Source: Pseudooceanicola nitratireducens
Lineage (GTDB): Bacteria > Pseudomonadota > Alphaproteobacteria > Rhodobacterales > Rhodobacteraceae
Direction of reading: 5' to 3'
Length of the DNA: 64,000 bases
Assembly: GCF_900109195.1 (NCBI RefSeq)
Contig: NZ_FNZG01000004.1
Coordinates: 124,001-188,000 of the forward strand
Shown here: positions 1 to 64,000 of the stretch, piece by piece
Numbering within the stretch: the stretch's first letter is position 1
Layout of the letters: each line of letters starts with the position of its first letter
The notes under the pieces: model-generated
Told to the model about the DNA's origin: nothing
The model's input: the letters and a program-made list of their open reading frames with translations, nothing else
The model's database searches: none
Made by a program: the position numbers and the translations under genes

Positions 1-121
1 GCGCCTCTTCGCCGTTTTCCGCCCGCGAGACGCGGAAGCCTTCGGCTTCGAGGTTGTAGGACAGCACTTCGCGCTGTGCGGGTTCGTCTTCGACGACAAG
101 GACTGTGGGCTGTTCGGGCAT
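1..121 (-). CDS. phoB: PhoB response regulator, N-terminal fragment (continues beyond the window)
   Basis: Only the first 40 codons are inside the window. They read MPEQPTVLVVEDEPAQREVL and onward, the beta1-alpha1 start of a receiver domain with the acidic pocket residues (EDE). The gene is the last of the minus-strand run phoR-pstSCAB-phoU-phoB, 20 nt after phoU. By family knowledge PhoB is phosphorylated by PhoR and binds Pho boxes to switch on phosphate uptake. The DNA-binding domain is not visible, so the identification rests on the receiver start and the context. Confidence 0.85.
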   Translation of the reverse strand, partial: MPEQPTVLVVEDEPAQREVLSYNLEAEGFRVSRAENGEEA

Positions 122-141
122 CTTCGGTCTTTCGGAAAGGC

Positions 142-867
142 TCAGGCTTGCGGCGAGAAGGTCGCGTCGGTCGAGGTTTTGTCGCCCTTGGGCCGCGCCT
201 CGTCCGGGGTTTCGCCGGTGACCAGGTAGATCACCTGCTCACAGATCGAGGTCACGTGATCGCCCATGCGTTCGGTGTTCTTGGCCATGAAATGCAGGTG
301 CATGCAGGCGGTGATGTTGCGCGGATCTTCCATCATGAAGGTCAGGAATTCGCGGAAGAGCGCGTTGTACATCTGGTCGACGTCCTGGTCGCGCTGGATC
401 ACGTCGGCGGCCTTGACGGCGTCGCGCTGGATATAGGCGTCCAGCGCGTCCTTCAGCATCTCGTTGACCTCGCGCGCCATGCGGCGCAGCGCGGCCTGAG
501 AGCCGTTGATCGGCGACATCTGGGCCAGGATCGAGGTCCGCTTGGCCATGTTTTTCGCATAGTCGCCAATACGTTCCAGGTTGGACGAGATCTTCATGAC
601 GGACAGAACGATGCGCAGATCGCCCGCCGTCGGTGCGCGCAGCGCGATCAGGCGCGCGGCGTCTTCGTTGATCATCTCTTCCAGGGCGTCGATGGCCTTG
701 TCGCCCTTGCGGACCTGTTCGGCCAACTCTTCGTCGCGAGTTTCCAGCGACTGGGCTGCGTCCAGGATCGCGGCCTCGACCAGGCCGCCCATCTTCATGA
801 TCTTCGCCTGGATGGCTTCCAGATCCCGGTCGAAGGCGGATGCGATATGCTGCTCGTCTGCGGTCAT
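142..867 (-). CDS. phoU: PhoU, phosphate signalling negative regulator
   Basis: 241 aa all-helical protein of normal PhoU length. PhoU couples the Pst transporter to the PhoR kinase and represses the Pho regulon when phosphate is plentiful. Two PhoU repeats are visible, each with the E/D-rich metal-binding helix style (for example LERIGDYAKNMAKR and, later, NTERMGDHVTSICEQ). I chose the ATG at 867 rather than the in-frame TTG at 876 because a GGAG sits 9 nt before the ATG. It lies 19 nt after pstB and 20 nt before phoB, so it is probably co-transcribed with both. Confidence 0.95.
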   Translation of the reverse strand: MTADEQHIASAFDRDLEAIQAKIMKMGGLVEAAILDAAQSLETRDEELAEQVRKGDKAIDALEEMINEDAARLIALRAPTAGDLRIVLSVMKISSNLERIGDYAKNMAKRTSILAQMSPINGSQAALRRMAREVNEMLKDALDAYIQRDAVKAADVIQRDQDVDQMYNALFREFLTFMMEDPRNITACMHLHFMAKNTERMGDHVTSICEQVIYLVTGETPDEARPKGDKTSTDATFSPQA

Positions 868-886
868 TTTATCCAACTCCGATGGA

Positions 887-1684
887 TCAGCCGATACGGC
901 CGGTGATGTAACTTTCGGTGCGCGGATCCACCGGGTTGGTGAAGATCTGGCCCGTCTCGCCGTATTCCACCAGGTTGCCGAGGTGGAAGAAGGCCGTTTT
1001 CTGGCTGACGCGCGCCGCCTGCTGCATCGAGTGCGTGACGATCACGACGCTGTAGTTTTCACGCAGCTCGTCGATCAGTTCCTCGACCTGGCCGGTGGCG
1101 ATCGGGTCAAGCGCGGAACAGGGTTCGTCCATCAGAAGAACCTCGGGTTCAGTGGCGACGGCGCGGGCGATGCACAGACGCTGCTGCTGACCACCAGACA
1201 GGCCGGTGCCGGGCGCGTGAAGGCGGTCCTTCACCTCGTCCCAGATGGCGCCGCGGCGCAGGGATTTTTCGACAATGTCGTCCAGGTCGGCCTTGTTCTT
1301 GGCCAGTCCGTGGATCCGCGGACCATAGGCGATATTGTCGTAGATCGATTTGGGAAACGGGTTCGGCTTCTGGAACACCATGCCGACCTTGGCGCGCAGT
1401 TGCACGGGGTCGACGCGAGCGTCATAGATGTCTTCACCGTCCAGCAGGATGTCGCCTTCGACGCGGCAGATGTCGATGGTGTCGTTCATGCGGTTCAGGC
1501 ACCGCAGGAAGGTGGATTTGCCGCAGCCCGAGGGGCCGATGAAGGCCGTCACGGTCTTGTCTTCGATCTCGACGTTCACGTCCTTGATGGCGTGGGTGCT
1601 GCCGTAGAAGACCTGCACGTTGCGGGCGGCGATTTTAGTCTCGTTCTGGGTCACTTTCTGCTCCGATGCGGGGGCGTCGTACAT
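887..1684 (-). CDS. pstB: Phosphate ABC transporter ATP-binding protein PstB
   Basis: 265 aa cytoplasmic ATPase that powers high-affinity phosphate import through PstCA. Visible motifs are Walker [10 protein letters not shown], signature LSGGQQQR, Walker B VLLMDEP and the switch histidine in IVTHSM. The PstB-specific CSALDPIAT stretch after Walker B separates it from other ABC ATPases. It starts 15 nt after the pstA stop and is followed by phoU. A short N-terminal extension before the ABC domain is usual in this group. Confidence 0.97.
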
Positions 1685-1699
1685 GGGGTCTGGTCCTTC

Positions 1700-3058
1700 T
1701 TACCACCGGCGCTCGAAGCGTCGACGCAGAATAATTGCGATGATGTTCATGGTCATGAGGAAGAGCAGCAGGATGATGATGCCACCCCATGCCCGTTCGT
1801 AGTAAGCAGGATCCGCCCGTTTCGCCCATTCGTAGATCTGGGCCGGCATGGCCGAGTTCGGGTCAAGGAACCCGCTGGCGATCCCGTCAGGATAGTTCGA
1901 GGCGATGTAGCCCACCATGCCGATCAGCAGCAGCGGCGCGGTTTCGCCAAGCGCCTGGGCCAGACCGATGATCGTGCCGGTCAGGATGCCGGGCATGGCC
2001 AGCGGCAGCACATGGTGGAAGACCGACTGCATCTTCGAGGCCCCTACCCCAAGTGCGGCGTCGCGGATCGACGGCGGCACGGCCTTCAGCGAAGCGCGGG
2101 TCGAGATGATGATCGTCGGCAGCGTCATCAATGTCAGCACCAGGCCACCGACCAGCGGGGCGGACTGCGGCAGATGCGCGAACTGGATGAACACGGCGAG
2201 ACCCAGGATACCGAAGACGATCGACGGCACGGCCGCCAGGTTCGAGATGTTCACCTCGATCAGGTCGGTCCAGCGGTTTTTCGGTGCGAATTCCTCAAGA
2301 TAGATCGAGGCCGCGACACCGATCGGCAGGGCCAGGCCCAGCACCACCAGCATCATGAAGAAGGACCCCAGCATCGAGACACCGATCCCGGCCTGCTCCG
2401 GACGGCTTTCGGAAGCGTCCGCGCCCAGGATGAAGGCCCAGTTGAATTCGCGCTTCAGCACGCCGGCCTCGTTCAGGGCGTCGGTCACGTCCAGGTGTTC
2501 GGCGTCCAGGTTCTTGTCACGCGCCAGGTCTTCACGGGCCACGCGGCCCTTCATGTAGCCATCCACGCGGGACGAGGCGAGGACGCGGAAGTCTACCGTT
2601 TCGCCGATGCGGCCCGGGTTGGCGATCACGAAGTCACGGATCTGCGCCGAAGCCGAGGCCGAAACCATCTTCTCAAGATCCTTGTCCTTGGCGAAGGGGC
2701 TTTCGATCCCGTTGTCGGCCAGGGTCCTGGACATGGCGTCGATGATCAGCGGCTTGTAGCCAAAGGTCGAGACCTTCTTGATTTCCTCGATGTCGCGGTT
2801 GCCGTTCTTGTCCAGCTTGTCGGCCTTCAGTTCGACCGGGATGGTCATGAAGGTCTGGGTGAAGGCGGGCACCCCGTTGCGCACGATGGCGAACAGCAGC
2901 AGGGCCAGGAAGATCAGGCCAACCGTGACGGCAGCAATCCCATAGGCGCGAAAGCGGGCCTCGGCGGCATTGCGGCGGCGCACCCGGTTGTCCAGCGTCA
3001 TCAGGCTGGACTTGGTGCGGGCACCGCCACCGGGAGGTGTCGATGTTGCGTCGGTCAT
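1700..3058 (-). CDS. pstA: Phosphate ABC transporter permease PstA, long form
   Basis: 452 aa inner-membrane permease, much longer than the roughly 300 aa enterobacterial PstA. After a cytoplasmic start and a first TM segment (about residues 40-60) comes a large periplasmic insert of about 200 residues, as in proteobacterial PstA with a DUF3333 domain. The C-terminal half carries the BPD_transp_1 core with the coupling helix region around PPSIRDAALGVGASK. The ATG at 3058 overlaps the pstC stop as ATGA, implying translational coupling. An upstream in-frame start at 3091 would overlap pstC further and is not preferred. Confidence 0.94.
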   Translation of the reverse strand: MTDATSTPPGGGARTKSSLMTLDNRVRRRNAAEARFRAYGIAAVTVGLIFLALLLFAIVRNGVPAFTQTFMTIPVELKADKLDKNGNRDIEEIKKVSTFGYKPLIIDAMSRTLADNGIESPFAKDKDLEKMVSASASAQIRDFVIANPGRIGETVDFRVLASSRVDGYMKGRVAREDLARDKNLDAEHLDVTDALNEAGVLKREFNWAFILGADASESRPEQAGIGVSMLGSFFMMLVVLGLALPIGVAASIYLEEFAPKNRWTDLIEVNISNLAAVPSIVFGILGLAVFIQFAHLPQSAPLVGGLVLTLMTLPTIIISTRASLKAVPPSIRDAALGVGASKMQSVFHHVLPLAMPGILTGTIIGLAQALGETAPLLLIGMVGYIASNYPDGIASGFLDPNSAMPAQIYEWAKRADPAYYERAWGGIIILLLFLMTMNIIAIILRRRFERRW

Positions 3059-4518
3059 TCGTATTGCTCCCGGTATTTGCGCACGATCCACAGTGCAAAG
3101 ACGTTCAGGCCAAGGGTGATGACAAACAGGGTCATGCCCAGGGCAAAGGCCACCAGCGCCTCGGGCGAGGCAAAGTCCGCATCCCCCGTCAGCTGCGACA
3201 CGATCTTGGCGGTCACGGTGGTCATGGCCTCGAAGGGGTTCATCGACAGGCGGGCTGCGGCCCCTGCCCCCAGCACCACGATCATCGTCTCACCGATGGC
3301 GCGGGATGCGGCCAGAAGGATGGCACCGACGATGCCCGGAAGGGCTGCGGGCATGACCACTTGCTTGATGGTTTCCGATTTGGTCGCACCCAGGCCAAGC
3401 GACCCGTCGCGCATCGCCTGGGGGACCGAATTGATGATGTCGTCGGACAGCGAACTGACGAAGGGGATCAGCATGATGCCCATCACCAGCCCCGCGGTGA
3501 TCACGGCGCGCGATCCGCCCATCCAGCCGGTGGCATCGGGCCCAAAGACCGTGACCAGCGCCGGGCCGACCGTCAGCAGGGCGAACAGGCCGTAGACGAT
3601 CGTGGGGATGCCGGCCAACACTTCCAGCATGGGCTTGGCAAAGGCGCGCACGGCGGGCGTGGCGTATTCCGACAGGTAGATCGCCGCGAACAGGCCGACC
3701 GGCACGGCCACCGCCAGCGCGATGATCGAGATGTAGAAAGTGCCCCAGAACAGCGGGATGATGCCCAGTTCCGAACCGCCACCGAAGGACGGCGCCCAGG
3801 TCAGGCCAAAGAAGAATTCAGTCCAGGGGTAGAGCTTGAAGAATTCGACCGTGTTGAAGACAAGGCTCAGCACGATACCGATGGTGGTCATGATCGCGAT
3901 CGAGGCCGCGAAGATCAGCATGGCCAGCACGCCCTTTTCCACCACGTTGCGGGCGCGGAAATCCTTGTTCGTGCGCAGGTAGGCAAAGGCAAAGCCGCCG
4001 ATGGCCAGGGCCAGCACGATCACCGTCATGGCAAGGTGGCCGATGCCGTTCAGCCGGCGGTAATCCTGCGCGGCGGACAGCACATAGGGTTCCACGTCAG
4101 ACCCAAGCGCGACACCAACCTGGGCCAGGGTTTCGCGAATGTTCGTGGTTTCGGTGCTCAGCGCGGTGGCGGCGTCCGGGGTCATGGCCCCCTGCGCAAT
4201 CGCAAGGTCCAGACCGTCGGCGACGCGGCGCACGTCCGACATGATCAGGTTCAGCGCGCCGGTGTCGGCATAGGCCGTGCCGGGGATCGCATCGGAAACC
4301 GCGTTCTGGATCAGCATCGGCTGCAGGATCAGCCAGGCGATCATCACGCCCAGGGCCGGCACCAGAACCGTCAGCGCGGTGTTATAGCCGTAGTACCCGG
4401 GCAGGGAATGAAGATGACGCGCATCGCCTTGGGCAGATGCCATGGCGCGGGCGCGTCCGAGGAAGAAACCAATAACGGCAATCGCGAGAACGATGCAGAG
4501 TAACCAGAGTGCCGGCAT
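3055..4518 (-). CDS. pstC: Phosphate ABC transporter permease PstC, long form
   Basis: 487 aa membrane permease partnering PstA. An N-terminal TM helix and a second hydrophobic segment (about residues 40-70) frame an extra periplasmic domain typical of alphaproteobacterial PstC. The BPD permease core is in the C-terminal 300 residues, with the EAA-type loop near VPQAMRDGSLGLGATK. It follows pstS after a 141-nt gap that contains a hairpin and overlaps pstA by 4 nt. Both Pst permeases here are the enlarged type, which fits one alphaproteobacterial Pst lineage. Confidence 0.94.
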   Translation of the reverse strand: MPALWLLCIVLAIAVIGFFLGRARAMASAQGDARHLHSLPGYYGYNTALTVLVPALGVMIAWLILQPMLIQNAVSDAIPGTAYADTGALNLIMSDVRRVADGLDLAIAQGAMTPDAATALSTETTNIRETLAQVGVALGSDVEPYVLSAAQDYRRLNGIGHLAMTVIVLALAIGGFAFAYLRTNKDFRARNVVEKGVLAMLIFAASIAIMTTIGIVLSLVFNTVEFFKLYPWTEFFFGLTWAPSFGGGSELGIIPLFWGTFYISIIALAVAVPVGLFAAIYLSEYATPAVRAFAKPMLEVLAGIPTIVYGLFALLTVGPALVTVFGPDATGWMGGSRAVITAGLVMGIMLIPFVSSLSDDIINSVPQAMRDGSLGLGATKSETIKQVVMPAALPGIVGAILLAASRAIGETMIVVLGAGAAARLSMNPFEAMTTVTAKIVSQLTGDADFASPEALVAFALGMTLFVITLGLNVFALWIVRKYREQYE

Positions 4519-4591
4519 AGGAAGCTTTCCCGATCGTCTTGACCCGAAGGTCCTGGCCCCAAGGTCGTGACCCGAGGGTAATGGAAGGAAA

Positions 4592-4618
4592 CGGGCCCGG
4601 GCGGGATGCCGGGGCCCG
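4592..4618 (-). terminator. Hairpin between pstS and pstC
   Basis: CGGGCCC (4592-4598) is perfectly repeated in inverse at 4612-4618 with a 13-nt loop. It lies in the 141-nt gap after the pstS stop and has no T-tract. Hairpins in this position commonly protect or attenuate transcripts, so that the binding protein is made in excess over the permeases. That role is inference here. Confidence 0.4.
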
Positions 4619-4659
4619 GATGGTTGGGGCGGCGCCTTTCGGTGCCACCCCGGTCGAAC

Positions 4660-5700
4660 TTACATGTTCGAACCCATGGTCTGCTCTTCAGCAACACCGG
4701 ACTGGGTTGCCGACAGCTCGGGGTCGGAGACCAGGCCGTATTCGGCCAGCGGGCCGTCGGGGCCTGCCATGTCGTCGGACACGAAGAACTCAGCGTATTC
4801 TTTCAGGCCGGGGATGACGCCGATGTGGGCTTTCTTCACGTAGAAGTACAGCGGACGCGAAACCGGGTAGTCGCCGGAAGCGATGGTTTCGGTCTTCGGC
4901 TCGACGCCGGACATGGTTGCGACTTTCAGCTTGTCGGTGTTGTTCTCGTAGAACGCCAGGCCGAAGACGCCGATGCCGTTTGCGTTGGCGTCGATCGATG
5001 CCAGGGTCTCGGTGTAGTCACCGTCGATGTCGACCGAACGGCCGTCGGTGCGCAGGTCCATGCAGGCCTTCTCGGCTGCTTTTTCGTCCAGGCCCGAAGC
5101 GACATAGGCTTCGAATGCGCCGGTTTCTTCACAGCCCGCCAGGATGACTTTTTCGTCAAAGACTTCGCGGGTGCCGTGCTTGGTGCCGGGAACGAAGGCC
5201 AGGATCTCTTCCGCCGGCAGATCGGCGTTGAAGTCGGACCATTTGGTGTTGGTGTTGTCGACCAGTGCGCCGTCTTTGAGGACTTTTGCGCCCAGGGCGT
5301 TGAACAGGTCGGCCGGCTCGAACGCGTTGTAGGCGGGGCCGTTCAGCTGGCTGGCGAAGACGATGCCGTCATAACCGATGCGCACTTCGATGATGTCGGT
5401 GACACCAGCTTCGGCACAGGCTTTGACTTCTTTGTCTTTGATTTTGCGCGATGCGTTTGCAACGTCGATGGTGTTTCCGCCAACGCCTTCACAGAAGCGC
5501 TTCAGACCAGCCGAGGAGCCGCCGGATTCAACAACCGGGGTCGGGAAGTCAAAGTTTTCACCGAACGCTTCTGCAACGATCGAGGCATAGGGCAGAACGG
5601 TCGACGAACCGGCAACCTGCACCTGGTCACGGGCGGCAGCGGCGGTTGCGGAAACGGCAGCGATCGCCACGGCAGAGGCGGTCAGTTTGAAGTAGGACAT
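4660..5700 (-). CDS. pstS: Periplasmic phosphate-binding protein PstS
   Basis: 346 aa. A Sec signal peptide is visible (hydrophobic residues 6-22, Ala-rich cleavage near residue 23), and the mature protein begins with the PstS signature QVAGSSTVLPYA. The phosphate-loop serines and ESGGSSAGL are present. It is the SphX/PstS type seen with long PstC and PstA. The start has a good ribosome site (AGGAG, 5 nt spacing). The gene is preceded by a Pho box at 5781-5809, so it is expected to be strongly induced by phosphate starvation. Confidence 0.96.
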   Translation of the reverse strand: MSYFKLTASAVAIAAVSATAAAARDQVQVAGSSTVLPYASIVAEAFGENFDFPTPVVESGGSSAGLKRFCEGVGGNTIDVANASRKIKDKEVKACAEAGVTDIIEVRIGYDGIVFASQLNGPAYNAFEPADLFNALGAKVLKDGALVDNTNTKWSDFNADLPAEEILAFVPGTKHGTREVFDEKVILAGCEETGAFEAYVASGLDEKAAEKACMDLRTDGRSVDIDGDYTETLASIDANANGIGVFGLAFYENNTDKLKVATMSGVEPKTETIASGDYPVSRPLYFYVKKAHIGVIPGLKEYAEFFVSDDMAGPDGPLAEYGLVSDPELSATQSGVAEEQTMGSNM

Positions 5701-5769
5701 GGTAGCTCCTGATTTAATCTCATGGTCCCCATTGCAGGTGACCTCAGGACGCCCATCTAGAGACGCTCC

Positions 5770-5809
5770 CTAATGCTTTTGTGAAAGTAATGTAACGGTT
5801 TCATGACAA
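5770..5809 (-). promoter_or_regulatory. Pho box with three half-sites plus candidate -10
   Basis: Read on the minus strand, three 7-mers lie exactly 11 bp apart: TTGTCAT (5809-5803), CCGTTAC (5798-5792) and CTTTCAC (5787-5781), separated by 4-nt A/T-rich spacers. This is the PhoB-binding pattern of tandem CTGTCAT-like repeats. A possible -10 (CATTAG, 5775-5770) follows. The site ends 81 nt before the pstS start. Half-site identities are moderate, but the regular spacing and the location make the call strong. Confidence 0.8.
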
Positions 5810-5928
5810 CCGCCGGGATGGCGAAAAAATATAGACAACCCCTGCGATTTGTCGCTGTTTGGCGTCCATGGAAAAGGGGGCGGAAATGCCCCCTAACCCA
5901 CTGTTTTCACGCGCGGTATGGCCCCGAC

Positions 5929-6972
5929 CTACTGCCCAAGCGGCAGAATGACGATAAAGGCGGTGCCTTCACCCAGTCTGCTTTCGATCCGCATGCGTCC
6001 GCGGTGGCGTGTGATGATGTGTTTTACAATCGCCAGACCAAGCCCCGTGCCGCCCATTTCCCGCGATCTGTGCGAATCGACACGGTAGAAGCGTTCGGTC
6101 AGGCGGGGGATGTGCTGTTCAGCGATTCCCGGCCCCGAATCGCGCACCGTGATCGTCACCCCTGCCCCCCGCAGCGACGGCACATTGTCCGAGACCGTCA
6201 CATCCACCTGCACCCGTCCGCCCGAGCCGCCGTATTTCACGCCGTTCTCGATCAGGTTGGTGAAGACCTGCCGCAGCTGGTCCTCGTCCCCGGGGATCAG
6301 CACGCCCTCGGTCTCGCCGGTCGGGTCGATCTGCACGCCCGCCTCTTCGGCCAGCGGGGCAAGCGTCCGGGCCACCGAGCCCACGACCGAGGCCACGTCG
6401 ACCCGCGTCGTCGGACGCACCCGCTCTTCGCTTTCGACCCGGCTTAGCGACAGAAGATCCCGGACCAGACGTTCCATCCGGTGCGCTTCGCGGTCCATGA
6501 TGGTCAGGAACCGTTCCTGCGCCTGCGGATCGTTCTTGGCCGGGCCGCGCAGGGTTTCGATGAACCCCAGCAGCGCGGTCAGCGGCGTGCGCAATTCATG
6601 GCTGACGTTGGCGACAAAATCACGGCGGATCTGGCCGGCCTGTTCGACGTGGGTGGTGTCCTCAAAGCTGACCAGCACGCCTTCACCCGCGCCCAGATCG
6701 ATATAAGAGGCCGTCACCCGATAGGTCAGATCCCGCCCGGCTTCGGACGTCAGGTGCCGCGCCTTCCGGGTCTTACGGTCCTGCAGACAGCCGTCCACCG
6801 CATCCAGAACCGACGGATGGCGAATGGCGGTGATGTAATGGCGCCCGACGATGGCGGTCCCCAGAAGGGCCTTGGCATCGTCATTGGCGGCCAAAATCCG
6901 TTCTCCCCGCCCGATCAAAAGAGAGGCGAGAGGAATGGCCTGCAAAAGCTGGGTGAGAAAGGCTTCGGACAT
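5929..6972 (-). CDS. phoR: Phosphate regulon sensor kinase PhoR, apparently without membrane anchor
   Basis: 347 aa histidine kinase: a PAS-like domain (about residues 1-110), HisKA with the phospho-accepting H125 in SHELRTPL, N box LIENGVKYG, and G1/G2 boxes DSGPGI and GGTGLGL. It should phosphorylate PhoB. No convincing transmembrane helix is visible, whereas E. coli PhoR has N-terminal membrane segments. The first 25 residues are only weakly hydrophobic. It is the first gene of the minus-strand phosphate cluster, 228 nt before pstS. Assignment as PhoR relies on domain order plus context. Confidence 0.9.
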   Translation of the reverse strand: MSEAFLTQLLQAIPLASLLIGRGERILAANDDAKALLGTAIVGRHYITAIRHPSVLDAVDGCLQDRKTRKARHLTSEAGRDLTYRVTASYIDLGAGEGVLVSFEDTTHVEQAGQIRRDFVANVSHELRTPLTALLGFIETLRGPAKNDPQAQERFLTIMDREAHRMERLVRDLLSLSRVESEERVRPTTRVDVASVVGSVARTLAPLAEEAGVQIDPTGETEGVLIPGDEDQLRQVFTNLIENGVKYGGSGGRVQVDVTVSDNVPSLRGAGVTITVRDSGPGIAEQHIPRLTERFYRVDSHRSREMGGTGLGLAIVKHIITRHRGRMRIESRLGEGTAFIVILPLGQ

Positions 6973-7054
6973 AGATGCTTAACCATTTTGCGGGATAGTC
7001 CGCGCCAAGTGCTACACTGATATGTCCCCACGGGAAAAGAGGAGGAAACAGACC

Positions 7055-7357
7055 ATGGGCGTTTTTGTCCTCGCCTCGGTCCGGTTTCGCGATCGCGCCC
7101 GCTATGACGCCTACCAGGCCCGCTTTGCCGGGGTTTTCGCCGGATGCGGCGGCACGGTGCTGGCGGCGGATGAGGCCCCGCTTCGGCTTGAAGGGGACGA
7201 CAGCCCCGACAAGATCGTGCTGATGCACTTCGACAGCCTGGACCAGGCCAGCGCTTTCCTGCTGTCGGAGGCGTATCAGGCGGTTTCCCGTGATCGCGAA
7301 GCCGGGGCCGTCACCACCACCCATTTGATCCGGGCGCTGGATCCGCCGATCCGCTAG
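7055..7357 (+). CDS. DUF1330-like small protein
   Basis: 100 aa. I chose the ATG at 7055 because a strong GAGGAGG lies 8 nt upstream. The start at 7022 would add a basic leader with no ribosome site. The fold signature is a ferredoxin-like beta-alpha-beta protein: an opening FVLASVRFRDRARYDAYQ, a central IVLMHFDSLDQASAF and a short SEAYQ helix, as in DUF1330/ABM-like proteins. Molecular function is unknown. It is transcribed away from phoR and converges on the carbonic-anhydrase-like gene. Confidence 0.75.
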   Translation: MGVFVLASVRFRDRARYDAYQARFAGVFAGCGGTVLAADEAPLRLEGDDSPDKIVLMHFDSLDQASAFLLSEAYQAVSRDREAGAVTTTHLIRALDPPIR

Positions 7358-7360
7358 GGA

Positions 7361-7894
7361 TCAGTCCTCGATCCGGATCATGCCGTCGCGAAAACGGCGC
7401 ATGTTGCGCTGATAGCTCAGGGCCGAGGCTTCGTTGCGCTGTTCCCATTCCGGGCCCAGTTCTTTGACCACCTTGCCGGGGCTGCCCAGCACCATGGAAT
7501 TGTCGGGGATCACCTTGCCCTCGGTCACCAGCGCCCCTGCCCCGATCAGGCAGTTCTTGCCGATCACCGCGTTGTTCAGGATGGTCGCGCCCATGCCGAT
7601 CAATGTGTTGTCGCCGATGGTGCAGCCGTGCAGCATGGCCTTGTGACCGATGGTGCAATTCTCACCGATGGTCAGCGGACAGCCCATGTCGGTGTGCATG
7701 ACGGTGTTTTCCTGCACGTTCGATCCGCGTCCGATACGGATCTCCTCGTTGTCGCCGCGCAGGGTGCAGCCGAACCAGACCGAGGTCGCGCTTTCCATCA
7801 CCACCCGGCCGATCACGTTGGCATCGGGGGCGATCCAGAAATCACCGTCTTCGGGGGTTACCGGCGCGATGCCGTCAAGCGCATACAGGGTCAT
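7361..7894 (-). CDS. Gamma-class carbonic anhydrase family protein (left-handed beta-helix)
   Basis: 177 aa hexapeptide-repeat protein with repeated I/V-G-x-x units. All three metal-ligand histidines of the gamma-CA family can be placed (H67, H84, H89), as can the catalytic-pocket residues R46, D48 and Q61. Members (YrdA/PaaY/CaiE-like) are zinc proteins; some have carbonic anhydrase activity and others only scaffold or thioesterase roles. Its ATG overlaps the gmk stop (ATGA), so it is translated together with guanylate kinase. The acidic loop of Cam is absent, as in most bacterial members. Confidence 0.9.
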
Positions 7895-8556
7895 TGGGTA
7901 TCCTCGAATTCGGTTTGCAGGGTGCGCACGTGGTCGGTCAGCTTGGGCTGTTGCGTGCGGCGCAGGCGGGCGGCGGTCAGGATCGCCTTCAGCTTTTCCT
8001 CGGTCTCGTCGAGGTCGTCGTTGATCAGGACAAAGTCATAGGCGTCCCAATGGCTGATCTCGTCCCAGCTTTTCTGCATCCGGCCGGCGATGACCTCTTC
8101 GCTGTCCTGGGCGCGGTCCTGAAGCCGGCGGTGCAATTCGGTGATCGAGGGCGGAAGAAGGAAGATCGACAGCGTGTGCTGGTTCAGAGCCGAATTCGAG
8201 ATCTGTTGCGCGCCCTGCCAGTCGATGTCGAACAGCACGTCCTGCCCGGCATCGATCGCCTCCTGCACGGCGGCGCGGGGCGAGCCGTAGTAATTGCCAA
8301 AGACCCGGGCGTGTTCCAGCATGCCGCCGTCCTGCACCTTGGCCTTGAAGTCCTCTTCCGACAGGAAATGGTAATCCTTGCCGTCGACCTCACCGGGGCG
8401 CGGCGCGCGGGTCGTGGCCGAGACGGAAAAGCGGATCGAATCGTCCCATGCGCGCAGGCGCTTGGCCAGCGTCGATTTCCCGGCCCCCGAGGGCGAGGAC
8501 AGGATGATCAGCAGACCGCGGCGGTCACCTTGTGGCGTTTTCGAAGGGGTCGACAT
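7891..8556 (-). CDS. gmk: Guanylate kinase
   Basis: 221 aa. It phosphorylates GMP/dGMP to GDP/dGDP. The P-loop [10 protein letters not shown] is at about residues 20-29, followed by [19 protein letters not shown], the GMP-binding segment, and IDWQGAQQI. The start at 8556 gives the normal length and has GAGGA 5 nt upstream. A longer reading frame to 8742 adds a low-complexity leader that is not expected. It sits between yicC (upstream, 149 nt gap) and the gamma-CA gene (4 nt overlap). The yicC-gmk adjacency is common in bacteria. Confidence 0.97.
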
Positions 8557-8634
8557 CGGGGTCCTCTGGCGCAAGTTCCTGTGGCAGGCCGCGTGGCGGG
8601 CCGCCTGTTGCCCCCGTGATTGGCAAATAATGCC

Positions 8635-8689
8635 GCCCGGGGCAAGCGCGGGCCCGTCTGTTCCTTGCCCGGGGCAAGCGCGGGGCCCG
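8635..8689. repeat. Imperfect GC-rich direct repeat in the yicC-gmk spacer
   Basis: The 22-mer beginning GCCCGGGGCAAGCGCGGGCC at 8635-8656 recurs at 8667-8689 with one extra G. Each copy is itself partly self-complementary (GGGCCC, CCCGGG), so the spacer RNA could form alternative hairpins before gmk. Role unknown. Confidence 0.6.
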
Positions 8690-8704
8690 ACCATACGCCC
8701 GCGT

Positions 8705-9595
8705 CTACTCCAGGTTCTGCACCTGTTCGCGCATCTGTTCAATGACCGCCTTCAGCTCTAGCCCCAGGGCGGTCAGATCGGCGTGCTGCGACTTGGAACA
8801 CAGGGTGTTGGCTTCCCGGTTGAACTCTTGCGCAAGGAAATCCAGCTTGCGGCCCGTGGGGGCGTTGCTGGCGATCAGCGCGCGGGCGGCGGCCACATGG
8901 GCCTTCAGTCGGTCCAGTTCTTCGGTGACGTCGGCCTTGACCGCGATCAGGGCCAGTTCCTGCGCGACGCGCTGCGGATCGACGTTCAGATCGGCATCGA
9001 CCACCCGGGCCAGTTGCTGGTGCAGCGCCTCGCGCGTCGCCTCGGCCCGGTTGGCCAAAACGGCGGCGGATTGCGCCACCAGGTCTTCGATCCGGTCCAG
9101 CTGTTCGGTGAGGATGCGGGCCAGTTCGGCCCCCTCGCCTTCGCGCATGGCCACGAAATTCTCGACCAGCGTGTCGAAATCCCGGATTAGCTGCGCCGCG
9201 AGCGCGGTGTTGTCATCCTCGGTCGTTTCGGTTTCCAGCACACCGCGCACCATCAGGATGTCGGCCGCACGTGACGGTGCCAGGGTCAGACCATGGTGCA
9301 TCGCCAGATCCTCGACCTGGGCCATGGCCAGCAGCGCCTGTTCCATCGCTGCGGCATTGACGGCCAGACCGCCGGCCTCTTCGCTGCGGGTGATGCGCAG
9401 GGTCGCGCTGACATTGCCGCGGGTGACCGACGCAGCGATGCGTTTCTTTGCGGCTTGTTCCAGCCCCGGCACCCAATCCGGCACACGCAGCTTGATATCC
9501 AGCCCCTTGGCATTCACCGACCGGATATCCCAGGTCCAGCTGTGCGGCCCAAGCGCGCCCTGAGCCGAGGCGAAACCTGTCATGGATTGATGCAT
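8705..9595 (-). CDS. YicC/YloC family endoribonuclease
   Basis: 296 aa, beginning [13 protein letters not shown], the hallmark N-terminus of the YicC family. It has a C-terminal DUF1732 domain ending [16 protein letters not shown]. coli YicC is reported as an endoribonuclease acting on sRNA (RyhB), and B. subtilis YloC is related. The start at 9595 is preceded by GAAAGG 7 nt upstream. A second possible start (MTGFAS, 9583) is 4 codons in. It is probably co-transcribed with gmk downstream. Confidence 0.93.
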
Positions 9596-9868
9596 CTGGG
9601 GACCTTTCTTCAAATTTCGCCCAGAAATATAGCGGCGGCCCCGCGAAGGCCAGCGATCATGGCGGCGGACAGACGTCGCGTCACGCAAAGGTGTCCTTTG
9701 GAGCGTTTCACCGGGGCGTTAACCTTTCGTTCAGAATTTGCGCCCAAATAAGGCAGGATCGTGGCATCTTCATACATGAGTAAGCTTGATGCCGTCTTCC
9801 ATTCACGTCTGCGGGGGCAGGACCGGGAAGGCAAAACAAGGCCGTAAGACAAATGACAGGACTGCCCT

Positions 9869-10549
9869 ATGCCGACTGACCGCACCCAGGACCGCAAGGT
9901 CGTAAACATGACGCAATTCGCTTCTTCCGCCCGTTTCCAGCCGATCAAGGAGGTCGAGGCCTATTGGCAGGCGATCCGCGCCGGGCGTCTTGTGCCCCGC
10001 CGGTCCGACATAGATCCGCGCGGGATCGAACGCGCGCTGGAATTCGCCTTTGTCGCGGAACGCATTGCCACCGGGCTGGGACGGCTGCGCATCGCCGGGT
10101 CGCATCTGACCGATCTGCTGGGAATGGAGGTCCGGGGCATGCCGCTGACCGCCTTTTTCGCCACCAATTCCCGTCCCGTGATCACCGACACGCTGGAACA
10201 GGTCTTTGCCGACCCCGCCCTGGCCGAGATCACGCTGACCGGCGAACGCGGCATCGGAAAGCCGGCGCTGGACGGACGGATGATCCTGCTGCCATTGAAA
10301 AGCGACCTTGGCGACATTTCCCGCGTTTTGGGCTGCCTTGTCACCTCTGGATCGGTTGGCCGCGCGCCGCGCCGGTTCGAGATCACAGACACCCGCGTGA
10401 CGCCCCTGCTTGGGGATGCGCGGCTGCCCGATCCGGTGACCCAGGACCCTGCGCCCAGGGTGCCAAGCGGGCTGGCCGAGGCACCGGCCACCTTTGATCC
10501 CGGCCCGCGCCCGTACCTGCGTGTCGTTCGGCGCGAAGACGCCGAATAA
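9869..10549 (+). CDS. PAS_5-family domain protein
   Basis: 226 aa. A single PAS-like domain of the PAS_5 (PF07310-type) family covers about residues 25-165. It starts with the family pattern FQPIKEVEAYWQAIR, then PRRSDIDPRGIERALEFAF and the GSHLTDLLGMEVRGMPL heart of the domain. The C-terminal 50 residues are proline-rich and probably disordered. There is no output domain, so it may be a stand-alone sensor or adaptor. Function is not established. Starts at 9869 (AGGA upstream) or 9908 are both possible. It is divergent from yicC and converges on aroG. Confidence 0.8.
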   Translation: MPTDRTQDRKVVNMTQFASSARFQPIKEVEAYWQAIRAGRLVPRRSDIDPRGIERALEFAFVAERIATGLGRLRIAGSHLTDLLGMEVRGMPLTAFFATNSRPVITDTLEQVFADPALAEITLTGERGIGKPALDGRMILLPLKSDLGDISRVLGCLVTSGSVGRAPRRFEITDTRVTPLLGDARLPDPVTQDPAPRVPSGLAEAPATFDPGPRPYLRVVRREDAE

Positions 10550-10588
10550 GCGTTTCGGAACAAATAGTCTGAAAATCGGTTCTGAATG

Positions 10589-10618
10589 AAAAAGGGCGCA
10601 GTAACCACCTGCGCCCCT
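10589..10618 (-). terminator. Rho-independent terminator of the DAHP synthase gene
   Basis: On the minus strand, stem GGGCGCAG, a 7-nt loop and CTGCGCCC are followed by TTTTT at 10593-10589. It lies 31 nt past the minus-strand stop. The plus-strand reading lacks a good T-run. Confidence 0.85.
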
Positions 10619-10648
10619 TCACAAAATCAATCGTTCCGCTTCGGGTGA

Positions 10649-12016
10649 TCAGCTGGCCTCGGCCAGTTGCTCCTGCCGCATCGCGGTCAGCTCTTCCGCC
10701 ACAAGGAAGGCCAGTTCCAGCGACTGGGACGCGTTCAGGCGCGGGTCGCAGGCGGTGTGGTAGCGGTCTTTCAGATCCTCGTCCGAGACGTCCTGAAGCC
10801 CGCCGACACATTCGGTCACGTCCAGGCCGGTCATCTCGAAATGCACGCCGCCGGGGATGGTGCCCGCAGCCTTGTGGGCGGCAAAGAACTCCTGCACCTC
10901 GCGCAGGACCAGATCGAAGGGCCGGGTCTTGTAGCCGGTCGCCGATTTGATCGTGTTGCCGTGCATCGGATCGCAGACCCAGACGACATTCGCGCCCTCG
11001 GCCTTCACGGTTTCGATCAGACGCGGCAGATGGTCGGCCACCTTGCCAGCGCCGAACCGCGCGATCAGGGTCAGGCGACCCATCTCGTTCGCCGGGTTCA
11101 GCGTTTTCAGCAGGACCTTCAGATCGTCCTCGGTCATCGAGGGGCCGCACTTCAACCCGATCGGATTCTGCACGCCCTTGCAGAATTCCACATGCGCGCC
11201 GTCAGGCTGACGGGTGCGGTCACCGATCCAGATCATGTGGCCCGAGCCCGCCAGATGCTGACCGGTGGTCGAATCCACGCGGCACAGCGCCTCTTCATAC
11301 TCAAGCAGCAGGGCTTCGTGGCTGGTGTAGAAATCCACCTGGCGCAGCGCGTGCTGGCGTTCGGAATTCACACCGGCGGCGCGGATGAAATCCAGCGTGT
11401 CGGTGATCCGGTTGGCCATGTCGCGGAAGCGCTCGGCCTCGTCCGATTCGGTGAAGCCAAGGGTCCAACGGTGCACTTCGTTGACGTCGGCATAACCGCC
11501 GGTCGAGAAGGCGCGCAGCAGGTTCAGCGTTGCGGCGGCCTGGGTGTAGGCCTGCAACATCTTGTCGGGATTGGGGATTCGCGCCTCGGGCGTGAAGTCC
11601 AGATCGTTGATGATGTCGCCGCGGAAGCTGGGAAGTTCCACACCATCAATCGTTTCGGTCGGGGCAGACCGGGGCTTGGCGAACTGGCCGGCCATGCGGC
11701 CGATCTTCACCACGGGCACCTTGGCGCCGAAGGTCAGGACCATGGCCATCTGCAGCATCACCTTGAAGGTGTCGCGGATGCTGTCGGCGCTGAACTGTTC
11801 GAAAGCCTCGGCACAATCGCCGCCCTGAAGCACGAAGGCCTCACCGCGTCCGGCCTGACCAAGCGCCTGTTTCAGGCGGCGGGCCTCGCCTGCAAAGACC
11901 AGCGGCGGATATTTGGACAGCTTTGCCTCGACCGCGTTCAGGGCGGCCTCATCGGGATAGTCGGGCATCTGCACCCGCGGCTTGTTGCGCCAATCGCTTT
12001 TGGTCCAGCCGGTCAC
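10649..12016 (-). CDS. aroG: Class II 3-deoxy-7-phosphoheptulonate (DAHP) synthase
   Basis: 455 aa, the plant/mycobacterial (type II) DAHP synthase length. It condenses PEP with erythrose-4-phosphate as the first step of the shikimate pathway. The N-terminus W-x-K-SDWRNKP and the conserved LQGGDCAEAF metal-site cysteine motif are diagnostic. Other type II blocks are KIGRMAGQFAKPRS, CDPMHGNT and GVHFEMTGLDVTECVGG. A strong terminator follows. It is monocistronic and diverges from the AraC-type regulator at 12198. The symbol is by analogy to type II enzymes; naming varies between genomes. Confidence 0.95.
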   Translation of the reverse strand: MTGWTKSDWRNKPRVQMPDYPDEAALNAVEAKLSKYPPLVFAGEARRLKQALGQAGRGEAFVLQGGDCAEAFEQFSADSIRDTFKVMLQMAMVLTFGAKVPVVKIGRMAGQFAKPRSAPTETIDGVELPSFRGDIINDLDFTPEARIPNPDKMLQAYTQAAATLNLLRAFSTGGYADVNEVHRWTLGFTESDEAERFRDMANRITDTLDFIRAAGVNSERQHALRQVDFYTSHEALLLEYEEALCRVDSTTGQHLAGSGHMIWIGDRTRQPDGAHVEFCKGVQNPIGLKCGPSMTEDDLKVLLKTLNPANEMGRLTLIARFGAGKVADHLPRLIETVKAEGANVVWVCDPMHGNTIKSATGYKTRPFDLVLREVQEFFAAHKAAGTIPGGVHFEMTGLDVTECVGGLQDVSDEDLKDRYHTACDPRLNASQSLELAFLVAEELTAMRQEQLAEAS

Positions 12017-12197
12017 GTTCTTTCCTCCACCGGGATTTCAAGTTCGACGGGTTATAGACAGGATAAAATCACGACACCACCGGCAATCCGTCCCGTGGTC
12101 CCTTTTGGCCGCCCTTCCCGTCCTTTTGCGCCCCTTGTGCGACACATTCGACCATGACAAAGTTACCGCTATCCTGTTGAGGGGAAACGGATTGGGC

Positions 12198-13166
12198 ATG
12201 ACGGACAAACCTTCGCACTTCGTATTCGTGCTGCTGGACAACTTTTCGTTGCTGGCCTTCGCATCGGCGTTGGAATGTCTGAGGATCGCCAACCGTATGG
12301 CGTCATCGCCGCTGTATTCCTGGGAGGTCCAGTCAGAAACCGGCGACAACGTCACCTGTTCGGCCGGCACGACCTTTGCGTCCGACACCAAGCTGGGTGA
12401 GTTGTCGCGCGACGACACGGTGCTGGTCTGCGCGGGGCTTGAGGTGCAGAAGGCCACGACAAAGCCGCTGATGAACTGGCTGCGGCGTGAGGCCCGCAAG
12501 GGTCTGCGCATCGGCGGGCTGTGCACCGGGGCGCATGTCCTGGCCGAGGCCGGGCTGCTGGACGGCAAGCGCGCCACGATCCACTGGGAAAACCACGACA
12601 GCTTTGCCGAGCAATACGAGGACATCACCCTGACCAAGTCGGTCTTTGTCCTGGACGGCAATCGCATGACCACGGCGGGCGGCACGTCCTCGATCGACCT
12701 GATGCTGAAACTGATTGCCGACCGGAACGGCGAAGAACTTGCCAATTCGGTGGCGGATCAGCTGATCTATTCCTCGATCCGGACGGACCAGGACACGCAG
12801 CGCCTGTCGGTTCCGACGCGGATCGGCGTGCGCCACCCCAAACTGAGCCAGGTCATCCAGATGATGGAGCGCAATATCGAGGAACCGATTTCGCCCGCGA
12901 TCCTGGCCAAGGACGTCGGCATGTCGACCCGCCAGCTGGAGCGTCTGTTCCGCCGCTACCTGAACCGGTCGCCCAAACGGTACTACATGGAGCTGCGGCT
13001 GCAGAAGGCGCGCAACCTGCTGATGCAGACGGATATGAGCGTGATCAACGTGGCGCTGGCCTGCGGTTTCTCCTCGCCCTCGCATTTTTCCAAATGCTAT
13101 CGCGCACAGTATCAGACCACCCCCTATCGGGAACGCGGCACCCAGGCGACACGCGGAGAGGCCTGA
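12198..13166 (+). CDS. GlxA-family (DJ-1/PfpI plus AraC HTH) transcriptional regulator
   Basis: 322 aa. Residues 1 to about 190 form a DJ-1/PfpI-like amidotransferase fold (FVFVLLDNFSLLAF; nucleophile-elbow-like GGLCTGAHVLAEAG). The last about 100 residues are a double helix-turn-helix AraC domain (STRQLERLFRRYLNRSPKRYYMELRL, then VALACGFSSPSHFSKCYR). This architecture occurs in regulators of glycine betaine, carnitine and arginine catabolism (GbdR/CdhR/ArgR). The start at 12198 gives the typical N-terminus; an upstream extension is non-conserved-looking. The actual ligand and targets cannot be read here. A betaine or carnitine role would fit the corrinoid/MttB genes but is only a guess. Confidence 0.88.
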   Translation: MTDKPSHFVFVLLDNFSLLAFASALECLRIANRMASSPLYSWEVQSETGDNVTCSAGTTFASDTKLGELSRDDTVLVCAGLEVQKATTKPLMNWLRREARKGLRIGGLCTGAHVLAEAGLLDGKRATIHWENHDSFAEQYEDITLTKSVFVLDGNRMTTAGGTSSIDLMLKLIADRNGEELANSVADQLIYSSIRTDQDTQRLSVPTRIGVRHPKLSQVIQMMERNIEEPISPAILAKDVGMSTRQLERLFRRYLNRSPKRYYMELRLQKARNLLMQTDMSVINVALACGFSSPSHFSKCYRAQYQTTPYRERGTQATRGEA

Positions 13167-13187
13167 GGTCCGCGCGGCCCAGCCCGA

Positions 13188-14303
13188 CTAGCCGAACAGA
13201 TCCAGCTGATCGCCGGGGCGCGGCGGCGGGCGGAACAGATCCGTGCGCAGGGGCACCGTCGCCTCGTCCAGGCCCAGACGCCTGCGGGCGGCGTCGAACC
13301 GGGCGGCGATCATCTGGGCATAGACGCCCTGACCGCGCATCCGCTTGCCCCATTGCGCCTCGTACAGCTTGCCGCCGTGCATGTCGCGCAACCGGTTCAG
13401 CACCTTGTCGGCCCGGTCGGGATGGCTGTCGCGCAGCCAGGTTTCGACCAGTGGCGCGACCTCGGCCGGCAGGCGCAGCATGATCCAGCTGGCGGATCGC
13501 GCGCCGGCCTCATGGCCTGCGGTCAGGATCGCCTCGACCTCGGTGTCGGTCAGGCCGGGCACCACCGGGGACACCATCAGCCGCACGGGGATCCCCGCCT
13601 GCGCCAGCGCCCGGATCACCGCAAGGCGTTTCGCCGGGGGCGGCACGCGGGGCTCCATCTTCCGGGACAGCGCGGGATCCAGCGTGGTGACGGAAATGCC
13701 GACCGCCACCAGCCCGCGCGCGGCCATGTCCGACAGGATATCCAGATCGTTCAGGATGCCCGCCCCCTTGGTCACGATCGCCGTGGGGTGGTTGTAATCG
13801 CTTAGCACCGACAGGCAGGCGCGGGTCAGCTTCAGCTGGTGTTCGACCGGCTGATAGGGGTCGGTATTCGTGCCCATGGCAATCGGGGCCACCTTGTAGG
13901 ACCGGGCGCGCAATTCCTTTTCCAGCACCTCGGCTCCGTTCATCCGGGCGGTCAGGCGGGTTTCGAAATCCAGCCCCGGCGACAGCCCCAGATAGGCGTG
14001 GCTGGGCCGGGCAAAGCAATAGACGCAGCCATGTTCGCAGCCGCGATAGACGTTGATCGACCGGTCAAAGGGCAGATCGGGCGACCGGTTGTAGGTGATC
14101 AGGCTGCGGGCGATCTCGGGCCGCACCTCGGTCCGGATCTGGGGGATGTCTTCCTCGATCTCCCATCCGTCGTCGATGGCGATGCGGTCATGGGATTCAA
14201 AGCGGCCCGGCTGATTGGTGCTGACACCCCTTCCCCGACGGCTTTGCGGCGGCAGGACGTGGTCGGGCGTCAGGTCCCGGCTGGTCTGGGGCGGGCGAGT
14301 CAT
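13188..14303 (-). CDS. PA0069-type radical SAM protein
   Basis: 371 aa. It carries the radical-SAM cluster motif C-x3-C-x2-C in YRGCEHGCVYCFAR, followed by PSHAYLGLSPG. The N-terminal leader of about 70 residues with GRGVSTNQPGRFES is the signature of the PA0069 family, related to spore photoproduct lyase/SplB-like Rv2578c. The substrate is unknown. The chosen ATG begins MTRPPQTS; the reading frame extends upstream but without similarity to the family pattern. It ends 21 nt past the convergent GlxA-type gene. Confidence 0.9.
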   Translation of the reverse strand: MTRPPQTSRDLTPDHVLPPQSRRGRGVSTNQPGRFESHDRIAIDDGWEIEEDIPQIRTEVRPEIARSLITYNRSPDLPFDRSINVYRGCEHGCVYCFARPSHAYLGLSPGLDFETRLTARMNGAEVLEKELRARSYKVAPIAMGTNTDPYQPVEHQLKLTRACLSVLSDYNHPTAIVTKGAGILNDLDILSDMAARGLVAVGISVTTLDPALSRKMEPRVPPPAKRLAVIRALAQAGIPVRLMVSPVVPGLTDTEVEAILTAGHEAGARSASWIMLRLPAEVAPLVETWLRDSHPDRADKVLNRLRDMHGGKLYEAQWGKRMRGQGVYAQMIAARFDAARRRLGLDEATVPLRTDLFRPPPRPGDQLDLFG

Positions 14304-14529
14304 GCGCCCAATATGAACAAAAGAAGAACATACGCAAGATGCGGCGCAAATGGGCCAGCCTAAACATCTGTGTAACCAATGATCTCTATGAAGATTTTTC
14401 GCATTCGGTTTGCCGCGAAACAGCGGTAAGGTCGGTCCATCGCGTTCCAATGTCGCAATCTGACCCGCCGGAATGCGAGAAACACGCCATGTCTGGCGTA
14501 ACGCTAGCCCAGGGATCAAGGTAAGCCCC

Positions 14530-15231
14530 ATGTCTGACGAAGAAGATATCATCCTCTCCGACCTCAACGACGACGAGCTTGTCGATCAGATGTTCGACGA
14601 CCTCTACGACGGTTTGAAGGAAGAGATCGAAGAAGGCGTGCGCATCCTGCTGGATCGCGACTGGACCCCCTATGACATCCTGACCAAGGCGCTTGTCGGC
14701 GGGATGACCATCGTCGGCCACGACTTCCGCGACGGGATCCTTTTCGTCCCCGAGGTGCTTCTGGCCGCCAACGCGATGAAGGGCGGCATGGCCATCCTGA
14801 AACCGCTGCTGGCCGAAACCGGCGCGCCGCGCATGGGCAAGATGGTGATCGGCACCGTGAAGGGCGACATCCATGACATCGGCAAGAACCTTGTCGCGAT
14901 GATGATGGAAGGCGCCGGCTTTGAGGTCGTGGACCTTGGCATCAACAACGCCGTCGAAGCCTACATCGAAGCCGCCGCCGCGGAAGAGGCCGACATCGTC
15001 GGCATGTCCGCGCTGCTGACCACGACGATGCCCTACATGAAGGTCGTCATCGACACGATGAAGGAACAGGGCGTCCGCGACGATTACATCGTTCTGGTCG
15101 GCGGTGCGCCCCTGAACGAAGAATTCGGCCGCGCCATCGGTGCCGACGCCTATTGCCGCGATGCGGCCGTGGCCGTCGAAACCGCCAAGCAGATGATCGC
15201 GCGCAAGCACAACCAGGGCGTAGCCAGCTAA
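14530..15231 (+). CDS. Methyltransferase cognate corrinoid protein (MtbC/MttC family)
   Basis: 233 aa. An N-terminal helical B12-binding cap (about residues 15-95) precedes a Rossmann B12-binding domain with the cobalt-ligand motif D-x-H-x-x-G (GDIHDIGKN, H115), the GMSALL serine region and the VGGAP glycine pair. Such proteins carry a methyl group from a substrate-specific methyltransferase to tetrahydrofolate or another acceptor. An acidic N-terminal leader is present. It is followed 44 nt later by a DUF1638 gene, a known neighbour of corrinoid methyltransferase systems. The only MttB-type methyltransferase in the window is at 58.7 kb. Confidence 0.92.
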   Translation: MSDEEDIILSDLNDDELVDQMFDDLYDGLKEEIEEGVRILLDRDWTPYDILTKALVGGMTIVGHDFRDGILFVPEVLLAANAMKGGMAILKPLLAETGAPRMGKMVIGTVKGDIHDIGKNLVAMMMEGAGFEVVDLGINNAVEAYIEAAAAEEADIVGMSALLTTTMPYMKVVIDTMKEQGVRDDYIVLVGGAPLNEEFGRAIGADAYCRDAAVAVETAKQMIARKHNQGVAS

Positions 15232-15275
15232 GCCACCCCCCTGGCCCCTTTCGGGTCGGCGCGCAGGAGCCAGTC

Positions 15276-15908
15276 ATGAAGATCCCCACGGATCGCGAAT
15301 TGACGGAACAGGGATTAGAGGCGGCCTCTGGGGGCCGCCTTCTTGTTCTGGCCTGCGGGGCGCTGGCGCGGGAAATCCTGGCCCTGATGGACGCCAATGG
15401 CTGGGGTCATGTCGATCTGCACTGTCTGCCCGCCATCCTGCACAATTACCCCGAGAAGATCGCGGACGCCGTGCGCAAGGCGGTCGAAGACCGGCGTAGC
15501 GATTACGACCAGGTCTTCGTGGCCTATGCCGATTGCGGCACCGGCGGCGACCTGTCCCGCGTCTGCGACGACCTGGGCGTGCAGATGATCCGCGGCCCGC
15601 ATTGCTATGCCTTCTTCGAAGGTGTCGACGCCTTCGTCGCCCGAGATGAGATCTTTGCCTTTTACCTGACGGATTTCCTGACCCGCCAGTTCGACACCTT
15701 CGTCTGGAAGGGGCTGAAGATCGACAAGCATCCGCAGCTGCGCGACATGTACTTTGGCCATTATCAAAAGCTGATCTACCTGGCCCAGACCGACGACCCC
15801 GACCTGACCGCCCGCGCGCAAGAGGCCGCCGACCGGCTTGGACTGGCCTTCGAACGGCGTTACACGGGGTACGGAGAGCTGGCGACAGCGCTTGGGGCTG
15901 CTGTCTGA
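15276..15908 (+). CDS. DUF1638 protein linked to corrinoid methyl transfer
   Basis: 210 aa. The family pattern is visible in VLACGALAREI, HCLPAILHNYPEKI, AYADCGTGGDL and RGPHCYAFFEG. Cysteines C27, C50, C87, C97 and C110, with nearby histidines, could bind a metal or cobalamin, but this is inference. Members often sit beside methylamine or methanol corrinoid protein genes; biochemical function is unsettled. The start is supported by CAGGAG 6 nt before the ATG. It probably forms an operon with the corrinoid gene. Confidence 0.85.
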   Translation: MKIPTDRELTEQGLEAASGGRLLVLACGALAREILALMDANGWGHVDLHCLPAILHNYPEKIADAVRKAVEDRRSDYDQVFVAYADCGTGGDLSRVCDDLGVQMIRGPHCYAFFEGVDAFVARDEIFAFYLTDFLTRQFDTFVWKGLKIDKHPQLRDMYFGHYQKLIYLAQTDDPDLTARAQEAADRLGLAFERRYTGYGELATALGAAV

Positions 15909-15971
15909 TCGCGTGATCTGACCGGCGGTTCCCGAAACCCCACACACCCCGCCCGACATCGAGTGTCCCGC

Positions 15972-16478
15972 ATGATCCCGTCTCTGAAAGAAGATTGCAG
16001 CCAATGCGCGGCGCTGTGCTGTCTGGCGCTGTCGATCGACCGCAGCGAACATTTCGCCATCGACAAGCCGGCGGGCGTGCCCTGCCCCAATCTTGACGGC
16101 CACCATTGCAAGATCCACCGCTGGCTGCGTGTCGAAGGCTTTTCCGGCTGCACGGTATATTCCTGTGGCGGGGCCGGTCAGCGCGTCACGCAAGAGCTGT
16201 TCGCGGGCCAAAGCTGGCGCGACGATCCCGCCCTGACCGTCCCGATGATGGAGGCCTTTCGCGGCATGCGCGCAATCCAGGACCGGCTGGCGATCCTGAT
16301 CGCCGCGCAGGAAAACCTGCCACTGGATGCGCAGGATCAGGCGACGGTGTCGGAAATGATCGGCTGGCTGCTGCCCGACGCGGTGGATTTCGACGTGGTG
16401 CGGTTCTTCCCCGGATCCGTGCGCGAGGGCGAAATCGACCTTTTCCTGCCGGGCTTGCGCCGCTACGTGCAGCGTTAG
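15972..16478 (+). CDS. Cysteine-cluster protein (YkgJ-like)
   Basis: 168 aa from the ATG at 15972 (a GTG at 15963 is an alternative). The N-terminus holds C9, C12, C16 and C17 (DCSQCAALCC), and more Cys/His follow in CPNLDGHHCKIH and GFSGCTVYSC. This is the layout of YkgJ-type putative zinc- or iron-chelating proteins and also matches the N-terminal part of some Rhodobacterales pentapeptide-repeat proteins. The C-terminal half lacks cysteines and is helical. Its stop overlaps the stop of convergent sufE, which is itself an Fe-S assembly gene. Function is unknown. Confidence 0.75.
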   Translation: MIPSLKEDCSQCAALCCLALSIDRSEHFAIDKPAGVPCPNLDGHHCKIHRWLRVEGFSGCTVYSCGGAGQRVTQELFAGQSWRDDPALTVPMMEAFRGMRAIQDRLAILIAAQENLPLDAQDQATVSEMIGWLLPDAVDFDVVRFFPGSVREGEIDLFLPGLRRYVQR

Positions 16479-16876
16479 GCGGCGACCTCGCGGATGCGCT
16501 GGATCATGGCGCGCACGCCGTTGGACCGCTGCGCCGACAGGTGATCCTGCAGCCCAAGGCGCGACAACTCGGCCTGGGCATCGACGCCGCCGACCTGCGC
16601 GACGGGCAGATCGTTGTACAGCGCACGCAGCACGGCGATCAGCCCCCGCACGATCATCGCATCGCTTTCGCCGTCGAACCGGAAGGTGCCGCCGTCGATC
16701 TTCGGGAACAGCCAGACTTGGCTGGCGCAGCCGTCGACCTTGTTGGCGGGCACTTTCAGCGCCTCGTCCAGCGGGTCCATCGCCTTGCCCAGTTCGATCA
16801 CGTGACGATAGCGGTCTTCCCAGTCCTCGAGGAACTCGAAATCTTCGACAATCTCTTCGAATGCGGGCTGGGCCAT
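16475..16876 (-). CDS. sufE: SufE family sulfur-transfer protein
   Basis: 133 aa. It accepts persulfide sulfur from the cysteine desulfurase SufS for Fe-S cluster assembly. The active cysteine C50 is in the invariant context KVDGCASQVWL, and the N-terminal FEEIVEDFEFLEDWEDRY helix is typical. An upstream in-frame extension to 16960 is unlikely. The rest of the suf operon is not in this window. It is convergent with the Cys-cluster gene, with overlapping stop codons. Confidence 0.95.
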   Translation of the reverse strand: MAQPAFEEIVEDFEFLEDWEDRYRHVIELGKAMDPLDEALKVPANKVDGCASQVWLFPKIDGGTFRFDGESDAMIVRGLIAVLRALYNDLPVAQVGGVDAQAELSRLGLQDHLSAQRSNGVRAMIQRIREVAA

Positions 16877-17077
16877 GGTCTCTCCTACGTCTTGGGGCAG
16901 AGGTAAGCCTGGCCGCGGGGCTTGTCCAGCCCGAGACCCGTCCTGACAAGTCGCCGCCATGTCTGCGTCGTGTCCCCGGCGCGACGCCCGGCACCTCAGC
17001 CCAAGCCTTGGGGCGGGAACGGCTTTTCAAGCGGGCCGCGATGCGCTACCCAATCCCAAAGGTAAAGAGGGCGGATC

Positions 17078-17572
17078 ATGCGCAAGACACTTCCCCTGTT
17101 GCTGGTTGCAGCACTGGTACTGACCAGCTGCGGTCGCATTCGTGACAGCCGGATCAACCCGTTCAACTGGTTCGGCCGCGCCGAGGCCCGGCAGCTGGAC
17201 GGCAGCGAAAGCAATCCGCTGATCCCGCGCCGCTCGGCCCTGGCCGCGCGCGAGGTGCCCGACACCCGCACCCGTGTGGGATCCGTGACCAATCTGGTGG
17301 TCGAACGCCTGCCCGGCGGTGCCATCATCCGCGCCACGGCCGTCTCGGACCGTCAGGGGGCCTATGAGGTCGCCCTGCGCCCCGTCGAAAGCGAAGACCT
17401 GCCCGAGGGCCTGGTGCAATATGAATTCGTTGCCTATCAGCCCATGGCCCCGCAGGGAACCGAGGCCTCGCGCAGCCTGACCGCCGCCGCACGGCTGACC
17501 GATCAGGAGCTGGCCAAGATTTCGCGGATCGAGGTTCTGGGCGCCCGCAACGCCCTGACCACCCGGCGCTGA
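17078..17572 (+). CDS. Hypothetical lipoprotein
   Basis: 164 aa. The signal peptide with lipobox LTSC predicts lipidation at C18 and export to the envelope. The mature part contains an INPFNWFGR motif, then a predicted mixed alpha/beta domain with LVVERLPGGAIIRATAV. I recognise no named domain. It resembles the small conserved lipoproteins of Rhodobacterales. A GAGGGCGG ribosome site precedes the ATG, and a strong terminator follows at 17610, so it is monocistronic. Confidence 0.75.
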   Translation: MRKTLPLLLVAALVLTSCGRIRDSRINPFNWFGRAEARQLDGSESNPLIPRRSALAAREVPDTRTRVGSVTNLVVERLPGGAIIRATAVSDRQGAYEVALRPVESEDLPEGLVQYEFVAYQPMAPQGTEASRSLTAAARLTDQELAKISRIEVLGARNALTTRR

Positions 17573-17609
17573 TCCCAAGGGACACGCCGGACGTTCCGGT
17601 AAAAATTCA

Positions 17610-17639
17610 ACGGGCTGGCCTTGGGGCCGGCCCGTTTTT
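17610..17639 (+). terminator. Rho-independent terminator after the lipoprotein gene
   Basis: Near-perfect 11-bp stem (ACGGGCTGGCC / GGCCGGCCCGT) with a TTGG loop and a following TTTTTC. Confidence 0.9.
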
Positions 17640-17675
17640 CTTTGCGGGGCTGATTTGACGATGCCCAGGCCGCAA

Positions 17676-17700
17676 ACGAAAACCGGGGCCTGGGCCCCGG
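17676..17700 (-). terminator. Rho-independent terminator of rnd
   Basis: On the minus strand, CCGGGGCC and GGCCCCGG with a 2-nt loop are followed by TTTTCGTTT. It lies 8 nt past the rnd stop. Confidence 0.75.
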
Positions 17701-17707
17701 TCTGATC

Positions 17708-18865
17708 TTACAGCTCGATGATGTCGACCTTGCCCTTCCGGGCAGCCAGTCCGACCTTGCCATCGCATAGCTTCAGCGCATCGGTGCCAAAGACCTCTTT
17801 CCGCCAGCCCTGAAGCGCGGGCACATCGCGTTTCCCGGCCGAAAGCGCATCCAGTTCCGAGGTCGCGGCGATCAGGCGCGGCGCCACGCCGGCCCCGTCG
17901 GCCTTGGCCTTGAGCAGCACGCGCAGCAGATCGGCCAGCGCCGGATCCACCTGCAGCTTGTCGTTGGTGCGGTCGGGCTGCGGCATGTCGTCGGGGTCCA
18001 TGTCCAGACCGGCCTGAACGGCGGCCAGGATGCCCTCGGCGATATCACCCTTGCGGGCTTCGCGCAGAAGAAGACGGGACCGCGACAGATCCTTCATGTC
18101 CTTCGGCTTGGTCGAGGCCAGTTCGGTCAGCGCATCGTCCTTGAACACCCGGTTGCGCGGGATGTTGTTGGACTGGGCATAGAATTCGCGGAACTCGGCC
18201 AGGGTCTTCACGATGGCCAGGAACTTGGGCGAAGCCGTACGCGTCCGGATGCGTTTCCAGGCATCCTCGGGGCGCGCGATATAGGTGTCGGGCGAGGTCA
18301 GGATGCCCAGCTCTTCTTCCACCCAGGGCTCGCGCTTCTGCTTTTTCAGCTTGTCGGCCAGGTATTCGTAGATCCGCCGCAGATGGGTCACATCGGCCAG
18401 CGCGTATTTCTTCTGCGCCTCGGTCAGCGGGCGGCGCGACCAGTCGGTAAACCGGCTGGATTTGTCCAGCTGCTGCTTGGCGATGCGTTTCACCAAGGTC
18501 TCGTATCCGACCTGTTCGCCAAAGCCGCAGACCATGGCGGCGATCTGGGTGTCGAACAGCGGTTGCGGAATGACGCCCGCGTCCACAAAGAAGATCTCAA
18601 GATCCTGGCGCGCGGCATGGAAGACCTTCACGACGGACGTGTCGCGGAACAGGTCATACAGCGGCGCAAGATCCAGACCGTCCGACAGCGGATCCACCAG
18701 GACCGCGTTGTCGTCCGTTTCGCCGGGCATCGCCAGCTGGATCAGGCAGAGTTGGGAATAATAGGTACGTTCGCGCAGGAATTCGGTGTCTACGGTGACA
18801 TAGTCGAATTGTGCGGCTTCCTTGCAAAAGGCGGCAAGGTCTTCAGTCGTCGTGATGGTTTTCAT
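17708..18865 (-). CDS. rnd: Ribonuclease D
   Basis: 385 aa 3'-5' exoribonuclease of tRNA and stable-RNA maturation. The DEDD nuclease domain fills the N-terminal half: Exo I VDTEFLRERTYY, Exo II FHAARQDLEIF, and Exo III with the Y-x3-D pattern in KKYALADVTHLRRIY. An HRDC domain follows at about residues 205-285. The start at 18865 matches the family; a 10-residue upstream extension is possible. It is separated from purN by 132 nt and followed by a terminator. Confidence 0.95.
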   Translation of the reverse strand: MKTITTTEDLAAFCKEAAQFDYVTVDTEFLRERTYYSQLCLIQLAMPGETDDNAVLVDPLSDGLDLAPLYDLFRDTSVVKVFHAARQDLEIFFVDAGVIPQPLFDTQIAAMVCGFGEQVGYETLVKRIAKQQLDKSSRFTDWSRRPLTEAQKKYALADVTHLRRIYEYLADKLKKQKREPWVEEELGILTSPDTYIARPEDAWKRIRTRTASPKFLAIVKTLAEFREFYAQSNNIPRNRVFKDDALTELASTKPKDMKDLSRSRLLLREARKGDIAEGILAAVQAGLDMDPDDMPQPDRTNDKLQVDPALADLLRVLLKAKADGAGVAPRLIAATSELDALSAGKRDVPALQGWRKEVFGTDALKLCDGKVGLAARKGKVDIIEL

Positions 18866-18997
18866 ATGGTCAGGTTCGTCCTGAAAAATGCGCAAAATCG
18901 CGCCGATCTGACCCCTATAGGGGATATCGCAGGGGTTGAAAAGCCGAGTTATGCACAGGTCCGAAAAGCCGCCCCCAGACAGGGCGCGGCTGCGGGA

Positions 18998-19618
18998 TCA
19001 GGTGGCCAGATCAGGCTGCAGATCCTGACGGCTGCGATCCCCGCTGGCAAAGCGGCGCAGCGCCTGAGGATACAGCAGATGTTCCTGTTTCAGCACCCGG
19101 GCCGCAAGGCTGTCGGGGGTGTCCCCGGCCAGGATCGGCACCCGGGCCTGGCCCAGGATCGGGCCATCGTCCAGCTCGGCGGTGACTTCGTGCACGGTAC
19201 AGCCCGCCTGCGTCTCGCCGGCCTCGATGGCGCGGGCATGGGTGTGCAACCCACGGTATTTCGGAAGCAGCGAGGGGTGGATGTTCAGCATCCGCCCCGC
19301 ATAGTGGTTGGTAAAGCCATCCGTCAGGATCCGCATGAAACCGGCCAGGCACAGGATGTCCGGTTCGGCCGCGTCGATGACCTGCATCAGCTCGGCCTCG
19401 AACGCGGGGCGGTCGCCCTTGTAGGGGCGGTGATCGACAACGGCCGTGGCCACGCCCATCTTGTGCGCCTTGTCCAGGCCGCCCGCGTCGGCGCTATTGG
19501 CCAGCACCAGCACGGGCCGCGCCGGATGATCCCCCTTCATGCTTTCGACGAGGCGGACCATGTTGGACCCGCCCCCGGAGATCAGGATGGCAACGCGTTT
19601 GTGTGCGTCGGCTGTCAC
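18998..19618 (-). CDS. purN: Phosphoribosylglycinamide formyltransferase
   Basis: 206 aa. It transfers formyl from 10-formyl-THF to GAR in purine synthesis. The catalytic residues are visible: N112 and H114 in [13 protein letters not shown], and D150 in AELDDGP. The N-terminal phosphate-binding loop is LISGGGSNM. The start codon is GTG at 19618 and overlaps the purM stop by 4 nt (GTGA), giving the common purM-purN coupling. Confidence 0.97.
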
Positions 19619-20661
19619 AGAAGGCTGCCCCGATACCGGACGCCCTGCCCCGTGGTGATCTTGCCGATCGGCGTGACGTCATGCCCGGCTGCGGCGAAAT
19701 GGTGCGTGGCGGCCTCGACCTTGTCCGACGGCACGACGGCGATCATGCCGATGCCGCAGTTAAAGGTCTTGAGCATCTCGGCCTGGCTCATCCCGCCCTG
19801 TTCGGCCAGCCATTTGAAAATCGGCAACAGGTCCCAGGCGTCCAGATCGATGTCAGCCCCAAGATCGTCGGGCAGGACACGCGGCAGGTTTTCCGTCAGG
19901 CCGCCGCCGGTGATATGCGCCAGCGCGTTGACCGTGTCGTCCTTGACCGCGGCGATGGCGCCCTTGACGTAAAGCGTCGTCGGGGCCAGCAGCGCCTCGC
20001 CCAGGGTGCCGTCACCCCAGGGGCAATCGGCGTCCCAGGTCAGGCCGGAGGCCTCGACCAGCTTGCGCACAAGGCTGTAGCCGTTGGAATGCACCCCGTT
20101 CGAGGCCACGCCCAGCAACACGTCGCCTTCCTTGACCTCATTCGGCAGGTCGGCGCCACGTTCCATCGCGCCCACGGCAAAGCCCGCCAGGTCAAAGTCG
20201 CCCTCGGGGTACATGCCGGGCATTTCCGCCGTCTCACCGCCGATCAGCGCACAGCCCGATCGCACGCAGCCCTCGGCGATGCCTTCGATGACGCGGGCGG
20301 CATGGTCGACCGACAGTTTGCCGGTGGCGAAGTAATCCAGGAAGAACAGCGGCTCTGCGCCCTGGCAGACAAGGTCGTTGACGCACATGGCCACCAGGTC
20401 GATGCCCACGCCGTCCACCAGGCCGGTGTCGATGGCGATGCGCAGCTTGGTGCCGACCCCGTCGGTGGCCGCGACCAGGATCGGATCCTGATAGCCCGCG
20501 CCCTTCAGATCGAACAGCGCGCCGAATCCGCCCAGACCGGCCATCGTGCCGGCGCGGTTGGTGCGCTTGGCAGCGGGTTTGATCCGTTCGACCAGGTCGT
20601 TGCCTGCATCGATATCCACGCCTGCATCGGCATAGGTGATCCCGTTGGGTTTATCGCTCAT
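19615..20661 (-). CDS. purM: Phosphoribosylformylglycinamidine cyclo-ligase
   Basis: 348 aa AIR synthetase of normal length. It closes the imidazole ring of AIR using ATP. The start [21 protein letters not shown] and the ATP/metal loop ATDGVGTKL are family hallmarks, with further blocks [11 protein letters not shown] and the C-terminal [13 protein letters not shown]. An upstream in-frame extension to 20829 is not conserved-looking. It is first in the purM-purN pair; its promoter should lie in the 275-nt spacer shared with the divergent tRNA. Confidence 0.97.
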
Positions 20662-20897
20662 CCTGGGTCTCCGGCTGGTTTGGCCCCCGATAGACCGAAC
20701 ACGGCGCCTTTGTCCACGGGGGCTGTCGCCAAAGGCACCAAAGAAGCGACGTAACGTCACCAGTGCGACCAAAGGCACTGCGCGGCACGCCGCCATATTT
20801 TCGACCCGACTTAGCGTCATCTTAACCACCTAAGCGGTTGTATGGTCGCAATTTCGCAGCGCTGGATTGCATATTCCATTTTGGCGATTGGTCAGGC

Positions 20898-20926
20898 TTG
20901 ACCCCTTTTCGGGCATTCCCTAACAA
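20898..20926 (+). promoter_or_regulatory. Sigma-70-type promoter of the CAT-anticodon tRNA
   Basis: TTGACC (20898-20903), a 17-nt spacer and TAACAA (20921-20926). Transcription would start just before the tRNA at 20937. Confidence 0.7.
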
Positions 20927-20936
20927 CCGCCCAGGC

Positions 20937-21012
20937 GGGCCTGTAGCTCAACGGTTAGAGCAGAGCGCTCATAACGCTTTGGTTGCGGGTTCAAATCCTG
21001 CCGGGCCTACCA
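20937..21012 (+). tRNA. tRNA with CAT anticodon, probably tRNA-Ile2 (lysidine) rather than elongator Met
   Basis: 76 nt including an encoded CCA. The acceptor stem is GGGCCTG/CGGGCCT with two G-U pairs; D arm GCTC/GAGC; anticodon loop CTCATAA; T arm GCGGG/CCTGC. The anticodon is CAT. The acceptor carries C4-G69 and C5-G68, which are the identity pairs recognised by TilS in E. coli tRNA-Ile2; elongator Met usually differs at 4-69. This favours Ile2, decoding AUA after lysidine modification. Automated tools often label it Met. Confidence 0.9.
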
Positions 21013-21041
21013 ATTTCCCGCTTTCCGCCTATCTCCGCAAG

Positions 21042-22049
21042 ATGCGGTTTTCGGATCTCCTCCACCCCACGGAACGGGGGCTGTATTGCCCTGTGGCCGA
21101 CGTCTATATCGACCCGGTCGCGCCGGTGCCGCGCGCGCTGGTCACCCACGGGCACGCCGATCATGCGCGCGCCGGGCATGGGGCGGTGCTGGCGACCGGC
21201 CAAACGCTGGACATCATGGCGCTGCGCTATGGCGCGGATTTCACCGGGGCACGGCAGGTGGCCGGGCCCGATCCGGTTCAGATCAATGGCGTGCAGTTTG
21301 AATTCGCGCCCGCCGGGCATGTGCTGGGGTCTGCCCAAATCCGGCTGAGCCACCGGGGCATGACAATTACCGTATCGGGCGATTACTGCCGCCTGCCCAA
21401 TCCAACCTGCGCCGAATGGCAGCCCCTGCCCGCCCATGTCTTCGTGACGGAAGCCACCTTTGCCCTGCCCGTCTTCACCCATCCCGATCCCATGGGCGAG
21501 ATCGGCAAGCTGATGACATCGCTGCGCGCCTTCCCGGACCGGGCGCATATGGTCGGTGCCTATGCCCTGGGCAAGGCGCAGCGGGTCATCGCACTGATCC
21601 GCGCCGCCGGCTGGGATGCGCCGATCTATATCCACGGCTCGCTTCAGGCGCTGTGCGCCTATCATCAAGAGCAGGGCATCGACCTGGGAGAGTTGCGCCC
21701 CGCCACGGCCGAGACGGTGACCAAAGCCGAGACCGCCGGCCAGATCGTCATCGCCCCGCCTTCGGCGTTCAATTCGCCCTGGATGCGGCGATTTGCCGAT
21801 CCGGTGGTCGGCTTTGCCTCGGGGTGGATGCAGATCCGCAACCGGGCCAAGGCGCGGGGCGTCGAACTGCCCATGGTGATTTCCGACCACGTCGACTGGC
21901 CCGATCTGACCCGCACCATTCAGGAGCTTGCGCCTGAAGAAACCTGGATCACCCATGGGCGCGAAGACGCGCTGATGCGCTGGTGCGAGATGACGCAAAG
22001 GGTTGGGCGGCCCCTGCGGCTGGTCGGGTATGAGGACGAGGCCGAGTGA
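21042..22049 (+). CDS. Ligase-associated DNA exonuclease (MBL fold)
   Basis: 335 aa. A metallo-beta-lactamase fold with H36-x-H38-x-D40-H41 in THGHADHARAGH, plus GHVLGSAQI and a beta-CASP-like middle region. It matches the putative exonuclease that accompanies bacterial ATP-dependent ligases (TIGR04122-type). The start MRFSDLLHPT is just 30 nt after the tRNA. It is one nucleotide upstream of the ligase gene, so the two are co-translated. Presumed to process DNA ends in a repair pathway; not directly shown by sequence. Confidence 0.9.
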   Translation: MRFSDLLHPTERGLYCPVADVYIDPVAPVPRALVTHGHADHARAGHGAVLATGQTLDIMALRYGADFTGARQVAGPDPVQINGVQFEFAPAGHVLGSAQIRLSHRGMTITVSGDYCRLPNPTCAEWQPLPAHVFVTEATFALPVFTHPDPMGEIGKLMTSLRAFPDRAHMVGAYALGKAQRVIALIRAAGWDAPIYIHGSLQALCAYHQEQGIDLGELRPATAETVTKAETAGQIVIAPPSAFNSPWMRRFADPVVGFASGWMQIRNRAKARGVELPMVISDHVDWPDLTRTIQELAPEETWITHGREDALMRWCEMTQRVGRPLRLVGYEDEAE

Positions 22050-22050
22050 C

Positions 22051-23616
22051 ATGAAAGCCTTTGCCGATCTTCTGGAACGCCTGGCCTTTACCCCCGCCCG
22101 CAACGGCAAGATCGCCCTGCTGCGCGATTTCATCGCCACGCGCCCCGATCCTGAACGCGGCTATGCCCTGGCCGCCCTGACCGGAGAGCTGGAGCTGCGC
22201 CATGTCACGCCCTCGCTTCTGCGCAGCCTTGCGGCGGACCGGGTGGACGAGACGCTGTTTGCGCTGTCTTATGATTTCGTCGGCGACCTGGCCGAGACGA
22301 TGGCGCTGATCTGGCCCGAAGGCCCGGGCGGAAACACGCCCGACCTGCCCGATCTTGTCGAGGAGTTGATGTCGACCGGTCGCGCCGCCCTGCCCGGCGT
22401 GATCGCCGCGCGGCTGGACCAGATGCCGGCCTCCGAACGCTATGCCTATCTGAAACTGGCGACGGGCGGCATGCGGGTTGGCGTCTCGGCCCGGCTGGCG
22501 CGCATTGCGGTGGCGCAATACGGCGATATCCCGGTGGAAGAGATTGAAGAGCTTTGGCACGGGCTGACCCCGCCCTATGCCGAGCTTTTCGCCTGGACCG
22601 AGGGCGGGGAAAAGCCCGTGTCCGCCGCGCTCGCCCCGTTCCGGCCCGTGATGCTGGCAACGCCAATCGACCTGGACGAGTTGCGCGATCTGCGGCCCGG
22701 GGATTTCAGCGTCGAATGGAAATGGGACGGGATTCGGGTGCAGGCGGTGGTGGACCAGGGGGTCCGGCGTCTCTATACCCGGACCGGAGAGGATATTTCC
22801 GCCGCCTTCCCCGATGTGATCGACGCGATGCAGTTTGACGCCACCCTGGACGGCGAACTGCTGGTGCGCCGCGGCGATCAGGTCGCCCCCTTCAGCGATC
22901 TTCAGAAGCGGCTGACCCGCAAGACCACGCCCAAGGCCCTGCTGGCCAGCCATCCCGCCGGATTGCGCATATACGACATTCTGATCGAGAATGGGCAAGA
23001 TTTGCGCGAAATGGATTTCAAAAACCGCAGAAACCGCTTGGAAGATGCAGCCCAGCATTGGCCCGACCGGATCGACCTGTCGCCCATTCTGCAGGTAAAG
23101 GATTGGGACCATCTGGCCGATCTGCGCGCCGATCCGCCCGATGCGGTGATCGAAGGCGTGATGATCAAGCGCCGCGACAGCCCCTATCTGGCGGGTCGCA
23201 TCCGGGGCCATTGGTACAAGTGGAAACGCGATCCGATGCTGGTGGACGCGGTGCTGATGACGGCGCAGCGCGGGCATGGCAAACGATCAGGCTTTTATTC
23301 CGATTTCGGCTTTGGTGTCTGGGATGGCGATAGGCTTGTCCCCGTGGGCAAGGCCTATTTCGGCTTCACTGATGAAGAACTGGTCGAGCTGGACCGCTTT
23401 GTGCGCCAGAACACCACCGACCGCTTTGGCCCGGTGCGCGCCGTGGCCCCGAAACTGGTGCTAGAGGTGGCGTTTGAAGGGCTTAACCGCTCCAACCGGC
23501 ATAAATCCGGCGTCGCCATGCGATTCCCCCGAATCTCTCGTATCCGGCGGGACAAACCGGTGGAAGAAGCCGACCGGATCGAGACCCTGCGCGCGCTTCT
23601 GCCACCCGAGGTCTAG
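22051..23616 (+). CDS. ATP-dependent DNA ligase (repair type)
   Basis: 521 aa. An N-terminal ligase domain of about 190 residues precedes the nucleotidyltransferase domain, with adenylation lysine K224 in motif I EWKWDGIR. Motif III region DGELLVRR, motif IV EGVMIK and motif V WYKWKRDP are visible, and an OB-fold domain closes the protein. It corresponds to the PP_1105-type ligase that normally clusters with an exonuclease, an Lhr-like helicase and a phosphoesterase; only the exonuclease is beside it. Its stop overlaps the convergent sensor-kinase stop by 4 nt. Confidence 0.93.
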   Translation: MKAFADLLERLAFTPARNGKIALLRDFIATRPDPERGYALAALTGELELRHVTPSLLRSLAADRVDETLFALSYDFVGDLAETMALIWPEGPGGNTPDLPDLVEELMSTGRAALPGVIAARLDQMPASERYAYLKLATGGMRVGVSARLARIAVAQYGDIPVEEIEELWHGLTPPYAELFAWTEGGEKPVSAALAPFRPVMLATPIDLDELRDLRPGDFSVEWKWDGIRVQAVVDQGVRRLYTRTGEDISAAFPDVIDAMQFDATLDGELLVRRGDQVAPFSDLQKRLTRKTTPKALLASHPAGLRIYDILIENGQDLREMDFKNRRNRLEDAAQHWPDRIDLSPILQVKDWDHLADLRADPPDAVIEGVMIKRRDSPYLAGRIRGHWYKWKRDPMLVDAVLMTAQRGHGKRSGFYSDFGFGVWDGDRLVPVGKAYFGFTDEELVELDRFVRQNTTDRFGPVRAVAPKLVLEVAFEGLNRSNRHKSGVAMRFPRISRIRRDKPVEEADRIETLRALLPPEV

Positions 23617-24902
23617 CGCGCCAGCACGATATCCGCCTGAAGCCCGCCCAGACGGTCAGACTGCCCCAGCCGCAGCACACCGCCATGGGTGCGCGCGATA
23701 TCCGTCGCGATGGCCAGCCCCAGCCCGACGCCCGAGACGCGGTTCTGATTGCGCCCCGGCTCCAGCCGGGCAAAGGGGCGCATCGCCTCGTCCCGCCTGT
23801 CGGCGGGAATGCCAGGCCCGTCGTCTTCCACCCGAATGCGCAGGGATTTATCGGTCATCTGCACCGAGACCTCGGCACGGGTGCCATAGCGCACAGCGTT
23901 CGAGATCAGGTTTTCCAGCGCGCGACGCATGGCAACGGGGCGCAGAAGCACGCGGCCCTCGCCCTCCATCCGGCCCAGGGTCACGTCCGACCCGCCGCGC
24001 GCCGCGTCTTCGACGATGCCGGTGACAAATTCGATCGGGTCCAGCTTGATCGGCTGTTCCGAGGATGTGCCGCGCGCAAAGGCCAGGAATTCGTCGATCA
24101 TGCGCTGCATCTCGTCGACGTCGCGCTCCATGTGCACGCGGTCTTCGTCCTCCAGCATCGACAGCCCCAGCTTCAGCCGCGTCAGCGGCGTGCGCAGGTC
24201 ATGGGACACGCCCGACAGCATCAGGGTGCGCTGTTCGATCTGCCGTTCGATCCGGTTGCGCATGGCCAGAAAGGCTGCGCCGGCCGCCCGCACCTCGGTC
24301 GCGCCGCCGGGGCGATAGGGCACGGTCTGGCCCTTGCCAAAGGCCTCGGCCGCGGTGGCCAGCCGGGTGATCGGCCGCAGCTGATTGCGCAGGTAGATAT
24401 AGGCCACAAGGGTCATCAGCGCGCCGAAAAACGCCATGTTCACAAGTAGCTGATGGGGATTCGAAGCCGACACCCGCGACCGGGAGAAACGGATCATCAA
24501 CGGCCCCTCGGCCCCGTCCAGCACCACGCGCACGATATGATCATCGGGCAGTTCGACGCGGGCAACATTGGGCATCAGATCGCGCAGCGTTTCGATCACG
24601 GTGACGCCGGACAGATCGTACCAGCGACGGATGTCCTGCAGGGCCTCTGTCCCGGGCAGAGGTTCGACGGTGAAATTCAACGCGCGGGCCAGGCGCTCCT
24701 GCTCCTCACCGCTGGCCGAGGCGATCAGCGTCAGCTCATCCGTCAGGCTTTCGGTCATCTGGGTCGTCACGCCTTCGAAATGGCGCTGGATGAAGACGAC
24801 CGAGACGACAAGCTGCACGAAAACCACCGGCAGAATCAGGATCAGCGCCGCCCGGCCATAGATGCCCCGCGGCACATATCGTTTGAGCCAGTCGAAATTC
24901 AT
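23613..24902 (-). CDS. EnvZ-like membrane histidine kinase, orphan
   Basis: 429 aa. TM1 is at about residues 17-38, a periplasmic sensor of about 120 residues follows, TM2 is at about 152-170, then HAMP (LRNQLRPITRLATAAEAFGKG), HisKA with the phospho-acceptor in SGVSHDLRTPLTRLKLGL, and HATPase (N box NLISNAVRYG, G box EDDGPGI, GVGLGLAI). The SGVSHDLRTPLTR motif is typical of EnvZ/OmpR-class kinases. No response regulator is adjacent: it faces the ligase gene and diverges from an MBL gene. The partner and signal are unknown. Confidence 0.9.
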   Translation of the reverse strand: MNFDWLKRYVPRGIYGRAALILILPVVFVQLVVSVVFIQRHFEGVTTQMTESLTDELTLIASASGEEQERLARALNFTVEPLPGTEALQDIRRWYDLSGVTVIETLRDLMPNVARVELPDDHIVRVVLDGAEGPLMIRFSRSRVSASNPHQLLVNMAFFGALMTLVAYIYLRNQLRPITRLATAAEAFGKGQTVPYRPGGATEVRAAGAAFLAMRNRIERQIEQRTLMLSGVSHDLRTPLTRLKLGLSMLEDEDRVHMERDVDEMQRMIDEFLAFARGTSSEQPIKLDPIEFVTGIVEDAARGGSDVTLGRMEGEGRVLLRPVAMRRALENLISNAVRYGTRAEVSVQMTDKSLRIRVEDDGPGIPADRRDEAMRPFARLEPGRNQNRVSGVGLGLAIATDIARTHGGVLRLGQSDRLGGLQADIVLAR

Positions 24903-24954
24903 GGTTTAGGTTGCCCCCGGATCCGTCCGAAAGACCAAACCACAGGAAGCCCCC

Positions 24955-25887
24955 ATGCACCAGACCGACGACTTCAGCCCCATTCCCGGGCGACCCGAGA
25001 CGCTTTCGCCGGGGGTGCGCCGTATCCTGTGCGACAACCCCTCGGCCTTCACCTATCGCGGGACGAACACCTATCTCGTGGGACGCGGGAAGGGCATCGC
25101 GGTGATCGATCCCGGCCCCATGGACGTGGCGCATCAGGATGCGATTCTGGCCGCGCTCGCCCCGGGCGAAGAGATCACGCATATCTTCGTCACCCACGCC
25201 CATGCGGATCATTCGCCGCTGGCGCGCCTGCTGTCCAAGGTCACCGGTGCGCCGGTGCTGGCCTTTGGCGATGTCACGGCCGGCCAGTCCGAGGTAATGC
25301 GCGATCTTGCGGCCCAGGGCGGTCTGGGCGGCGGCGAAGGGGCGGATCCCGATTTCCGCCCCGGTCAGATCCTGGCAGACGGGGACGTCGTCACCGGCGA
25401 CGGCTGGCGTATGCAGGCTATCTGGACGCCGGGCCACCTGTGCAACCACCTGAGTTTCGATCTGGCCTTTGGCGATGATCCCTACGGCACCGTATTCTGC
25501 GGCGATCACGTCATGGGCTGGTCGACCTCGATCGTTTCCCCGCCCGAGGGCGACCTGACCCAGTTCATGCGCAGCTGCGAGGTTCTTCTGGATCGCCCCG
25601 CCCAGGTCTACCACCCCGGCCATGGCGCCCCGATTCAGGACCCGCACGCCCGGCTTCGCTGGCTGGTCGCGCACCGCAAATCGCGCGAGGCAGGGATTCT
25701 CTCTGCGCTAGAGGACGGCCCCGGCGACGCCACCGGCCTTGCGCTGCGGGTCTATACCGACACACCGGCACAACTTCTGCCCGCCGCCGCCCGGAATGTT
25801 TTTGCCCATCTTATTGATCTGACGTCGAAAAACATGGTCTCCCACGACGGCCGTCTGACCTTTGACAGTGTTTTTTCCCGTGTCTGA
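24955..25887 (+). CDS. MBL-fold hydrolase, LACTB2-like
   Basis: 310 aa. A metallo-beta-lactamase domain (residues 1 to about 215) with H81-x-H83-x-D85-H86 in VTHAHADHSP, later ligand regions TPGHLCNHL, FCGDHVMG and YHPGHG, then a C-terminal winged-helix-like segment. This two-domain layout is shared with LACTB2-like ribonucleases and glyoxalase-II-like hydrolases. The substrate cannot be told from sequence. It diverges from the EnvZ-like kinase; tRNA-Asn follows on the same strand. Confidence 0.85.
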   Translation: MHQTDDFSPIPGRPETLSPGVRRILCDNPSAFTYRGTNTYLVGRGKGIAVIDPGPMDVAHQDAILAALAPGEEITHIFVTHAHADHSPLARLLSKVTGAPVLAFGDVTAGQSEVMRDLAAQGGLGGGEGADPDFRPGQILADGDVVTGDGWRMQAIWTPGHLCNHLSFDLAFGDDPYGTVFCGDHVMGWSTSIVSPPEGDLTQFMRSCEVLLDRPAQVYHPGHGAPIQDPHARLRWLVAHRKSREAGILSALEDGPGDATGLALRVYTDTPAQLLPAAARNVFAHLIDLTSKNMVSHDGRLTFDSVFSRV

Positions 25888-25929
25888 GAAGGGAATGAAG
25901 AAAATCTCGGATTTATGACGAAAAGGCTC

Positions 25930-25958
25930 TGGACGCCCGGAATCTCGGTTGCTATATG
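25930..25958 (+). promoter_or_regulatory. Candidate promoter of tRNA-Asn
   Basis: TGGACG (25930-25935), a 17-nt spacer and TATATG (25953-25958), ending 11 nt before the tRNA. The -35 is weak. Confidence 0.45.
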
Positions 25959-25969
25959 CCCCCACATGT

Positions 25970-26044
25970 TCCGGCGTAGCTCAGCGGTAGAGCAGTTGAC
26001 TGTTAATCAATTGGTCGTAGGTTCGATCCCTACCGCCGGAGCCA
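25970..26044 (+). tRNA. tRNA-Asn (GTT)
   Basis: 75 nt with encoded CCA. Acceptor TCCGGCG/CGCCGGA, discriminator G, D arm GCTC/GAGC, anticodon loop CTGTTAA giving anticodon GTT, T loop TTCGATC. All arms pair well. A strong terminator follows 2 nt later. Confidence 0.97.
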
Positions 26045-26046
26045 TA

Positions 26047-26081
26047 AAAAGCCCTAAGTCTTTCGACTTAGGGCTTTTTTG
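26047..26081 (+). terminator. Rho-independent terminator after tRNA-Asn
   Basis: 12-bp perfect stem (AAGCCCTAAGTC / GACTTAGGGCTT), TTTC loop and T-run. A-runs on the other side make it usable in both directions, also for the convergent dehydrogenase gene. Confidence 0.95.
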
Positions 26082-26099
26082 CTTTCTGACGCAGGCCTA

Positions 26100-26969
26100 T
26101 CAGACGTCCTTCAAGCGCTTCAGCAGCGACGAGGTGTCCCAACGGCCGCCGCCCATCTTCTGCACGTCCTTGTAGAACTGATCGACCAGCGCGGTGACCG
26201 GCAGGGAGGCGCCGATTTCGTCGGCCGTGGTCAGGCAGATGTTCAGGTCCTTGCGCATCCAGTCGACAGCGAATCCGTGTTCGTATTCGTCGGCCAGCAT
26301 GGTCTTGTGGCGGTTCACCATCTGCCAGGACCCGGCGGCCCCCTGAGAGATCACCTCGACCACCTTTTCGCCGTCCAGACCCGAGGCCTGGGCGAAATGC
26401 AGCGATTCCGACAGGCCCTGGACCAGGCCCGCGATGGCGATCTGGTTGCACATCTTGGTGATCTGGCCTGCACCCACGTCGCCCATGCGGCGGCAGATCT
26501 TGGCGTAGGCGTCGATCACCGGCGCGGCCTTGTCATATGTGGCCTGGTCACCGCCGCACATTACGGACAGCTGGCCGTTCTCGGCCCCCGCCTGCCCGCC
26601 CGAGATCGGCGCGTCCACGTAGCCGATGCCGCCACCGGCGGCAATGGCGGCCAGATCGCGGGTGACCTTGGCGGATACGGTGGTGTGATCGACCAGGATC
26701 GCGCCTTCCTCCATCCCGGCAAAGGCGCCGTCCTTTCCGGTGCAGACCGACCGCAGGTCGTCGTCATTGCCGACACAGGTCATCACGAAATCGGCACCCT
26801 GCGCGGCTTCGCGCGGGGTGGCGGCGTGGGATCCGCCGTGTTCCTTCGCCCAGGCCTCGGCCTTGGCGGCGGTGCGGTTGTAGACGGTTACGTCATGTCC
26901 GGCGGCTTGCAGATGTCCGGCCATGGGATAGCCCATCACCCCGAGACCCAGAAACGCGACTTTTGCCAT
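26100..26969 (-). CDS. Beta-hydroxyacid dehydrogenase (3-hydroxyisobutyrate dehydrogenase family)
   Basis: 289 aa NAD(P)-dependent oxidoreductase. The Rossmann loop GLGVMGYPMAGHL is at residues 8-20, with the substrate loop DAPISGGQAGAENGQL and the catalytic lysine in GAGQITKMCNQ. The C-terminal helical domain carries KDLNICLTTADEIG. Family substrates include 3-hydroxyisobutyrate, tartronate semialdehyde and succinic or glyoxylic semialdehydes, and these cannot be separated by eye. The N followed by R in VYNRT after beta2 hints at NADP use. It is monocistronic. Confidence 0.9.
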   Translation of the reverse strand: MAKVAFLGLGVMGYPMAGHLQAAGHDVTVYNRTAAKAEAWAKEHGGSHAATPREAAQGADFVMTCVGNDDDLRSVCTGKDGAFAGMEEGAILVDHTTVSAKVTRDLAAIAAGGGIGYVDAPISGGQAGAENGQLSVMCGGDQATYDKAAPVIDAYAKICRRMGDVGAGQITKMCNQIAIAGLVQGLSESLHFAQASGLDGEKVVEVISQGAAGSWQMVNRHKTMLADEYEHGFAVDWMRKDLNICLTTADEIGASLPVTALVDQFYKDVQKMGGGRWDTSSLLKRLKDV

Positions 26970-27041
26970 GGTCTTTTCCCCTTTTGCGGCTTGCCCTATA
27001 GGGGTTTAAGGCAAGAGATCTTAATGACAAGAGGGCGCGCA

Positions 27042-29510
27042 ATGCTGGGCAAGGTATTCGTATGGCTGTTCCGGATCGCCACTGGGCTGGTCGTGCTGAC
27101 GGTGATCGCGGTGGCGCTGATCTACTGGTTCGCGTCCCGGTCGCTGCCCGAATACGACAAGGTCATCGAAGTGCCGGGGCTAAGCGCACCGGTCGAGATC
27201 GTGCGCGACAACGCCAATGTGCCGCATATCTTCGGCGAAACCGACGAAGACGTGCTGTTCGGCCTGGGCTATGCCCATGCGCAGGACCGGCTGTGGCAGA
27301 TGCTGACCATGCGCTGGACCGTGCAGGGCCGCCTGTCCGAGGTCTTCGGCCTGCGCACCCTGCGCATCGACCGCCAGATGCGGCGGCTGGACCTGTACAC
27401 GGTCGCGCGGCAGGCCATCGATTACCAGGACGCGGAAAGCATGGCGAAATTCCGCGCCTATGCCGCCGGGGTGAACGCCCGCCTGGAAGAGGTCAACACA
27501 GACGCCCTGGGACGTGGCGCGCCGGAACTGTTCCTGTTCAACGCCCCCGTCGCCCCCTGGACCCCGACCGATACGCTGGCCATGGGCAAGCTGATGGCGC
27601 TGCAGCTGTCGGGGCATCTGTCGAACGAGGTGCTGCGCGCCCGCGCCTCGCTTGCGCTGGAGGATCCCGCGCGGCTGCCCGACATCATGCCCGATGCCCC
27701 GGGGGCCGGGATCGCGGCGCTTCCGGAATATGCCGCGCTGTTCCCCGGTCTGCCGCGCTATGCGCAGGGGCTGGGCTTGCCGGACGATCCGCTGTCGCCC
27801 TTCAACCCGACGCCGCTGGCGGGGGCTTCGAATGCCTTTGCGGCGGCGCCCTCGCGCTCGGCCTCGGGGGGGACGTTGCTGGCCAATGATCCGCACCTCG
27901 GATTCTCGGCCCCGGCGATCTGGTATCTGGCGCGGCTTGAACTGCAATCCGGCGGGGTGATCGGCGGCACGATCCCCGGCATCCCCTCTGTGCTGACAGG
28001 GCGGTCGGAACGGCTGGGCTGGGGGCTGACGTCGTCCTACCTGGACGACCAGGACGTGCATATCGAGGCGCTGAACCCGTCGAACCCGAACGAATACCAG
28101 ACGCCCGAGGGCTTCAAGGAATTCGAAAGTCGCGGCACCATCGTGCGGATCAAGGATGGCGACCCGGTCACCATGACCCTGCGCCGGACGGAAAACGGCC
28201 CCGTGCTGTCGGGCAACGATTACAACCTGGCGACCATTACGCCGCCGGGCCATGTGGCGACGGTGTCCTGGACCGCGCTCGACCCCGAGGACCGCAGCTT
28301 GGCTGCCGGCATCCGGCTGATGTCCGCCCCCAATATCACCGAGGCGCTTTCGGTGATGGAGGATTACACCGCCCCCAGCCAGAACCTGACCCTGGTGGAC
28401 CGCGACACCATCGCCATGAAGATGATCGGCCGGATGCCTGCGCGCGATCCGGCGCATGCCTCTCAGGGGCGGATGCCGACGCAGGGCTGGCTGGCCGAGA
28501 ACCGCTGGCAGGGTTACCTGCCTTACGCCGAGAACCCGGAATTCCGGTCGCCCGTGGGCGGGATCCTGGGCAATACCAACAACAAGCTGGTCGACCGCCC
28601 CTTCCCCAACCACGTCAGTTTCCTTTGGGGGGACACGCAGCGGGTGCACCGCTGGCAGCGCCTGATGCAATCGCGCGAGGTCCACACCCGCGACAGTTTC
28701 ATCGAGGCGCAGCTGGACACGGTCAGCTTCACCGCGCGGTCGCTGCTGCCGCTGGTCGGCAAGGACCTTTGGTTCACCGGCGAAGCCGCCCCCGAGGGCA
28801 CGCCCGAACGCCTGCGCCAGCGCGCGCTGGAGCTTCTGGCCGGCTGGAACGGCGAGATGAACGAACATCTGCCGGAACCGCTGATCTATTCCGCCTGGCT
28901 GCGCGCCTTGCAGCACCGGCTGATCCAGGACGAACTGGGCCCCCTGGCGAATGAGTTCACCCATGTGGAGCCGGTCTTCCTGGAACGGGTCTACCGAAAT
29001 ATCGACGGTGCGGGCGACTGGTGTGACATCCAGCAGTCCAGCCCGGTCGAGACCTGCACCGACATCGCCCGCATGGCGCTGGACGATGCGCTGATCTGGA
29101 TCGACGAAACATATGGCGACGCGCTGGAAAGCCTGAGGTGGGGCGACGCCCATCAGGCCACCCATGACCACCCGATCCTGGGCGAGATCGCGGTGCTGAA
29201 GCACTTCGTCAACATCCGCCAGTCCACCAGCGGCGGCGACAACACCCTGCTGCGTGGCAAGACCAAGGGCACCCTGCCCGACCCCTTCCTCAACGTGCAT
29301 GGGGCAGGCTATCGCGGGGTCTATGACTTTGCCGATCCCAATTCATCGGTCTTCGTGACCTCGACCGGGCAGTCCGGGCATTTCCTGTCGCGCCATTACG
29401 ACGACCTGTCCCAGCTGTGGCGCAGGGGCGAATATGTGCCCATGTCGCTGGACGAGGAACTGGCCCGCGCAGCGAACGAGGGCATCACGATCCTGCGGCC
29501 AGCGCCCTGA
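27042..29510 (+). CDS. Penicillin acylase family protein (Ntn hydrolase)
   Basis: 822 aa precursor. An N-terminal hydrophobic segment (about residues 5-30) suggests an exported or membrane-tethered protein. The alpha-chain begins with PVEIVRDNANVPHIF and FGLGYAHAQDRLWQM. The expected autoproteolytic nucleophile is S263 in AGASNAFA, starting the beta-chain, followed by NDPHLGF. Relatives cleave penicillin G, acyl-homoserine lactones or other N-acyl amides; specificity is not deducible. I prefer the ATG at 27042 (GAGGG 6 nt upstream) to 27024. It diverges from the dehydrogenase and ends in a bidirectional terminator. Confidence 0.92.
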   Translation: MLGKVFVWLFRIATGLVVLTVIAVALIYWFASRSLPEYDKVIEVPGLSAPVEIVRDNANVPHIFGETDEDVLFGLGYAHAQDRLWQMLTMRWTVQGRLSEVFGLRTLRIDRQMRRLDLYTVARQAIDYQDAESMAKFRAYAAGVNARLEEVNTDALGRGAPELFLFNAPVAPWTPTDTLAMGKLMALQLSGHLSNEVLRARASLALEDPARLPDIMPDAPGAGIAALPEYAALFPGLPRYAQGLGLPDDPLSPFNPTPLAGASNAFAAAPSRSASGGTLLANDPHLGFSAPAIWYLARLELQSGGVIGGTIPGIPSVLTGRSERLGWGLTSSYLDDQDVHIEALNPSNPNEYQTPEGFKEFESRGTIVRIKDGDPVTMTLRRTENGPVLSGNDYNLATITPPGHVATVSWTALDPEDRSLAAGIRLMSAPNITEALSVMEDYTAPSQNLTLVDRDTIAMKMIGRMPARDPAHASQGRMPTQGWLAENRWQGYLPYAENPEFRSPVGGILGNTNNKLVDRPFPNHVSFLWGDTQRVHRWQRLMQSREVHTRDSFIEAQLDTVSFTARSLLPLVGKDLWFTGEAAPEGTPERLRQRALELLAGWNGEMNEHLPEPLIYSAWLRALQHRLIQDELGPLANEFTHVEPVFLERVYRNIDGAGDWCDIQQSSPVETCTDIARMALDDALIWIDETYGDALESLRWGDAHQATHDHPILGEIAVLKHFVNIRQSTSGGDNTLLRGKTKGTLPDPFLNVHGAGYRGVYDFADPNSSVFVTSTGQSGHFLSRHYDDLSQLWRRGEYVPMSLDEELARAANEGITILRPAP

Positions 29511-29548
29511 TAGGGGTACCCCGGTCAACGGGGTCCACATTGCAAACG

Positions 29549-29583
29549 AAAAAGGCGCGGTCCCCGGGGGCCGCGCCTTTTTC
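29549..29583. terminator. Bidirectional terminator between the acylase gene and hflX
   Basis: GGCGCGG and CCGCGCC stem around a CCCCGGGGG centre, flanked by an A-run on the left and a T-run on the right, between two convergent genes. Confidence 0.9.
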
Positions 29584-29598
29584 GGAGCGGTCAGGTGA

Positions 29599-30873
29599 TC
29601 AGAGGCTGAAGAACTTCGCCGCCTGGCGCGGGGACCAGCGCACGGTGATCACGTGGCCGTCTTCGCCGCCGGTTTCGCTGACCACGACGCCCTGATCGAA
29701 CAGCCAGGCGCGGCGGCGGCCGTCGTCATAGGCCACCGTTATCACATCGGTGCTGCGGCCTTCGCCCAGTCCGGTCTCCACGGCCTGAAGCAGCACGTCC
29801 AGACCTTCGCCGGTGACGGCGGAAATCGGGTGGCAGCCATCGATCGCGGCCTGGCGGACGACCACGTCGCGCATTTCAGGTTCCAGCCGGTCGATCTTGT
29901 TCCAGACCTCGATCACGGGGATGCCTTCGGGCACGCCCAGATCGCCCAGGATGTCCTCCACGTCGGCCTTCTGTTCCCGGCTTTCGGGGTGGCTGATGTC
30001 GCGCACATGCAGGATCAGATCGGCCTCGAGCACCTCTTCCAGGGTCGCACGGAAGGCGGCGACCAGCTGTGTCGGCAGGTCCGAGATGAAGCCCACGGTG
30101 TCCGACAGGATCACCTCGGGGCCATTGTCGGGCAGGCGCAGCCGCCGCATCGTCGGGTCGAGCGTGGCGAACAGCATGTCCTTGGCCAGGACCTCGGCCC
30201 CGGTGACATAGTTGAACAGGGTCGATTTGCCGGCGTTGGTATAGCCAACCAGCGCAACGATCGGGAACGGCACACGGGCCCGTGCGGCACGGTGCAATTC
30301 GCGGGTCTTCACGACCTTTTCCAGCTGACGGCGCAGGCGGGTCAGCTGTTCGTCGATGGCGCGGCGGTCGGCCTCGATCTGGGTTTCGCCGGGGCCGCCG
30401 ACAAAACCAAGCCCGCCCCGCTGACGTTCAAGGTGGGTCCAGGCCCGCACAAGCCGGGTCCGCTGATAGGCCAGCGCGGCCATTTCGACCTGAAGCACCC
30501 CTTCGCGCGTGCGGGCGCGGTCCGAGAAGATTTCAAGGATCAACCCGGTCCGGTCGAGGATCTTCACCCCCCACTTCTTTTCCAGGTTGCGCTGCTGCTT
30601 CGGGGTCAAGGGACCGTCGATCAGGACCAGTTCGACCTCGTTGGCCTCGAAATGGTCGGCCAGTTCCTGGACCTTGCCGGATCCGAACAGCGTTGCGGGC
30701 ACCGGTTTGGCCAGCTTGACGATCGACGATCCGATGACGGTAAGACCGGGCAGCGCATGGGCCAGCGAAACAGCCTCGTCCAAAGCGTAGTCCGCCGCAT
30801 GGCGACGGTCTTCGCTGACAAGGTCTGGATGCAGTACCCAGGCCCGGGTGTCGGGCCTGTCACGTTCGATCAA
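29599..30873 (-). CDS. hflX: GTPase HflX
   Basis: 424 aa. An N-terminal HflX domain with [10 protein letters not shown] and [15 protein letters not shown] leads into the G domain: GYTNAGKST (G1), LSDTVGFI (G3) and NKIDR (G4). HflX splits stalled ribosomes under stress. The [16 protein letters not shown] linker is family-specific. The start is TTG at 30873, overlapping the hfq stop (TTGA). The hfq-hflX pairing is conserved in proteobacteria. Confidence 0.97.
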
Positions 30874-31109
30874 TTGCTGTCTTCGCCTTCATACAGGCTG
30901 ATCGGCTGTGCCGGCATGATCGTCGAGATCGCATGCTTGTAGACAAGCTGCGACTGACCATCGCGGCGCAGAAGAACGCAGAAATTGTCAAACCAGGTGA
31001 TGACACCCTGAAGTTTCACACCGTTGATGAGAAAGATGGTAACCGGAACCTTTGTCTTGCGCACATGGTTCAGAAATGCGTCCTGCAGGTTCTGTCTGTC
31101 GGAAGCCAT
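30870..31109 (-). CDS. hfq: RNA chaperone Hfq
   Basis: 79 aa Sm-like protein. The Sm1 motif is in [23 protein letters not shown], and Sm2 in [12 protein letters not shown] with the K-H pair that binds U-rich RNA. The proximal-face glutamine in [10 protein letters not shown] is present. The short acidic C-tail is usual for alphaproteobacteria. It lies at the end of the ntr-trk run and is translationally coupled to hflX. Confidence 0.98.
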
Positions 31110-31266
31110 TATAGTAGCCTTTTGTTCTTGTTATATCACCTCGCCGCGGCGCGACGATCCCTCTAGCGGGTTAATTATGTCCAAAGAGGGGGGCATTTCC
31201 ACCCCAATTTTTCCAATCCGTTGCGTCCGGTGCAAGAATCCCTCAGTGCAGGTATCCAGGTTTGCC

Positions 31267-32781
31267 CTAATCGCGCCAGAGATCGGCGTTCAGAAGCGCG
31301 ATGAAGGCCAGCAATTCCACGCGGCCAAGGATCATGCCGCCGGCAAAGGTCAGCTTGGCCGCGGCACCCAGATCCAGCAGGTTGATCGGAGTTTCCGACG
31401 CCAGAGCCAGCAGCGGGCCGGTCGTCGTCAGCGCCGAGACCGCCAGCACCGTCGCCTGTTCGAAGCCCTGCCCGAAAAGCGCCAGAAGCAGCATCATGGC
31501 CGCCAGGCTCATCGCGAAGAGCATGAAGAAGATCCAGGCGTGATAGGCCCCCTGCCGCCCGATCCGCCGCGCCACCGTGCCCATGCCGGACACGGAACTG
31601 GGGTGCACCAGCTTTTGCATTTCCTGCAAGCCATTGAGGTACAGCGCAAAAACGCGCATCAGCTTGACCCCGCCGGCGGTCGTCGCCACGCCGCCGCCCA
31701 TGATGGCCAGCCCCATCAGGATCATCCCCGGCGTGCCAAGCCCGGACCAGGCCTGGGCGGTGTCCCAGTCGGCGCTGGCGAACCCGTTGGTGGTCAGGAA
31801 GCTGAGGACGGTGAAGATCGCGCCCCAGAAGGCACGCAGGCCCAGCAGCAGATCCTCGCCTGCGTTGACCTCGAAGGCGCCGATCCAGTGACGCAGGAAC
31901 AGAAGCACCGGAACACCCAGCACGATCAGCGCGCCCAGGCGCAGCTCTGGGTCCATGTGCAGGCCAAAGCGCGACACCGAGGTGTCCGAGGTAAAGGACA
32001 CCCGGCTGAGCGCGAAGATCAGGAACAGGAAGATGACCATTTCGCCTGCGATGCCGCTTTCGCCATTCTGCAGGCCGCCGACCGGGGAAATCCCGCTGGT
32101 GGCCATGGTCGACATGGCGTGACACAGCGCGACCAGCGCGTTGTCCCCGTTCACCAGCAACAGCACCCACAGGATCAGCGTCAGCACCGCATAGATCGGG
32201 GCCAGTTGCGAAAAGCTGCGGATCACCCGGCGCAGGATGCCCGCGCGCTGGAACCGTTCCAGGCCGGTGCCGTCCAGACCGGGGGCGGCAACCAGCGTCA
32301 CCTCGAACCCGCCCAGGTTCAGCGGGGCCAGGACCGCCGCCGCCGCGACCCAGATCATCAGCCCGCCCATCCAGCCGACCTGCGCGCGCCAAAGCTCTAG
32401 CGCCGGTGGCAGGCGGCCGCTTTCGAACAGGGGCGCACCGGTGGTCGTCAGTGCCGAGACCATTTCGACATAGGCATTCAGGTAGGAGGTCGAGCGGAGC
32501 GCCTCCTGAAAGGGAATCGCCAGGTAGGCAGGCACGATCACGTAGGCCGCCAGAAGCGACAGCAGCCCGACCAGATCGGTGTTGCGCCCGGTCCAGGACC
32601 GCCGACCGCGCGCCAGCGCGATCATCAGCGTGACAAACAGCCCGATCAGCCCGGCGTAGAAGAAACTGCGCGCGGTCAGGAAGTCTTCCATCGTCAGCGC
32701 GACCAGGGCCGGCACCAGCATGGAAAGCGCCGCGCTGGCAAAAAGCACCAGGATCAGCGGCTGTTCAGACAGGCGGAACAT
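31267..32781 (-). CDS. trkH: Trk potassium uptake protein TrkH
   Basis: 504 aa, about 10 TM segments. The four pore-loop selectivity motifs are visible in order: SALTTTGA, STMATSGIS, SFLTTNGFA and SALTTTGP. This is the K+ channel-like subunit of the Trk system, gated by TrkA. Start and trkA stop share a base (TGATG), so the pair is translationally coupled. It lies 157 nt before hfq in the same orientation. Confidence 0.95.
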   Translation of the reverse strand: MFRLSEQPLILVLFASAALSMLVPALVALTMEDFLTARSFFYAGLIGLFVTLMIALARGRRSWTGRNTDLVGLLSLLAAYVIVPAYLAIPFQEALRSTSYLNAYVEMVSALTTTGAPLFESGRLPPALELWRAQVGWMGGLMIWVAAAAVLAPLNLGGFEVTLVAAPGLDGTGLERFQRAGILRRVIRSFSQLAPIYAVLTLILWVLLLVNGDNALVALCHAMSTMATSGISPVGGLQNGESGIAGEMVIFLFLIFALSRVSFTSDTSVSRFGLHMDPELRLGALIVLGVPVLLFLRHWIGAFEVNAGEDLLLGLRAFWGAIFTVLSFLTTNGFASADWDTAQAWSGLGTPGMILMGLAIMGGGVATTAGGVKLMRVFALYLNGLQEMQKLVHPSSVSGMGTVARRIGRQGAYHAWIFFMLFAMSLAAMMLLLALFGQGFEQATVLAVSALTTTGPLLALASETPINLLDLGAAAKLTFAGGMILGRVELLAFIALLNADLWRD

Positions 32782-34157
32782 CAGAAGTAGTCGATCGAGA
32801 CCTGCAACAGGCGCTCGACCTCGGGGACGTCATCGGCCAGCGCGAAGATCAGCACGACATCGCCGGCCTCGATCTTCAGGTCGCCCACGGGTTTGACCAC
32901 CTTGTCGCCCTGCAGGATCGCGCCGATCAGCACGCCTTCGGGGAATTCGATGTCCCGCAGCGACCGCCCCGCCATGGGAGAGGTCGACAGAACCTCGGCC
33001 TCGATCACCTCGGCCTCGGCGTCGCCTACGGAATAGACGCCGCGCACCCGGCCATGGCGGATGTGGCGCAGGATCGAGGATACGGTGGTCTGACGCGGGT
33101 TGATATGCGCGTCGATGCCAAGCGGGGTCATCAGGGGCACAAGGCTGGGGTCGTTGATCAGGGCGATCGCCATTTCACAGCCCGCAGCCTTGGCGCGCAC
33201 GGCGGCCAGCATGTTGGTCTTGTCGTCGTCGGTCACGCACAGGATCGCATCGGCGCGGTTCACCCCGGCTTCGGACAAAAGCGCCTTGTCCAGGCCGTCG
33301 CCGTGCAGAACGATGGTCCGCTCCAGCGCATCGGCGGCCACTTCGGCGATCTTGCGGCTTTTCTCGATCACCTTGGACCGGATGCCGCGGCCCTTGGCCT
33401 CGAGCTTCTTGGCGACGGCGAGGCCGACGTTGCCGCCGCCGACGATGATCACGCGTTCCTGGGTGCGGGTGGTCTTGCCGAAGACCTCCATCGTGCGGGG
33501 CACGTCTTCGTTCACCACGCAGATGTAACAGGCATCGCCCGGGAACAGCATGTCATTGGGTTCCGGCGCGAACAGACGGCCTTCGCGGCGGATGCCCACG
33601 ACGATGGTGCGCAGGGTGGAAAACAGGTCGGTCAGCTGGCGCAGCGGCGTGTTCACCACCGGGCAATCGTCGTCGATGGTGATGCCCAGGAACTGTGCGC
33701 GGCCGTCCAGGAAGGTTTCGGTGTCAAAGGCCGCCGGGGCCGACAGCCGCTGCAGCGCGGCGGCGGCCACCTCGCGCTCGGGCGAGATCATGACGTCGAT
33801 CGGCATGTGGTCGCGCCGGTACAGGTCGGAATAGATCGCGTCCAGGTAGCTTTGCGACCGCAGGCGCGCGATCTTGCGCGGGATGGCAAAGATCGAATGG
33901 GCCACCTGGCAGGTGACCATGTTGACCTCGTCCGAATAGGTGGCGGCGATGATCATGTCGGCATCGCGCGCGCCCGCGCGGTCCAGGATATCGGGGTAAG
34001 AGGCAAAGCCCGCGATCCCCTGCACATCCAGCGTGTCCGTCGCGCGCCGCACCAGATCTGGGTTGTTGTCCACAACCGTCACATCGTTGTTTTCGCCGGA
34101 AAGATGGCGTGCGATTTGCCAGCCGACCTGCCCTGCACCGCAGATGATGACTTTCAT
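32781..34157 (-). CDS. trkA: Trk potassium uptake regulatory protein TrkA
   Basis: 458 aa peripheral NAD-binding regulator of TrkH. It has two RCK-type halves, each with a Rossmann motif (MKVIICGAGQVGWQIA at the start; RVIIVGGGNVGLAVAKKLE near residue 232) and TrkA-C domains. The start at 34157 gives the exact family N-terminus; 21 additional upstream codons are unlikely. Coupled to trkH; downstream of ntrYX in the same direction with a plus-strand lipoprotein gene between them. Confidence 0.96.
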   Translation of the reverse strand: MKVIICGAGQVGWQIARHLSGENNDVTVVDNNPDLVRRATDTLDVQGIAGFASYPDILDRAGARDADMIIAATYSDEVNMVTCQVAHSIFAIPRKIARLRSQSYLDAIYSDLYRRDHMPIDVMISPEREVAAAALQRLSAPAAFDTETFLDGRAQFLGITIDDDCPVVNTPLRQLTDLFSTLRTIVVGIRREGRLFAPEPNDMLFPGDACYICVVNEDVPRTMEVFGKTTRTQERVIIVGGGNVGLAVAKKLEAKGRGIRSKVIEKSRKIAEVAADALERTIVLHGDGLDKALLSEAGVNRADAILCVTDDDKTNMLAAVRAKAAGCEMAIALINDPSLVPLMTPLGIDAHINPRQTTVSSILRHIRHGRVRGVYSVGDAEAEVIEAEVLSTSPMAGRSLRDIEFPEGVLIGAILQGDKVVKPVGDLKIEAGDVVLIFALADDVPEVERLLQVSIDYF

Positions 34158-34260
34158 CCCATGTCTCCCGGGATCTGTCGTTCGAACCTGACGCATGACA
34201 GATGCGGCAAGGGGGGTCAAACGAATTGTCGCCAGCCTTCAAAGGGTGCACAGTGGGGTC

Positions 34261-34728
34261 ATGAAAACGCATCAAACTGCCGCAATTTTCCTGGGCCTTG
34301 CCGTTCTGGCGGGCTGCAGCCAGTCGATCTGGTACCGCGAAGGGGCCGATCCGGCCAAGATCGCCCAGGCGCAGGATCAATGCGCGCTGCAGGCCGACAC
34401 CCAGGCCCCCTATCGGCCGGAAACGCGGATCGTGCCCGGCCCGATCATTCCTGCGCAGCTGATCTGCGATCCCTCTGGTGCCTGTACGGTCATCCCCGCG
34501 CACCAGGGTTTTCCGGATTTTGAAACGGTGGATGCCAATGCCGACCGCCGCGCGCTTCTGGCGCGGGACTGCATGGCGAAATCCGGCTTCACCCGGGTCA
34601 GCCTGCCCAATTGCAGCGCTGAACGGAAATCATCCGTGACGCCTGGGATCACGCGCAGTCAGCCGAAGCTGACCGAGCAAAGCTGCGTCATCCCGCGCGG
34701 GCCCGCCGGGTATCAGATCGTCCCCTGA
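34261..34728 (+). CDS. Hypothetical lipoprotein opposite the ntr-trk run
   Basis: 155 aa. The signal peptide ends in lipobox LAGC (lipidated C19). The mature protein is cysteine-containing and proline-rich, with QCALQADTQAP, CDPSGACTVIP and DCMAKSGFTRV. The DCM-x-KSGF pattern recalls small envelope lipoproteins annotated only as hypothetical in Rhodobacterales. It is the only plus-strand gene in the 11-kb minus-strand block from dusB to trkH. No named domain recognised. Confidence 0.75.
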   Translation: MKTHQTAAIFLGLAVLAGCSQSIWYREGADPAKIAQAQDQCALQADTQAPYRPETRIVPGPIIPAQLICDPSGACTVIPAHQGFPDFETVDANADRRALLARDCMAKSGFTRVSLPNCSAERKSSVTPGITRSQPKLTEQSCVIPRGPAGYQIVP

Positions 34729-34742
34729 GGGGGGCGCCCGGG

Positions 34743-36143
34743 TTACTCTTCCGCCTCAAGCCGCGCGACACGGCCGCCGGACTTGGTGCTGGTGACCACG
34801 CCAAGCGATTTCAGCTTGCGGTGCAGGGCCGAGCGCTCCATCCCGACGAATTGCGCCGTTTTCGAGATATTGCCACCAAAACGGTTGATCTGCGTCAGCA
34901 GGTATTCGCGTTCAAAGGCCTCACGCGCTTCGCGCAAAGGCAGGGTGGCCAGGGCGCCGGACAGGACGACACGCCCGTCTTCCGAAGGCTTCTCTTCTTC
35001 GGTCGGGACCTCCTTGGCGGTGATCTCTCCGGTGCCGTCGCCCAGGATCAGGATGCGTTCGATGACGTTGCGCAGCTGGCGCACGTTGCCGGGCCAGACC
35101 ATTGTCTGCATCAGCGCCGCCGCCTCGTCCGAGAGTTTGCGCTGCGGCAAGCCCTGGGACTTGTGCAGCCCTTCGATGAAGTAATCCGCCAGCACGGGAA
35201 TATCCTCGCGTCGTTCGGACAGGCTGGGCACGTCGATCGGCACGACGTTCAGGCGGTGGAACAGCTCCTGCCGGAAGGTTCCGGCGGCAATCTCGGCCTC
35301 AAGATCGCGCGAGGTTGAAGAGACGACGCGCAGATCCACCCGCACCTTGTCGGCCCCGCCGACGCGGGCAAACTGCTGGTCCACCAGCACGCGCAGGATC
35401 TTGGACTGGGTGCCGATCGGCATATCCGCGACCTCGTCGAAATAGATCACGCCGCCATGGGCCTGTTCCAGCAGCCCGGGTTCAACCCCACGCTCGGCAC
35501 TTTCGCGGCCAAACAGGACCTCTTCCATGCGGTCCGCTTCGATCGTGGCGCAGGAGACGCAGACAAAGGGGCCAGAGGCCCGGTTGGACTGGGCGTGGAT
35601 GTAGCGCGCGGCGACTTCCTTGCCCGCGCCCGAGGGGCCGTTCAGCATCACCCGGCCGTTGGATTTCGTCACCTTGTCCAGCTGGCCCAGCATGGTGCGG
35701 AAGGCGGCGGAATTGCCCACCATTTCCGCGCTTTGGGGATCCTTGCGGCGCAGCTGGCTGTTTTCGTGACGCAGGCGCGAGGTTTCCATCGCGCGGCGCA
35801 CCACGACCATCAGCTGGTCGATATTGAAGGGCTTTTCGATGAAGTCGTAGGCCCCCTGCTTGATCGCCGCGACCGCGATTTCGATATTGCCGTGGCCCGA
35901 AATGATGACCACCGGCACGTCCGGGTTGTCGCGCTTGACGTGCTTGAGGATGTCGATCCCGTCCATCCGGCTGTCCTTCAGCCAGATGTCCAGCACCATC
36001 AGCGCAGGCGGTTCCGTGTTCAGATGCGCCAGGCATTCGTCAGAATTGCCAGCGAGCCGCGTGGCATAGCCTTCGTCTTCCAGAATGTCCGAGATCAATT
36101 CCCGGATGTCGCGTTCATCGTCTACAATCAGGATGTCACTCAT
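34743..36143 (-). CDS. ntrX: Nitrogen assimilation response regulator NtrX
   Basis: 466 aa. Receiver domain with phosphorylation site D52 (VLDIWLKDSRMDG), AAA+ domain (Walker A GPSGAGKE at 169-176; Walker B YFDEVADMP) and a C-terminal Fis-type HTH (NISKTAQFVGMERSALHRKLKSL). The sigma-54 contact loop GAFTGA is absent: the matching place reads ESAERG (about 214-219). NtrX with NtrY is known in alphaproteobacteria to control nitrogen, redox and envelope genes. It starts 6 nt after the ntrY stop. Confidence 0.95.
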   Translation of the reverse strand: MSDILIVDDERDIRELISDILEDEGYATRLAGNSDECLAHLNTEPPALMVLDIWLKDSRMDGIDILKHVKRDNPDVPVVIISGHGNIEIAVAAIKQGAYDFIEKPFNIDQLMVVVRRAMETSRLRHENSQLRRKDPQSAEMVGNSAAFRTMLGQLDKVTKSNGRVMLNGPSGAGKEVAARYIHAQSNRASGPFVCVSCATIEADRMEEVLFGRESAERGVEPGLLEQAHGGVIYFDEVADMPIGTQSKILRVLVDQQFARVGGADKVRVDLRVVSSTSRDLEAEIAAGTFRQELFHRLNVVPIDVPSLSERREDIPVLADYFIEGLHKSQGLPQRKLSDEAAALMQTMVWPGNVRQLRNVIERILILGDGTGEITAKEVPTEEEKPSEDGRVVLSGALATLPLREAREAFEREYLLTQINRFGGNISKTAQFVGMERSALHRKLKSLGVVTSTKSGGRVARLEAEE

Positions 36144-36149
36144 GGTGCC

Positions 36150-38432
36150 TCACTCACTATTCTTACTGGGCGCATCCGGCATCGCGGCCGCCAGAAGGGG
36201 CAGACGGATGACGGCACAGGCGCCGAAATGGTCTTGGTCGTCAAACGGATCGGCATCGTCCAGCCGCAGCGTGCCGCCGTGCTCTTCGATGATCTTCTTC
36301 ACGATCGGCAGGCCCAGCCCGGTGCCCTTGTCCCGGGTGGTGACATAGGGTTCGAACAGGCGCGCGCGATCCTCGGGCAGGCCGATGCCGTTGTCGGCGA
36401 TGCGCACCTCGGCCCAAGGGGTGCTGCCCTGATCGGTGTCTTCCAGCACGATCACGGCCGAGACACGGACCTGCGGCGCGTAGCCTTCGGGCGCGCCCTT
36501 GTCGCGGTAGCTTTCCGTGGCCTCGCCAGCGTTCTTGATCAGGTTGGTCAGCGCCTGACCTATCATCGTCGCATCCAGATCCGCGGGCATGGCCCCCTTG
36601 GGCAGATCGGCGGTGATGCGCACGTCGGGCTGGCCTGCGTCCTGAAGCAACACCGCCCCCTGCAACAGGTCGCGCAGGTCTTCCTTGTGTTTCTCAGGCT
36701 CAGGCATCCGCGCGAATTTTGAAAATTCGTCGACGATGCGCCGCAGGTCGTTGGTCTGGCGCACGATGACTTCGGTCAGGCCTTCCAGATCCTCGGCCAG
36801 CTGGTCGTCCAGGTGGCGCGAGAACTTGCGCTTGATCCGTTCGGCCGACAGCTGAATGGGCGTCAGCGGGTTCTTGATCTCATGCGCGATGCGCCGGGCG
36901 ACGTCCCCCCAGGCCGCCATCCGCTGAGCGGTGACAAGATCGGTCACATCGTCAAAGGCCACCACGTAACCTTCGCGCCGCCCTTCGGTGTTGCGCCGCG
37001 TGGCCATACGCACCAGCAGGGTTTCCTGACGGCCCGCGCGCACCACCTTGACCTCGGATTGCAGGGTCTGGCCGCCGCTGTCGCGCAGCTGGTCGAACAG
37101 CGGCCCGAACTCGGGCACCGAGACCGCGATGGCGACATTTTCCTGATCGTCGTGCCAGTCCAGCAGCCTCTCGGCCGAGCGGTTGACGAAGGTCACCCGC
37201 CCTTCCCGGTCCAGCCCGACGACCCCCGAGGTCACAGACGACAGCACGCTATCGAACAGGCGGCGGCGTTGTTCGATCTGATGGGTGTTTTCCAGCAGCG
37301 CCTCGCGCTGGCCCTTCAGCTGCTTTGTCATCTGGTTGAAGTACCGCGACAGCACGGCGATTTCGTCATCGCCGCTTTCCTCCAGCACCCGCACGTCCAG
37401 ATCGCCAGACCCCACGCGCTGCGCCGCCCCGGTCAGACGCCCGACGGGGCCGGACAGGCGTTCGGCGAACCACAGGCCCAGCCAGACAGCGGCCAGGATC
37501 AGGATCACGGCAAAGCCGATGTAAAGAAGGCCGAATTCAAACAGCACCCTGCCCCGTTCGCTTTCCAACTGCTGGTACAGGCGCACGGTCTGCTGGGTGT
37601 CGTCCAGAAGGTTCAGGATTTCCCCGTCGACGTCGCGGCTGACGTACAGATACCGGTCCAGATAGGCGGTCAGCGGGATCAGGGCGCGGAATTCGTTGTT
37701 GTCCCAGTCGTCGATCAACAGGAATCCGGCAGCCGCGGCCTGATTGATCTGATCCGCCGAGGGTTGTTCGAAATCAAACAGATAGCTGCGTTCGCCCCGG
37801 GATTTGATCTCTCCTGTGCCGTCGATGACATAGGCTTCTTTCAGCCCGCGCTGGATCTGACTTTGCCCCGAGGCCAGAAGCTGACGGATCACCGCGTCGG
37901 TGATCAGGAAATCACGCTGCTTGGCGGCGTTCAGGAACCGGGCCAGGGCACGGGCGTCTTCTTCCAGGTCCTCGCGGTGTTCCTGTTCATAGGCCCGCGC
38001 GGCGGCCAGCGACGATCCGACAACCTGCCGGACGCGGTCGGAAAACCAGCCCTCAAGCCCGATGTTGATGGTCAGAACCGCGAAGATGGCGACGGATACC
38101 GTGGGGATCAGCGCCATGATGGCGAAAACACCTGTCAGCCGCAGGTGCAGCCGCGATCCCGCCGATTTCGCCCGACGCGCCGCGACCATGCGCGCCACCC
38201 GTTGCAACACCAGCGCCGCCACGACCAGCACGTAGACAAGGTCGGCCAGCAGAACCAGACGGAGAGAGCCCGAAGCCGCGCCCTGCTGCAAGGGACCAAG
38301 AACCAGGAAGGTGGCCAGCACAAGAACAGGCCCAAGGAGAACAAGCCCCAGGGTCGCTGCATTCTGCAATCGCCTCTGCCGCCTGAGCCGCATCACCATG
38401 GCCCAGGTTGCGCTATGTGCCCGAGTTGCCAC
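36150..38432 (-). CDS. ntrY: Nitrogen regulation sensor kinase NtrY
   Basis: About 760 aa. Three to four N-terminal TM helices, a periplasmic region, another TM (about residue 300), then HAMP, PAS, HisKA with phospho-acceptor in [16 protein letters not shown], and HATPase (NLIKNAGEA, DNGIGLP, GTGLGLPIV). It is partner of NtrX. The start is uncertain: GTG at 38432 gives VATRAHS, with GAGGCGG close upstream. TTG at 38447 and ATG at 38399 are alternatives. It lies 118 nt downstream of ntrC. Confidence 0.93.
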   Translation of the reverse strand: MATRAHSATWAMVMRLRRQRRLQNAATLGLVLLGPVLVLATFLVLGPLQQGAASGSLRLVLLADLVYVLVVAALVLQRVARMVAARRAKSAGSRLHLRLTGVFAIMALIPTVSVAIFAVLTINIGLEGWFSDRVRQVVGSSLAAARAYEQEHREDLEEDARALARFLNAAKQRDFLITDAVIRQLLASGQSQIQRGLKEAYVIDGTGEIKSRGERSYLFDFEQPSADQINQAAAAGFLLIDDWDNNEFRALIPLTAYLDRYLYVSRDVDGEILNLLDDTQQTVRLYQQLESERGRVLFEFGLLYIGFAVILILAAVWLGLWFAERLSGPVGRLTGAAQRVGSGDLDVRVLEESGDDEIAVLSRYFNQMTKQLKGQREALLENTHQIEQRRRLFDSVLSSVTSGVVGLDREGRVTFVNRSAERLLDWHDDQENVAIAVSVPEFGPLFDQLRDSGGQTLQSEVKVVRAGRQETLLVRMATRRNTEGRREGYVVAFDDVTDLVTAQRMAAWGDVARRIAHEIKNPLTPIQLSAERIKRKFSRHLDDQLAEDLEGLTEVIVRQTNDLRRIVDEFSKFARMPEPEKHKEDLRDLLQGAVLLQDAGQPDVRITADLPKGAMPADLDATMIGQALTNLIKNAGEATESYRDKGAPEGYAPQVRVSAVIVLEDTDQGSTPWAEVRIADNGIGLPEDRARLFEPYVTTRDKGTGLGLPIVKKIIEEHGGTLRLDDADPFDDQDHFGACAVIRLPLLAAAMPDAPSKNSE

Positions 38433-38550
38433 GGGACCGCCTCGCAAATTGGCCGCTTCTGCGGCCGCCGATATGTTATGTGGCCCCTGCCCGCCCCGCC
38501 GGGTGGTTCCCCGCGGGCTGAAACATCTTGGCCACTGCTCTGTTGCGGTT

Positions 38551-39927
38551 TTACATCAACTTGCGACGGCGAGTCACGCTAATATCCAGATCGGTGATCT
38601 TCTTGCGCAAAGTATTGCGGTTGATCCCCAGAAGATCGGCACATTTGGCCTGATTGCCGCCGGTGGCTTCCAGGGCGATTTCGATCAATGGGGCCTCCAT
38701 TTCCTTCAAAATGCGGCCGTAAAGCCCCGGAGGCGGCAACATATCGCCGTGCAGATCGAAGTACCGGCGCAGGTGACGCCCGATCGACGCGGACAACATT
38801 TCGCCCTCTTCCACGCCGCCACCGGGGACCGGTTCGCTTTCCGGCTGGCCGCCCAGAACGGCGGCGACCTCGGGTTTGGTGATCTCGTCGACGCGGGCGG
38901 TCAGCACCAGGCGGCGAATCGCGTTTTCCAGCTGACGCACGTTGCCGGGCCAGGGATGGGCGCGCACCATTTCAAGCGCCTCGTTGGACAGCTTGCGCAG
39001 CGGCAGGCCTTCGCGTTCGGCCCGTTGCAGGAAATGCTCGACCAGAAGCGGGATGTCATCAACGCGGTCGCGCAGCGCGGGCACCTCGATCGAGGCACCG
39101 GAGAGGCGATAGAACAGGTCCTGACGCAGGCGTCCGTCCTCCATCGCGCGGTTCAGATCGCTTTGCGAGGTGGCCATGAAGCGCGGCAGGTTGTCGGTGG
39201 TGTTGTCCATCATCCGCACGATGCGCGCCTGCACCTCGGCGGGGATGTCGGTGACCTCGTCGAACAGGATCGTGCCGCCCTTGGATTTCGCCAGCACCTG
39301 CGCGGGGCCTTCGATATTCTGAAGATCGGCGGCCGAGGCGACGACAAACGGCAGCGTACGGCGGTCGGAAAAATCGTGGATCGCCCGGGCGATCAGCGAT
39401 TTGCCCGTGCCGCTTTCGCCGGTGATCAGCACCGACAGATCGGTGTTCAGCACCCGCGCAATCAGCCGGTACAGCGCCTGCATCGAGGGCGTGCGCCCAA
39501 CCAGGGGCAGTTCGTCGGGGCGGTCGTTGTCGGGGGCCACCAGCGCGGGCGTCGCACTTTTGCGGCCCGCTTCCAGCGCCCGGGCGGTGCGCTTCATCAG
39601 GTCGGGCAGATCGAAGGGCTTGGGCAGGTAATCATAGGCCTCGGCCTCGGCGGCCTTGATCGCGGTCATGATGGTGTTCTGCGCCGAAATCACGATCACC
39701 GGAAGGCCGGGACGGTCGGCGGCGATCTTGGGCAGCATTTCCAGCCCATTGCCGTCGGGCATCATGACGTCTGAGATCACGACATCGCCCTTGCCTTCGC
39801 CCACCCATCTCATCAGCGTGGTCAGAGAGGAGGTCGCATGGACCTTGCAGCCTGCGCGCGTCAGGGCCTGGGTCAGGACCGTGCGGATTGTGCGGTCATC
39901 GTCAGCGACAAGGATGGTACCATCCAT
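38551..39927 (-). CDS. ntrC: Nitrogen regulation response regulator NtrC, sigma-54-independent type
   Basis: 458 aa. Receiver D53 (ISDVMMPDG), AAA+ domain with Walker A GESGTGKS (170-177) and Walker B GGTILFDE (218-225), and a C-terminal HTH ([20 protein letters not shown]). The stretch that normally carries GAFTGA is deleted between about residues 205 and 215. By established knowledge R. capsulatus NtrC likewise lacks it and activates sigma-70 RNA polymerase. Phosphorylated by NtrB. It starts 2 nt after ntrB. Confidence 0.96.
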
Positions 39928-39929
39928 GA

Positions 39930-41045
39930 TCAGCTCTCCTTACTCGAATTGGCCTTGGAAGATTTCGCCGTGGCGGATTTGGCCTTCTTGGGTTTCACCA
40001 TGGGCAGGGACAGGCGGAAGACGGTCTTGCCGGGCACCGAGGTGACCGAGATCCAGCCGTCGTGGTCCGACATGATCTTGCTGACCAGCGCCAGCCCCAG
40101 CCCGGTGCCGTTCTCGCGCCCCGAAACGAAGGGATCGAAGATGTCGCCGGCGATGTCGGGCGGCAGGCCCGGGCCGTCGTCGATGATCTCGATCTGCAGG
40201 GGCAGCGCGCGGCCTTCACCGTCGGACCGGCGCAGGCGGAAGCTGTGTTCGAAGAAGGTGTGCAGACGGATCGTGCCGCCCGCCGACCCCGCCGCCTCGG
40301 ACGCGTTCTTCAACAGGTTCAGAACCACCTGAAGCAGCTGATCGGGATCGCCAAGCGCCATGGGCAGCGAGGGGTCGTAATCTTCGATGATCTTCATCTG
40401 CGCGCCAAAGCCCAGCAGGGCCGACCGGCGCGCGCGGTCCAGCACGTCGTGGATGTTCACGGGCCGCATGTCGGGCAGCGTCAGGTTGCCGAATTGTTCA
40501 ACCTGTTCCAGCAGCTTCACGATGCGGCGGCTTTCGGCGACGATCAGATCCGTCAGCTCCTGATCCTGGGCAGAGAGGTTCATCGACAGAAGCTGCGCCG
40601 CGCCGGTGATCCCCGCCAGCGGGTTCTTGATCTCATGCGCAAGCATCTCGGCCATGCCGATGGCGGATTTGGCGGCGGATTTCACCGTGTGGTCCTGGGT
40701 CAGCCGCCCGGCCAGTTCGCGGGGCGAGATCAGGAACATCATGTGGCCGGGCTGTCCGGCCATGGGGGCGATCTGCAGGTTGCAATGCAGCGGCGCGCGT
40801 TCGCCGGTGCCCACGTCGACGTCATTCACAAACAGCGGCGAAGAGGTCTTGCGCGCCCGTTCAAAGGCGTCCTCCAGCGGGCTGTCGATCATCACCTTTT
40901 CCCAGACCTTCTGGCCGTTGATCGACTTGGACGAGGTGTTTAGGAAGCCTTCGGCCGCCGGGTTGATCGCGACGATATTGTCGTCTTCATCCAGCAAAAG
41001 CGCGGGCACGGGCAAAGAGGCCCAGACGGCGTCGTCTTCCATCAT
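39930..41045 (-). CDS. ntrB: Nitrogen regulation sensor kinase NtrB
   Basis: 371 aa soluble kinase. PAS domain (residues 5 to about 110), HisKA with H137 in [12 protein letters not shown] box LLKNASEA and G boxes DDGPGLP and GTGLGLAL, plus a Lys/Ser-rich tail (last 20 residues). It controls NtrC phosphorylation in response to PII. The ATG at 41045 overlaps the dusB stop as ATGA; the reading frame reaches 41357 but that part lies inside dusB. Confidence 0.96.
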
Positions 41046-42055
41046 GCGGCCAGATCTCCATCTTGGTCTTTGGTGTTCGCGGTGCGTGACGCATCCAGGG
41101 CCTCGGGCAGCAGGTCCAGCACCTCTATGGCCGTGCGGGCCCGCAGGATGCGGCCCCGCAGATCCGGCGCGGTGCCGGCGCGGTCCATGTACCAGCCCAG
41201 CTGCTTGCGGGCGACGCGCAGGCCCAGGTCTGGGCCGTAGAAATCCAGCATCGCCTCGTAATGGGCGGCGGCAAGGGCGGGCACATCCGCAGGCGTATCG
41301 ACGCCCTGGCCTTCCCGGTTTTCGTCTAGGCCCGCGATCAGCTGCGCCAGCAGCCAAGGCTGGCCCTGGATCCCACGCCCGACCATGATGCCCGCAGCCC
41401 CCGACAGCGCCAGCGCATCCCGGGCCGAGGCAAGATCAATGATGTCGCCATTGGCCAGCACGGGAATATCCAACGCATCGACAACGCGGGCGATGGCGGC
41501 CCAATCGGCGGACCCCTTGTAGAACTGACAGCGCGTGCGGCCATGCACGACGACCATGCGCACTCCGGCGTTCTGCGCGCCCCGGGCCAGATCCGCGGCG
41601 TTCAGGCTGTCGTCGTCCCAGCCCAGGCGCATCTTGACCGTCACCGGCAGGTCCACCGCATTGGCCACCGCGTCGATCATGCGCAGCGCCAGGTCCGGCA
41701 CGCGCATCAGCGCCGAGCCGGACAGACCGCCGGTCACCTTCTTGGCGGGGCAGCCCATGTTGATGTCGATGACCCTGGCACCCTGATCGGCAATCTGGCG
41801 CGCGGCCTCGGCCATCACCTGCGGATCGCGGCCGGCTAGCTGAACGGATGTCGCCGCACGCTCCAGCCCCAGTTCGGCCTTTTCGCGGGTGCCGGGGCGG
41901 TTGCACAGCAATTCCCCGCTGGCCACCATTTCGGAGACCACCAGATCGGCCCCGAAGCCTGCCACAAGATCGCGCATCGGCAGGTCGGTGATCCCGGCCA
42001 TGGGGGCAAGGGCGACAACCGGGCGTTTCAGATCATCCGAGAAAGGGAGCGACAT
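41042..42055 (-). CDS. dusB: tRNA-dihydrouridine synthase B (NifR3)
   Basis: 337 aa flavoprotein reducing specific uridines of the tRNA D-loop. The opening VALAPMAGITDLPMRDL, catalytic C102 in INMGCPAKKV and the FMN-site GRTRCQFYKG are diagnostic. It is first gene of the dusB-ntrB-ntrC-ntrY-ntrX operon, the classical nifR3-ntrBC arrangement of Rhodobacter. Its promoter should be within the 166-nt gap to ispDF. Confidence 0.97.
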   Translation of the reverse strand: MSLPFSDDLKRPVVALAPMAGITDLPMRDLVAGFGADLVVSEMVASGELLCNRPGTREKAELGLERAATSVQLAGRDPQVMAEAARQIADQGARVIDINMGCPAKKVTGGLSGSALMRVPDLALRMIDAVANAVDLPVTVKMRLGWDDDSLNAADLARGAQNAGVRMVVVHGRTRCQFYKGSADWAAIARVVDALDIPVLANGDIIDLASARDALALSGAAGIMVGRGIQGQPWLLAQLIAGLDENREGQGVDTPADVPALAAAHYEAMLDFYGPDLGLRVARKQLGWYMDRAGTAPDLRGRILRARTAIEVLDLLPEALDASRTANTKDQDGDLAA

Positions 42056-42221
42056 GCCTAATCCTTGTGCAGTGGTTTCTGGTTAGCCCTTCGCGGGGGC
42101 AAGCTCAACGAAGCGAAAGGCGTTTTTCGCACGTCAATGATGCGTTTGCACATTTTTTAATCACACGGATGGATGGTCGCACCCCATGGACCTGTGCAGG
42201 AAATGCTCATAATCAGGCGAT

Positions 42222-43370
42222 ATGACGGATGAAAGACATAAGGTCATCACCATTCTCGTGGCCGCCGGGCGCGGGTTGCGGGCCGGTGGCGGCATGCCAA
42301 AGCAATGGCGCCCCCTGGCCGGGCGGCGCGTGGCCGACTGGACGCTGGACGCCTTTGCGCCCTTTGGCACGATCGTGGTGGTGCTGCACCCCGACGACAT
42401 GGCGGTGGACCTGCCGGGCGGCGTGCACCGCGTGACGGGCGGCGCCACGCGCGGAGAGTCGGTGAAATCCGGCCTGACCCGCGCCTGGGCGCTTGGGGCG
42501 ACCCACGTTCTGATCCACGACATCGCGCGGCCCTGTGTGTCGCCTTTGGTCATTCAATCGGTGATCGACGCCCTGCGCACCGGGGCCGAGGCTGCGGCCC
42601 CGGGCCTGCCTGTCACCGATGCGCTGTGGACCGTGGACGGCGACCGCGTGACCGGCACCCGCGACCGCACCGGCCTGGCCCGGGCACAGACTCCCCAGGG
42701 CTTTGCCATCGGCCCCATTGCCGCCAGCCACGACGGTTACCCCGGCGAGGCCGCCGATGATGTCGAGGTCGTGCGCGCCGGCGGGTTCGAGGTCGTGCTG
42801 ACCCCCGGTGACGACGACAACCTGAAGATCACGCATCCGGGCGATTTCGCCCGGGCCGAAGCAATCCTGGCCAGACGAAAGGGACCGCAGATGGATATCC
42901 GCATGGGCAATGGCTATGACGTACATGCCTTTGAAGACGGGGATCACGTTGTCCTGTGTGGCGTGAAAATCCCGCATGACCGCAAGCTAAAGGGCCATTC
43001 CGACGCCGACGTCGGCATGCATGCGATCACCGACGCGATCTATGGCGCGCTGGCCGAGGGTGACATCGGCCGCCACTTCCCGCCCTCGGACCCGCAATGG
43101 AAAGGCGCGGAAAGCCGGATTTTCCTGGCCCATGCGGTCGATCTGGCGGCAAAGCGCGGCTTTGCGATTTCCAACGTCGACTGCACGCTGATCTGCGAGG
43201 AACCCAAGATCGGCCCCCATGCGCAGGCCATGCAGGACGCGCTGGCGCAGATCATGGGCCTTCCCGCCGACCGGATTTCGGTCAAGGCAACAACCTCGGA
43301 AAAACTGGGCTTCACGGGTCGATCCGAAGGGATCGCCTCGGTCGCCACATGCGTGGTGGTATCGCAATGA
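42222..43370 (+). CDS. ispDF: Bifunctional IspDF of the MEP isoprenoid pathway
   Basis: 382 aa fusion. Residues 1 to about 222 are IspD (CDP-ME synthase): nucleotide loop [27 protein letters not shown] and the QTPQGF motif. Residues about 225-382 are IspF (MEcPP synthase): GYDVH metal ligands, [16 protein letters not shown] and [13 protein letters not shown]. Joined IspD and IspF act on non-consecutive steps, and the fusion is common in alphaproteobacteria. It overlaps pgpA by ATGA. Confidence 0.97.
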
Positions 43371-43861
43371 AACTGGCTGAGATGATCGGAACCGTCTTTG
43401 GCGTGGGGCTTTTGCGTCCCGCATCGGGCACCTGGGGCAGCCTGGCCGCCCTGCCCCTTGGCTGGGTGCTGTATCAGATCGGGGGCTTTCCCCTGACCGT
43501 GATCGCCACCGTCGCGGTGTTCTTCGCCGGGTGGTGGGCCACCGTCCGCATCACCGCCGATGGCAAGGATCCGGACCCTTCGCGCGTGGTTGTGGACGAG
43601 GTCGCGGGCCAGTGGGTCGCGCTGATGCCGGTCTTTTATGGCGCGATGTTTGCAGGGGTCGAGGTCACGCGCCTTTGGCCGGGCTGGATTGCAGCCTTCC
43701 TGTTCTTCCGGTTGTTCGACATCTGGAAACCGGGCTGGGTCGGCCGCGCGGATCGCCGTCACGATCCCCTGGGCGTGATGCTGGACGATGTGATCGCGGG
43801 CGTTTTTGCCGGGCTGGTCGTGATCGCCCTGGCGGTGTTTTATCACATCGTGATCCTCTGA
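43367..43861 (+). CDS. pgpA: Phosphatidylglycerophosphatase A
   Basis: 164 aa integral membrane enzyme removing phosphate from PGP to make phosphatidylglycerol. The family blocks [29 protein letters not shown] (acidic catalytic residues) and [17 protein letters not shown] are present, with four hydrophobic segments. The chosen ATG overlaps the ispDF stop by 4 nt. It is followed 8 nt later by cinA. Confidence 0.95.
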
Positions 43862-43869
43862 GGCCCGCC

Positions 43870-44364
43870 ATGACTGATCCCGCCCCCGATCACGCCCCCG
43901 ACCCTGCCGAAGTCCTCGATGCCTGCCGCGCCAAGGGGCTGCTTCTGGTCACCGCCGAAAGCTGCACCGGGGGCATGGTCGCCTCCTCTTTGGTCGATAT
44001 CGCCGGTTCGTCAGACGTGGTTCAGGGCGGGGTCGTCGCATATTCCAACGCGGTCAAGCAATCCATGCTGAACGTGCGAGAGGCGACATTGATCGCCCAT
44101 GGCGCCGTCAGCGAAGAAACCGCCCGCGAAATGGCCCAGGGCGCCCTGGCGCGTCTGGGGGGCGACATCGCGGTGTCGACGACCGGCGTGGCGGGCCCCG
44201 GTGCCTCGGGTCCGAAACCCGAGGGCATGGTCTGTTTTGCGGTTGCGCGCCGCGGCGGGCCGACCGTCAGCCAGACGGTGAACTTCGGTGCAATCGGGCG
44301 GATGCAGGTGCGCGAAGCCAGCCGCGATCACGCGTTGAAGATGGTCCTGGACGCCCTGCGCTGA
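43870..44364 (+). CDS. pncC: CinA C-terminal-domain protein (nicotinamide-nucleotide amidohydrolase)
   Basis: 164 aa. Only the C-terminal (PncC) domain of CinA is present: LLVTAESCTGGMVASSLVDIAGSS with the catalytic serine, the YSNAVKQ loop and STTGVAGPGA. Such stand-alone proteins deamidate NMN to NaMN in pyridine nucleotide recycling. It is the third gene of the ispDF-pgpA-pncC run. Often annotated as competence-damage protein CinA; the competence link is not supported for this form. Confidence 0.93.
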   Translation: MTDPAPDHAPDPAEVLDACRAKGLLLVTAESCTGGMVASSLVDIAGSSDVVQGGVVAYSNAVKQSMLNVREATLIAHGAVSEETAREMAQGALARLGGDIAVSTTGVAGPGASGPKPEGMVCFAVARRGGPTVSQTVNFGAIGRMQVREASRDHALKMVLDALR

Positions 44365-44537
44365 TCGATTCACTTCCGCTGCATCTTTGGGCGCACCCCC
44401 AATTTCAGCGATGAATTTTTGATCAGTTCCAAAAACGGCGTAATTTTTGGCGCATATCCGGACATTCGCCACTTCCTTAATCGCTATCGCCACGTCTAGG
44501 ACCCCCGGAACCACAATCGGGGAAGAGGGGAATTCCT

Positions 44538-45716
44538 ATGGTAGGAGCGGATACCGCATGGATCATCGTCGCAACGGCGCTGGTCCTGTTCATGACCTTG
44601 CCGGGGCTGGCGCTGTTCTATGGCGGCCTTGTGCGCGCACGAAATGTGCTTAGCGTCTTCATGCAGTGCTATGCCATCGCCTGCGCCATGAGCGTGGCCT
44701 GGCTGGCCGTCGGCTATTCCATCGCCTTTGGCGAGGGCAACGCCTTCTGGGGCGGGCTGGGCAAGGCGTTTCTGAATGGCGTCGATGCAGACAGCCTGGC
44801 GGGCACCCTGCCCGAGGTGTTGTTCTTCGCCTTCCAGATGACCTTTGCCATCATCACGCCCGCGCTGATCGTCGGGGCCTTTGTGGAACGCGCCAACTTT
44901 GGCTGGGTGCTGACCTTCTCGACCCTGTGGATGGTGCTTTGCTATGCGCCGGTGGTGCATTGGATCTGGGGCGGCGGCATGCTGGCCGATGGCGGCATCT
45001 TCGGCGAGACCGGGGCGCGCGACTTTGCAGGTGGCATCGTGGTGCATGAAACCGCCGGTCTGGCCGCGCTGATCATCGCCGTCATGCTGGGCGCGCGGAA
45101 GGACAAGTCCAAGCCGCCGCACAATCCGGGCTACGTGATGATCGGGGCCGCGATGCTTTGGGTCGGCTGGTTCGGCTTCAACGGCGGCTCGCAGCTGGCG
45201 GCGGACGGTGGCGCGGCCATGGCGCTGACGGTCACCCATATCTCGGCCGCGACCGCATCGCTGACCTGGGCCCTGTGGGAGAAGATCAAATACGGCAAGG
45301 CCTCGCTTGTGGGGATCGTCACCGGGACCATCGCCGGGCTTGCCTCGATCACGCCGGCCAGCGGTTTTGTCGGCCCCATTGAGGCGCTGATCATTGGTGC
45401 AATCGCCGGGATCCTCTGCCAGGAGGCCGTGAACCTTGTCCGCAACAAGCTGCAGATCGATGACACGCTGGATGTCTTTGCCGTGCATGGCGTCGGCGGC
45501 ATCTTCGGCACGATCATGATTGCGGTCTTCGGGGCCGGCACATGGGCCGCGCAGCTGGGATCGCTGGCAATTGTCGGAGTTTTCACCGCCGTGGTGACGA
45601 TCGTGCTGATCAAGCTGGTGTCCGCGATCATCCCGATGCGCGTCGATGCGGAAACCGAGACCACCGGTCTGGATCTGGCACAACACGGCGAACGGGCCTA
45701 CGACCACGTGTCGTGA
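44538..45716 (+). CDS. amtB: Ammonium transporter AmtB
   Basis: 392 aa, 11 predicted TM helices. The twin pore histidines are in VVHETAG and AVHGVGG, the phenylalanine gate region is FFAFQMTFA, and the Amt signature WVGWFGFNGGSQL is present. The gene is unusual in having no signal-peptide-like start and no glnK beside it in the window. It is expected to be under nitrogen control because the ntr operon is close, but I saw no clear NtrC site. A terminator follows. Confidence 0.95.
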   Translation: MVGADTAWIIVATALVLFMTLPGLALFYGGLVRARNVLSVFMQCYAIACAMSVAWLAVGYSIAFGEGNAFWGGLGKAFLNGVDADSLAGTLPEVLFFAFQMTFAIITPALIVGAFVERANFGWVLTFSTLWMVLCYAPVVHWIWGGGMLADGGIFGETGARDFAGGIVVHETAGLAALIIAVMLGARKDKSKPPHNPGYVMIGAAMLWVGWFGFNGGSQLAADGGAAMALTVTHISAATASLTWALWEKIKYGKASLVGIVTGTIAGLASITPASGFVGPIEALIIGAIAGILCQEAVNLVRNKLQIDDTLDVFAVHGVGGIFGTIMIAVFGAGTWAAQLGSLAIVGVFTAVVTIVLIKLVSAIIPMRVDAETETTGLDLAQHGERAYDHVS

Positions 45717-45736
45717 TCCCTGCCCCCTTAGAACTG

Positions 45737-45766
45737 AAAAGGCGCGTCCCCCGGGGGCGCGCCTTT
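45737..45766 (+). terminator. Rho-independent terminator after amtB
   Basis: AAAAGGCGCG / CGCGCCTTTT stem with a C-rich/G-rich centre (CCCCCGGGGG) and a T-run. Likely works in both directions. Confidence 0.85.
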
Positions 45767-45869
45767 TGCTTTGGGTTGGGCCCTTTGACCGGACATGGAA
45801 AAGGCCCGCCTGTCTGGCGGACCCTCTGTCGGCTTCGGGATCTGTGCGGGTCCGTTGCCTGACCGTGGC

Positions 45870-46403
45870 TCAGGCGAATTTGCTGACCCGATCTTCCGGT
45901 TGCACCGCATAGGATTTACGCTCCGCATAGGCCTGGGTGCCGTCGGTCTTGTTGACGTCAACGCGAGCAAAGGCGCCCTTTTCCTCGGTCACGGAGTCCA
46001 GCAGGCTTGCCGCCTGTTCACGCGCCTGGGATGCAATGGCCGCCCGTCGGGCAAAGTCCACGGCATCGGCCGCGGCTTCGCGCACTTCGGCCTCGCCAGC
46101 CGCAGCCGCGTTGACATCGCCCTGACCGACGGTGTCCTTTGCAGCATAGGAGGCACGCGCTGTGCCTGTGCCCGAATTCCCGGTCGCCGAGACATTGACC
46201 TGAACCGCATCGGGTTCGGCCACGGGCGCGGGGGCCGCCACAACCTGGACTTCGGACTGAGTTTCGACAGGTGCAGGATCTTCGACCTGATTGACTGTCG
46301 TTTCTTCTTTCTCGGCAGCTTTTTCAGCTGCCTTCTGCTGTTGTTTCGACCAAGCTGCCTCGGCCCATGCGCCAAAAGACGCAACATTTCCGAATAGGGA
46401 CAT
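45870..46403 (-). CDS. Protein of unrecognised family, paralogue A
   Basis: 177 aa, strong AAGGAG ribosome site 7 nt before the ATG. The N-terminus SLFGNVASFGAWAEAAW is followed by a Lys/Glu/Ala helix, a disordered Pro/Val/Ala linker (about 35-75), and a C-terminal helix-forming block with DAVDFARRAAIASQAR. This block matches the neighbouring gene (DAISYARRSAIAAQAR), and both begin with an LF..FG..W pattern. No signal peptide or TM segment. The function is unknown. The composition (Ala-rich, acidic) hints at a structural or secreted protein, but this is inference. Confidence 0.8.
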   Translation of the reverse strand: MSLFGNVASFGAWAEAAWSKQQQKAAEKAAEKEETTVNQVEDPAPVETQSEVQVVAAPAPVAEPDAVQVNVSATGNSGTGTARASYAAKDTVGQGDVNAAAAGEAEVREAAADAVDFARRAAIASQAREQAASLLDSVTEEKGAFARVDVNKTDGTQAYAERKSYAVQPEDRVSKFA

Positions 46404-46547
46404 TCGTCCACTCCTTGCTTTCTACCGGCCTTTTGCATGGGGGTAGATTGCGTTCGGATTGTGGTCGGGGTCTGTTGCTTCTGCCCATATCGTCAACATT
46501 CGCGCAGGGCCGTCATTGCAAAATAGTTAACGCCTCCGTCTGGACGT

Positions 46548-46580
46548 TCAGGGGTCGGCACCATTGGTGTAGACCCCTGA
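46548..46580 (-). other. Hairpin between the two paralogues
   Basis: TCAGGGGTC (46548-46556) pairs with GACCCCTGA (46572-46580), and CACC/GGTG pair inside with small internal loops. It lies 24 nt beyond the stop of paralogue B on the minus strand and has no T-run. It could be an RNA 3'-end structure or a regulatory element of paralogue A. Confidence 0.5.
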
Positions 46581-46603
46581 TAATACGTGAATTTATTGAC
46601 GCG

Positions 46604-47338
46604 TCAGAGCGTCATGTTGGTTTCACGCTTGTCGTCCTGACCGCTGGTATCGTTGCGGTACAGCGATGTGCTGTTCACCGACTTCATGGCGATGGCGTCA
46701 AAGGTATTGTCGCCCATGCCTTCGAACAGGTTGGCCGCGGCCACGCGTGCCTGGGCGGCGATGGCGGACCGGCGGGCATATGAAATCGCGTCAACACCGG
46801 GTTCGACCGGCTCGGCGGTTTCTTCACCATTGGCGGCCTTGCCCGAGGACAATTCGCCCTGTGCCTCGACAAGGGTCTGGACCAGGCGGCCCACGTCTTC
46901 CTTGACGCGCTGTTCGATGGACTTGCCCTTGGCGCTGACGGAGCCTCCGGATTTCTCGGCGGCCTCGCTTAGCGCGCCACCAAGGGCTGCCGCTACGCCA
47001 GCCAGGATCGAGTCGTCGTCCTGCGGATCCGCCTGCGTGGCGGTCTGCGTCGTGCTCTGGGCTGTTGCGGTGGCCTGCGGTTCCGCAGCCACCGGCGCTT
47101 CGCCAACCGCGGGTTGCGTCACCTGGGTGGCGGAAGCGGTTTCGGTCGTGGCGAGCTCAGGCTCCCACGGGGTGGGCGCAGAGGGGACCGTCACCTCGGG
47201 TTCCTGTGCGATATCTGCCATGCGGTCTTTCCAGGATCGGGCGGACCCGCCCGAAGACTGCGCCTCTTTCGCGGCTTGCATGGCAGCTTTCCAATCCATG
47301 TTTCCGAAAGCGGAAAAGAGAGAGTGGATCGAATTCAT
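46604..47338 (-). CDS. Protein of unrecognised family, paralogue B
   Basis: 244 aa, with AGGAG 7 nt before the ATG. The N-terminus is HSLFSAFGNMDWKAAMQAAKEA, then a long Thr/Gln/Ala/Pro-rich disordered stretch (about 50-105), a helical segment (AAALGGALSEAAEKSGG, VGRLVQTLVEAQGEL) and the shared C-terminal block DAISYARRSAIAAQAR near residue 180, ending in a polar tail. It is similar in order and motif to paralogue A downstream, suggesting duplication. No domain I can name. Separate 200-nt spacer and separate ribosome sites. Confidence 0.8.
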   Translation of the reverse strand: MNSIHSLFSAFGNMDWKAAMQAAKEAQSSGGSARSWKDRMADIAQEPEVTVPSAPTPWEPELATTETASATQVTQPAVGEAPVAAEPQATATAQSTTQTATQADPQDDDSILAGVAAALGGALSEAAEKSGGSVSAKGKSIEQRVKEDVGRLVQTLVEAQGELSSGKAANGEETAEPVEPGVDAISYARRSAIAAQARVAAANLFEGMGDNTFDAIAMKSVNSTSLYRNDTSGQDDKRETNMTL

Positions 47339-47466
47339 TTGCTGCTCCTAGTCGTGCTTTTGCACCTACAGGTTGTCTGCGAAATGAGTTCGGAGTGTGA
47401 TGGTTGTGGCAATTGGCTGCCTTATTCCGCGTCATCACCGCAGAGACAGCCTTGCAAAAAGGTAGA

Positions 47467-47919
47467 TTAACCTTGTTTACCGTACAATTCGGCGGCGCGA
47501 TTTTCAAAAGCGCGGACAATTCTTTGCATCGCCTCGTTGAAAACAACGCCGATAATGCCCTGAAGCACCGCGTTCTTGAATTCGAAGTCCACGTGAAAGG
47601 ACACGTCACAGCCATCTTCGGCGTCTGAAAACTGCCAATCCGACTTCATGTAGCGGAACGGACCATCCAGATATTCGGTGTCGATTTTCATGATTTGTGG
47701 CCACAATACGACGCGCGAGCCGAAGCGTTCGCGAAACACCTTAAAGGAGATCACGAGATCCGCCTCCATGACTTCATGGTCGCCGCGGTCCTCGTTCGAC
47801 CGGATTCGCGCCGCTGCGCACCAGGGCAGAAACTTGGGGTACGACCCCACGTCCGCAACCAGATCATACATCTGCTGGGCGGTGTACGGCAGGCGGCGGG
47901 TTTCCGAGTGGCGTGGCAT
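47467..47919 (-). CDS. RatA/Coq10-like START-domain protein
   Basis: 150 aa SRPBCC (START-like) protein of the RatA/Coq10 family. The start MPRHSETRRLPYTAQQMYDLVADV and YPKFLPWC block are typical. Mitochondrial Coq10 binds ubiquinone, while E. coli RatA is reported to hinder 70S assembly, so the function in this lineage is unclear. I chose the ATG at 47919 over 47934 for family fit. It diverges from hpt. Confidence 0.88.
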   Translation of the reverse strand: MPRHSETRRLPYTAQQMYDLVADVGSYPKFLPWCAAARIRSNEDRGDHEVMEADLVISFKVFRERFGSRVVLWPQIMKIDTEYLDGPFRYMKSDWQFSDAEDGCDVSFHVDFEFKNAVLQGIIGVVFNEAMQRIVRAFENRAAELYGKQG

Positions 47920-47989
47920 TTGACCCCAATGCATCGTTTACTTAAGGGGGGCATGTCGTATTTTGACGCCGCAAGTTCAAGGAAGAAAC

Positions 47990-48532
47990 ATGTCATCGCG
48001 TCCTTATGTCATCGATCAGATGATCTCGGCCAAGGCCATCGCTGCCCGTATCGAAGAACTGACGGATCAGATCAAATCCGCCTTTCCGAAAGAGGAACGC
48101 CTTGTGGTGGTGGGCCTACTGCGCGGATCCTTCGTCTTTATCGCCGATCTGGTGCGCGAATTGCGCGATCGCGACGTCGAGGTCGATTTCCTCGAAGCCT
48201 CGTCCTATGGCAATTCCACCGAATCCTCGCGCGAGGTCCGGATCCTCAAGGACCTTCGCGGCGAGATCGAGGGCCGGAATGTCCTGGTGGTCGAGGATAT
48301 CGTCGACACCGGCCACACGCTCAACCATGTGATCCACCTGCTGGAATCGCGCCACCCCAAGCAGCTGAAGACCATCGCCCTGCTGGACAAGCCGTCCCGG
48401 CGCGAGGTCGATTTCCGCGCCGATTACATCGGCTTCGAGATCCCGGACGAATTCGTGGTGGGCTATGGCATCGACTATGCCCAGTGCAATCGCAACCTGC
48501 CTTTCATCGGCAAGGTTCGCTTTACCGACTGA
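47990..48532 (+). CDS. hpt: Hypoxanthine phosphoribosyltransferase
   Basis: 180 aa purine salvage enzyme making IMP or GMP from PRPP and base. The PRPP loop [14 protein letters not shown] is clear, and the PPi loop GLLRGSFVF and the KPSRR base-site lysine are present. The start has AAGGAAG 4 nt upstream of the ATG. It diverges from ratA. Confidence 0.94.
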
Positions 48533-48702
48533 TCCCGGTCTGATGCGGGTCTGATCCGGCGAAGGGCCTTGCGGATTTCGCAGCGCCCTGCCCATTGGCG
48601 TCCCCGATCACATCTGTCGTCGAAAGATCACGAATTCGTCACCCCCTGACATGCGACGACGCGGTAACGTAGCGGCACATTGTTCTACAGGGAGTCCCTT
48701 CA

Positions 48703-49176
48703 ATGAAATCTTTGGTTACCGCAGCCAGCCTGGCGATCGCCGCCCTGGCCAGCCCCGTCCTAGCCGAAAGCCACATGTCCCAGGATGCGCTGGAAAAGGC
48801 CGTGAAGGCCCGCCAGGCAACCATGCAGCTTTATGCCTTCAACCTCGGGATCCTCGGGTCCATGGCCAAGGGCGCGACCGAGTATAACGCCGATGCGGCC
48901 TCGGCTGCAGCGGGCAACCTGGTCAAGCTGTCGGGCCAGAACCAGATGGCCTATTGGCCCAAGGGATCTGCCGCGGGTGAGATCGAGGGCTCCAAGGCGC
49001 TGCCGGCGATCTGGGAAGACATGGACGGCATCGTGAAGGCGTCGATGGCGATGTCCGAAGCAGCCGTGGCCATGGAAGCGGCCGCCGGCACAGACCTGGC
49101 ATCTCTTCAGGCGGCCATGGGCGGTCTTGGCGGGGCCTGCGGCGGCTGCCACAAGTCGTTCCGCCAGTCCGATTGA
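48703..49176 (+). CDS. Cytochrome c'
   Basis: 157 aa periplasmic heme protein. Signal peptide (cleavage after VLA, residue 21), a four-helix-bundle body, and the heme motif C146-x-x-C149-H150 near the C-terminus (CGGCHKSFR), which is the defining layout of cytochrome c'. These bind NO or CO in a five-coordinate pocket and protect against nitrosative stress in related bacteria. A GGGAG ribosome site precedes the start. A diheme cytochrome gene follows 201 nt downstream. Confidence 0.92.
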   Translation: MKSLVTAASLAIAALASPVLAESHMSQDALEKAVKARQATMQLYAFNLGILGSMAKGATEYNADAASAAAGNLVKLSGQNQMAYWPKGSAAGEIEGSKALPAIWEDMDGIVKASMAMSEAAVAMEAAAGTDLASLQAAMGGLGGACGGCHKSFRQSD

Positions 49177-49377
49177 TAAAGGGCTGACTGATCCAGTCCA
49201 ATTGATCCTGGCTAATCGTGGCGCGTTGATGCCCTGCATCTGACACGCCCGACGAATCCCTTAGGTCCGGCCTGGGCCCCGCGCCCTGGCCGGACCGCTG
49301 AAGACCGTACCACGGGCACCCGTCGGCCCGGGCGCACAACGTGGCCCGAACGACGCGACCACAGAAAGGAAGGGCGC

Positions 49378-50262
49378 ATGTCCCGTTTGATCAGGGCGCT
49401 CGCCCTTCTTGTCATTCTTGGCCTGGTCGGCTTCTGGGTGCTGACCCGCCCCGCCACCCTGCCCGAAGATACTTTCGCAACCCTCACCGGGGACGCCACA
49501 AAGGGCGAGACGGTGTTCTGGGCCGCCGGCTGTGCCTCGTGTCACGCGGCCCCGCAGGCCGAGGGAGAAGAGCGTCTGGTGCTGGCGGGCGGAAAGGCCT
49601 TTGCCTCGGACTTCGGGACATTTCACGCGCCCAATATTTCGCCCTCGGACGAAGGCATCGGCGGGTGGAGCGTTGCGGACCTGGGCAATGCGATGATGCG
49701 CGGCACCTCTCCTTCGGGGTCGCACTATTATCCCGCCTTTCCCTATGCGTCCTACGTTCATGCGGACCCGCAGGACATTGCCGACCTGCATGCCTTCCTG
49801 CAGACGCTGCCGCCCTCGGACACGCCGAATGTCGCCCATGACGTCGGCTTTCCCTTTTCCGTGCGGCGCATCCTGGGGGGCTGGAAGCTGCTGTTCTTCA
49901 AGGACGACTGGGTGATGACCGAAGCCCCCGGCCAGCTGGAGCGCGGGCGCTACCTGGTCGAAGGGCTGGGCCATTGCGCCGAATGCCACACGCCGCGCAA
50001 TGCGCTTGGCGGGCTGGACCGGACCCGGTGGCTGGCTGGCGCGCCCTCGCCCGACGGGCGCGGCACGATCCCCAACATCACCCCCGGCGGCCTGGATTGG
50101 AGCGCGCTGGACATCGCATCCTACCTCAAGACCGGGTTCACCCCCGATTTCGACAGCGCCGGCGGCGAGATGGCAGAGGTGGTGCAGAACATGGCCAACC
50201 TGAGCGATGCGGACGTCGAGGCGATCGTCGCCTATCTCAAGGCCGTGCCGGCGGTCGAGTGA
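49378..50262 (+). CDS. Membrane-anchored diheme cytochrome c
   Basis: 294 aa. An uncleaved-looking N-terminal TM segment (about residues 6-22) is followed by two class-I heme c domains: C52-x-x-C55-H56 and C200-x-x-C203-H204. HYYPAFPYASY resembles cytochrome subunits of alcohol or gluconate dehydrogenases (AdhB-like). No dehydrogenase is beside it; the neighbour is cytochrome c', with which it may exchange electrons. The donor is unknown. Tandem terminators follow. Confidence 0.9.
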   Translation: MSRLIRALALLVILGLVGFWVLTRPATLPEDTFATLTGDATKGETVFWAAGCASCHAAPQAEGEERLVLAGGKAFASDFGTFHAPNISPSDEGIGGWSVADLGNAMMRGTSPSGSHYYPAFPYASYVHADPQDIADLHAFLQTLPPSDTPNVAHDVGFPFSVRRILGGWKLLFFKDDWVMTEAPGQLERGRYLVEGLGHCAECHTPRNALGGLDRTRWLAGAPSPDGRGTIPNITPGGLDWSALDIASYLKTGFTPDFDSAGGEMAEVVQNMANLSDADVEAIVAYLKAVPAVE

Positions 50263-50278
50263 TCCAAACAGAAAACGC

Positions 50279-50307
50279 GGCCCCCGATCCGGCGGCCGCG
50301 CTTCTTT
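50279..50307 (+). terminator. First terminator after the diheme cytochrome gene
   Basis: CGCGGCC / GGCCGCG stem followed by CTTCTTTC. Weak T-run; a second terminator lies immediately downstream. Confidence 0.55.
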
Positions 50308-50311
50308 CCGT

Positions 50312-50340
50312 CACGCCGGGCCATCAGGTCCGGCGTTTTC
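50312..50340 (+). terminator. Second terminator after the diheme cytochrome gene
   Basis: ACGCCGG (50313-50319) and CCGGCGT (50330-50336) with a 10-nt loop and TTTTC. It may also serve convergent lipA. Confidence 0.75.
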
Positions 50341-50346
50341 TATTGT

Positions 50347-51300
50347 TCAGCCCAGCCCCAGCTTGGCCAGCCGGTTTTCCCGCAGACGGGCAAAGTCATC
50401 GCCCGCATGGTAGGACGACCGCGTCAGCGGCGTGGCCGAGACCATCAGGAAGCCCTTGTTCCAGGCGGTCTTTTCATAGCTGGCGAATTCCTCGGGCGTG
50501 ACAAAGCGGTCGACGGCGTGGTGCTTGGGCGTCGGCTGCAGGTATTGCCCGATGGTCAGGAAATCGATGTCCGCGGCGCGCATGTCTTCCATCACCTGTG
50601 TGACCTGCTGACGGTTCTCGCCCAGGCCGACCATGATGCCCGACTTGGTGAACATCGTCGGGTCCAGTTCCTTCACCCGCTGCAGCAGGCGCAGCGAATG
50701 GAAGTAGCGCGCGCCGGGCCGCACCTCGGGGTAAAGGCCGGGCACGGTTTCCAGGTTGTGGTTGAAGACGTCCGGCTTGGCCTCGACCACGACTTCCAGC
50801 GCCTCGGGGGCGCAGCGGATGAAGTCGGGGGTCAGGATCTCGATCGTGGTGTCGGGGGCGCGCTTGCGGATGGCGCGGATGGTCATGGCGAAATGCTCGG
50901 CCCCGCCGTCCTCGATGTCATCGCGGTCCACGGATGTGATCACGACGTGGTTCAGGCCCAGCTTGGCCACCGCATCGGCAACACGACCGGGTTCAAAGAC
51001 GTCCAGCGCCTCGGGCGGCTTGCCGGTGGCGATGTTGCAGAAGGTGCAGGCGCGGGTGCAGACCTCGCCCATGATCATCATGGTGGCGTGACCCTGGGAC
51101 CAGCATTCGCCCACGTTCGGACAGCCGGCTTCTTCGCAGACGGTCGTCAGCTTGTGTTCCCGCATGGTGTTGCGGGTCTCGAAATAGCCTTTCGAGGTCG
51201 GGGCCTTGACCCGGATCCAGTCCGGTTTCTTCGGCTGGGGATTGTCCGGTTTGCGGACCTTTTCAGGGTGACGCTGTTCAGGGATCTTGAGATCGCGCAT
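50347..51300 (-). CDS. lipA: Lipoyl synthase
   Basis: 317 aa radical SAM enzyme inserting two sulfurs into octanoyl-protein. It shows the two Fe-S motifs: the N-terminal auxiliary cluster [12 protein letters not shown] and the radical-SAM motif [10 protein letters not shown]. The C-terminal RSSYHA serine is present. The start at 51300 ([14 protein letters not shown]) gives normal length. It is monocistronic, with a 280-nt spacer shared with the divergent peroxiredoxin gene. Confidence 0.98.
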
Positions 51301-51580
51301 GGTCTTGCCTTTTGGCTTGCACCCCACGGGGGCGCGGGCGGTGCTGTCGCATGGGTTTCGCCCAGCATAATAGCTGTGCGCGCCCATGGCCAGACATCGG
51401 CGCGGGCTGCAATTCAGCCATGTATCCCATGCAACACTTGTGCTGCAAGCGCATGATACTTGGGCCAAAAGCATGAAGCTTCGGTGAATTTTCCTATTGC
51501 AGCGCAGAAGATCCCTTGAGGTCCGTTTTGGAATCGCTCTAAGTCCGCCGCGAACCATTCCAGAACCTATGAGGGCATCC

Positions 51581-52129
51581 ATGCAGACCGGCCAGAAACT
51601 TCCCGACGTGACCTTCCGCACCCGTATCCGTGACGAAGCCGTCGGCGGCACCAACCCGTTCCGCTGGCAGGACATGACCACGGCGGATTACTTTGCCGGC
51701 AAGCGCGTCGTGCTGTTTTCGCTGCCCGGTGCCTTCACCCCGACCTGCTCGACCTACCAGCTGCCGGGCTTCGAGAAGAACATCGAAGACTTCCGCGCCC
51801 ATGGCATCGACGAGATCTACTGCATGTCGGTCAACGACAGCTTTGTCATGAACCAGTGGGCCAAGGCCCAGGGCATCGAAAACGTGAAGGTCATCCCCGA
51901 TGGTTCGGGCGAATTCACCCGCCGCGTCGGTATGCTGGTGCGCAAGGACAACCTGGGCTTTGGCCTGCGGTCCTGGCGCTATGCTGCGATCATCAACAAC
52001 GGCGTGGTCGAGGCCTGGTTCGAAGAGCCCGGCATCTGCGACAATCACGGCGAAGACCCTTATGGCGAAAGCTCGCCCGAGAACCTGCTCAAGTACCTGG
52101 CGGAAGCGTCGAAAGAAGTCGCCGCCTGA
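51581..52129 (+). CDS. Peroxiredoxin, Prx5 type
   Basis: 182 aa. Peroxidatic C56 is in [11 protein letters not shown] further cysteine C153 in [15 protein letters not shown] resembles the atypical 2-Cys/Grx-linked Prx5 group, and C81 is also present. No glutaredoxin domain is fused. It reduces hydrogen peroxide and alkyl hydroperoxides. I chose the ATG at 51581, with GAGGG 6 nt upstream, over 51569. A strong terminator follows. Confidence 0.92.
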
Positions 52130-52151
52130 TCTGATCGGGGTTTGGATCATG

Positions 52152-52184
52152 GGGCCGTCCGAGGTGTTCGGGCGGCCCTTTTTG
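52152..52184 (+). terminator. Rho-independent terminator of the peroxiredoxin gene
   Basis: GGGCCGTCCGA pairs with TCGGGCGGCCC (one mismatch) across a 5-nt loop, followed by TTTTTG. Confidence 0.9.
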
Positions 52185-52329
52185 TTTGGGGTGGTGGGGT
52201 GGTTTTGCCGGGAGAAAGAGCAGGCTTTTTGAATCTGAACGCGGAAGCGATGTCTGCTTTAGGCCAATTCCACGAACCCAAAGTGAGACCGGCGTCTAAC
52301 CGGCTCTTTACGCCCGAGGTCATCACAAA

Positions 52330-52407
52330 GGGCAGCGGCCGTCCGCGGGTGGCTGCGAAGCGGCCGCCTAGGGGGGCGGACGGCCGCTGCCCGGCGTTAA
52401 CGCCGGG
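52330..52407. repeat. 17-bp perfect inverted repeat followed by an 18-bp palindrome
   Basis: GGGCAGCGGCCGTCCGC (52330-52346) is exactly inverted at 52376-52392 with a 29-nt loop. It overlaps by 3 nt a perfect palindrome CCCGGCGTTAACGCCGGG (52390-52407) centred on GTTAAC. No T-run follows. Such strength in both arms suggests a mobile or dispersed repeat or a regulatory or protein-binding site. No inverted terminal-repeat/target-duplication pair was seen. Confidence 0.8.
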
Positions 52408-52469
52408 CGGGTGCGTTTCATACGTGTCCTAGCTTAAGACCCAGGAATGGTGGAGCGGATCAAAACCCC

Positions 52470-52562
52470 TCAAAACAGCACCAACCGGATCGCATAGGCA
52501 ATCGCCCCCAGCACCGAAATGCCGACCAGGTAGAACAGCACGAACCACAGGCCCCGGCGCAT
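52470..52562 (-). CDS. DUF2474 small membrane subunit of the bd-type oxidase
   Basis: 30 aa, a single TM helix (VLFYLVGISVLGAIAYAI) after a basic MRRG start. Its ATG shares a base with the cydB stop (TGATG). Position directly after cydB and the single-helix form match DUF2474/CydX-like accessory subunits of the CIO/bd oxidase. A role in oxidase assembly or stability is inferred from the better known CydX. Confidence 0.85.
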   Translation of the reverse strand: MRRGLWFVLFYLVGISVLGAIAYAIRLVLF

Positions 52563-53572
52563 CAGTGATAGCCCTCGCCTTCCTCGGTCTTGCCCCGGAA
52601 CACCCAATAGGCATAGGCCGTGTAGCCCAGGATCATCGGCAGAAGCACCAGCGCGCCGGCCAGCAGGAACCACAGGCTTTCGTCCGGGGCGGCGGCCTCG
52701 GCGATCGTCAGGGCGTGGGGCACCATGTAGGGATACAGGCTGATCCCCAGCCCGATAAAGGACAACACAAAGACCCCAAGCGCCGACAGGAACGGCCAGG
52801 CGTCACGCCCCCGCACCAGCCCCTGCACGAACAGGACCGAGGCCGCGCCAATCGCCAGCGGCACCCAGATGGTGAAGAAGACATTCGGGCGGGCGAACCA
52901 GCGGTCCAGATAGGCCGGGTCCAGGAACGGCGTGGCCAGCGACACTGCGCCGACCAGAACAAGCGTCGATCCCCCCGCGATCCAGGACAGGCGGCGCGCC
53001 CTTTCGCGCAGATCGCCGGTGGTCTTCATCACCAGCCACGTCGCGCCAAGCAGCGCATAGCCCGAGGTCAGCGCCACGGCGGTCAGGATCGAAAACGGCG
53101 TCAGCCAGTCGAAATAGCCGCCCGCATAGGCGCGGTTCTCGACCTCGATCCCCTGCACCAACGCGCCCAGGATCAGCCCCTGCGACAGGGTCGCCACCAG
53201 CGACCCGAAGAAGAACGAGATGTCCCAGAATTTTTCGTGATCGGGATTGCGGTGGCGGAATTCAAAGGCCACGCCACGGAAGATCAACGCCAGCAGCATG
53301 GCGATCACCGGCGGATATAGCGCCGGCATGATCACCGCATAGGCCAGGGGGAAGACCGCGAACAAGCCGCCTCCGCCCAGGACGAGCCAGGTTTCGTTGC
53401 CGTCCCAGACCGGGGCGATGGTGTTCATCGCCTGCACCCGGTGCTTTTCCCGCCCCAGGAAGGGAAAGAGGATCCCGGTGCCCAGGTCAAAGCCGTCAAG
53501 GATCACATAGGCCAGCACCGCAAAGGCGATCAGCCCGGCCCAGATGGTCGAGAGTTCCAGATCGAAGGGCAT
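52562..53572 (-). CDS. cydB: bd-type (cyanide-insensitive) quinol oxidase subunit II
   Basis: 336 aa, about 8 TM helices, with the subunit II opening LSTIWAGLIAFAVLAYVILDGFDLGTGIL and the PVWDGNETWLV motif. It pairs with CydA in a quinol oxidase that reduces O2 to water. The start overlaps the cydA stop by one base. Whether it is named CydB or CioB depends on the subunit I type, and here subunit I is the short-Q-loop kind. Confidence 0.95.
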   Translation of the reverse strand: MPFDLELSTIWAGLIAFAVLAYVILDGFDLGTGILFPFLGREKHRVQAMNTIAPVWDGNETWLVLGGGGLFAVFPLAYAVIMPALYPPVIAMLLALIFRGVAFEFRHRNPDHEKFWDISFFFGSLVATLSQGLILGALVQGIEVENRAYAGGYFDWLTPFSILTAVALTSGYALLGATWLVMKTTGDLRERARRLSWIAGGSTLVLVGAVSLATPFLDPAYLDRWFARPNVFFTIWVPLAIGAASVLFVQGLVRGRDAWPFLSALGVFVLSFIGLGISLYPYMVPHALTIAEAAAPDESLWFLLAGALVLLPMILGYTAYAYWVFRGKTEEGEGYH

Positions 53573-54981
53573 CAGACCTCTCCTTTCGCGTCGTCACCCT
53601 GGGCGGGTCCGGGGGCGGTGCCGGCGGCGCGGGTCGGGCCGTCGACCGGCTCGGGATCGCCCTGGTCGGGACGTTGCGCCATCAGGTGCAGAAGGTAATA
53701 GGTGCCGATCCCAAAGATCACGAAATAGACCACGATAAAGGCCAGAAGCGAGGTCGAGACCGCCGGCAAATCGACCGGAGAGGCCGAATCCGCCGTGCGC
53801 AGCAGCCCGTAGACCGTCCAGGGCTGACGCCCGACCTCGGTCGTGATCCAACCACACAGAACCGCGACAAAACCCATGGGCCCCATGGCGATGGCCGCAC
53901 GGTGCAGCCAGTGCCGGTCATACAGCCGCCCGCGCCACCAGCTGAACGCCCCCCAGGCCCCCAGCCCCAGCATGGCAAAGCCAAGGCCCACCATGATGCG
54001 GAAGGTCCAGAAGATGATCTCGGCCCCCGGGCGGTCCTCTTTCGGGAAATCCTTCAGGCCGGGCAGCGGGCTGGTCAGATCGTGGGTCAGGATCAGGTTC
54101 GACAGATAGGGGATTTCAATGGCATAGCGCACCTCTTCGGCCTCGTCGTCAGGAATGCCGAACAGGATCAGCGGCGCGCCGCCCTCGGGGTGGCCATCGT
54201 AATGCCCCTCCATCGCGGCGATCTTGGCCGGCTGATGCTTGAGCGTATTCAGCCCATGCGCGTCACCGGCCAGGATCTGCAGCGGTGCCGTCACCAGAAG
54301 CATGCCCATGGCCATGGCGAACATGGTGCGCGCGGCCTCGTCCCGGTGGTTCTTCAACAGGTGCCAGCCACCGACCCCGCTGACCACAAGCGCCGTGGTC
54401 AGATAGGCCGCCAGCACCATGTGCACGAAGCGGTAGGGGAAGGACGGATTGAAGACGATGGCCCACCAATCCACCGGGATGAACTGGCCCACGTCGTTGA
54501 TGTCGTATCCCACGGGCGTCTGCATCCAGGAATTCACCGACAGGATCCAGAAGGCCGACCCAAGGGTGCCGATCGCTACCATCAGCGTGGCCACCAGGTG
54601 CAGCCCCGGCCCGACGCGCGACCGTCCGAACAGCATTACGCCCAGGAACCCGGCTTCAAGGAAGAAGGCGGAAAGCACCTCATACCCCATCATTGGTCCA
54701 AGGATTGGCCCGGTTTTGTCCGAAAAAACCGACCAGTTTGTTCCAAATTGGTAAGACATGACGATGCCCGACACGACGCCCATGCCGAAGGCCACCGCGA
54801 AGATGGTTTTCCAGTAGTCGAACAGCCGCATAAACACCGCCCGGCCCGTGATGTAATGCGCCGCGTTCAGCACCGCGAGGTAAGAGGCCAGGCCAATCGA
54901 GAAGGCCGGAAAAATGATATGGAAGGACACCGTGAAGGCGAATTGGAACCGGGCAAGATCCAGTGCGGTGACGTCGAACAT
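53572..54981 (-). CDS. cydA: bd-type (cyanide-insensitive, CIO) quinol oxidase subunit I
   Basis: 469 aa. Heme-ligand regions are visible: the N-terminal FTVSFHIIFPAFSIGL (His for b595), the histidine in FPYRFVHMVLAAY (b558) and the GRQPWTVYGLLRT block. The Q loop is short compared with E. coli CydA, as in CIO enzymes (CioA). It works at low O2 or with cyanide present. First gene of a cydA-cydB-DUF2474 operon, with 224 nt to the upstream oxyR stop. Confidence 0.94.
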   Translation of the reverse strand: MFDVTALDLARFQFAFTVSFHIIFPAFSIGLASYLAVLNAAHYITGRAVFMRLFDYWKTIFAVAFGMGVVSGIVMSYQFGTNWSVFSDKTGPILGPMMGYEVLSAFFLEAGFLGVMLFGRSRVGPGLHLVATLMVAIGTLGSAFWILSVNSWMQTPVGYDINDVGQFIPVDWWAIVFNPSFPYRFVHMVLAAYLTTALVVSGVGGWHLLKNHRDEAARTMFAMAMGMLLVTAPLQILAGDAHGLNTLKHQPAKIAAMEGHYDGHPEGGAPLILFGIPDDEAEEVRYAIEIPYLSNLILTHDLTSPLPGLKDFPKEDRPGAEIIFWTFRIMVGLGFAMLGLGAWGAFSWWRGRLYDRHWLHRAAIAMGPMGFVAVLCGWITTEVGRQPWTVYGLLRTADSASPVDLPAVSTSLLAFIVVYFVIFGIGTYYLLHLMAQRPDQGDPEPVDGPTRAAGTAPGPAQGDDAKGEV

Positions 54982-55205
54982 GGCTATTCCCTATGCGGGC
55001 CCGTCAGAGCCCCTGGTCTGGCCCCGCGCCTGACGCGCCGGGGCAAGGAGATGTGTCATCGGTCGTGATCGGCAGCTCTCTGCCGTGCCATTAAGGTTAA
55101 TACGCCATGTTTGTTTTCAATGCCCTGCGCCAATCTGTCCGTTGGTTGGAACGCCGGGTTTGTGGCTTTGACACCCCCTGCGCCGATGGGTCACGCCAGC
55201 AGGCG

Positions 55206-56135
55206 TCAGGCCACACCGGCGGTGTCGCCCTCGGCCAGTTTCAGCGTGTCCGACAGGTCGATGATCAAGGCGGCCAGGGCTTCGAACCATTCCGCGCGGG
55301 GCGAGGTCGCGCGCCGCACAAGGCCGATGGTGCGATAGGGTTCCGGCGCGGCAAAGCGCATGACGGTCAGGTCCTGCGCTTCGGTCTTCAGGGCCATTTC
55401 CGGCAGCAGCGTCAGGCCGAACCCGGCCGAAACCAGCCTCGACAGGGTGGCCAGGGACGACGCCCCGGTGTTGATCTGCGCGTGGCCCCTGCCCCGTCCG
55501 CAGACCTCAAGCGCCTGATCGGTCAGGCAATGACCTTCATCCAGAAGCATCAGCTGGGCGCCGCCGATCTCCGTGGGCCGCAGGGTTTCCGCATCGACGC
55601 CAAGCGCCGCGATCCGCGCGGGGCTGCCCGCCAGCAGGAAGGCATCGTCGAACAGGCGCCGCTCGATCATCCCCTCGGCCCCGGAGGGCAGCGCCATGAT
55701 CGCCGCGTCGATGCGCCCGGCGGCCAGATCGGCCAGAAGCCGCGCGGTCTGGGCCTCGTGCACCTGCACGTCCAGCGCGATGTCGGCGGCGCGCAGCCGC
55801 GCCAGCAGACCGGGCAGAAGATAGGGCGCGACCGTCGGGATCACGCCAAGCGCCAGCCGCCCGGCCAGCCCGTCTTTCCAGCGCGCGGCTTCTTCCAGTT
55901 CGCGCATCTGGTCCAGTACCGCCTCGGCGTGTTTCAGGATCCGCCGTCCGAAGGGGGTCAGCACCACCGACCGGGCATGACGTTCCACCAGCGGCGCACC
56001 CAGCATGTCCTCAAGCCCCTTGATCTGCATCGACAGGGCGGGCTGCGACACACGTTCGGCCAACGCGGCGCGGCCGAAATTGCCGTGCTCGGCCAAGGCT
56101 TTGAAATAGGTCAGCTGGCGCAGGGTGATGTTCAT
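55206..56135 (-). CDS. oxyR: Hydrogen peroxide sensor regulator OxyR
   Basis: 309 aa LysR-type regulator. HTH is at residues 1-60 (LRQLTYFKALAEHGNFGRAALAERVSQPALS). The two redox cysteines C203 and C212, in LLDEGHCLTDQALEVCG, correspond to C199/C208 of E. coli OxyR, which form a disulfide on H2O2 exposure. Start at MNITLRQLTYFKAL; an upstream in-frame extension is not needed. It diverges from the VIT1 gene and precedes the cyd operon on the same strand. Confidence 0.95.
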   Translation of the reverse strand: MNITLRQLTYFKALAEHGNFGRAALAERVSQPALSMQIKGLEDMLGAPLVERHARSVVLTPFGRRILKHAEAVLDQMRELEEAARWKDGLAGRLALGVIPTVAPYLLPGLLARLRAADIALDVQVHEAQTARLLADLAAGRIDAAIMALPSGAEGMIERRLFDDAFLLAGSPARIAALGVDAETLRPTEIGGAQLMLLDEGHCLTDQALEVCGRGRGHAQINTGASSLATLSRLVSAGFGLTLLPEMALKTEAQDLTVMRFAAPEPYRTIGLVRRATSPRAEWFEALAALIIDLSDTLKLAEGDTAGVA

Positions 56136-56259
56136 TCCCCTAGCATAGGTCCGGATGACGCAGGCACAAGCGGGCGGAACGGGGTTGCACCCCGCCCGCG
56201 CGATGCGGCATGAGCGAAGAAGGGAGCAAGGGGCGCAACCGCCCGGCCTGGGGGCAGAG

Positions 56260-56991
56260 ATGAGATTCGACTGGACGCAGCACCGGCGCAACGCCCACGG
56301 GCTTGGCCGCATTCAGGAATTCCTGAAACAACTGGTCTATGGCGGCAATGACGGGATCGTCACCACCTTTGCCATCGTCGCGGGCTTTGCCGGGGCACAG
56401 GCGGAAGGCGTCGCGCAGATCGGCGGGCTGGCGGTCCTGGTCTTTGGCCTTGCGAACCTGTTTGCCGATGGCGTGTCCATGGGGCTTGGCGAATTCCTGT
56501 CGGGCCGGGCCGAACACGATCTGTATCACAAGCGCCGCAAGCTTGAGATCCAGGCGATCGCCGAAGACCCCGAGCAGGAGCGCGACGAGATGTTCACAAT
56601 CCTGTGCCAGCGCGGCCTGCCCCCGGGCGAAGCCGATGCCGTCACCGATATCTTCATGCGCCATCCCGACATGATGGCCGACCTGATGATGACCTATGAA
56701 TTCGGCATGCACGACCCGGCCGAGGATGATCCGGCGGTCAACGGGTTGTTCACCTTCGGCAGCTTCATCGTTTTCGGCTCGATCCCCCTGGTGCCCTATT
56801 TCGTGGCCGCGCCCTCGCCCCTGACGTTCTATGCCTCGGTCGGGGCCACGTTCACGGCGCTGGCGGGTCTGGGACTGTTGCGTTGGTATGCGACTCGTGA
56901 ACGTCTGGCCCGGGCCGTTGGTGAAACGGTGGTTCTGGGCGCGACCTGTGCGGCTGTGGCCTTTGCCGTCGGCTGGGTCGTCGGCGGCTAG
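56260..56991 (+). CDS. VIT1/CCC1 family transporter
   Basis: 243 aa. Family signatures are HGLGRIQEFLKQLVYGGNDGIVTTFAIVAG near the start and SMGLGEFLSGRAEHD, with 4-5 TM helices; the central cytosolic part contains acidic/Met-rich metal sites (MMADLMMTYEFGM). Members move Fe2+ or Mn2+ out of the cytosol in plants and yeast; a bacterial role in iron or manganese handling is inferred. The start is uncertain: upstream Met codons (56203, 56155) would add a non-conserved-looking leader. It diverges from oxyR. Confidence 0.9.
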   Translation: MRFDWTQHRRNAHGLGRIQEFLKQLVYGGNDGIVTTFAIVAGFAGAQAEGVAQIGGLAVLVFGLANLFADGVSMGLGEFLSGRAEHDLYHKRRKLEIQAIAEDPEQERDEMFTILCQRGLPPGEADAVTDIFMRHPDMMADLMMTYEFGMHDPAEDDPAVNGLFTFGSFIVFGSIPLVPYFVAAPSPLTFYASVGATFTALAGLGLLRWYATRERLARAVGETVVLGATCAAVAFAVGWVVGG

Positions 56992-57048
56992 GTCGGTCTT
57001 GGGGCGCGTGGGACGGCAGCCATCCATCCCGGCCCTGTTGGTGGCGGG

Positions 57049-58131
57049 CTAACCGATCAGCCCGCCCTTGTCGCCAAGGCTGTCGTAATGCTGGCGCAGT
57101 CTTTGCAGGGCAATGCGCAGCACGATCTTGCCCGAGCGCGCGGACCAGCCGAGTTTCTTCTCGGCCGTTTCAAGCCCCTGAAGCCTGCAGCAGCATTCCA
57201 GCACCACATCGCCCAGGCCGGGACCAAGATCCCGCAGGGCAGCGGTGACCCGGGCACGGGCGGCAGCTGCCCCGCGCAGGGGGGTATCGCCCGCAGGCCC
57301 GCCACGCACGCCCCCGGTCAGGAAGTCATCCCAGTTGGTGGTCACCCGAGGCTCCATCTGGGCGAGTTCGAAATCCACCTGGATGCGTTCGGCGGCGCGG
57401 ATCAACGGCTGGGTCAGAAAGGGCTGGCCCTTGGCATCGCGGCGCCGTGCAAGGCACAGCACCGGGGTTTCCGCATGATTGAACCGTGCGCGGGGTGCGT
57501 CGTCACGCTCGCGCGGATCGGCCCCCGAGAACCCCGCAGGCCGTTCGGCAAAGCCGCTGGCGCGGTTTTCGGCCCGGGCGGTCAGATCGCCCAGCATGGT
57601 GCGCCCGAGTGTGGTGATGCGATAGCGGCTAAGCCGTCCGGGCTGGATGCAGGAAATCCAGCGGTTCAGCGCCAGCGCCTGGGCTACGCGCCTGTCGACG
57701 ATGCCCAGCCTGTGGGTTTCGCCATCCGCACCATTGCGGACGATGACGGCTTTGTCCATTTCCGTGGCCACCGCCAGCACCGCACCGACCTGGGCCAGAC
57801 GGCGCAGGGCGGGCACGGCCTCTTTCTCCAGGGTCGGCACGGGGCCATCGCTGTCATCGGCGCGGAACCCCGGCAGATCGGCCGGGGGGCTGTCGGGTTG
57901 GGGCCTGACAGTATGGGCCCCCAGCCAGCGCAGCGCTTCGTCATACAGCACGTCTTCGCGCGCCTCTTCGACCTGCCGGATCTGCCGCAGCACTGTCGAG
58001 GCATGACAGCCGACGGCGCGCGCAAGACTTCGGATCGTCGTGCCGCCTTCGGTATGCGCAATATAGCGCCTGACCTGATCCGGAACCCAATCCGGCCAGG
58101 TATCACTCCAGTTCTGAACATGATGGGACAT
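57049..58131 (-). CDS. HTH protein with DUF6456 domain
   Basis: 360 aa. The N-terminal region (about 20-75) is a helix-turn-helix (TIRSLARAVGCHASTVLRQIR). A middle region of winged-helix type follows (about residues 155-185), and the C-terminal roughly 130 residues carry the DUF6456 pattern: RIQVDFELAQMEPRVTTNWDDFL and VVLECCCRLQGLETAEKKLGWSARSGKIVLRIALQRL. It looks like a DNA-binding regulator; targets are unknown. GGAAG precedes the ATG at 58131. Divergent from DUF6477, which is a typical Rhodobacterales neighbour. Confidence 0.8.
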   Translation of the reverse strand: MSHHVQNWSDTWPDWVPDQVRRYIAHTEGGTTIRSLARAVGCHASTVLRQIRQVEEAREDVLYDEALRWLGAHTVRPQPDSPPADLPGFRADDSDGPVPTLEKEAVPALRRLAQVGAVLAVATEMDKAVIVRNGADGETHRLGIVDRRVAQALALNRWISCIQPGRLSRYRITTLGRTMLGDLTARAENRASGFAERPAGFSGADPRERDDAPRARFNHAETPVLCLARRRDAKGQPFLTQPLIRAAERIQVDFELAQMEPRVTTNWDDFLTGGVRGGPAGDTPLRGAAAARARVTAALRDLGPGLGDVVLECCCRLQGLETAEKKLGWSARSGKIVLRIALQRLRQHYDSLGDKGGLIG

Positions 58132-58369
58132 GGTAACACTTCCTTCCAATTCACCCGTTCTTCCTGAAAAACAGGAAGAAATTTCTCCCAGACCACGCCG
58201 GAGTCTGACGCGTTAATGGTTGCTGATTGATTAACAGTTAACCTTGACGCGGAAGCTTGTTTCGAAATCGTAAATGGAAACTGGAGGCAGAGTTCTCTGC
58301 ATAGGCGTGCTCCGCAACACAACCAAGGGCTGTGCGACACTGGTCGGATCTTGAAAAAAGGAGATCCCG

Positions 58370-58651
58370 ATGCAGGACCTGACGACCCGGCTTGCCCGCC
58401 TGACCCGCCCCCGGATCCTGACCTGCGCCGCGCAGGTCGGGGCCGACAGCTATGACCGCCGCCGCGACCTGATCCGGCTGATCGGCCACCTGCCCCGTAG
58501 CGGTCCGGCCATGATCCAACTGTTCGAACTTGAAGACATGTTGAACGCGGCGCGCACGGATGGCACCGGAACCTATCGCCCACCCGATCATCTAAGCGTG
58601 CTGATCGCCCTGATCGCAGAAGCCCGCCTGTTGGGTGAGCAGACGGGCTGA
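58370..58651 (+). CDS. DUF6477 small protein
   Basis: 93 aa, with a strong AAGGAGA 6 nt before the ATG. All-helical, with the family pattern RLARLTRPRILTCAA and DRRRDLIRLI. No signal peptide. Function unknown. It diverges from the HTH/DUF6456 gene and converges on the MttB-type gene; its end overlaps a terminator stem. Confidence 0.8.
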   Translation: MQDLTTRLARLTRPRILTCAAQVGADSYDRRRDLIRLIGHLPRSGPAMIQLFELEDMLNAARTDGTGTYRPPDHLSVLIALIAEARLLGEQTG

Positions 58652-58659
58652 GGTTTTTT
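58621..58659 (+). terminator. Rho-independent terminator overlapping the DUF6477 stop
   Basis: AGCCCG-C-CTG pairs with CAG-A-CGGGCT across a 9-nt loop, then GAGG and TTTTTT. The left arm is coding. Confidence 0.6.
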
Positions 58660-58741
58660 GATCGTCATGCAGTGTGGTCCAGGCGGTTCCGGGGCAGCGC
58701 CCCGAGCCTGTCCCCGACCTGATCCCCGACTACATGCCGGG

Positions 58742-60286
58742 TCACATAAAGGCGTCTTCCATCGAGGCCTTGCGCTGCGCCACGTAGGCCGCCAGCGCCT
58801 CGGCCTTGGCCGGGTCCATCGCGGGGGCCTGGTACCGCTCCAACAGCTTGGCAACGCGGTCGCTGGCCAGGGCCTGGGTGTCGCGGGCACCTTCCTCGTC
58901 CCAGGTCTCGAAGGGTTTGTAGTCCAGCAGCTCGGACCGCCAGAAGGCGCTTTTATAATTGGCCTGAGTATGCGAGCAGCCCAGGAAGTGACCGCCCGGC
59001 CCGACCTCGCGCAGGGCGTCCATGGCCTGGGCGTTTTCGTCGTTGGCCACGCCCGCCGCCATCTTGTGCAGCGCGCCCAGCTGATCGGCGTCCATGACGA
59101 ATTTCTCGAACGAGGACACCAGCCCGCCTTCGAGCCAGCCACAGGCGTGCAGCATGAAGTTCACACCGCCCATCAGTGCCGCGTTCAGCGTGTTCGCGGT
59201 TTCATAGGCGGCCTGGGCGTCGGGCAGTTTCGATCCGCAGAGCGACCCGCCGGACCGGAACGGCAGGTTCATCCGCCGCGCCAGCTGACCGGCCCCATAG
59301 AGGATCTGCGAGGCCTCGGGCGTGCCGAAGGTCGGCGCGCCGGAATTCATGTCGATCGAGGTCACGAAGGCCCCGAAGATCACCGGGGCACCGGGGCGCA
59401 CCAGCTGAGAATAGGCGATGCCGGCCAGGACCTCGGCCAGGACCTGGGTCAGCGTGCCCACGACCGACACCGGAGCCATGGCACCGCCGACGATGAAGGG
59501 GCTGATGATGCAGGCCTGGTTGTTGGCGGCATAAACCTCGAGCGCGCCCATCATCACGTCGTCGAAGGTCAGCGGCGAGTTGATGTTGATGAGCGAGGTC
59601 ATAACCGTGTTCTGCTGGACAAAGTCCTCACCAAAGAGGATGCCGCACATGTCGACGCAATCCTGCGCCCGGCTGGGTTCGGTGACCGAGCCCATGAAGG
59701 GTTTGTCGGTCAGCGTCATATGGGCCAGCAGCATGTCGAAGTGGCGCTTGTTCACGGGGATGTCCGTGGGTTCGCAGACCGTGCCGCCGGAATGCTGCAG
59801 CCATTTCGACATATGGCCCAGTTTCACGAACTTGCGGAAATCCTCCATCGTGGCATAGCGGCGACCACCGTCGACGTCGCGCACGAAGGGGGGGCCGTAG
59901 ACCGGCGCAAGGACCAGGCCCTTGCCGCCGATTTCGACGTTCTTTTCCGGATTGCGGGCGTGCTGGATGAAGCTGGAGGGCGCGGTCGCACAGAGTTTCC
60001 GTGCCAGGCCACGCGGAATATGCACGCGTTCGCCCTGCACATCGGCCCCGGCCTCTTTCCACCGGGCCAGCGCGCCGGGGTTGTTGACAAAGTTCACGCC
60101 AATCTCTTCCAGCACCGTTTCGGCGTTGGCCTCGATGATCGACAGGGTTTCATCGTCCAGAAGGTCGAGATTGGGGATCTTGCGCTGGATCGTCGGCGCG
60201 GTGCCGAAATCGCCTGCCGTGCGTTCGGCCCGTCTGGCCGCGCCCCCGCCCGAACGTCCCCGTCTGCCGCGTGCGCTGTCACTCAT
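58742..60286 (-). CDS. MttB family (trimethylamine methyltransferase-like, non-pyrrolysine)
   Basis: 514 aa TIM-barrel methyltransferase of the COG5598 superfamily. It lacks the in-frame TAG (pyrrolysine) of true archaeal MttB, and so belongs with the non-Pyl group that includes glycine betaine or proline betaine demethylases (MtgB/MtpB-like). The N-terminus is a low-complexity Arg/Gly/Ser leader. Such enzymes give a methyl to a corrinoid protein; the candidate partner is the gene at 14.5 kb. The substrate is not deducible. Confidence 0.9.
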   Translation of the reverse strand: MSDSARGRRGRSGGGAARRAERTAGDFGTAPTIQRKIPNLDLLDDETLSIIEANAETVLEEIGVNFVNNPGALARWKEAGADVQGERVHIPRGLARKLCATAPSSFIQHARNPEKNVEIGGKGLVLAPVYGPPFVRDVDGGRRYATMEDFRKFVKLGHMSKWLQHSGGTVCEPTDIPVNKRHFDMLLAHMTLTDKPFMGSVTEPSRAQDCVDMCGILFGEDFVQQNTVMTSLININSPLTFDDVMMGALEVYAANNQACIISPFIVGGAMAPVSVVGTLTQVLAEVLAGIAYSQLVRPGAPVIFGAFVTSIDMNSGAPTFGTPEASQILYGAGQLARRMNLPFRSGGSLCGSKLPDAQAAYETANTLNAALMGGVNFMLHACGWLEGGLVSSFEKFVMDADQLGALHKMAAGVANDENAQAMDALREVGPGGHFLGCSHTQANYKSAFWRSELLDYKPFETWDEEGARDTQALASDRVAKLLERYQAPAMDPAKAEALAAYVAQRKASMEDAFM

Positions 60287-60811
60287 GTCTGATCCCCGTT
60301 AGTCCTGCGGAAATGGCGTTGTGAGATCTGTCATACAGAGCGACCGGGGCGAAACAGTCGCGGATTACGTCATTCGCGTTGTAAAAACGACATTGGGTGA
60401 CATGGGGGATCCGCTGCGGGCGTCGAGTCCCGTGGTAGCCGGGCAAAGGGGGCTGTCTGCCCCCTTCCGCGTCAAAGCCCAAATGGGCTTTGCCACGACC
60501 CCCGAGGATATTTGAGAAAACCAAAGAGATGTTAGGGGCGCGTTAACCTTAATGCGGGATGAAGGGGGCGCGGTACAGGCGGGGACGCCGATGACCGCAA
60601 AGCCGAAGAGGTCCCCCGCGGTTTGCGGATATGCGCCGCAGGGCGCGGGGGGCACATCTTTCCCCGAGACGGCTTTGGGCAAGCATCCCGGCGGCGCGAC
60701 CTGGAGTGGACAGGGTTCGATCCGGACAGCGCCGCCATCTTTGCGCGGCCGAGGCGTGGTGTCGCGCGAATTGATCTTGCGCCAGAGGGGCCCGCCGACT
60801 AGAGCAACGGC
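60287..60811. other. 525-nt spacer before guaA; repeats but no credible gene
   Basis: The spacer holds two adjacent hairpins and a CCCCCGAGGATATTT motif (60446-60527) of a kind I recall as dispersed in Rhodobacterales intergenic DNA. A TTAACCTTAA stretch lies at about 60543-60552. The remaining 250 nt before guaA are GC-rich with no ribosome site or conserved frame; a transcribed leader region of guaA is possible. A long antisense frame running through guaA is not a gene. Confidence 0.6.
60446..60527. repeat. Intergenic repeat: two hairpins plus a CCCCCGAGGATATTT motif
   Basis: AAGGGGGC/GCCCCCTT (60446-60466, 5-nt loop) is followed by CAAAGCCC/GGGCTTTG (60473-60492, AAAT loop), then CCCCCGAGGATATTTGAG and an A-rich end (60499-60527). 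A related but inverted motif occurs at 62914-62941, also beside a GC hairpin. Confidence 0.65.
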
Positions 60812-62377
60812 ATGACCGAGACCTCTCATGACCGCCTTCTGATCATCGACTTCGGCAGCCAAGTGACGCAGCTGATTGCGCGCCGCCTGCGAGAGCTGAA
60901 TGTCTATTGTGAAATCCACCCCTACCAGAACGTGACCGGAGCCTTCCTGAAGGATTTCGCGCCCAAGGCCGTGATCTTTTCCGGCGGGCCGGATTCGGTG
61001 ATGCGCGAGGGTTCGCCCCGCCCGCCGAGCGAGGTTTACGATCTGGGCGTGCCGATCCTGGGCATCTGCTATGGCCAGCAGGTCATGATGCACGACCTGG
61101 GCGGCCGCGTCGAAGCGGGTGAACACGCCACGGCCGAATTCGGCCGCGCCTATGTCACCCCGACCGACGGCAGCGATCCACTGCTGGCTGGCTGGTTCCT
61201 TGAGGCCCGCGAACAGGTCTGGATGAGCCACGGTGACCACGTGGCCGAGATCGCGCCCGGCTTCGAAGTCCTGGGCACCTCGCCCGGCGCACCATTTGCG
61301 ATGACCGCCGATCCCGCGCGCCGTTTCTATGCCGTGCAGTTCCACCCGGAGGTGCATCACACGCCGAATGGCAAGACGCTGTACGAGAACTTCGTGCGCA
61401 TGGCCGGGTTCGAGGGCGACTGGACCATGGCCGCCTACCGCGAGGAAATGGTTCAGAAGATCCGCGACCAGGTCGGCGACGCCAAGGTGATCTGCGCGCT
61501 GTCCGGCGGCGTTGACAGTTCTGTTGCCGCGGCTCTGATCCACGAGGCGATCGGCGAGAATCTGACCTGTGTCTTTGTCGATCACGGGCTTCTGCGTCTG
61601 GACGAAGGCAAGGAAGTCGTGGGCATGTTCCGCGACCACATGAACCTGTCGGTGATCCACGCCGAGGAACAAGAGCTGTTCCTGGGCGAACTCGACGGCG
61701 TCTCGGACCCCGAGACCAAGCGCAAGATCATCGGCCGGCTCTTCATCGACGTCTTCCAGAAATATGCCGACCAGATCGAAGGGGCCTCTTTCCTGGCGCA
61801 GGGCACGCTGTATCCGGATGTGATCGAATCCGTCAGCTTCTCGGGCGGGCCCTCGGTCACCATCAAGTCGCACCACAACGTCGGCGGCTTGCCGGAAAAA
61901 ATGGGCCTGAAACTGGTGGAACCGCTGCGCGAGCTCTTCAAGGACGAGGTCCGCGCCCTGGGTCGGGAACTTGGCCTGCCCGACAGCTTCATCGGCCGCC
62001 ACCCCTTCCCCGGACCGGGCCTGGCGATCCGCTGCCCCGGAGAGATCACCCGCGAAAAGCTGGAGATCCTTCGCAAGGCGGATGCGGTCTATATCGACCA
62101 GATCCGCAAGCACGGGCTCTATGACGAGATCTGGCAGGCCTTTGTCGCCATCCTTCCCGTCCGCACCGTGGGCGTGATGGGCGATGGCCGCACCTATGAT
62201 TACGCCTGTGCCCTGCGCGCGGTGACCTCGGTCGACGGGATGACCGCGGATTACTATCCCTTCACCCACGAATTCCTTGGCGAGACCGCGACGCGGATCA
62301 TCAACGAGGTCAAGGGCATCAACCGCGTCACCTATGACATCACCTCGAAGCCTCCCGGAACCATCGAGTGGGAGTGA
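60812..62377 (+). CDS. guaA: GMP synthase (glutamine-hydrolysing)
   Basis: 521 aa. Class I glutaminase domain (residues 1 to about 205) with nucleophile in GICYGQQ and catalytic His/Glu in FHPEVHHT. The ATP-pyrophosphatase domain has PP-loop [16 protein letters not shown], and the C-terminal dimerisation domain ends in PPGTIEWE. It converts XMP to GMP. It is followed 80 nt later by the Fur/Mur gene with a strong hairpin between them. Confidence 0.98.
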
Positions 62378-62396
62378 TCAGCCCCTTGCGATAGGC

Positions 62397-62426
62397 TGTT
62401 GGCTCTGCCATTCAGGCAGGCCAACA
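62397..62426 (+). other. Strong hairpin between guaA and the fur-family gene
   Basis: TGTTGGC-t-CTGCC pairs with GGCAG-GCCAACA (12 bp, one bulged T, 5-nt loop). No T-run follows, so it is either a Rho-type terminator region or an operator or RNA structure upstream of the regulator gene. Confidence 0.65.
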
Positions 62427-62457
62427 TGACCTGACCCCGATCAAAGGCCCGCGTCTC

Positions 62458-62886
62458 ATGGCAAAACGCGACAGCATCCTCTCCCGGTGTGAAACCAAGG
62501 GCCTGCGCATGACGGCGCAGCGCAAGGTGATTGCCTCGGTGCTCGACATGTCCGGCGACCACCCGGATGTCGAGGAGTTGCACCACCGCGCCGCCGCCCG
62601 CGACGCCGGCATCTCTCTCGCCACGGTCTATCGTACCGTGAAAACGCTGGAAGAGGCCGGGATCCTGGAAAAGGTCGATTTCGGCGATGGCCGCGCTCGC
62701 TACGAAGACGCCGAACGTGACCACCACGACCACCTGATCGACATGGAAAGCGGCCGCGTCATCGAATTTGTCGACGAGGAAATCGAGGCGCTTCAGGAAA
62801 AGATCGCGGCCAAGCTGGGCTACCGCTTGCTCGGCCACCGCCTGGAACTCTATGGCACACCCTTGAAGAAGGACGCGCAGGACTGA
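62458..62886 (+). CDS. fur: Fur/Mur family metal-dependent repressor
   Basis: 142 aa. Winged helix (GLRMTAQRKVIASVL, ISLATVYRTVKTLEEAG) followed by the metal core with HHDHLID (89-95). The C-terminal Cys-x2-Cys structural zinc site of E. coli Fur is missing: after the HHDHLID there is no CxxC. This pattern is typical of alphaproteobacterial Fur/Mur proteins, which often sense manganese. It may be Irr/Mur rather than iron-Fur; sequence alone leans to Mur/Fur. Confidence 0.9.
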   Translation: MAKRDSILSRCETKGLRMTAQRKVIASVLDMSGDHPDVEELHHRAAARDAGISLATVYRTVKTLEEAGILEKVDFGDGRARYEDAERDHHDHLIDMESGRVIEFVDEEIEALQEKIAAKLGYRLLGHRLELYGTPLKKDAQD

Positions 62887-62913
62887 CCGCCCTCGCGCAT
62901 CCGCTCCCCCGAT

Positions 62914-62983
62914 CATCTTGCCGGAAATACTCTGGGGGGTGAATTGAGCGGCACGCTCAAGAGGGGGGCAAGGCCCCCCTTCC
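62914..62983. repeat. Intergenic repeat with CCCCCAGAGTATTTCC (inverted) and GC hairpin
   Basis: On the plus strand GGAAATACTCTGGGGGG (about 62924-62940) is the reverse form of CCCCCAGAGTATTTCC. GAGCG-GCAC-GCTC (about 62947-62959) and GGGGGGCAAGGCCCCCC (62965-62981) follow. Compare with 60446-60527. It lies in the 278-nt fur-eno spacer. Confidence 0.55.
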
Positions 62984-63005
62984 CCCGCCCGCCGCAGGCG
63001 CATAG

Positions 63006-64000
<995 letters not shown>

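Follow-up and report, generated by a model that had tools for sequence, protein, structure and literature searches.

PopZ-type polar scaffolds consist of a short N-terminal segment, a long acidic linker and a C-terminal helical part; phasins are small cytoplasmic proteins, and the OmpR-family regulators usually act at sites repeated in tandem about every 10-11 bp. The two neighbouring proteins described here, designated P1 and P2, resemble PopZ in architecture, which is a guide to what they may work like, and yet no PopZ-type Pfam match is obtained at E≤1 and we do not file them as members of that group. Like the phasins (PF09361) they are small and presumably cytoplasmic, but they have no match to the phasin profile, phasin loci differ in their promoters, which carry PhaR-type boxes, and phasin matches occur in 20 of 20 good genomes of the genus as compared to 8 of 22 for the family of P1 and P2.

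Results

Organization of the locus

The window is the whole stretch of DNA analysed, 64,000 nucleotides of Pseudooceanicola nitratireducens (contig NZ_FNZG01000004.1, positions 124,001 to 188,000), in which an initial annotation made from the sequence had placed two adjacent paralogous ORFs with strong ribosome sites. Both ORFs are present, and good ribosome sites lie 7-13 nt ahead of their ATG codons (Table 1). The two genes follow a START/polyketide-cyclase type gene, which we take to be coq10, on the same strand and face the ammonium transporter gene amt. The coq10 gene was found in 21 of the 22 genomes of the genus. A search of positions 44300-48200 for RNA elements in Rfam (E≤1) gave no match, and no secretion gene was recognised among the neighbouring genes read. 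The presence of amt between cinA and coq10 varies within the genus, and in other genera an MmgE/PrpD-like ORF (assigned by eye) often occupies the slot behind coq10. The NCBIfam label that makes the coq10-type gene a RatA toxin is an automatic annotation to distrust.

Table 1. Features of the P1/P2 locus, in coordinates of the window.
Feature	Position	Strand	Description and basis
P1	45870..46403	-	ORF, 177 aa, acidic (pI 4.6), mostly disordered by model (mean pLDDT 50.5) and composition
P2	46604..47338	-	ORF, 244 aa, acidic (pI 4.5), mostly disordered by model (mean pLDDT 55.4)
P1 ribosome site AAGGAG	46411..46416	-	Sequence
P2 ribosome site AGGAG	47345..47349	-	Sequence
P1 C-terminal helix, residues 110-140, with family motif	45984..46076	-	AlphaFold (block pLDDT 66-80 over residues 111-140); invariant columns
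P2 C-terminal helix, residues 184-207, with family motif	46718..46789	-	AlphaFold (block pLDDT 74-84 over residues 181-210)
P1 putative tandem-repeat promoter element, ACCACAATCCGAACGCAATC	46446..46465	-	Motif search; begins 62 nt before ATG
P2 putative tandem-repeat promoter element, ATCACACTCCGAACTCATTT	47382..47401	-	Motif search; begins 63 nt before ATG
P1 distal GCA-N10-TGC element	46504..46519	-	Shuffle test on promoters; initially spotted by eye in the same sequences
P2 distal GCA-N10-TGC element	47440..47455	-	Shuffle test on promoters; initially spotted by eye
coq10-type START/polyketide-cyclase gene	47467..47934	-	Constant upstream neighbour; PF03364, E 3.8e-29
Ammonium transporter gene (amt)	44538..45716	+	Convergent on the P1/P2 pair; PF00909

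P1 and P2 are old paralogues

The motif A-[VI]-x-[FY]-ARR-[AS]-AIA-x-QAR that had been reported for the C-terminal block is exact in both proteins (AVDFARRAAIASQAR in one and AISYARRSAIAAQAR in the other), and the paralogy read from it holds: the last 75 residues align with a Smith-Waterman score of 86, the best shuffle reaching 59 (0 of 5000 reach the true score). At full length the score is 104, as compared to 92 for the best of 2000 shuffles, and BLASTP gives E 0.003 in a single comparison. The common LF..FG..W start claimed for the pair did not stand: the first 50 residues resemble each other no more than chance allows (a score matched by 1100 of 5000 shuffles).

The local duplication suggested by the initial annotation finds no support as a recent event, as the closest relative of P2 is a protein of another species: P2 scores 181 with the first of the two slot proteins of genome G006 and at most 112 with any other member, and the two are joined in the tree with support of 98/96, subject to a long-branch warning. 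Since P2 is nearest to a G006 protein and the slot of G006 also holds two genes, the P1/P2-type split predates the parting of these species. On these comparisons P1 and P2 are an old paralogous pair and not a fresh duplicate.

A family restricted to the genus

A conserved family beyond the pair exists, comprising 11 genes in 8 of the 22 genus genomes; its carriers include Pseudooceanicola atlanticus 22II-s11g, P. batsensis HTCC2597 and Primorskyibacter flagellatus CGMCC 1.12664, and in seven of the eight the gene sits directly behind coq10. At E≤0.001 the P1 query matched 4 of 60 genomes (source genome included) and the P2 query also 4 of 60, which combined gave members in G009 (two genes), G002, G015 and G006. 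A profile was then built from the first seven sequences and found the second G006 gene, which was not among them, at E 1.7e-9; reading the slot behind coq10 confirmed this gene and added members in G008 and G005, whose C-terminal blocks match P1 at a level reached by 0 of 2000 shuffles each and match the other members at 0-49 of 2000. With a later profile ten genes have E-values of 3.3e-22 or better, because those same ten genes built the profile.

The gene of G007, located between cinA and pgpA, is the least certain member and is included for its place, its promoter element and its C-terminal match to G005 (1 of 2000 shuffles) and G008 (0 of 2000); the corresponding figures are 117 of 2000 for P1 and 921 of 2000 for the second G006 gene. 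All 11 genes in the 8 genomes have the C-terminal R-x-x-A-[IA]-[AN]-x-Q and a place beside coq10 or cinA, the R, A and Q being invariant in 11 of 11. Nine of the 11 weak matches in the genus were examined (L061 and L068 were left out); one is the G007 gene and the others are unrelated. The source genome itself has two further weak matches (E 0.10 and 0.26). In 13 of the 21 genus genomes examined the slot is empty, coq10 being followed directly by cinA (10 genomes) or amt (3), and the genes are therefore dispensable at the genus level.

Relatives outside the genus were sought in 394 genomes with two profiles, A2 and A4, each scoring the best first-look candidates only, at most 15 per genome. 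The four non-genus matches of A2 all lie in unrelated ORFs, three at what are presumably flagellar rod genes and the fourth within a lyase-type gene. Profile A4 matched 37 of the 394 genomes (two of them of the genus) at E≤0.1, where about 39 are expected by chance, and none of the 28 places examined among its 36 outside the genus is beside coq10 or cinA. Nothing convincing thus appears beyond the genus in these two profile searches.

The view that the proteins match no known family was borne out by the library searches. Pfam gave no match for P1 at E≤1, only two unrelated matches far below the cut-offs for P2 and one weak unrelated match for the 11 C-terminal blocks; NCBIfam gave one weak, unrelated match for each protein. 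No family of PADLOC (anti-phage defence) was matched at E≤0.1, two profiles found no match among the PDB sequences, and PHROGs returned weak matches only, to families without function. A limited search of the literature on Pseudooceanicola, orphan genes of Rhodobacterales and flagellin regulation, which is no proof of absence, found no description of the family. Judged from these searches, the family is absent from the libraries searched, and is real and restricted to the genus. A phage or plasmid origin was considered and rejected, P1 having no match in phages, P2 none in plasmids and the C-terminal block none in viral contigs.

Predicted structure and composition

AlphaFold models built with six sequences have a mean pLDDT of 50.5 and a pTM of 0.19 for P1, and 55.4 and 0.26 for P2. 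In both models the helix over the motif is better supported than the rest (residues 110-140 of P1 and 184-207 of P2), and P2 has an additional helix of this kind at 141-165; only these have block means above pLDDT 70, the other helices staying below 65. The models thus suggest, at low confidence, that both proteins are mostly disordered with a C-terminal helix, and together with the composition they back the Ala/Pro-rich disordered middle described in the initial annotation. The helix carries the sole well-kept part of the family, R-[RD]-x-A-[IA]-[AN]-x-Q followed by a hydrophobic position and then mostly Tyr.

All 11 members are acidic (pI 4.1-5.2) and without cysteine. None contains a 19-residue stretch with a mean hydropathy above 1.21, so that this hydropathy scan gives no clear sign of a signal peptide or of a membrane helix. 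With 100 degrees taken per residue, the mean C-terminal helix shows no amphipathic character (4984 of 5000 permutations reach its hydrophobic moment) and its conserved residues do not cluster on one face (1770 of 5000 reach the moment), which speaks against a phasin-like helix and lends no support to a simple coiled coil.

Selection on the family

The genes of G005 and G008, the sole close orthologues, differ by dN 0.097 and dS 0.51 over the whole gene (dN/dS ~0.19) and by dN 0.061 and dS 0.383 in the C-terminal block, whereas the coq10 genes of this pair differ by dN 0.025 and dS 0.327. As seen in this pair, the family genes are under purifying selection and yet change faster than their coq10 neighbour. 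The selection that had been suggested for P1 and P2 is in this way seen in G005 and G008, whereas P1 and P2 themselves have no orthologue near enough for the test. Among the members at large the linker is nearly unalignable. In a protein tree of coq10 and hpt (support values not printed) the seven carriers with a coq10-adjacent gene form one clade and G007 stands outside.

A tandem repeat upstream of the slot genes

A tandem repeat was initially noticed by eye with the upstream sequences set side by side. Motif search in 14 upstream regions, 11 of the family and three of the slot genes of other genera described below as type C, returned a 20-mer of 15.5 bits, whereas 12 shuffled sets gave no more than 10.3 bits. 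It ends 31-56 nt ahead of the ATG and consists of two 11-bp units, approximately RMCACATTTCG-RMCNCATTY. When the species in question was held out, the element was found upstream of P1 and of P2 (0 of 1000 shuffles each) and in seven of eight other promoters tested (0-16 of 1000), namely both of G006 (2 and 0), the first of G009 (0) and those of G015 (0), G002 (3), G008 (0) and G007 (16); the second G009 gene was not found (602 of 1000).

Training on the eight main-type promoters gives a matrix that finds the element in G008, G005 and G007 (0, 1 and 19 of 1000 shuffles) and does not find it in type C (233, 689 and 24 of 1000). The reverse training, on G008, G007 and the three type-C promoters, settles elsewhere and finds one of the eight main-type promoters, that of the second G009 gene. 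A distal GCA-N10-TGC element is present in seven of the eight main-type promoters, a number that none of 2000 shuffle rounds reach (mean 0.4, most 5). By sequence, P1 and P2 each have their own putative promoter, whose conserved tandem repeat may be of the kind that precedes flagellin genes. A stretch that resembles the distal element by eye, TTTGCAAA..TGTCGT, lies ahead of the third flagellin gene in G000.

Similar repeats upstream of flagellin genes

A loose pattern derived from all 14 sites occurs at 31 places in the source genome, as compared to 11 for the reversed pattern. Among the 30 places examined many are inside ORFs, and those with a plausible downstream start include a flagellin gene, a Tad-type pilus gene (PF13400) and several genes of proteins unknown or, by eye, exported. 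With a stricter pattern eight genomes gave 17 places, as compared to four reversed: six slot genes, one place before a flagellin gene of another species, and ten without a common theme.

In both species examined, G000 (C15, L176) and G002 (C5, L201), there are three tandem flagellin genes, and at a distance of 200-220 nt genes 2 and 3 are preceded by tandem repeats with 11-bp units, whose scores are reached by 74 and 13 of 1000 shuffles in G000 and by 1 and 4 of 1000 in G002. Ahead of gene 1 no site stands out clearly (102 and 66 of 1000); upstream of it lies a different block that is nearly identical between the two species.

A flagellin matrix was built from five sites, two of G000 and three of G002 (two of them overlapping). 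With it, eight of the 14 slot promoters outscore every one of 111 control genes: three of three of type C and five of 11 of the family (G008, G005, G007, G015 and the second G009 gene). The first G009 gene is reached by 2 of the 111 controls, P1 and G002 by 6 each and P2 by 14, and both G006 genes are undistinguished (29 and 34 of 111). Shuffle tests give the same picture, the matrix being weak on P1 (57 of 1000) and on P2 (127 of 1000); in P2 its best position is shifted onward by one unit (11 nt). As the flagellin sites were chosen with patterns from the slot genes, the link is partly circular. It is sound for some members of the class, but for P1 and P2, with their weak scores, it does no more than hint at co-regulation with flagellins.

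Slot genes of other genera

The wider sample comprised 61 genomes at the level of the Rhodobacteraceae, 60 of them with coq10, and outside the source genome the slot was read in 49 of 59 (one was cut by a contig end). None of these 49 slots holds a member of the P1/P2 family. G023 and G070 have small Ala/Pro-rich ORFs on the coq10 strand, related to one another (0 of 2000 shuffles) and without recognisable relation to P1 and P2; a search of 295 genomes with a profile of the two yielded a further one (G306, E 2.6e-5), likewise behind coq10. These three, a second family of small disordered proteins here called type C (L148, L149 and L150, from three other genera), are not described in the literature searched.

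Type C resembles P1 and P2 in the slot behind coq10, in strand, in small size and Ala/Pro-rich composition and, by eye, in a short hydrophobic start and a hydrophobic end. It differs in that homology is not recognisable, the best 12 listed profile matches all being shuffled copies; unadjusted BLASTP gives low-complexity matches down to E 9e-6, which we do not trust. It differs also in the element, which the main-type matrix misses, whereas the flagellin matrix locates it in each of the three, beginning 61-71 nt ahead of the ATG (0 of 1000 shuffles each).

Discussion

Orphan genes usually stay unexplained for want of sequence leads, and here the control element supplies one. We tentatively propose, at well short of even confidence, that P1 and P2 are intracellular, partner-binding disordered proteins that are switched together with the flagellins and act in the transition between swimming and life on surfaces. 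They would be lineage-restricted, fast-changing, acidic and mostly disordered paralogues that stay in the cell, in which the conserved C-terminal helix would most likely dock on a partner and the long Ala/Pro/Glu linker would act as a spacer or scaffold. Each gene would have its own promoter, with the tandem 11-bp repeat beginning about 60 nt before the start. As repeats of the same kind precede two of three tandem flagellin genes in two species, we infer that one OmpR-family regulator would switch P1 and P2 with the flagellins. If true, this would identify two candidates for a part in the switch by which marine bacteria swim or settle.

As to the identity of such a regulator, the excerpts of two papers (PMC9275681, PMC10538546) describe sites repeated in tandem about every 10-11 bp as usual for the OmpR family. 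The consensus of Sinorhizobium meliloti ChvI, as quoted in an excerpt of PMC9731502, is N-GCC-N8-GCC, which shares the tandem 11-bp period with the slot element and recurs as GCC-N8-GCC in several flagellin and type-C sites, whereas P1 has ACC-N8-AAC and P2 ATC-N8-AAC; in the same excerpt the ChvI of Caulobacter has another motif, TTGC-N3-GCAA. From this comparison of quoted patterns a ChvI-like regulator is a guess. Three other candidates were set aside, to the extent of the excerpts: CenR, as the Rhodobacter sphaeroides motif TGA-N8-TGA misfits (PMC9275681), CenK-CenR of S. meliloti, for which the excerpt gives nothing that fits the slot element (PMC9561847), and the BvrR boxes, which are by eye no better match (PMC10538546).

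The element ties the genus-restricted family, and possibly three unalike proteins elsewhere, to one promoter type and one chromosomal place. It is conceivable, though we regard it as doubtful, that the coq10 locus is a single ancestral one across genera, in which place, strand and a flagellin-type promoter are kept while the disordered partner-binding product changes beyond recognition, so that orthology would be seen in promoter and position without sequence and the product would be a lineage-tuned adaptor of motility or attachment. If true, this would be a concrete case of regulation and position outlasting protein sequence.

Several other explanations have to be weighed against intracellular partners of the flagellin programme. 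The genes could be fast-turnover orphans of little or no function, collected with other small disordered ORFs in a permissive spot between converging genes, which would fit their presence in only 8 of the 22 genomes with 13 of 21 slots empty, a linker that can hardly be aligned and the frequent filling of the slot in other genera by other genes. Nevertheless, the dN/dS of ~0.19 in G005/G008 and the keeping of both the motif block and the promoter element argue against it, as does the finding that all 14 slot genes read (11 family, 3 type C) are on the coq10 strand; moreover, the grouping of seven of the eight carriers in a single clade of the coq10 and hpt tree, whose support values were not printed, is expected of inheritance and not of random insertion. 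We hold this explanation to be doubtful, though worth serious consideration. Export by a non-classical route (the flagellar export apparatus, a type I system or a Tad machine) to become part of a matrix or filament would agree with the flagellin-like element of the class, with a loose-pattern place ending 83 nt before the Tad-type pilus gene and with a low-complexity composition devoid of cysteine; it is unlikely, as there is no signal-peptide-like or membrane stretch (maximal 19-residue hydropathy 1.21) and no secretion gene is recognised among the neighbours read. The suggestion of the initial annotation that the composition could fit a surface, storage or secreted protein finds no support in the same hydropathy scan, and storage does not agree with promoters free of PhaR-type boxes.

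Two more specific roles are weaker still. That P1 or P2 might serve as antitoxin to the adjacent gene, typed as RatA by NCBIfam, or otherwise be its partner, is prompted by their position directly behind it on the same strand and by the NF007999 match, but this match reaches 103.1 of 258 bits, far below the cut-off, Pfam gives the neighbour a polyketide-cyclase/lipid-transport fold and the promoters are separate; moreover, the neighbour, which 21 of 22 genomes possess, has no slot gene behind it in 13 of the 21 examined and so can do without an antidote of this kind, and we consider the idea hardly credible. Phasin-like proteins on PHA storage granules come to mind as P1 and P2 are small, Ala-rich and combine a helix with disorder, and storage was among the initial suggestions. 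Against this, no Phasin_2 match is found, all 20 good genus genomes already have phasin matches and the mean helix is not amphipathic. The promoters differ as well: with the PhaR-type box YGCRNYGCR, modelled on consensus forms given in the excerpts of PMC6201568 and PMC12542648, eight of nine phasin loci scanned (9 of 14, over 350 nt before the matched domain) carry two boxes and one carries none, as compared to 0 of the 14 slot promoters scanned over 130 nt. Conversely, none of the 14 phasin loci shows the slot motif (best score 11.2, as compared to 14.6-25.4 at true sites). A phasin or storage role was set aside on this profile (PF09361) and promoter evidence, and we regard it as very improbable.

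At L155, L158-L161, L164, L166 and L167 the two PhaR-type boxes are 28-29 bp apart and lie 150-189 nt before the phasin domain. A second short phasin-like match is present in five of the seven species with a coq10-adjacent slot gene (G000 C19:653814, G005 C2:1578937, G006 C1:601785, G008 C11:58723 and G015 C12:45229), that of G006 being just below the cut-off; elsewhere only G016 has two phasin matches.
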